Source of the DNA: a virus
Length of the DNA: 25,569 nucleotides
Virus record (IMG/VR): IMGVR_UViG_3300004369_000130
Coordinates: 1-25,569 of that record
Reading direction: 5' to 3' (one strand)
Shown here piece after piece: positions 1-25,569 of this stretch. The notes beneath the pieces are model-generated. The model had not been told where the DNA came from. It saw nothing but the letters and a program-made list of their open reading frames with translations, and did no database searches. The first letter of the stretch is position 1. Each line of letters begins with the position of its first letter. Made by a program: the position numbers and the translations under genes.

Positions 1-341
1 CAAAGATGCTAGGCGACCTTAAAGGGTTCTTCTCGGAGACTTTGGAAAAAGCCTCTGAGGCAAACGCAGCTCAGGTTACAACTATTAAAGACACAGTTGA
101 AACTTTCAGCAAGAGCGTAGATGCTAGAATTTCAGAATTAGCAGAAAAACACACATCTCTCTCAGATGCAGTAAATGCAATCAAAAACACCATTGATGGT
201 GTTGAGAAGAGAGTAGACGCAGTTGAATCAGAGACTGCAATTAAGAAGTCCTCAGACCTTGGCGGGTCTAGGGAAGTAACAATCAAAAAATCAAAATGGA
301 ACGGCACTTTCCTCGGTTCCGTTAGTGAATTAATAAATTAA
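1..341 (+). CDS. C-terminal end of prohead protease / scaffold protein (5' partial)
   Basis: The frame is open to the left edge of the window, so this is the end of a longer gene; the ATG at position 6 is probably internal. About 112 residues are visible. The first 75 or so are rich in Ala, Glu, Lys, Ser and Val with heptad-like spacing, as expected of a coiled-coil scaffolding (delta) domain. The end contains DLGGSRE and then KWNGTFLGSV. I recognise this ending from capsid maturation proteases or protease-scaffold fusions of actinophages that sit directly before the capsid gene. In that family the protease trims the prohead and the coiled coil directs shell assembly. The catalytic part is outside the window, so the protease assignment rests on this tail and on position. 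A stand-alone scaffold protein is the alternative. Confidence 0.6.
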   Translation, partial: KMLGDLKGFFSETLEKASEANAAQVTTIKDTVETFSKSVDARISELAEKHTSLSDAVNAIKNTIDGVEKRVDAVESETAIKKSSDLGGSREVTIKKSKWNGTFLGSVSELIN

Positions 342-360
342 GGGTAGGTGAATATAACTA

Positions 361-1401
361 ATGAGTAATGAACTATTAGCTAAAGCAGCCGCCGATACAA
401 CCGTAACAGGTAGTATGGCAGGTGCTGCAGACCCCACCGATGGAATCCATGTTGGTTCCGAGGGTAAGGGTGGACTTCTCAATCCTGAGCAGTCCGCTAG
501 ATTCCTTGATTACATGTTCGATGCAACAGTAATTGGAAAACTAGCACGTACAGTTCGCATGCGAGCTGATACCACAGAGATTGATCGTATTGGTGTTGGC
601 ACTAAGCTTATGAAGCTTGCTGCCGAAGCAACTGATACTGGAGCAAATGCATCAGTGCAATTCTCCAAGATTTCTCTCACAACAAAGAAGCTTCGCTTAG
701 ACTGGGAACTTTCAACAGAATCTCTAGAAGATAATATTGAGGGTGCCGATCTCGAAGATCATATTGCAAGATTGATGGCAACACAAGCAGGTAACGACCT
801 TGAGGACGTAGTCCTTAATGGTGACACCTCGCTAACTGGTGATGCTCTTTACAAGTCCTTTGATGGTATTGTAAAGATTGCTAAGGCCAACGGAAACGTT
901 GTAGATGCAGCGGGAGCAGTAGTGTCCCGTGAAACATTTAATAACGCACTTAAGGCACTTCCACGTAAGTACAAGCAGCGCAGACCAGATCTACGCTTCC
1001 TTTCAGGTTCAAACCTAATTCAGGATTACTTGTACTCAACATCACAAAATATCCAAAACGTAAACCCACAAGATATTGCTGCAAGCATTATCCGTGGAGA
1101 GACAGCAGGCCTTGGTGGCCCAGCTGGATTTACAGCGCCATTTGCATTTGGTATTCCAATTGTTGAAGTACCACTATTGAAGGAAGATCAAGCGGGAGGC
1201 GAAGCAGGAGAACTCCGTGGCGACGTCCACTTGACATTCCCAAATAACGTGGTAATCGGTATTAAGCGTGACGTAACAGTTTATCGCTTCTTCTGGCCAA
1301 AGAAGGATTCTATCGAATATACAATGTATACTCGTGTAGGAACCCAAATTGAGCAGGCAGAAGCTTGGGTAGTTGTTAAGAACGTTAAAGTTGCTTCCTA
1401 A
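361..1401 (+). CDS. Major capsid protein (HK97 fold)
   Basis: The product is 346 residues, a normal length for an HK97-type shell protein. The N-terminal 45 residues are low in structure and rich in Ala and Gly. The core begins with LLNPEQSARFLDYMFDATVI and continues with a strand-rich region around KKLRLDWELSTESLEDNI. Further on come the long helix LEDHIARLMATQAGNDLEDVVLNGD and, near the end, VHLTFPNNVVIGIKRDVTVY. This order of N-arm, spine helix and E-loop-like strands is typical of capsid proteins in siphoviruses of Gram-positive hosts. The ATG is preceded by a modest AGGGTAGGTG. The gene sits directly after the protease/scaffold end and is closed by a strong terminator, which fits a product needed in hundreds of copies. 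No decoration-protein gene of usual type was seen nearby. Confidence 0.9.
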   Translation: MSNELLAKAAADTTVTGSMAGAADPTDGIHVGSEGKGGLLNPEQSARFLDYMFDATVIGKLARTVRMRADTTEIDRIGVGTKLMKLAAEATDTGANASVQFSKISLTTKKLRLDWELSTESLEDNIEGADLEDHIARLMATQAGNDLEDVVLNGDTSLTGDALYKSFDGIVKIAKANGNVVDAAGAVVSRETFNNALKALPRKYKQRRPDLRFLSGSNLIQDYLYSTSQNIQNVNPQDIAASIIRGETAGLGGPAGFTAPFAFGIPIVEVPLLKEDQAGGEAGELRGDVHLTFPNNVVIGIKRDVTVYRFFWPKKDSIEYTMYTRVGTQIEQAEAWVVVKNVKVAS

Positions 1402-1426
1402 TTAATAAATAGGAATTAAAACTGCT

Positions 1427-1465
1427 GAAAAGCCCTCAAATTAATTTTTGGGGGCTTTTCCTTTT
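1427..1465 (+). terminator. Rho-independent terminator after the capsid gene
   Basis: The arm GAAAAGCCC (1427-1435) pairs perfectly with GGGCTTTTC (1452-1460). The stem extends inward through a T-G pair, C-G and three A-T pairs to a small AT loop. CTTTT follows at 1461-1465. It lies 25 bases after the capsid stop codon. Confidence 0.85.
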
Positions 1466-1475
1466 AACCTACTAA

Positions 1476-1484
1476 TGCTATAAT
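1476..1484 (+). promoter_or_regulatory. Extended -10 promoter before the LEM/SAP-like gene
   Basis: TGC at 1476-1478 is joined to a perfect TATAAT at 1479-1484, giving an extended -10 element. The predicted start of transcription is near 1491, 19 bases before the ATG at 1510. The -35 position (about 1456-1461, TTTTCC) is poor and overlaps the preceding terminator. It would restart transcription just after the capsid terminator. Confidence 0.6.
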
Positions 1485-1509
1485 TAATTTACATACCAAA
1501 GGAGTAAAT

Positions 1510-1908
1510 ATGTCATTTGACACATTAAAGGTAAAAGATCTAAAGCAAATTGCTACAGATTTTGCCGTGGACACAGAAGGACTAAAAAACAAAGCAGACA
1601 TAATTGCCGCAATGGCAGAAGAAGGCGTAACTTGGTCAGTCTATCAAAGTACACTAGAAAAAATGGAAGATTTAAAGGAAGAGTTTCCAGAAGTTTTACC
1701 AAAATTTGATCCAAATCAAGAAATTGATAAAGACATGATTTTGGTTAGAATGACTAGAGGGAATTATAGATACGATGTTGAGGGTTACACTTTTACAAAA
1801 GATCATCCTTTTATCGCTATGAATCCTGATGTTGCACAAGAAATTTTTGACAAGGAGGAAGGGTTTAGATTGGCTACGCCAAGAGAGGTACAAGAGTACT
1901 ATAACTAA
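1510..1908 (+). CDS. Small head-region protein with N-terminal LEM/SAP-like helical motif
   Basis: The product is 132 residues. Residues 4-40 (TLKVKDLKQIATDFAVDTEG, then KADIIAAMAEEG) match the helix-extended-helix pattern of HeH/LEM, SAP and Rho N-terminal motifs, which phage genomes often encode just after the capsid gene. The rest is acidic, with a strand-rich stretch around DMILVRMTRGNYRYDVEGYTF and a final helix, VQEYYN. A strong AAAGGAG (1498-1504) precedes the ATG by 5 bases. Function is not established. Position suggests a head decoration or DNA-entry role, or a minor head component. I recognise only the N-terminal motif. Confidence 0.65.
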   Translation: MSFDTLKVKDLKQIATDFAVDTEGLKNKADIIAAMAEEGVTWSVYQSTLEKMEDLKEEFPEVLPKFDPNQEIDKDMILVRMTRGNYRYDVEGYTFTKDHPFIAMNPDVAQEIFDKEEGFRLATPREVQEYYN

Positions 1909-1917
1909 ACCTGCTAA

Positions 1918-2901
1918 ATGGCAGAGATATACATAAATACAAGTACGGCAGTAACAACAAAACTTTACGTAAAAGGTGAAGCTGTATCGCCTAGCGCTGC
2001 AGTAACTATTAAAGTTTATGATATCACTAGTGATCCAACTCTATCTCCATTACTATCGCCAACTGAAATTTTAACCACAATTACGGCGGAAGAAAATGAG
2101 ACTGATTTTGGATCTTACAGTGTATATTTACCTCTTTCATATACAACAAGAAGTAGAAAGTTTAAGCTAGTTTGGGAATGGGAATATGATTCTGAATCCT
2201 ATTCTAATATAACTTATCTAGACGTAATAGTTCCATATGTTGATATTCAAGAAGCCTCTCAAGAAATGGGCCTTGGCTCCGATGCAAATGATCCAAATCA
2301 CAAAACATACTATGACATTAGGCTAGCTGAAAGATATGCTAGGAAAATGATAGAATACTTTACTGGACAAAAGTTCTTTTTATTTGATGACACATTTACA
2401 GTAATGGGAAATGATTCTGGCACCTTGCCATTGCCTAGGAAATTAAATAGTTTACATACACTACATCAAAATGATCAACTTTGGATTGATAATCTAGAAG
2501 AAATTAATTATTTAGGTTACGTTATAGAGCCTACAACAAGTGGGTTTGGGTTAAAGATAAATCAGTCTTCCATACTAGATGATGATGTTTACATAGCCAA
2601 TGGCATGGTCCCACCTTCTATTCATGATATTTCTCCTAACATTTTTAAAAGAGGTAAACAGTATAAAGTTTATGCAAGATTTGGCTGGGAGTCAGTTCCA
2701 GAAGAAGTCTCGCAAGCAGCCATAGAAATAATGAGATCTTACTTTAGTAAAGACCGTTTATGGAAAGATAGGTATGTAAACAAGATATCAACAACAGACT
2801 GGGATTTTGAGTATTCTTCAAATGCTTTTAGCGGTACGGGATCGGCATATGCAGATAAACTTTTACTAGACTATGTTGTAACTCAAATGGTCGTGGTATA
2901 G
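1918..2901 (+). CDS. Head-tail connector (adaptor) with N-terminal beta-sandwich extension
   Basis: The product is 327 residues in two parts. Residues 1 to about 105 are beta-rich, with Val/Thr alternation and a VWEWEYD strand, and look like an immunoglobulin-like or similar sandwich. From about residue 108 (VDIQEASQEMGLG) there are helices such as YDIRLAERYARKMIEYFTGQ. Near the end comes ARFGWESVPEEVSQAAIEIM, followed by SKDRLWKDRYV. This second part matches the pattern of gp6-like connector proteins: helical, ending with a recurring G-W-x-x-VP-x-x-V-x-x-A-x-x-x-L/M motif. These proteins form the ring under the portal. The stop overlaps the next GTG start by one base. No strong ribosome site precedes the ATG, so expression probably depends on coupling to the upstream gene. 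Confidence 0.7.
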   Translation: MAEIYINTSTAVTTKLYVKGEAVSPSAAVTIKVYDITSDPTLSPLLSPTEILTTITAEENETDFGSYSVYLPLSYTTRSRKFKLVWEWEYDSESYSNITYLDVIVPYVDIQEASQEMGLGSDANDPNHKTYYDIRLAERYARKMIEYFTGQKFFLFDDTFTVMGNDSGTLPLPRKLNSLHTLHQNDQLWIDNLEEINYLGYVIEPTTSGFGLKINQSSILDDDVYIANGMVPPSIHDISPNIFKRGKQYKVYARFGWESVPEEVSQAAIEIMRSYFSKDRLWKDRYVNKISTTDWDFEYSSNAFSGTGSAYADKLLLDYVVTQMVVV

Positions 2902-3323
2902 TGTTTAATGTAATAGACGGACTAATGTCTATGAAGTTGGATGTGTATAGACAAGAAGAAGAGCAGGATCCAGATACAGGTTCATTAATTAGACGGTTTA
3001 TGTATTATAAAACAATTGATTGTTATGCTCGTGGGGTAATTAGAGAAAGTGTTAACCAAAGTGATAAGCAGACATTTAGAAATGCTTATAAGAACACTCA
3101 ATCCATAGAAGTTAGAACTGAAAAAAGATTAACCCAAAGAGAAAAAGTTAAAAACATTAGAGATGCAAGCAATAACCCGATATGGTATGAATTAAATTAC
3201 CCAAACGATACAGAGACTGTGTTTGACGTTATTGGTTCAACTCCAATAACAGATCCATTTGGAAATGTAGTTGGATATAACGCATCCTTATCAAGATCGG
3301 AGAATCAGCAAATTGGCTACTGA
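2901..3323 (+). CDS. Head closure / head-tail stopper protein
   Basis: The product is 140 residues and starts at GTG in the overlap TAGTG with the preceding stop. An in-frame ATG 24 bases later is a possible alternative start. The sequence is strand-rich with features common in stopper proteins: an early MKLDVYRQEEEQDPDTGSLI segment, a central EVRTEKRLTQREKVKNIRD, and a C-terminal half containing FDVIGSTPITDPFGNVVGYN. Stoppers form the ring that closes the filled head beneath the adaptor. Placement after an adaptor and before a gp10-like protein and tail terminator is the standard order. The family call rests on order and style, not on a catalytic motif. Confidence 0.6.
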   Translation: MFNVIDGLMSMKLDVYRQEEEQDPDTGSLIRRFMYYKTIDCYARGVIRESVNQSDKQTFRNAYKNTQSIEVRTEKRLTQREKVKNIRDASNNPIWYELNYPNDTETVFDVIGSTPITDPFGNVVGYNASLSRSENQQIGY

Positions 3324-4104
3324 AATAATGGCACTGCAAGCTGCTAGCGGGCTTGTCAGCTTAATGTCTGGCCAGAGGGTAGATGGCGCTATTAAGGACA
3401 GCACAGTTGCTCAGGTATCTGCTGCTCTATTTTATCAAACAAATGTAATGGCAAAGCTAATCTCCAACGTAGCTTTTCAAAATTCATTTCAAAAAACAAT
3501 ATTTAGCCAACTACAAAAAGACTTTGGAGAGTATATAGACGCAAAAGCAAAAACATCATATCGATCAATGCACCATGTTTACGAATGGGGTCGCTCAGGT
3601 AATAAAAGTTCAAGGTTATTCGAACTTAAAAAGCTACCATCAGATGGGCTTTCTTTAAAATTAAACTATGAATTACTAGACTCAGTATCATTTGTCCCTG
3701 CAAAAAATTCAAACCATAGGCACGTCTTTGTTAAAAAAGCTTTTATTATGGAAGAAGGAAAGCCTGTGGTAATAACACCAAGACGTGCTGAAAGGCTAGT
3801 GTTTCAAATAGACGGAGAGAGTATTTTTATGCCTAAGGGAAAGTCTGTAACAGTTTCTAAACCAGGAGGAGCTGCTACAAAAAATTCTTTTTTATCTAGC
3901 TATAAATATTTTTTTACAGGGCAGCTTGTAAATATGTCAATAAAAAAATCTGGATTTCAAAGACTATTCAACTCCTCTATTACTAAGGCCCTAAGGATTC
4001 CAGTACAAATTAAAACTGTTAAATATAAATTTTCTCCTAATACTATAGCAACTGAAGCAGACGCAGCTCTCCTATCAGCTTTTGTGGGGGTATCAAATGC
4101 CTAA
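3313..4104 (+). CDS. Neck / tail-completion protein, HK97 gp10-like
   Basis: The frame is open from a TTG at 3271. I prefer the TTG at 3313 because CGGAGA (3298-3303) is well spaced before it and it overlaps the previous gene by only 11 bases. ATG 3328 lacks a ribosome site. From 3313 the product is 263 residues. An N-terminal helical part is followed by the segment YRSMHHVYEWGR and SRLFELKKLP, which recalls HK97 gp10-like neck proteins. The C-terminal half is basic and strand-rich, with GESIFMPKGKSVTVSKPGG. Such proteins help join head and tail. The start is uncertain and the family call is moderate. Confidence 0.5.
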   Translation: MATEIMALQAASGLVSLMSGQRVDGAIKDSTVAQVSAALFYQTNVMAKLISNVAFQNSFQKTIFSQLQKDFGEYIDAKAKTSYRSMHHVYEWGRSGNKSSRLFELKKLPSDGLSLKLNYELLDSVSFVPAKNSNHRHVFVKKAFIMEEGKPVVITPRRAERLVFQIDGESIFMPKGKSVTVSKPGGAATKNSFLSSYKYFFTGQLVNMSIKKSGFQRLFNSSITKALRIPVQIKTVKYKFSPNTIATEADAALLSAFVGVSNA

Positions 4105-4606
4105 TTATAAACTGGACGCTATGTTTGAGCTTAGAAAATATTTGTGGAAAAAGATGAAGGATGCTAAAGTATTTAATGAAAATGAATATTACGCAGACAA
4201 TTTATCAGAGTCATTGATACCAATCATTCCAGTTCAGCAAATGGCAGAAATGAATCAATTTTTAAGCGGAAAGAAACATATAGTTTATGATAAGATAGGC
4301 ATGTCATATAAAGACAACTGGCTAATATGTGTTGAGCAGGTCTTATTTACCATATATTCAACAGAAATTTTAGACATGGTTGAAATTAGAAACTTTATGA
4401 TAGATGAGTTTAGAAGAATGGACGACTCGGCAAAGGACATAAATGGGTCTAGCACTCTGTCCAATAAATTTAAATTTCACAGTATTCTTGTAGCCGATAT
4501 ATCCCCAACTAAGCCTGCAGAAGAAATTGTAGGGTTTTTAGCCACAGACGTCATATTGGAAATACAGTATTCAAGGATTACAGATGATGCTGGCAGGTTT
4601 GCCTAG
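4097..4606 (+). CDS. Tail terminator protein
   Basis: The ATG at 4097 follows a GTGGGGG run (4084-4090) at good distance, and I prefer it over the in-frame TTG at 4082. The product is 169 residues and overlaps the preceding gene by 8 bases. It begins with the helix MPNYKLDAMFELRKYLWKKM and has a strand-helix-strand middle (YKDNWLICVEQVLFTIYSTE). It ends with FLATDVILEIQYSRI, the typical long final strand of tail terminators. In such phages this protein caps the tail tube at the head-proximal end and stops polymerisation. Its position directly before the tail tube gene is the standard place. Confidence 0.65.
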   Translation: MPNYKLDAMFELRKYLWKKMKDAKVFNENEYYADNLSESLIPIIPVQQMAEMNQFLSGKKHIVYDKIGMSYKDNWLICVEQVLFTIYSTEILDMVEIRNFMIDEFRRMDDSAKDINGSSTLSNKFKFHSILVADISPTKPAEEIVGFLATDVILEIQYSRITDDAGRFA

Positions 4607-4607
4607 C

Positions 4608-4636
4608 TTGCTTTAGACCTACCCGTGGCCTATAAT
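4608..4636 (+). promoter_or_regulatory. Promoter of the tail tube gene
   Basis: TTGCTT (4608-4613) and a perfect TATAAT (4631-4636) are separated by exactly 17 bases. The predicted transcript start is near 4643, leaving a leader of about 69 bases before the ATG at 4712. It is placed just after the tail terminator gene and is paired with a terminator at the end of the tube gene. Confidence 0.6.
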
Positions 4637-4667
4637 TGGACATAGAGGAAAGGGCCTAGCCAGCCAC

Positions 4668-4694
4668 AAATATATATATTTATTTCATGAAATA
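4668..4694 (+). promoter_or_regulatory. Two adjoining palindromes in the tail tube leader
   Basis: AAATATATATATTT (4668-4681) and TATTTCATGAAATA (4681-4694) are each perfect 14-base palindromes sharing one base. The second abuts the ribosome site AGGAGG (4694-4699). In RNA they could form weak AU hairpins just ahead of the ribosome site; in DNA they could be protein sites. Their role is unknown. Confidence 0.5.
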
Positions 4695-4711
4695 GGAGGA
4701 ATAAAAAACTC

Positions 4712-5410
4712 ATGGCACAATCCGTAGGTAATGCTAAAAACATTCTCGTTGGTGCGTCTCCATTGTTCTTGTCAAATATTGACATGAACGATCCAGACTA
4801 TATCACTAACGCAGAACCAGGTGTAGCAATTGCTTCAGGCGCAGGAACAGTAGGCGTCCCAGCATTTGCATCAGGTGTATCATATACAACTACACTAAAT
4901 AACATAGACCAGACATCAGGGCTTTTTGGATACCGTAACGTTGGTTTCACCAACAACGGTCTTCAAATTACATACAACCCAACATACGATTCAGTAACTG
5001 TAGATCAGTTGCTTGATACAGCAAAGTTGTTTAAGTCTGCGATGGAGGTTATGATCGCAACAGAAATGTCAGAAGGTACACTAGAAAACGTTGTAGCTGT
5101 TTTCGGACAGAATTCAAGCACTCTAGGCAACCTAGTTGATGGAGTTCAAGCACTTGGAATCGCAGGTGGAGCTCTTGGTGATGCAGCAACTGAGCGTCAG
5201 TTAATTGCAGTTGGACAAGCTCCAACAGCAAGTAGCACATCGTCTGAGCGTATTTATTACGCACGTCGAGTACTCTCTGTTCAGCAATCACAGTTCTCGT
5301 TGGCTCGTACAACCCCAACTACATTCCCAGTCACATTTCGTCTGCTTCCAGACGCTGATGAAGCTGGTACAGAATACGGCAAAATTATTGACCGTGTACT
5401 AGTAGCATAA
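4712..5410 (+). CDS. Major tail (tube) protein
   Basis: The product is 232 residues, a usual size for a siphovirus tube subunit. It begins MAQSVGNAKNILVGASPLFLS and has a Gly/Thr-rich strand region (SGVSYTTTLNN). The segment YRNVGFTNNGLQITYNPTYD is followed by the helix DQLLDTAKLFKSAMEVMI. The end, TFPVTFRLLPDADEAGTEYGKIIDRVLV, is the characteristic last-strand pattern of tube proteins in actinophages. AGGAGG lies 12 bases before the ATG. The gene alone fills a unit with its own promoter, a long leader and a strong terminator, consistent with a high-copy product. Its codon use looks richer in C-ending codons than the surrounding small genes, as also seen in the capsid gene. Confidence 0.85.
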   Translation: MAQSVGNAKNILVGASPLFLSNIDMNDPDYITNAEPGVAIASGAGTVGVPAFASGVSYTTTLNNIDQTSGLFGYRNVGFTNNGLQITYNPTYDSVTVDQLLDTAKLFKSAMEVMIATEMSEGTLENVVAVFGQNSSTLGNLVDGVQALGIAGGALGDAATERQLIAVGQAPTASSTSSERIYYARRVLSVQQSQFSLARTTPTTFPVTFRLLPDADEAGTEYGKIIDRVLVA

Positions 5411-5434
5411 TAATTTAAGTAATTATTAATAAAT

Positions 5435-5460
5435 AGCCCCCAGAAATGGGGGCTTATTTA
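5435..5460 (+). terminator. Rho-independent terminator after the tail tube gene
   Basis: AGCCCCC (5435-5441) pairs perfectly with GGGGGCT (5448-5454), and a further A-T pair closes a GAAA tetraloop. The T-rich TATTTATT follows. It begins 24 bases after the tube stop codon. Confidence 0.85.
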
Positions 5461-5489
5461 TTGTATCTGCATAACCCTTATGCTATAAT
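5461..5489 (+). promoter_or_regulatory. Promoter of the chaperone / tape-measure operon
   Basis: TTGTAT (5461-5466), a 17-base spacer and TATAAT (5484-5489) preceded directly by TGC form an extended -10 promoter. It starts where the terminator tail ends, and AAGGAGG (5504-5510) lies 4 bases before the ATG at 5515. Confidence 0.65.
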
Positions 5490-5514
5490 AATTTAGAATC
5501 CTTAAGGAGGATAA

Positions 5515-5850
5515 ATGGCTACAACAGTATATGATATAGAAGAAATTGAATTGCAAGATGGTTCTAAGGCAAAATTAAAACCATTGTCAATTAAGCAGCT
5601 GCGTAAATTTATGACAGCTATACAAAAAAGTCAAGATGTAACAAACGATCAAAATGCAACATTAGACATTCTTATAGATGCTTGCGGTATCGCACTTGAG
5701 ACTCAATTGCCAGATCTAGTTTCCGATAGGAATAAACTAGAAGAGGCATTAGACGTCCCAACAATTAATAGAATCCTTGAAGTATGTGGAGGAATTAAGA
5801 TGGACGACCCAAACCTCATAGCGGCAGCAGTACTGGCTGGTCAGAACTAG
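5515..5850 (+). CDS. Tail assembly chaperone, short (G-like) product
   Basis: The product is 111 residues and begins with MATTVYDIEEIELQDGSKAK. It continues as KPLSIKQLRKFMTAIQKSQD, and helices carrying DILIDACGIALETQLPDL follow. This is the usual N-terminal domain of siphovirus tail assembly chaperones, which coat the tape measure before the tube polymerises around it. An ideal ribosome site AAGGAGG is 4 bases from the ATG. Translation normally ends at TAG 5848-5850. A slippery heptamer at 5808-5814 lets a fraction of ribosomes continue in the -1 frame (see the long product). A GGAGG at 5788-5792 lies before an in-frame ATG at 5800 and may act as a frameshift stimulator or as an internal start. 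Confidence 0.85.
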   Translation: MATTVYDIEEIELQDGSKAKLKPLSIKQLRKFMTAIQKSQDVTNDQNATLDILIDACGIALETQLPDLVSDRNKLEEALDVPTINRILEVCGGIKMDDPNLIAAAVLAGQN

Positions 5851-6179
5851 ACTTAGCCGCTTTAGAAGGAGAAGTTTTTCTTTTAGGACATTGGAAGAAT
5901 TACGAAGATTTAGAAGAAAATTTATCAATGCCAGAATTGATTCAGACCATAACAGCAATGAATCAAAAAGAACAGAACCAGAGAAAGTTTGCAGCATCAC
6001 TAAAAGGAATATCTTTAGGCGATGAAGCAAGTAAAGCAGGTCCCACCTTCGATGATGTAAAAAGAAGGGCTCTAGGAATAGATGCGTCGGGAGACGACAT
6101 TTTGAGTTTGCAGGGATCGTATTCAGCAGAGGCTGGATTCGGTATCGGTCAGGGGCTAGGTTACACCAGGAGTAATTAA
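5515..6179 (+). CDS. Tail assembly chaperone, long (GT-like) -1 frameshift product
   Basis: The -1 frame is free of stops from 5799 to the TAA at 6177-6179. It encodes WSELDLAALEGEVFLLGHWK and then NYEDLEENLSMPEL, a typical chaperone second domain with no credible start of its own. Slippage at CCCAAAC would give 100 residues in the first frame and 121 in the second, 221 in all. Only this fusion explains the position of the conserved segment before the in-frame ATG at 5928. In the phage lambda G/GT system, a low level of such a product is needed for tail assembly. The TAA overlaps the tape-measure ATG (TAATG), so the long product is translationally coupled to it. The coordinates span a join: 5515-5814, then 5814-6179. 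Confidence 0.8.
5808..5861 (+). other. Programmed -1 frameshift site with downstream stem
   Basis: CCCAAAC at 5808-5814 reads C CCA AAC in the starting frame, the canonical X XXY YYZ form. AGCGGC (5820-5825), 5 bases downstream, can pair with GCCGCT (5856-5861), giving a 6-bp stem around a 30-base loop. The loop contains the stop codon of the short product. Confidence 0.7.
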
Positions 6180-9100
6180 TGGCTGAAGATCAAATTGTAA
6201 CTAGTATAGTAGCTAAAGCTGACCTATCAAGTCTTGTTAGTGAAGTACATAGAGCTACTGCTAGTTTGCAAAAATTACAGCAGGACCTTCGGGCTGCTGG
6301 TAAAACTGTATCCTCACAAGTAAAAGTAATCAATAACTCTTTTGGTGAAACGTTAAGAAGCACAGGACAATTTTCAACACATTTCGTAACTTTGCATTCA
6401 GATGTGGAAAAATTTGGCAGAGGATTAGATTCTGGAAGATTAAGACTACGAGATTACTATTCAGCATTTAATCAACATGCAAAAACAAGCGGCGGCTTAG
6501 TAAGAGGCCTTGCCAAACAGCAAGTAATGCTACAAAATGCAGTCATGCAACCTTTAGGCAGAAATGCTCAAGGGTTAATGCAATATAACGTTCATATTCC
6601 TAGAGGATTAGATTTAGTAAAAAATAAAACTAATTTAGCACGCATGGAGCTTCAGATTATGAATCGTGCCATGAATGAAGGGGCAACTGCATTAATTAAT
6701 TGGGGTAAAAATACACAATGGGCTGGTAGACAGTTAACAGTTGGCCTAACTCTACCCTTAGCTGCATTTGGAGCCGCTGCAGCAAAAGCATTTAAAGAGT
6801 CCGATCAAGAGCTGGTTAGGCTAGCAAAGGTTTATGGAGATATAGGCGGAGCAACCGCAGACGAGCTTGATAGAGTAAGAGAAGACATTACCGCACTTTC
6901 AAAAGATCTAGCAGCTGGCCTTGGTGTTAACTTTAAAGACACCATAGGGCTCGCAGCAGACATTGCGGCCACTGGCAAAACAGGCAAAGATCTTATTACT
7001 GCGGTATCAGAAACTACAAGGCTTTCAGTATTGGGCGAAGTAGACAGACAAGAAGCAATGAAAGCTACTCTTTCTATCCAAACAGCATTTAAACAAAATA
7101 CAGAACAGCTTGCAGAATCAATTAACTTTTTAAACGCAGTTGAAAACCAAACGTCAACTAGTCTTAATGATTTGGTTACTGCAATTCCAAAAGCGGGCCC
7201 AGTAGTAAAAGCATTAGGTGGAGACATAGAAGATTTAGCTTTATACTTAACTGCAATGCGTGAAGGAGGCATTAATGCTGCAGAGTCAGCAAATGCTTTA
7301 AAATCAGGACTAGCTTCTTTAATTAATCCAACAAAACAAACTGTCGGCATGATGCAGGGCTTTGGAATAGATGTTCTTGGAATGGTACAAAGAAATGCGG
7401 GAGATACAACTGCTTTACTTTTAGATTTACAATCGGCCTTAGATCAGCTTGATCCACTTGCAAAAGCACAAGCAATTGAGCAAATGTTTGGTAAGTTTCA
7501 ATTTGCAAGGATAAGTGCTTTATTAAATAATTTAGGAAAAGAAGGCAGCCAAACATTACAGGTTATGGAATTAATGGGGGCTAGCGTAGCAGAGCTACAA
7601 CAAGTTGCTAATCGAGAGTTATCAGCAATGACAGAATCAGCATCAGGTCAATATCGTAGATCTATTGAAAGCTTGAAGGCAGAATTATCTACACTGGGAG
7701 AAAACTTTTTAAATGTAGGAACAAAAGCTGTAAATGTAGCAGCGAAATTATTGAAATTTTTAAATAATTTACCAGAACCAGTAAAAAAATTAATTAGTGC
7801 ATTTGGCGGATTTACGGCTGTAGCTGGTCCAGTTATTATGTTAACTGGTGTTCTCGCAAACTTTGCTGGATACATTATAAAAGGAACAACAAGCCTTAAG
7901 GCACTGTTTTCTGGCTCAAAGGGCTGGAGATTACTTACGCCAGAAATTGTTGCAGCAGATTATGCAGCAAAAAACATAAAAGATACATTTTATGAGGATG
8001 CAACTGCTGCAAAAGTATTAGAGCAGGCTCTAAGAAACTTAGTAGATGAATTTAATGTTTTAAGTAACGCTGCAAATACTGGAAAAATCTCAGTCAAACC
8101 AGCAGTTAGCACAATGAGCAATAATTTAATTATGTCTGGATCATCAAGTAGGCAAGTAGATCCATTCAGTCCTTTGGCTGGACAAGAAGACACTCGAGCA
8201 TTTTCACATATTAACCCACGAAAGAGCGGATACGCTGGTAACTTAATGGGCGTAGTTCCAGGTGCTATTCCAGTTAATAGAAAAATTGGCGCAACTCCTC
8301 AAATCTATATGAATGATAGGCTACCAAACATCGAAGGATTGACATCTGTAGGCGGAGTGTCTACTGGCATAGTTGCACAAGAAGCTGCAAAGTTTCACGC
8401 ATTAATGGCTACCTTGGGAATGCAAACTGAACAAGAGGTAGCAGAATTAAAAAAAGTCATTGCAATGGGCGGCACAATTAGTGGTGATTTATTAGCCACA
8501 TATGATGATTTATTGCCAATAACAGCGAAATTTGCAGATAAGGCTGCAATGCAATCATCCTTAATTGTTGCAGAACTACGTGCCGCAAAAATTACTGTTG
8601 ACGAAGCTAAGTTAAGAATCATGACATTAAATGCTCAAATTGAATCACAAATGAGCGCAGAGATATCAACATTTGCGGCTTCGCAAGGCAGAACTATTGA
8701 CATGACAAAAGCACCTTTGATGGGTCAGCCAGTAACAGATGCAGCGGGCCAATTTACATTAAGAGATATTTTTAAACGCTCATCAACTAAAGGGGTTATG
8801 GAAGAGTTTGGAAAACTTCGTGGCATAAGAACATACGGTGCTCCTTACAGCATAGAAACAACAAGGTTGCCTAAATTTAATGTTGGTGGCCAAGTTTATC
8901 AATCTCCTAATATAGTTCCTGGTCCGAATGTAGATTCGGATGTTGTTCCAGCAATGTTGACTCCTGGAGAATTCGTTGTCAATAGGAAAGCTACCATGAG
9001 AAACCTTCCACTACTTATGGCAATTAATGACCAAGGGCTAGGGGGAGCTGTTTCAAACAATAAACTAAATTACGGAAATGTTGCTACAGATCCATTGTTT

Positions 9101-12100
9101 AGATCATCAGAATATGATGTAGATTTACTATATCGTTACGTAGACTCTTTAATGGACGAACAGTATGATTCTAGATTTAGAGCAGGAGCTGTACTAAATG
9201 ATTCTATGGCATTAATGCAAGCCAAGGCTGTAGACAATCCACAATCAGCAATTCTTAGAGCTAGAGCAATGTATGACGAAGCTATGAATTTAGTAAGAAC
9301 TCAAGGTATAACATACAGTGACGCAAGAGATCAAATTCTTTTGAATAACCCTAAACTTAAATATAATAGCATTTCAAGGCAAGAAACTTTGAATGATGGT
9401 ATAAGAAAAGCAATCGGTGACGAAATGCGTACCTCAGGATATCCGTTGCATAGAAATGCAGAATTTCTTGATCGTGGACACATTATTCCCAGAAGAAAAA
9501 TATCACAAGAAGGTGTGGGATATTTTGGCCAAGCTGTTCCTGATGAATTCAATAGGTTTACAAATAGTCTTTCAGCTAGATTGCCAGAAATTGAAGATCG
9601 AATCCCTGAAGATTTTTCTTCTGCTAGAGCTAGAGCAGCGGCATTAATTAGAACATTAGGATTTGAAGATTACGATGATTTTGTTTCACGCAGATCCGAA
9701 GTAGACGAAATGGTAAGAACTGGTAGACCAGTAAAAGGCAGAATGCAACCATTAGGGATGTATAGGTTTTTAAGACCAATAAACAGAAACATGGGAGGGT
9801 TAATACCCGCTTATGGTCGTGGCGGTGGAGTAGCTAAACCTGGAAGAATGTTTTATGGTGATAACAGGCCAGCATATTTAAGTGCCGCTGATATGACTAA
9901 TAGAATTCCCGTTAGTAAACCAGCACGGGGAAATGTTTTTAGTTCTTTTGGACAAGGATTTAAAGAAACTAGGCCTCTTATTGGAACTGGAGGCGGTCCA
10001 GTAGATCCTTACATGAAAATGAACGCTTTAACAATGGGCGGAAGCATGGTTGGTATGGGTGCAATGAGTATGGGCCAATCTGGCTTGGGAATGGGGATTA
10101 TGGCTCTTTCAGGATTCCTGCCAATGATGCTTCCAAAATTAAAATCACTAACTCAGTCAGTAAAGGCAGCAGGATCTGCGACAACAGGGTTAAGTGCAGC
10201 TTTTAAAATGCTTGGAGCAGCATTAAAATTAACGTGGCCAATACTAGCAATAGCAGCAATAGCAATGGGTATAAAAAAATTAATAGATTTAGTAAACGAA
10301 TACAAGAGAGAGCAAACCTTATTAGACGGAATGACAGAAGAGGGTGCCAAGCAAGCTGGAATTAAATATAACAACTTAGCGGAATCAATTAAGGCTGTTA
10401 ATGAACAGCTGGCAGTACAAAGAGCTCTAGGTAAGGCAAGTTTTGAATCTTTAGCACCAGGAAATGTGCCTGGCATATCCATGACTATTAAAGACATGAA
10501 AGAATCTAAAAAGTTTGCCAAAGAAAATCTAACAGAATTTGTTGATACATTTAATACAGTATCTAAAGATCAGGTAGTTCCACTTGCACAGAATATCAAA
10601 GCACAGTTTATAGCTGGCGGGAAAAGCGCTCAGGAAGCTACAACAATGATATACGGAATTATAGCTGCTTCTGAAAAGGCTAATCAGGTTGTAAGCGTTT
10701 TAGGCTCTTCAGGATTTACATTAATTAATGATAAAGCTTCTTCTGCAGCATTTATGGTTAAAAATTTAGTTAAAGATTTAAACCAATACGCCAGTGCATC
10801 TGATCTGGGTAATCAATTTAGTAACACACTTACTGTTGTAGATGGAATTAGAAAAGGATTAATTGGGACAAAAGACGCCACAGGAAATGTAATTACAGAA
10901 ACCGAAGCCCTTGCCGAAGCAATGGGTGAAATAAAAAACATTAACGGCGCAGATGTAGAAATTGGATACTCTAAATTAGAACAGTTAAAAAGGTCACAGC
11001 CAGAGTTAGCTAAGATACTAAATTCAAGTGACACAATAGCAAGTACATATGCAAAATGGCAGCTTTCAATAGCTGGAGCTAGAGTAAATCTTCAAAAGCT
11101 AAGCGTTGAGCAAGCGATACAGTTAGCTGAATTTAATGCGGCCATGGTCCAGGGAATGGAAAATTTGTCAAATTCTGGTAACACAGAGAGCACGTTTGGA
11201 GCAATTGGGTTAGGCATTAAAAAATTGGATAAGATTGCTAGGTCTACTTCTGCTGCTGCACAAAAAGCCTCTATGACAGCGCAAGAGAATCTAAAAGCAG
11301 AATTAGCATTAATAGATAAAAAAATAAAGAAAATTAATGAAGAGGCTGATGCTAAAAAGAAAGCATTGCAGTCAACACAAAATAAAGAAAATTATCAGCT
11401 AGAAATTCAGCAGCTCCAGTTGGAGTATCAAGATGCTTTGTCTAGAGGAGATATGGCTTCTGCTGCTAGATATCAATTATCTATTCAACAATTAGAAAAA
11501 CAAAAACAGACAACTGATGCAATTGATGCTATTGAAGAGCAAAGACAAAAAAGGCTTAAAAAACAAGAAGATGAAAAAGAAAGACTTAGACTTAGAGCAG
11601 AAAAAGATCAAAAATCAATGCAAACAAGTCAAAACACTGCTGCTGACGCAGCAGCAGCTCGTGACGAGTTAGCCTTACAGCAATCAGAATACAGAAGAAT
11701 TTTACAAGCTATTGCAAATGCAGAAGCCATGCCAGATGACACAAAGAGGCAAAGATCTAAAAGGACTCGTGCCATTAATGAAACAATGGGTGAGCTATCT
11801 AACTTCACGAACATCGTTAAAGAATTTACTGAAAAGGGAAGCACTACTCAAAAAAATGCATTTAAGGAAGCGTTTAAGGATTTATTATCTGACCCACCTA
11901 TAGTTAGGAGAGGCTCTCCTGACCTTTCGGGAGGAGTATACAAAGACGGAATCCTGATTCGTGATTTGGGTAAAGCAGCTAAAAAGGATCTTGAGGCAGC
12001 AGAAAATGCAGCATTGCTAATTACTGGTGGCAAAAAGTTATCAGACCTTTACAGGCTTATTGAAAAAACCAACGCAACCTCTGCTGAAACATATAGCCGA

Positions 12101-13057
12101 AAAGACCCTTATGTATTGCAAGGAAAATATGAAACTAAAGAAGATGGAACCTTAACAGACCCTGCTCGTGGACAAATCGTAGATAGGCTTAAATTAGGGA
12201 GGGGAGATTTCTTTAAGTATGGAGATCAGCTATATCGTGTAACTGGATCTAAAATGAATACCTCAAGAGCGATCATGCAAAAAGCAGATGGCGGACCAAT
12301 ATATGGTCCAGGAACATCTACATCAGATTCTATTCCAGCATATCTTTCAGATGGGGAATATGTAGTTCGTGCCGCTGCCGTTGATCATTACGGCGTAGAT
12401 GCAATGGAAGCAATAAATGCAAAGAAATTTAAACATGGCGGAGTAGTTCATCCATATAATAAAAAAGGTAAGCCAACAGGAAGCCCTTATGGCCCTCGTT
12501 GGGGAGAGCTTACAAGAGATATACACGGGCTTGCATACGGACGAGACATTTGGGGCGGCACAGAAATTCCTGGATTAAAATTTAGAGGAAATATACCTAA
12601 CCACTCAGACTACTGGCACCAGATGCAAGAGCAGCCACAAAAACCCTATAGGGGCGGTGGCGGTTTAAGCCTAGCAAGAGAGCCAATGCGTATGATGGGA
12701 TCTGTCCCGTTTGAAGGATTGTTCGGTGGCGGAATCGGATTTGGCGGAATGCTAACTATGAAAGATGGCGGATATGTAAATCCTTCCTATTCAGCAAACA
12801 TGTCAATGCCATCATATAAGAATGGCGTAAAATACCTCTATGGTGATACAATAGCAAAGTTGCATAAAGGTGAAGCGGTACTTCCAGAAAATATAAATCC
12901 TTGGAACCCCAATGCAAAAGCACCTAACTCAAATGCACTGTACAACATTAATGTTACACTAAATGGATCAGATATGGATCCTGATGATGTTGCTAAGGCT
13001 ATAAGTAAACAAATGAAAATTAGAGAAGCGGCAGCTGGAATAAATAGGAGAAACTAA
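6179..13057 (+). CDS. Tail tape measure protein
   Basis: The product is 2292 residues. By the usual 0.15 nm per residue it would set a tail of roughly 340 nm. Residues 190-420 carry the phage tape-measure core, with GDIGGATADELDRVREDITA, AIPKAGPVVKALGGDIEDLA and AMREGGINAAESANALKSGL. Hydrophobic segments lie near residues 535-570 (FGGFTAVAGPVIMLTGVLAN) and 1280-1375 (LTWPILAIAAIAMGIKKLI); these could enter the host membrane at DNA ejection. Residues 1690-1860 form a long charged coiled coil. Glycine-rich hinges with an S-D-x-x-P-A-x-L-x-x-G-E-x-V-V motif occur near residues 902 and 2036, and a weaker one near 2195. A DRGHIIP segment lies at 1098-1104. The ATG overlaps the chaperone stop and the stop overlaps the next ATG. 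No peptidase or lysozyme motif was recognised. Confidence 0.92.
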   Translation: MAEDQIVTSIVAKADLSSLVSEVHRATASLQKLQQDLRAAGKTVSSQVKVINNSFGETLRSTGQFSTHFVTLHSDVEKFGRGLDSGRLRLRDYYSAFNQHAKTSGGLVRGLAKQQVMLQNAVMQPLGRNAQGLMQYNVHIPRGLDLVKNKTNLARMELQIMNRAMNEGATALINWGKNTQWAGRQLTVGLTLPLAAFGAAAAKAFKESDQELVRLAKVYGDIGGATADELDRVREDITALSKDLAAGLGVNFKDTIGLAADIAATGKTGKDLITAVSETTRLSVLGEVDRQEAMKATLSIQTAFKQNTEQLAESINFLNAVENQTSTSLNDLVTAIPKAGPVVKALGGDIEDLALYLTAMREGGINAAESANALKSGLASLINPTKQTVGMMQGFGIDVLGMVQRNAGDTTALLLDLQSALDQLDPLAKAQAIEQMFGKFQFARISALLNNLGKEGSQTLQVMELMGASVAELQQVANRELSAMTESASGQYRRSIESLKAELSTLGENFLNVGTKAVNVAAKLLKFLNNLPEPVKKLISAFGGFTAVAGPVIMLTGVLANFAGYIIKGTTSLKALFSGSKGWRLLTPEIVAADYAAKNIKDTFYEDATAAKVLEQALRNLVDEFNVLSNAANTGKISVKPAVSTMSNNLIMSGSSSRQVDPFSPLAGQEDTRAFSHINPRKSGYAGNLMGVVPGAIPVNRKIGATPQIYMNDRLPNIEGLTSVGGVSTGIVAQEAAKFHALMATLGMQTEQEVAELKKVIAMGGTISGDLLATYDDLLPITAKFADKAAMQSSLIVAELRAAKITVDEAKLRIMTLNAQIESQMSAEISTFAASQGRTIDMTKAPLMGQPVTDAAGQFTLRDIFKRSSTKGVMEEFGKLRGIRTYGAPYSIETTRLPKFNVGGQVYQSPNIVPGPNVDSDVVPAMLTPGEFVVNRKATMRNLPLLMAINDQGLGGAVSNNKLNYGNVATDPLFRSSEYDVDLLYRYVDSLMDEQYDSRFRAGAVLNDSMALMQAKAVDNPQSAILRARAMYDEAMNLVRTQGITYSDARDQILLNNPKLKYNSISRQETLNDGIRKAIGDEMRTSGYPLHRNAEFLDRGHIIPRRKISQEGVGYFGQAVPDEFNRFTNSLSARLPEIEDRIPEDFSSARARAAALIRTLGFEDYDDFVSRRSEVDEMVRTGRPVKGRMQPLGMYRFLRPINRNMGGLIPAYGRGGGVAKPGRMFYGDNRPAYLSAADMTNRIPVSKPARGNVFSSFGQGFKETRPLIGTGGGPVDPYMKMNALTMGGSMVGMGAMSMGQSGLGMGIMALSGFLPMMLPKLKSLTQSVKAAGSATTGLSAAFKMLGAALKLTWPILAIAAIAMGIKKLIDLVNEYKREQTLLDGMTEEGAKQAGIKYNNLAESIKAVNEQLAVQRALGKASFESLAPGNVPGISMTIKDMKESKKFAKENLTEFVDTFNTVSKDQVVPLAQNIKAQFIAGGKSAQEATTMIYGIIAASEKANQVVSVLGSSGFTLINDKASSAAFMVKNLVKDLNQYASASDLGNQFSNTLTVVDGIRKGLIGTKDATGNVITETEALAEAMGEIKNINGADVEIGYSKLEQLKRSQPELAKILNSSDTIASTYAKWQLSIAGARVNLQKLSVEQAIQLAEFNAAMVQGMENLSNSGNTESTFGAIGLGIKKLDKIARSTSAAAQKASMTAQENLKAELALIDKKIKKINEEADAKKKALQSTQNKENYQLEIQQLQLEYQDALSRGDMASAARYQLSIQQLEKQKQTTDAIDAIEEQRQKRLKKQEDEKERLRLRAEKDQKSMQTSQNTAADAAAARDELALQQSEYRRILQAIANAEAMPDDTKRQRSKRTRAINETMGELSNFTNIVKEFTEKGSTTQKNAFKEAFKDLLSDPPIVRRGSPDLSGGVYKDGILIRDLGKAAKKDLEAAENAALLITGGKKLSDLYRLIEKTNATSAETYSRKDPYVLQGKYETKEDGTLTDPARGQIVDRLKLGRGDFFKYGDQLYRVTGSKMNTSRAIMQKADGGPIYGPGTSTSDSIPAYLSDGEYVVRAAAVDHYGVDAMEAINAKKFKHGGVVHPYNKKGKPTGSPYGPRWGELTRDIHGLAYGRDIWGGTEIPGLKFRGNIPNHSDYWHQMQEQPQKPYRGGGGLSLAREPMRMMGSVPFEGLFGGGIGFGGMLTMKDGGYVNPSYSANMSMPSYKNGVKYLYGDTIAKLHKGEAVLPENINPWNPNAKAPNSNALYNINVTLNGSDMDPDDVAKAISKQMKIREAAAGINRRN

Positions 13058-13650
13058 TGGCATTTGAAACATTACCAAAAGGATCAGTTCTTTATATACA
13101 GGCTTCAGACCCTTTAGCAATGGATCCTGCAAACAATCAATTTTCTTATAAGGGGTCTATATTTACCGCACCAGGGCAAACATATTTGAATTCAGTGTCT
13201 GCACGTAATTTTTTAAACTTTAACGATAAAACAAATAGTGATAGGTATAGAAGAGTGTCTGAGCATAATAGATCAGAATTTAATATGGGAAATGTAAGGA
13301 TTGAACAGCAGGCTAGGATGTCAGACGGAACTTTAAGGAAATATTTTGTAGCCGACAAGAAAACATTTTCTTGTTCCTGGAACATGTTACCATCATTTAG
13401 AAACGAGACAGTAGACGGAGGATGGGCAGCAGAAGATTTGAAAGCATTCTACGAGTCATCAAAAGGACAAGGGGCTTTTAATATAAAAATTAATCCCACA
13501 CCATTTAATGTATCGAACTTAGAGCAGTCAGATGGAGTGTTGTCGCAATATTATACATATTCAGTAATGTTTAGTTCTTGCAGCTTTACAGTAATTAAAA
13601 GGGGCTTGCAAACATATTGGAATGTTGATTTGAGTATGGAGCAGGTGTGA
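13057..13650 (+). CDS. Distal-tail-like minor tail protein
   Basis: The product is 197 residues and starts at an ATG overlapping the tape-measure stop (TAATG). It is strand-rich and aromatic, with SFRNETVDGGWAAEDLKAFY in the middle and a late SVMFSSCSFTVIKRGLQTYW. Position directly after the tape measure and before the hub is where the distal tail protein, which joins the tube to the tip, is encoded. The length fits a single-domain Dit-like protein. I infer the role from order; no family motif is decisive. The stop overlaps the next start by three bases (GTGA). Confidence 0.5.
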   Translation: MAFETLPKGSVLYIQASDPLAMDPANNQFSYKGSIFTAPGQTYLNSVSARNFLNFNDKTNSDRYRRVSEHNRSEFNMGNVRIEQQARMSDGTLRKYFVADKKTFSCSWNMLPSFRNETVDGGWAAEDLKAFYESSKGQGAFNIKINPTPFNVSNLEQSDGVLSQYYTYSVMFSSCSFTVIKRGLQTYWNVDLSMEQV

Positions 13651-16600
13651 TAAATCTAGACCCACAAGCTAAAACAATATTACAGTCAAAAACAACTGTA
13701 TCTACTTCAGCAGGCGCAACCTTTGAATACAACATGAATACAATGGTGGATCATATTAAGGCTACAACTACTGCCACGTATGGACAGTTTACAAATGCAT
13801 ATCAAAAGTTATTCCCTATTGATACTATTTATAAACCTAATAGGCCGATGCTTCCAGGAATTAAATATTTAATTTACACTGTAAATAACACCGATACCCA
13901 ACCAGACAGTTTTGTAAATCCACGTGAACTTAACCCTACAGGAACAAGATTATATTATCCTGGTAATGATATGTCGTATAAGTATTGGCTTGGACCTAAA
14001 AACGAAAACATTGATATATCTATTAGTTATTTTTCAGACGAAGATAATCTTGTGCCAAAAATAATTACTGCAAACAAAATTGTTGCTAGATTTGAAATTA
14101 ATCATGATGTCCCCTCTAGTTGGACAATTAATGCAACTAAGTCGGACAACTCAATAATTACGGTAACGGGAACTTCTTTAGTAAACGGAGAGGCTATTAT
14201 ATATTACAACGGAACTACTTGGTCTAATACACCGCCAGAATCTTTTAACGCCTATGAACAGTTTAAATCAATAAGTCTGCAGGCTACAAATTCTTCCAGC
14301 GGTAAACTTTTGGGGGTAATAGAGCTTGCTCCAATATTTATAGTAGACGTCACAAATGATTTAGCTTCTTTTAGAATAAACAAAGAAACAAGCAGCGAAT
14401 CAGATTCTATTATTCCCGTTGGAGTTTTAACAGCCAACACTTTGTCTTTATCTTTAAATAAATTTAATCAAGGCTCTTTAAAATTAAAAGAATATCTTCG
14501 TAGCGCAGAGATTGATCCTCAAAATATTTATTTGTTTAAGGACGTAATTATTAAACCATACGTGGTAATTAAAGACGAAGATCTTGAATATGTATTGAGT
14601 CAAGGACAGTTTTATATGCATACTTGGAGCGCTGGAGAATTTGGTGATGCTGAAATAACAGCACTAGATTCTGTAAAGATATTACAAGAAACATTGGCAC
14701 CAGAAATATTAGTTGAAGACTCCCCCATAACATCAGTTATACGCATACTGTTAGATTCAATAGGATTTTCTAATTATAGTTTTTATTTAAAAGAAGAGGA
14801 TAGCTCGGTACCGTCAATAACTTTTTGGTGGTCCGATAGATCTAAAACTGTTTGGGAATGTCTACAAGAACTATGTAGGGACATTCAAATGAATGCTTTT
14901 GTTGACGAAAACAATATATTAAGCTTTTACAGTAGGGACTATATATATGACAGCGACAGAGAACCTAGTTGGCTTTTTACAAGTGAAAATAGCGATACCG
15001 TTATTCCAAACATTGCTAAATTTACAAGCTCAGAAATAGCTTCTGCTAATGCGGTTAAGATTTTATGGTCTGCCCCAGATTCATCAAACTACGAAGGTTC
15101 TTCGGCACCACTTTGGAAATCCGAAGAGGCATTTTTGGGTGCAGGAACCTTAGCTGACACTCTGGATTCATCTTCACCCTTTTTTGCACTTAACAATAGC
15201 ACCATATCGCAAAATAACAATATACAGACTTTATTTAATTTTGAAGGATACATTCTTATTAATGATGAGGTAATAGAATATGATGCAATAGAGTATCAAT
15301 ATGTTCCGAAAGATGATCCTGAGTCAGACCCAATTTCCGTATTAATTAAATCTCAATCTGATGTATATAAATACAGATATCTTGCTAGACCAGGGTTGTC
15401 AAATTTAAGCGATCCGAACACTGCATACTTTAAGCCAACAGGGAATTATCGCATTAAAGAAAGAGCTCTGTGGGGCACAAAAACTCCCGCTACTCATGAA
15501 AAATCTCCGACCTCATATATTAATAAAAATGGAGAAAGTGATGCTAGAAAATTTAATAGATTTAAATTAAATCTATTGTCAGCTTCAGCATCTACTTCAA
15601 AACAATCAAGCACCTCATCTTTTAGACCAGACACTAACCCAAATCAAAATACAATAAGTAAGTCATTTCTCGTCCTAGATAATTTAGATAAGGATAAGAC
15701 TACTTATGACATAGCATTAAAAGAATTTAATTCAATAAATATGGAATCCGAACATTTTGCGTTCGGCACAAGATTATATTTTGATAGTCAATTTGAAAGC
15801 CCCGCTCAAATAGGAGGAGTATCATTCTTCACATCAGAAAATGGTAAGCAAGGTTATTATATAACAATACACTCAACATCTTCTTCTAAATCAGCTAAAG
15901 AGGTTAGGGTCATGAAATTTAACTCAGACGGAAAAGTTGTTTTGTTGTCAGACAGTCAGACAAAAAAAATAAACAGGCTTGCAGGAATTTATGCTGGCCA
16001 AGCTTACAACATTGATGTGAGAGTCAAAGTTGGAGAAGAACAAAACGAAATATTTGTATTTATAAATGGATTTAAAATAAAGGCCGTAGATAGCGATAAC
16101 GAAGTGGTATCTAAAATTAGCAAAACCAAAAATTTTGGTTTGCTTTGCGGTCAGGGAGTGGCCTACTATGAGTATGCGTATGCTAAAAATATAGAAGAAG
16201 CAGATTACAATAAATCAGTTGCCCAAACTAATTTTAACTTCGACGGAATATTCTCAGACGACAGCCTTTCTTTGCTGTACGGAGACATTGTATATTCTCA
16301 AGGACCAAACGAAAATAAAAGAGACGAAGCATTTGTTGAATTTGGCACTACAGCTAGAGAGATAAAGTATGCCAAGGCTAAATATAATAGTGCTCCAGGA
16401 ATACCTTTAAAATTTTCAACTTCTTCTAATAAATATGCAACTGTTTTAGACACAAAGCTGCAGCCATTCCAAGCAGAAGCGTATGTTTTAAATAATACAT
16501 CTACCTTTGTGCCGTTAGACGATGGAAATTACACAAGTTTTTATATTGTGGGCAATTCAGTTAACAAGTCTAGCCCGTTAGAATATAACACCGATGAGCC

Positions 16601-16898
16601 TTCTGAGCTAGCAACTAAAAATCCAGTAATATTTGAATCTAATTGGATACAAACAGAGGCAGATGCTAAAAATTTAGCAGATTGGATTAAGTCAACAGTT
16701 TTAAACAAAGGTAAGTATGTTGAGCTAGAGGTTTTTGGCAACCCTGTTTTATCTGCAGGAGATATTATTAATATTAATTATCCGCTGCAAGGCCTTGACG
16801 GAAACAACAAGTATATAATTGTGAGATTAGAATTAGAGTATTTAGAGGGGGTGACTACAACATTAACCTGCAGGCAGATATCTAGCCAAGTGGTATAA
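13647..16898 (+). CDS. Tail hub / tip protein with inserted lectin-like domain
   Basis: The product is 1083 residues and begins at GTG in the GTGA overlap, after GGAG at 13638-13641. Residues around 290-470 (TSVIRILLDSIGFSNYSFYL, then WECLQELCRDIQMNAFVDEN) resemble the hub domain of gp27/Tal-like baseplate proteins. The last 85 residues (WIQTEADAKNLADWIKSTVL, then VLSAGDIININYPLQGL) resemble the closing barrel of the same hub. Between them, near residues 694-850, is a beta-sandwich-like stretch with FGTRLYFDSQFESPAQIGGV, a VFINGFKI strand and NFGLLCGQGVAYYEYAYA. This is the pattern of LamG/concanavalin-type glycan-binding domains. The protein probably forms the tail tip and helps recognise the cell surface. 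The domain limits are estimates. Confidence 0.65.
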   Translation: MINLDPQAKTILQSKTTVSTSAGATFEYNMNTMVDHIKATTTATYGQFTNAYQKLFPIDTIYKPNRPMLPGIKYLIYTVNNTDTQPDSFVNPRELNPTGTRLYYPGNDMSYKYWLGPKNENIDISISYFSDEDNLVPKIITANKIVARFEINHDVPSSWTINATKSDNSIITVTGTSLVNGEAIIYYNGTTWSNTPPESFNAYEQFKSISLQATNSSSGKLLGVIELAPIFIVDVTNDLASFRINKETSSESDSIIPVGVLTANTLSLSLNKFNQGSLKLKEYLRSAEIDPQNIYLFKDVIIKPYVVIKDEDLEYVLSQGQFYMHTWSAGEFGDAEITALDSVKILQETLAPEILVEDSPITSVIRILLDSIGFSNYSFYLKEEDSSVPSITFWWSDRSKTVWECLQELCRDIQMNAFVDENNILSFYSRDYIYDSDREPSWLFTSENSDTVIPNIAKFTSSEIASANAVKILWSAPDSSNYEGSSAPLWKSEEAFLGAGTLADTLDSSSPFFALNNSTISQNNNIQTLFNFEGYILINDEVIEYDAIEYQYVPKDDPESDPISVLIKSQSDVYKYRYLARPGLSNLSDPNTAYFKPTGNYRIKERALWGTKTPATHEKSPTSYINKNGESDARKFNRFKLNLLSASASTSKQSSTSSFRPDTNPNQNTISKSFLVLDNLDKDKTTYDIALKEFNSINMESEHFAFGTRLYFDSQFESPAQIGGVSFFTSENGKQGYYITIHSTSSSKSAKEVRVMKFNSDGKVVLLSDSQTKKINRLAGIYAGQAYNIDVRVKVGEEQNEIFVFINGFKIKAVDSDNEVVSKISKTKNFGLLCGQGVAYYEYAYAKNIEEADYNKSVAQTNFNFDGIFSDDSLSLLYGDIVYSQGPNENKRDEAFVEFGTTAREIKYAKAKYNSAPGIPLKFSTSSNKYATVLDTKLQPFQAEAYVLNNTSTFVPLDDGNYTSFYIVGNSVNKSSPLEYNTDEPSELATKNPVIFESNWIQTEADAKNLADWIKSTVLNKGKYVELEVFGNPVLSAGDIININYPLQGLDGNNKYIIVRLELEYLEGVTTTLTCRQISSQVV

Positions 16899-16908
16899 TA
16901 AATAAATG
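16891..16908 (+). promoter_or_regulatory. Extended -10 box overlapping a stop and placed for a leaderless start
   Basis: TGG at 16891-16893 joins TATAAT at 16894-16899, which overlaps the stop of the hub gene. The ATG at 16906 falls exactly where transcription would start from this box, and no Shine-Dalgarno sequence precedes it. No clear -35 is seen near 16871. This is weak evidence for a leaderless mRNA. Confidence 0.35.
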
Positions 16909-17277
16909 ACAAAAGAACCAAATAAAAAAATAAGCATTTTAGACATCTCTGATATTGCGCCAATAGTTGTTGAAGAATTTTCTATAGACGATTTTTTCTT
17001 AAATAATAAATGGAAGGGAGCAAAATCAGTAGCTCCGCTGGGCTCTAAAAATACAAAGTTCCCATTCGGTGCTATAGAAATTATTAATGAAAGCGACAGA
17101 AGGGATCTTGATGATCCAGATGGCGAAAGACCAAGTGTAAGTGACGTTCAGATATTAAGTCAAGAGCTTATTGATGACGGATCGGGAATGGTAAAGGTAA
17201 GGGTTACTTTTAAAATTTATAATTCAAGTGGTCAAAACATAGATGGCTTTGAAGTTGCATTATCTAGGAAGGTGTAA
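16906..17277 (+). CDS. Small tail-region protein of unknown function
   Basis: The product is 123 residues and I do not recognise the family. The first 30 residues are helical and acidic (ISILDISDIAPIVVEEFSID). A middle segment, KFPFGAIEIINESDRRDLDD, is followed by a strand-rich end with VKVRVTFKIYNSSGQNIDGF. That end looks like a short beta-sandwich edge. It is encoded between the hub and further minor tail proteins, seven bases after the hub stop, so a baseplate role is likely. The lack of a ribosome site is unusual for this genome, where most starts have one. Confidence 0.6.
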   Translation: MTKEPNKKISILDISDIAPIVVEEFSIDDFFLNNKWKGAKSVAPLGSKNTKFPFGAIEIINESDRRDLDDPDGERPSVSDVQILSQELIDDGSGMVKVRVTFKIYNSSGQNIDGFEVALSRKV

Positions 17278-17282
17278 AATAA

Positions 17283-18143
17283 ATGATAACTCAGTTTGGT
17301 AAAAGATTTTTAACTAATTTTGTAGCTGGTAATGTTTCTTTTTCAAAAAAGGATATGGCTATAGGAATATCAAATCAAACAGAGTACGCTTTAGAAAATA
17401 CTAACTCTAGACTGGGATTTGAGTTTTATAGGCTCCCAGTACAATTTGGTGCTATAGAAATTGACACAACAGTCACACCCAATACTTACACCGCCGTATA
17501 TTCTGCAAGCCTTCCAGCAGACTTAGCGGGTAAAATAAATGAAATTGGAATATACCCTGGCACAAGATCATCTTCAAACAACTTCGACAGCAAATTTATT
17601 ACCGACTTCGAGTTACCGTTTGACTGGACCCCAACTCCCAGTATTGATCAAACTAATTATAGAGTCGGAAACAGCTCCTTAACATTTTCATCAGACGGCA
17701 TTTTGCCGCAAGAATATAAGTCGGTAATAGAGTTAATAGATATAAGCGGTTACAGCAGCTTTGACACTATTTCTTTTTCATTTAAAGCAAACAACTCTTA
17801 TTTGTCCAATATTAAACTTAGGCTATATAGCTCACCCTCAGATTATTTAGAAATGATTTTTGATGAATACTCACAAGGCTATAATATTAAAAATAAACTA
17901 TTTTCTGATTTTGTTTCAGTAGGTTCGCCAGACAAATCCAATATAACTAGTTTTGGTATTGTGGTTACGCCAACCGACTCTTCAACATCTATTGTTGCAG
18001 ACGGCTTAAGGATAAATGACGAGGACACCTTTGATCCGTTATACGGTTTAGTATCTAGAAAAGTTTTAGATTCAGAATTAGAAAAAATAGCAGGAAAAGA
18101 ATTAATTATTGAGTATAAACTAGATTTATCTTTTGGAGCGTAA
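17283..18143 (+). CDS. Minor tail / baseplate protein with jelly-roll-like region
   Basis: The product is 286 residues, with AGGAAGG at 17266-17272 before the ATG. It begins MITQFGKRFLTNFVAGNV, followed by a strand-rich domain ending in LAGKINEIGIYPGTRSSS, a pattern seen at the start of some phage baseplate and fibre proteins. Residues 100-255 alternate polar and hydrophobic residues. The segment NYRVGNSSLTFSSDGI, with later FDTISFSFKANNSYLSNIKL and DYLEMIFDE, resembles carbohydrate-binding-module jelly rolls. The end, VSRKVLDSELEKIAGKELII, is helical. Function is inferred from its place between the hub and the fibres. Confidence 0.55.
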   Translation: MITQFGKRFLTNFVAGNVSFSKKDMAIGISNQTEYALENTNSRLGFEFYRLPVQFGAIEIDTTVTPNTYTAVYSASLPADLAGKINEIGIYPGTRSSSNNFDSKFITDFELPFDWTPTPSIDQTNYRVGNSSLTFSSDGILPQEYKSVIELIDISGYSSFDTISFSFKANNSYLSNIKLRLYSSPSDYLEMIFDEYSQGYNIKNKLFSDFVSVGSPDKSNITSFGIVVTPTDSSTSIVADGLRINDEDTFDPLYGLVSRKVLDSELEKIAGKELIIEYKLDLSFGA

Positions 18144-18146
18144 ACA

Positions 18147-20540
18147 ATGGCTTATTCAGATTTAAACAGTCAAACTAGAGACGGCGATTACTTTATAGTA
18201 GTCAGAGACGGTTTAGATGTTGATACTGATTACCTACTAAGATTTGCATGGGTTTTTAATGATAAAGACAAAGGGGTTAGTCAGCCTTCTAGCATTTATG
18301 AATTTACAACAATTTCTTCAAGCAGGCCCCCCGCAGCTAACATTGTTGCCGAATGGGAGGGCACAACATTAAAGATTAGTTGGGATAAAACAGATACTCG
18401 TGCCAAGCAGTATGTGATATTTCTAACCAATGGTGCAACTACTCAAAGCTGGATTGCGCCGATAGACAACAGCCAGGTTAGACAGACTTGGAAGCTATCT
18501 AAAGAATCTAACAGGGCAAACTTTGGCGGGGTATTTAGAACATCTTTTACTGGAAATCATCAAACAACATATTTAGATGGGTCGAGCGAGTCTGTTGTTT
18601 TTACGGTTCCCAATTACTTAGACGAACTTTGTTCTGTAGCTATAGGAGTTGATGACTGGAAGGTCACTCAATCAATTGATGGTTTTATTGCGACGTGGAA
18701 TCTTAATAGTGTTGATTATCCTACATATAAGTATTCAGAAGTTTTTGTTGAAGATCCAGGTACTCTAGTTTTCAATAAAGAGTATGCTGGAATAGGACCA
18801 GCTGCTATATCTTTATTTTCTTTAGCATCTCACAAAGTAAAAATAAGACATTTTTCTGAAAGCGGATGCAGCACTCCATTTTCCGAAATTAAAGAAGTAA
18901 CTGCTTTTGATTCAATTACTAACGACGTAGTTCCTCCAGTAAATACATTTACTTTAGGAACGGCAGTGGTTGAAGATGATCCAAATGGACTGTTCACGTT
19001 TGATAAAAAAGTGTTGTTTACTTGGACCGAAAACGCATCAACAGATACTGCTGGGTACAGAATTAGGTTTAGGCTTTTTGGTTCTAATGATCCCTATACG
19101 TACATGTCCGTGCCAGGAAAAGAAAAAACATCTACTTATCTGTATGGATTAAAAGGTGGTCAAACCTATGAAATAGGGGTAAGCACCTTTGATGTGTATG
19201 GGAACACAAATGAGACAGATTACAGGACATATCCTTCAATAGTAGCACCAGCAAGCACTGAGTTGCAAGCAGATGTAGCTATTACGGCTGGAGATATGAA
19301 ATTAGGTTATGGAATAGGTGGCAGTAATTCACAAAAAGGACTCTATTTAGGACCAGAAAATTATTGGTATATTCAGGGAAACACAACACTGTCATCTGCT
19401 GCACGAGTTTCAATAGGCGGAACTAATGATAAGTTAATATGGGACGGAAGCAATTTAACTGCTACTGGAACTATAAATGCAAATGCTGGAACATTTACGG
19501 GTGTAGTAAACATAGGCACTGCTTCAGTAAATGGTCAGTTAAATTTATATGCAGGAGCAAACAAATTTGAAGTTGGAAGATTAAAAGACATTAATGGAAA
19601 CTGGCTTAACGAGATAGGAATTCAAGGAACTGATTCTACGGGACAACTATTCCAGTTAGACACCTTAAATGGAGTGAGGGTATTTAAAGGAAGTATTGGC
19701 GGATGGACAATAAATACAAATACAATATCTAAGAATTATACAAGTTTAAATTCAGATGGATCTATTACTGCTGGGTCTTCTGGAGAGTTTACGGTAACTT
19801 CAGCTGGAGCCCTTACTGCTACACAAGCAACAATTAGAGGATCAATTAAAGGGACAAGCGGAGGTTTTGGAACCCTAAGCGAATCAACCGCTGAAATAGA
19901 AAAAGGATGGCTAATAAATGATTCTGGGGACGGGAAACTTAGATCTACTGGCACAGCACCTGGTTTGACTAAGATAGTCTTAGATGGCCACGAAGGGTCT
20001 ATAACAGGCGGAAGGATATACGGAACGACCTTTTATATTGATAACCCAAATGACCCTAGCCCCTCAGATTATATTTCTTCTGACGGAAGCTTTAAATTGG
20101 CAAAAGGCAGAATTGATTATGTGCCAATCTCGGAGACGCTGACAGTAAAAGCAAACTTAGTAGCTTCCAATCTTTATTTAGGCGATGACACACTAGCTAA
20201 TGACTTTATAAAAACAGATGGAAACTTTAGTTTGGGTGCTGGCGCATTAACTGGTTCATCCTCTGCGATAAGTATAAATCTTAATGAAAACGCAGCAGCA
20301 GGCAACACATTCAATGTATATTTCAATGGTATGCCTTCTAGCGATGACGATGGTTGGGCTGGAGATCCAACAATAACACTTAGAGAAACTGATAATAAAT
20401 TAGTTAGAGGAAGAAGACTTATATACGACTCAACTAGAACTGGTGTAACCCTGCCTCCAAATCCAGTTGGGGGGCAATATTTAACTGGAAATGGCTACAA
20501 AGATGTAAAAGCAGGAGATCTGCTTTTAGTTCAACAGTAA
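18147..20540 (+). CDS. Minor tail fibre protein with fibronectin-like and beta-helical regions
   Basis: The product is 797 residues. GGAG (18135-18138) lies 8 bases before the ATG, which is three bases after the previous stop. Residues 1 to about 370 hold fibronectin type III-like units, with GTTLKISWDKTDTRAKQYVI, VLFTWTENASTDTAGYRIRF and GLKGGQTYEIGVSTFDVYG. From residue 375 the sequence becomes Gly/Thr/Ser/Asn-rich with short repeated strands, such as KLIWDGSNLTATGTINANAG and TFTGVVNIGTASVNGQLNLY. Near residue 510 comes GSIGGWTINTNTI. These are typical of trimeric beta-helical fibre shafts. The end is a compact domain, with VTLPPNPVGGQYLTGNGYKD. It is likely a tail-tip fibre for surface contact. 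The exact receptor cannot be read from sequence. Confidence 0.7.
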   Translation: MAYSDLNSQTRDGDYFIVVRDGLDVDTDYLLRFAWVFNDKDKGVSQPSSIYEFTTISSSRPPAANIVAEWEGTTLKISWDKTDTRAKQYVIFLTNGATTQSWIAPIDNSQVRQTWKLSKESNRANFGGVFRTSFTGNHQTTYLDGSSESVVFTVPNYLDELCSVAIGVDDWKVTQSIDGFIATWNLNSVDYPTYKYSEVFVEDPGTLVFNKEYAGIGPAAISLFSLASHKVKIRHFSESGCSTPFSEIKEVTAFDSITNDVVPPVNTFTLGTAVVEDDPNGLFTFDKKVLFTWTENASTDTAGYRIRFRLFGSNDPYTYMSVPGKEKTSTYLYGLKGGQTYEIGVSTFDVYGNTNETDYRTYPSIVAPASTELQADVAITAGDMKLGYGIGGSNSQKGLYLGPENYWYIQGNTTLSSAARVSIGGTNDKLIWDGSNLTATGTINANAGTFTGVVNIGTASVNGQLNLYAGANKFEVGRLKDINGNWLNEIGIQGTDSTGQLFQLDTLNGVRVFKGSIGGWTINTNTISKNYTSLNSDGSITAGSSGEFTVTSAGALTATQATIRGSIKGTSGGFGTLSESTAEIEKGWLINDSGDGKLRSTGTAPGLTKIVLDGHEGSITGGRIYGTTFYIDNPNDPSPSDYISSDGSFKLAKGRIDYVPISETLTVKANLVASNLYLGDDTLANDFIKTDGNFSLGAGALTGSSSAISINLNENAAAGNTFNVYFNGMPSSDDDGWAGDPTITLRETDNKLVRGRRLIYDSTRTGVTLPPNPVGGQYLTGNGYKDVKAGDLLLVQQ

Positions 20541-20549
20541 AGAAGATAA

Positions 20550-23500
20550 ATGCCTATATATAGACTTAACAGTGACGGACAATGGAAAAAGCTGTCTGCC
20601 CTATATAGACTTAATGGTTCATCCATTTGGAAAAAACTATCCGCTGCATATAGATTAAATGGCAGCGGAACATGGAAAAAAATATTTGGATTTCTAGGTC
20701 CCCCTACTCCAAAAGAAAACCCAAAACTTATATTTGTTTCTACAGATTCAAGTACATCTCAAACAGAATGTACTCAGCAAGACAAAATGTATGTTACAAG
20801 AGGCAAATGGAATGAAGACCCAATATCATTTTTAATTAAAATACAAAAGTCTATAATTACAAATTGGGGTGCCCCAACAACATTAATTAGCCAAGAGCTT
20901 GAGTATTTAGAGTATGAGGATTCAGATTATTTAGATCAAGTTCCTGCACTAGTTGCAGATAGACCAACAATAACACTAGCTGACATTAAAAATAAAAGAG
21001 GGTTTAGGGCACAGGTTGCAGTTGGTCAAGAGGCTAATCCAACAGCAGCTGACTACCTAATTGCAACTTCATGGTATCCAAGTGCTACAGGAGTATTCCC
21101 AAGACTTAATTTTGAATTTACTACATACAGCACTGGAGATCAGATAATTGAAGATGAAACAATAAGCATGCCTGAGTTTAAAATATTTGGATTTAAGTGG
21201 AAATACTTAACTTCTTCTGAAGCATCATATCCAGATGGACAGTATTTCCCATCATCTAGAACAGATGAATTTATTGGAAAACAAATAGTTGAACTTACTG
21301 ATTTTTATGGAAACATAATAGGGAGCCTTCAAGATATAGATATATTACCAAATAATCAATATTCTGCATCAATTGTTTATACCCAAGCAATGATAGATTC
21401 TGGTGAAGATTATATAATTAATGTACACTCATTTGCAGAAGACTATTATTATGACCCCACACTTTCTTTACAGGGTCACATAGATGGCCAAAATGAAACT
21501 TCAAGAATAGCATCATTTGTATTTACACCACCAGTGCTTATGGAAGACCCAGAAATTACTATATCTAATAGGACAAAAAGTTCTGTAGATATAGATTGGT
21601 ATTCCCCAGATGCAGAAAGGTATAAGGTTGAATTAATAGATTCAATTACAGGAAACTCTTTGGGGGGATACCCAAAGCTTTCAACTGAAGATGTTACTGG
21701 CAGCCCTTTTGGTTTAACCGAAGATAGACTATATACTGTTTCAGTAACCGCACTTGCTGGAGAAAATGATCAACACAAAAGCGAGAAAATCTCTAAAAGT
21801 TTTAGAACATTAAAGACTGGGATAGCCGCAGAGTTAGGAGTTCCTTACGATATAACTTCAACTGGTTATAAGGTGTATATAGAAAATTGGAACACAATAA
21901 GTTCATTTGATATAACTGTTTCTGCAACATTCGGAACGGCATCAAGGTCTTCTGATGTTATATCTGTTAGCAATGTTCCAGCAAATTCTGACTCATGTTT
22001 AACTGCCACAACTTCTAAAATTGATAATGTAGATTTAACAGCCGTTTCATATGACTTTATAGAATCTTCTCCTGTCTGTGCAGTTATTGGAGGAACTTGG
22101 TATTGCTTAACTTTTGTTCCTGGCGGAGGATGCTGGAAATCCATAGAGCCTTATGATAAATCAAGTAGTGGATCTGGATATGCAATACAGTGCTCACAAA
22201 CAGAACAGTGTTGCCAAACTGTAGTATTAGATTCAAAGGTTTACTCTGCGTGGTCTGCATATGGAAATTGTGTTCAAGGTCAACGTAGCAGAACAAGAAC
22301 CTGGACTCAAATTCAAACAACAACTGCTCAAAATTGTGCTGTGACAATGGTAGAACTTATCGGAAGTGAATACCAATATGATGTCTGCTGCAGTTATACT
22401 TGTACAACTGGCGATAAAACCTTTGGCACACCTGGAGAGTTCAGCTCTTGCGATCCTTTTACTTCTCTAATCACCAGAAGTACGCCCTGGACAGCAATAG
22501 AAACATGCGTGAGCTCACAGACCGACTGCCCAACAACTTACACAACTATTTCTGGAAACGAACAAACTTGGTTGCCCTGCTGTACGGAGAGCACAACTAT
22601 TGGTCCTAAGACTTACTCTGATTGGTCTGCATGGAGCAATTGTGTTCAAGGTGAACGTAGCAGAACAAGAACCTGGACTGCTACACAAACAGTTGAGACA
22701 ACCAGCTGCACAGAAGTTACAACTACAATTAGCGACACTGAATACCAATATACAGGCTGTTGTACTCCTGGATGTACAGATGGTCCTAGGACTTACTCTG
22801 ATTGGTCTGCATGGAGCAATTGTGTTCAAGGTCAACGTAGCAGAACAAGAACCTGGACTGCAACTACAACTTGTATAAATTCAAACTGTGATGTTTTAAG
22901 CGTTAACGTTGGGGAATCAAGTGGAAGTGAATACGAATATACATCCTGTTGCACTGCTGCATGTACAACTGGATCTAAAACCTTTGGCACACCTGGAGAG
23001 TTCGGATCTTGCAATCCTTTTACTTCTCAAATCTGCAGAAATATGCCCTGGACAGCAGTGCAGACATGCCTTACAGCAAGTTGTACAACTACTGTAGAAA
23101 CTATTTCTGGAAACGACCAAACTTGCTTGCCCTGCTGTACGGCGAGCACAACTATTGGTCCTAAGACTTACTCTGATTGGTCTGCATGGAGCAATTGTGT
23201 TCAAGGTCAACGTAGCAGAACAAGAACCTGGACTGCTATACAAACAGTTGAGACAGCCAGCTGCACAACAACTACAACTGAAACAAGTGGTTCTGAATCT
23301 GACTTTACAGGCTGTTGTACTGCTGGATGTACAGATGGTCCTAAGAATTATGGAGCTTGGTCTTCATGGGGAGCATGTAACATGGGAGACCAGTCAAGAG
23401 TAAGAAGCTGGACTGCAATTACAACTTGTATAAATTCAAACTGTGATGTTTTAAACGAATGGCTAACAGAGGGAAATGAATATGAAACCCAAAGTTGCTC

Positions 23501-23765
23501 ATCGGGTGGAACTCCATTCTTCCCACCGTTCTTCCCATTCTTCCCACCGTTCTTCCCATTCTTCCCACCGTTCTTCCCACCATACTTCCCATTCTTCCCA
23601 TTCTTCCCACCGTTCTTCCCACCATACTTCCCAATTAATCCGTTCTTCCCACCGTTCTTCCCACCATTCTTCCCACCGTTCTTCCCACCGTTCTTCCCAT
23701 TCTTCCCACCGTTCTTCCCACCGTTCTTCCCAGGCTTTGGCGGAGGAGGGCAAATTCCCGTTTAA
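20550..23765 (+). CDS. Fibre / adhesin with TSP1-like repeats and a Phe-Pro tail
   Basis: The product is 1071 residues in four parts. Residues 4-48 are three 15-residue repeats (YRLNGS-x-x-WKKLSA). A long beta-rich part follows, with a fibronectin-like unit near 325-425 (ISNRTKSSVDIDWYSPDAER). Residues 560-985 are seven cysteine-rich modules of about 60 residues. Five begin with YSDWSAWSNC or a close variant followed by GQRSRTRTW, the W-x-x-W-x-x-C and R-x-R-x-R pattern of thrombospondin type 1 repeats. Residues 989-1061 contain Phe and Pro with only two Tyr, one Ile and one Asn, and a GFGGGGQIPV end follows. It is the last large gene of the tail module, so a receptor-binding fibre is likely. 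TSP1 modules are chiefly known from animal and parasite adhesins. Partner and topology are unknown. Confidence 0.75.
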   Translation: MPIYRLNSDGQWKKLSALYRLNGSSIWKKLSAAYRLNGSGTWKKIFGFLGPPTPKENPKLIFVSTDSSTSQTECTQQDKMYVTRGKWNEDPISFLIKIQKSIITNWGAPTTLISQELEYLEYEDSDYLDQVPALVADRPTITLADIKNKRGFRAQVAVGQEANPTAADYLIATSWYPSATGVFPRLNFEFTTYSTGDQIIEDETISMPEFKIFGFKWKYLTSSEASYPDGQYFPSSRTDEFIGKQIVELTDFYGNIIGSLQDIDILPNNQYSASIVYTQAMIDSGEDYIINVHSFAEDYYYDPTLSLQGHIDGQNETSRIASFVFTPPVLMEDPEITISNRTKSSVDIDWYSPDAERYKVELIDSITGNSLGGYPKLSTEDVTGSPFGLTEDRLYTVSVTALAGENDQHKSEKISKSFRTLKTGIAAELGVPYDITSTGYKVYIENWNTISSFDITVSATFGTASRSSDVISVSNVPANSDSCLTATTSKIDNVDLTAVSYDFIESSPVCAVIGGTWYCLTFVPGGGCWKSIEPYDKSSSGSGYAIQCSQTEQCCQTVVLDSKVYSAWSAYGNCVQGQRSRTRTWTQIQTTTAQNCAVTMVELIGSEYQYDVCCSYTCTTGDKTFGTPGEFSSCDPFTSLITRSTPWTAIETCVSSQTDCPTTYTTISGNEQTWLPCCTESTTIGPKTYSDWSAWSNCVQGERSRTRTWTATQTVETTSCTEVTTTISDTEYQYTGCCTPGCTDGPRTYSDWSAWSNCVQGQRSRTRTWTATTTCINSNCDVLSVNVGESSGSEYEYTSCCTAACTTGSKTFGTPGEFGSCNPFTSQICRNMPWTAVQTCLTASCTTTVETISGNDQTCLPCCTASTTIGPKTYSDWSAWSNCVQGQRSRTRTWTAIQTVETASCTTTTTETSGSESDFTGCCTAGCTDGPKNYGAWSSWGACNMGDQSRVRSWTAITTCINSNCDVLNEWLTEGNEYETQSCSSGGTPFFPPFFPFFPPFFPFFPPFFPPYFPFFPFFPPFFPPYFPINPFFPPFFPPFFPPFFPPFFPFFPPFFPPFFPGFGGGGQIPV
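20559..20693 (+). repeat. Three tandem 45-base repeats at the fibre N-terminus
   Basis: Each unit encodes Tyr-Arg-Leu-Asn, then Gly/Ser-rich residues, then Trp-Lys-Lys and a short hydrophobic link. The tyrosines are at residues 4, 19 and 34, so the period is exactly 15. The DNA units share AGACTTAA or AGATTAAA cores and a TGGAAAAA block. This lies at the presumed virion-proximal end of the fibre. Confidence 0.8.
22240..23460 (+). repeat. Seven-module TSP1-like repeat region with a duplicated three-module block
   Basis: The key tryptophan of the five clear TSP1-like modules is at residues 568, 692, 752, 877 and 937. Two divergent modules with TFGTPGEFSSC or TFGTPGEFGSC lie near 628 and 815. 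The order is T-v-T-T-v-T-T. The v-T-T block occurs twice, offset by 555-561 bases. Bases 22791-22860 and 23166-23235 are identical, and 22611-22680 differs from them at a single base. Confidence 0.85.
23514..23732 (+). repeat. Phe-Pro coding array of 9- and 12-base units
   Basis: 73 codons are built from TTCTTCCCA and TTCTTCCCACCG (or CCA) units, with two TAC substitutions and one ATTAAT interruption. CCA is always the first proline after a Phe pair, and CCG is nearly always the second. This fixed codon choice shows growth by DNA repeat expansion. The + strand is almost all pyrimidine. Confidence 0.9.
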
Positions 23766-23768
23766 AGA

Positions 23769-23797
23769 TAGACAAAATTTTATAAATATGATATTAT
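23769..23797 (+). promoter_or_regulatory. Possible promoter P1 in the gap after the fibre gene
   Basis: TAGACA (23769-23774), a 17-base spacer and TATTAT (23792-23797), preceded by TGA, give five of six matches at both boxes. The predicted start near 23804 lies just ahead of AAAAGGAG and a nine-codon reading frame. Confidence 0.45.
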
Positions 23798-23813
23798 TTT
23801 TAAAAGGAGATTT

Positions 23814-23843
23814 GTGAAAAAAGATGTAGTCACTGGTAATTAA
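23814..23843 (+). CDS. Possible nine-residue leader peptide
   Basis: GTG at 23814 follows AAAAGGAG (23802-23809) by a short, good spacing and opens a nine-codon frame, MKKDVVTGN, ended by TAA at 23841-23843. The stop touches the first base of a long hairpin. The layout of promoter, ribosome site, tiny frame and hairpin resembles an attenuator leader, but the peptide has no run of one amino acid. It may equally be a chance frame or the remnant of a gene. No larger gene is present in this 138-base gap. Confidence 0.3.
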   Translation: MKKDVVTGN

Positions 23844-23878
23844 TTTAGCCTGGTCCCTTTACAGGGCTCAGGCTAAAT
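23843..23878 (+). terminator. Long hairpin after the fibre gene, overlapping promoter P2
   Basis: ATTTAGCCTG (23843-23852) pairs perfectly with CAGGCTAAAT (23869-23878). Inside, CCCT pairs with AGGG around a TTAC loop. No U-tract follows, so termination would be imperfect. The inner loop contains the -35 box of the next promoter, so the dyad could also be an operator. Confidence 0.55.
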
Positions 23879-23886
23879 GCTATAAT
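23858..23886 (+). promoter_or_regulatory. Promoter P2 of the small-gene operon
   Basis: TTTACA (23858-23863), a 17-base spacer and TATAAT (23881-23886) preceded by TGC form a near-consensus extended -10 promoter. The predicted start is near 23893. AAGGAG (23893-23898) precedes the ATG at 23904, so the transcript would have almost no leader beyond its ribosome site. Confidence 0.65.
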
Positions 23887-23903
23887 AAAAACAAGGAGAA
23901 AAT

Positions 23904-24137
23904 ATGAGTAACTTAAAAATAAATGGAAGCACTTATATGGTTTTAGTTAATGATGAGTACGCTGGGTGGTTTAATATTGCAGGGCCTGGAACTGATTTGT
24001 TAAGAGCTGGCCTGTCAAGCAACCCAACACTAGTAGACCTCGATGAAGTTAATATAGACCTGTCGGATCTACCAAAAGCTGGAGCAGACTATTATTGGGA
24101 TGGCAAGTCTTTTGAATTGAGGACTTCTAATGGCTAG
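23904..24137 (+). CDS. Small protein of unknown function
   Basis: The product is 77 residues and I do not recognise it. It begins with a strand-rich stretch, MSNLKINGSTYMVLVNDEY, with AGWFNIAGPG after it. A Leu/Asp-rich segment with DLDEVNIDLSDLPKAG follows, and the end is YYWDGKSFELRTSNG. There is no signal peptide or membrane segment. AAGGAG lies 5 bases before the ATG. It is the first gene of a compact group of five small genes, and its stop overlaps the next start by eight bases. The position after the fibre suggests an accessory virion or fibre-associated role, but that is a guess. Confidence 0.6.
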   Translation: MSNLKINGSTYMVLVNDEYAGWFNIAGPGTDLLRAGLSSNPTLVDLDEVNIDLSDLPKAGADYYWDGKSFELRTSNG

Positions 24138-24366
24138 TAAATGGGAGCAGGTTAAAAAGCTCGCCAATTCAAATGAAGTAAAACCTTGGGATTTTTTAAA
24201 TCCAAATACAGAATATTCTTCAGAGCAAGAGTCTGAGGAAAGATACTCGTTGTGTAAAGCATGCCCTAAATTTAATGCTGGGGTAAAAACCTGTCAAGAA
24301 TGCGGATGCTTTATGCCAGCAAAAGTAAGGCTAAAATTAGCCACTTGCCCTATAGGCAAATGGTAA
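24130..24366 (+). CDS. Small cysteine-cluster (zinc-ribbon-like) protein
   Basis: The product is 78 residues. An N-terminal helical half is followed by six cysteines in the order C-x2-C (LCKACPKF), C-x2-C-x-C (CQECGCFMPAKV) and a final C in LATCPIGKW. This small module, ending CP-x-GKW, is one I have seen in short phage proteins near structural or DNA-handling genes. The spacing fits a four-cysteine zinc site. The start overlaps the previous gene by eight bases, with GAGG (24119-24122) upstream. Metal binding is inferred from the cysteines; the function is unknown. Confidence 0.65.
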   Translation: MASKWEQVKKLANSNEVKPWDFLNPNTEYSSEQESEERYSLCKACPKFNAGVKTCQECGCFMPAKVRLKLATCPIGKW

Positions 24367-24375
24367 TGGTATAAT
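24367..24375 (+). promoter_or_regulatory. Extended -10 box before the 73-residue gene
   Basis: TGG (24367-24369) joins a perfect TATAAT (24370-24375), one base after the preceding stop. No good -35 is present at 17 bases; TTGCCC at 24345-24350 would need a 19-base spacer. GGAGG (24390-24394) and the ATG at 24401 follow. Confidence 0.4.
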
Positions 24376-24400
24376 AATATGATAAACATGGAGGCACAAA

Positions 24401-24622
24401 ATGGCAGAATACATATTAACTAATGAAGAGAAAAGCTCTATAATTGATTCTCACCTAAGAACACTTGGATATGCAAAGTACAATCTTGAGGTAAATTTAA
24501 TGGAAGAGGAAGCAGCAACAACCCCCTCTTCTGAAGCAATTGCATCTCTAAATGCACAAATCTCTTCCGTTGCCAGCAAAATAGACGCTCTTGTTTCAGA
24601 GCTATCTTCTTTATCAGAATAA
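24401..24622 (+). CDS. Small helical (coiled-coil) protein
   Basis: The product is 73 residues and almost wholly helical in composition, with MAEYILTNEEKSSIIDSHLR first and EVNLMEEEAATTPSSEAIAS in the middle. It ends LNAQISSVASKIDALVSELS, whose hydrophobic spacing fits a coiled coil. There is no membrane segment or signal peptide. GGAGG lies 6 bases before the ATG. I do not know the function. Together with the next gene it forms a pair of short coiled-coil proteins, which might work as partners. Confidence 0.6.
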   Translation: MAEYILTNEEKSSIIDSHLRTLGYAKYNLEVNLMEEEAATTPSSEAIASLNAQISSVASKIDALVSELSSLSE

Positions 24623-24631
24623 GTAGGTAAA

Positions 24632-24829
24632 ATGTCTTTAAGCAAAGAAGAGCTAGTTATAACTGCCTTAAAAGAAAGAATTGGTCAATTGTCTGAAAAC
24701 TACGAATTACAGATAGCCGTCCTTAGAGCAGAGCTAACAACTTTAATAAATTTAAATCAAGAAAAGAATTTAGCGGAAAAGCAATATTCTGACTCTTTAA
24801 ACCATACAGCTGGAGAACAAAATGGCTGA
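24632..24829 (+). CDS. Small coiled-coil protein
   Basis: The product is 65 residues: MSLSKEELVITALKERIGQL, then YELQIAVLRAELTTLINLN with heptad-like spacing of Leu and Ile, then a polar tail ending HTAGEQNG. No membrane segment is present, which argues against a holin or spanin. A weak TAGGTA lies before the ATG. It starts nine bases after the preceding gene, and its stop overlaps the next ATG region by eight bases, so it is part of one operon. Function unknown. Confidence 0.55.
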   Translation: MSLSKEELVITALKERIGQLSENYELQIAVLRAELTTLINLNQEKNLAEKQYSDSLNHTAGEQNG

Positions 24830-25247
24830 AGTTTTTAGAGATGGGGAACCAGTTGATCCGCAAAAGCTAAGAAATCTACAGCAACAAATTACTGATGTAC
24901 AAGCTGTTGCTGGTTCTGCATTTAATTTAGCCAATAAAAATTCAGATGGAACTACAGAAACCTTTCAATTTATTACTCGTTCAGACACCATAACTTTTGA
25001 AAATTTAAAAAATGGATCGATTTTATCAGAGGCAGTAGAGCTAGGCTTTGTTCAGGGAGATTTGGTAATTACCGTAGCCACCCCACGATACAGCAAGCCA
25101 AATTTTTACAAAGTAAATGTTTCATTAAGCGGACCTAGGCTATCTCCAACAATAAATGTCAGTCAAACCAATGTGGACAAAAAGACCATGGAAAAGCTAG
25201 TTATAGACTATATATCAGTTGGAAAAAGAAAAATAGAATTAGATTAA
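24822..25247 (+). CDS. Possible small tail/fibre-associated protein
   Basis: The product is 141 residues. The N-terminal segment MAEVFRDGEPVDPQKLRNLQ, followed by QQITDVQAVAGSAFNLAN, is an attachment-type helix of the kind seen at the start of phage fibre or baseplate accessory proteins. The rest is strand-rich (TETFQFITRSDTITFENL) with SLSGPRLSPTINVSQTNVD and an end, LVIDYISVGKRKIELD. GGAG (24812-24815) lies before the ATG inside the preceding gene. The family is not certain. A virion-associated role is inferred from the helix-then-beta layout and from location. Confidence 0.5.
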   Translation: MAEVFRDGEPVDPQKLRNLQQQITDVQAVAGSAFNLANKNSDGTTETFQFITRSDTITFENLKNGSILSEAVELGFVQGDLVITVATPRYSKPNFYKVNVSLSGPRLSPTINVSQTNVDKKTMEKLVIDYISVGKRKIELD

Positions 25248-25250
25248 GGC

Positions 25251-25278
25251 TTGACAACCTTCATCGTAATGCTATAAT
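25251..25278 (+). promoter_or_regulatory. Near-perfect sigma-70-type promoter
   Basis: A perfect TTGACA (25251-25256), a 16-base spacer and a perfect TATAAT (25273-25278) preceded by TGC. It is the closest to consensus in the window and starts four bases after the previous stop codon. The predicted transcript start is near 25285. Confidence 0.8.
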
Positions 25279-25289
25279 TAGGTAAATAC

Positions 25290-25311
25290 AAAGCCACGAC
25301 CTCGTGGCTTT
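25290..25311 (+). terminator. Perfect hairpin in the leader of the last gene
   Basis: AAAGCCACGA (25290-25299) pairs perfectly with TCGTGGCTTT (25302-25311). It begins only about five bases after the expected transcript start, with a short T-run in its 3' arm and no long U-tract. It could be an attenuator, a terminator for upstream transcripts or a 5' stabilising hairpin. The call as terminator is tentative. Confidence 0.5.
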
Positions 25312-25332
25312 AACTGTATGCTAAGGAATTTA

Positions 25333-25569
25333 ATGTCTAACGATTTAAAGTGGATGCTTTCATCCGATCAGCAATTTCCATATCAAGATAACAAAATGAT
25401 CGAATTATGGTTTAAGGTAATGGCTTGGTTTAAGCCCGATGTAGTAGATATCCTTGGAGACACAGATGATCAAGCATGCTACAGCAAATACACAGAAGGC
25501 CGTTCTGCAGAATTTTTAAAGATGTATAAAGATCAAAATGGTTCTTCAATTTTTCCTTTAATGGAGCAT
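25333..25569 (+). CDS. Metallophosphoesterase-like protein (3' partial)
   Basis: 79 residues are visible before the window ends. AAGGAA (25323-25328) precedes the ATG. The start MLSSDQQFPYQDNKMIELWF, with a later FKPDVVDILGDTDD, fits the calcineurin-like phosphoesterase pattern: a first metal motif D-x-H/Q and a second G-D-x-x-D after a PD-x-V strand. Here the first motif reads D-Q-Q, with Gln in the place of the usual His; I have seen this variant in phage members. The remaining GNH and GH motifs lie beyond the window. Such phage enzymes are usually linked to nucleic acid processing. It is the first gene here that appears not to be structural. Confidence 0.6.
   Translation, partial: MSNDLKWMLSSDQQFPYQDNKMIELWFKVMAWFKPDVVDILGDTDDQACYSKYTEGRSAEFLKMYKDQNGSSIFPLMEH

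Follow-up and report, generated by a model that had tools for sequence, protein, structure and literature searches.

Thrombospondin type 1 (TSP1) modules have been studied as adhesion modules of animals and apicomplexan parasites; they usually serve to bind a glycan or protein of the host. Canonical TSP1 is defined by three disulphides inside the module. TSP1 structure depends on disulphides, one animal TSR unfolds on disulphide reduction, and C-mannose helps folding (PMC6954052). In the literature, mainly its open-access part, no account of TSP1 modules in phage tails came to light, and a first-pass annotation of the DNA analysed here knew of no standard phage fibre class built from these modules. 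This statement needs qualification: other phage contigs have TSP1 modules in their tail or structural genes, and the protein A0A6J5N7M8 of an uncultured Caudovirales (275 aa) is named 'TSP1 repeat (Fragment)'. A scan with DNA patterns yielded other virus contigs with the short TSP1 form W-x-x-W-x-x-C-x-x-G, which, like the modules described below, is devoid of the CSxTC cysteine pair. Two of these contigs, L158 and L132, carry three or four copies that match Pfam TSP1_spondin with E values of 1e-44 and 2e-29, respectively; on L132 and on L105 the TSP1 genes adjoin phage virion genes. Canonical TSP1 above the Pfam cut-off was also seen on contigs that have baseplate or tail fibre genes of the T4 type (L043:4839-6950, L061:522-1058), the former with two adjacent TSP1 genes. 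An 88 kb virus contig, possibly from a virus of eukaryotes, encodes a hydrophobic segment followed by two spondin-type TSP1 modules (L072:2-865, Pfam E 7e-29). TSP1 in phages is not unprecedented; for an array with cysteines paired across module junctions we found no description.

The window, i.e. the whole stretch of 25,569 nucleotides analysed here, is a virus record of 25.6 kb with the head-tail gene order of Streptomyces phages (Stanwilliamsviridae). Its major capsid protein is 57–58% identical to theirs, and the run from capsid over tape measure to minor tail genes is the same in phage Bordeaux. By synteny, gene 20550-23765 is part of the tail module and sits directly after the last minor tail gene shared with the Streptomyces phages; the gene upstream of it weakly matches their minor tail proteins (25%). 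Read from this gene order, 20550-23765 would be a distal tail gene of a siphophage, with a corresponding position in the virion. Because its phage relatives are Streptomyces phages, the host is probably an actinobacterium, and the low GC content (34–42%) would suit a streamlined aquatic lineage. The features of the locus are as follows.

18147..20540, + strand: upstream tail gene with fn3-like part; homologous contigs have a related gene in this position
20550..23765, + strand: putative distal tail gene, 1071 aa, carrying the module array (open reading frame; same tail gene order in relatives; homologous contigs)
20550..20699, + strand: N-terminal short repeats YRLN..G.WKKL, three copies (sequence)
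21555..21794, + strand: fibronectin type III-like domain, residues 336-415 (Pfam fn3)
21807..22232, + strand: Cys-containing domain preceding the array (sequence, alignment)
22233..22412, + strand: module 1, TSP1-like
22413..22604, + strand: module 2, variant without Trp-Arg ladder
22605..22784, + strand: module 3, TSP1-like, modelled together with module 4
22785..22973, + strand: module 4, TSP1-like, modelled together with module 3
22974..23159, + strand: module 5, variant in which two additional cysteines, in alignment columns 23 and 58, covary
23160..23339, + strand: module 6, TSP1-like
23340..23510, + strand: module 7, TSP1-like, the last one, without the second Cys of CC and without the late Cys
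23511..23762, + strand: Phe-Pro low-complexity tail, residues 988-1071, with the end GFGGGGQIPV (sequence)

A search of metagenomic phages for the same architecture, as proposed by the first-pass annotation, found homologues of this gene in 12–13 IMG/VR contigs of 17 to 117 kb. A spurious open reading frame or an assembly artefact is thereby ruled out. The capsid gene was 86–88% identical to that of the window in all three homologous contigs tested. The Stanwilliamsviridae phages share capsid and tail order with the window, but a homologue of 20550-23765 was not found in phage records: a tblastn search against 50,697 records with E up to 10 gave none, which is not a strong negative, as low-complexity regions were filtered out and a query with canonical phage TSP1 came back empty as well. 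Genome contigs searched for relatives likewise contained none. Two further contigs (L015, L016) matched the DNA pattern but have no such open reading frame.

The N-terminal short repeats, kept in relatives as WRK..GWIKI in the alignment, probably form the attachment end of the protein. The fibronectin-like part (E 1.4e-4, 22.5 bits) stays under the curated Pfam cut-off of 25 and exceeds it in the homologue L006. Together with the Phe-Pro tail it flanks the array, in agreement with the first-pass annotation. Most homologues (L001:1825-5520, L006:4941-9014 and others) end differently, namely in a (TIN)n repeat, GGGG, a Hint-like (intein/hedgehog) domain that gives weak Pfam matches, and a final MAHN, whereas in the window and in L012 the protein ends in the Phe-Pro tail and has no Hint domain, GGGG being retained in the window. 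The same parts also occur in another gene, L128:279-3071, where a single TSP1-like module is flanked by a long PTPT linker on one side and by (TIN)n with a Hint-like domain on the other.

Between these flanks we find seven tandem modules of 57–64 residues each (residues 562-987, window 22233-23510), consistent with the spacing of about 60 residues given earlier. The first-pass annotation had counted five modules. Five copies of W-x-x-[WY]-x-x-C-x-x-G-x-[RQ]-x-R-x-R indeed start at residues 568, 692, 752, 877 and 937, and the motif did not occur once in 2000 composition shuffles of the array; variants 2 and 5 had gone uncounted. These two retain the cysteines, PWTA and the module length, but the first Trp and most Arg are gone, so that a first strand WxxW(xxW)xxC followed by a second strand RxRxR is present in five of the seven modules. 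In module 1, Tyr replaces the second Trp; in module 7, Gln replaces the first Arg. Homologues have seven modules or, in one group, nine. Cysteine makes up 8.7% of the array compared to 0.18% of the other 6600 residues in the window's structural genes.

Are these modules TSP1? They do not pass as such in Pfam, where the curated cut-offs were not reached by any module (E 0.04–2); the best scores were 14.8 bits for TSP1_spondin (E 0.036, cut-off 41) and 8.9 for TSP_1 (cut-off 21.6). Neither the whole protein nor single modules nor a module profile gave anything above cut-off in sequence searches of Pfam, PHROGs and the PDB. The Pfam check that the first-pass annotation had suggested hence came out negative. 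Divergence of the modules and loss of the CSxTC cysteine pair account for this. With four near-invariant Cys columns (13, 41, 61 and 62 of the module alignment described below), the window modules do not have the scheme of six cysteines in three intramodule disulphides. Since they fall short of both the Pfam cut-off and this scheme, we do not file them as TSP_1 members but regard them as divergent TSP1-related modules.

Profile comparison, in contrast, supports homology to TSP1 statistically, with hhalign scores above all shuffles. Canonical modules aligned with Pfam-confirmed short phage TSP1_spondin modules at 95.4% (P 1.8e-8, score 38.9), and the best of 100 column shuffles scored 17.6. Against canonical TSP1, the match was 81% (P 1.2e-5, score 27.8), with best scores of 21.4 and 19.2 in 60 and 100 column shuffles and of 13.2 for the reversed alignment. 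The latter comparison used 42 canonical modules and 15 canonical TSP1 modules (9 from solved animal proteins, 6 from IMG/VR contigs), and the matches to TSP1 span strands A and B only (22–33 columns). Like the window modules, the phage TSP1_spondin modules (PF19028; L105, L132, L158, L186) have the short W-x-x-W-x-x-C-x-x-G/D without CSxTC, followed by an Arg strand. Being short forms without CSxTC, they therefore bridge the gap between the window modules and TSP1. Unlike the window modules, they score above the Pfam cut-off and have a core of 43 residues in which an N-terminal Cys stands just ahead of the first Trp, but no CC pair of the window type. Animal TSP1 (thrombospondin-1, properdin, F-spondin; PF00090) shares with the window modules WxxWxxC, RxRxR, tandem arrays and the predicted three-strand layout, whereas the window modules lack the CSxTC pair and O-fucose site, probably have inter-module bonds and stay below the Pfam cut-offs.

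An AlphaFold2 model of modules 3 and 4, built on 35 module pairs from homologues, reached a pLDDT of 90.1 and showed long strands B and C and an irregular strand A in each module, i.e. the strand arrangement expected for TSP1. In a Foldseek search of the PDB with this model, the top nine matches were all TSRs, of properdin, thrombospondin-1 and Semaphorin-5A, each of them weak (E ≥0.03). Among viral proteins, the second-best fold match was the A0A6J5N7M8 fragment (Foldseek E 1.9e-3, 29% identity). The best VIA-align rows were likewise TSRs, with a Z of 4.2, where about 4 is in the range of common arrangements. A full-length AlphaFold2 model from seven close sequences was discarded (pLDDT 45).

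These weak structural scores, the sub-threshold Pfam and PDB sequence hits and the different cysteine scheme lacking the CSxTC pair would also fit an unrelated small beta fold that acquired a TSP1-like Trp/Arg/Cys pattern by convergence. We consider this improbable, given that the profile match to the phage TSP1_spondin modules lies far above shuffles, that these modules close the gap in sequence, and that TSRs occupy the top of the structure-match list. Taken together, lines of evidence that are each weak to moderate alone make a TSP1 origin of the modules likely. The TSP1 identity first proposed is thus retained as a relationship, by profile match and strand arrangement, and not as family membership with a Pfam hit and the CSxTC pair.

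We analysed the cysteines in a module alignment of 51 modules and 44 junctions from seven homologous proteins. Each of the 51 modules has Cys in columns 13, 41 and 61. Column 62, the second Cys of the CC pair, is absent from the last module of each of the seven proteins and from no other module. Columns 34 and 66 are optional and unrelated inside one module (7/15/15/14). Across junctions, however, column 66 of module n and column 34 of module n+1 were both present in 22 cases and both absent in the other 22, without exception, and no such link appeared at shifts of −2, −1, 0 or +2. At junction 1-2, the window has the link and the other proteins have none, both cysteines being changed. Because the seven proteins share ancestry, these junctions do not count as 44 independent events; they represent three distinct patterns with chances of 1/15, 1/20 and 1/56 each. 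Columns 23 and 58 are Cys only jointly, in module 5 of the window and module 7 of L006, which are corresponding modules of two otherwise distant homologues.

Because a late Cys of one module and a Cys of the next are gained and lost jointly, disulphides probably clamp neighbouring modules together, as far as covariation in the sequences can tell. The first-pass annotation had suggested that the conserved cysteines could form disulphides; covariation supports this, but with a pattern of bonds between modules and not only within them. In our model, column 66 would bond column 34 of the following module wherever both exist. Column 62 is kept only where a next module follows, which suggests a forward bond; it may reach into module n+1 at every junction, its partner most simply being column 41 by inference. 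Columns 13 and 61 would be left as an intramodule bond. The chain of bonds might start in the domain preceding the array, since its CC at residues 554-555 keeps the same distance to module 1 as each module's CC to the next module. Phage proteins are made in the reducing cytoplasm, and the cysteines could instead hold a metal or stay reduced without any disulphides. This reading we regard as very unlikely: the optional cysteines come and go in pairs, as disulphides do, and disulphide-linked tails or tail disulphide networks have a precedent in phage Milano (PMC10811340). For clamping bonds, we assume that the cysteines would be oxidised after the virion has left the cytoplasm. A covalently zippered TSP1-like rod would result, with one to two disulphides per neighbour pair formed only after virion exit, a stiff tail adhesin whose whole array is exchanged among related phages; we see the chances of this full scheme as about evenly balanced.

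How the array might act is indicated by sister phages. In two contigs, L145 and L153, the neighbouring genes are related to those of the window (39–60% identity over comparable tail genes), and the protein has a 31% identical N-terminal part, fn3 and the Phe-Pro tail, but other TSP1-type modules, which match canonical TSP1 at 96.7% (P 4.6e-10). The sister arrays (L145, L153, L196) resemble that of the window in gene place, N-terminal repeats, fn3, Phe-Pro tail and W-x-x-W-x-x-C-x-x-G-x-R-x-R-x-R, and differ from it in their units, which are about 90 residues long and contain R-x-C and WYC motifs. These proteins have up to 72 Cys each, and their Phe-Pro tail is as in L012. Array replacement at the same locus, read from these sequences, fits an exchangeable adhesin.

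We hence consider it fairly probable that the gene encodes a distal siphophage tail adhesin in which TSP1-related modules form a disulphide-clamped rod that binds the host surface. The adhesin role is proposed because of the place of the gene, the conservation of its N-terminal part and the replacement of the array in sister phages. Each module would be a thin three-stranded layer held by a Trp-Arg ladder. The rigid, covalently clamped rod with its repeated Arg-rich faces would bind a host-surface glycan or protein, by analogy to what these modules usually do, and its end would be capped by the Phe-Pro tail or, in relatives, by the Hint-like domain. The main rival to this binding role is a rigid spacer or stalk, with the host bound by the gene end or by another tail gene. 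Repeat arrays often serve as spacers, the module number varies between seven and nine, a Phe-Pro tail or Hint-like domain makes up the end, and inter-module disulphides would stiffen the rod. In sister phages, though, the array is swapped and the gene end stays alike, as would be the case for a binding part; a spacer could be replaced too, yet on balance we think a mere spacer rather unlikely.

An array that comes from a reducing cytoplasm and from a structural protein set otherwise nearly free of Cys offers a clean test of module folding and bond timing. The paired gain and loss of cysteines between neighbours provides a concrete, testable bond map, and whole-array replacement at one locus is a pointer to the host-recognition part in uncultured phages. 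Should the zippered rod hold true, it would be a TSR fold in which inter-module bonds replace some of the canonical intramodule bonds, and which folds without the C-mannose and the oxidising ER on which animal TSRs rely.

Phe-Pro tails of the type FFPPFFP are very frequent in virus contigs, with at least 120 stretches and at least 117 open reading frames containing five or more FFP (loci L205-L323). They are followed by Hint-like, S74-like or Cys-rich ends, or by nothing.
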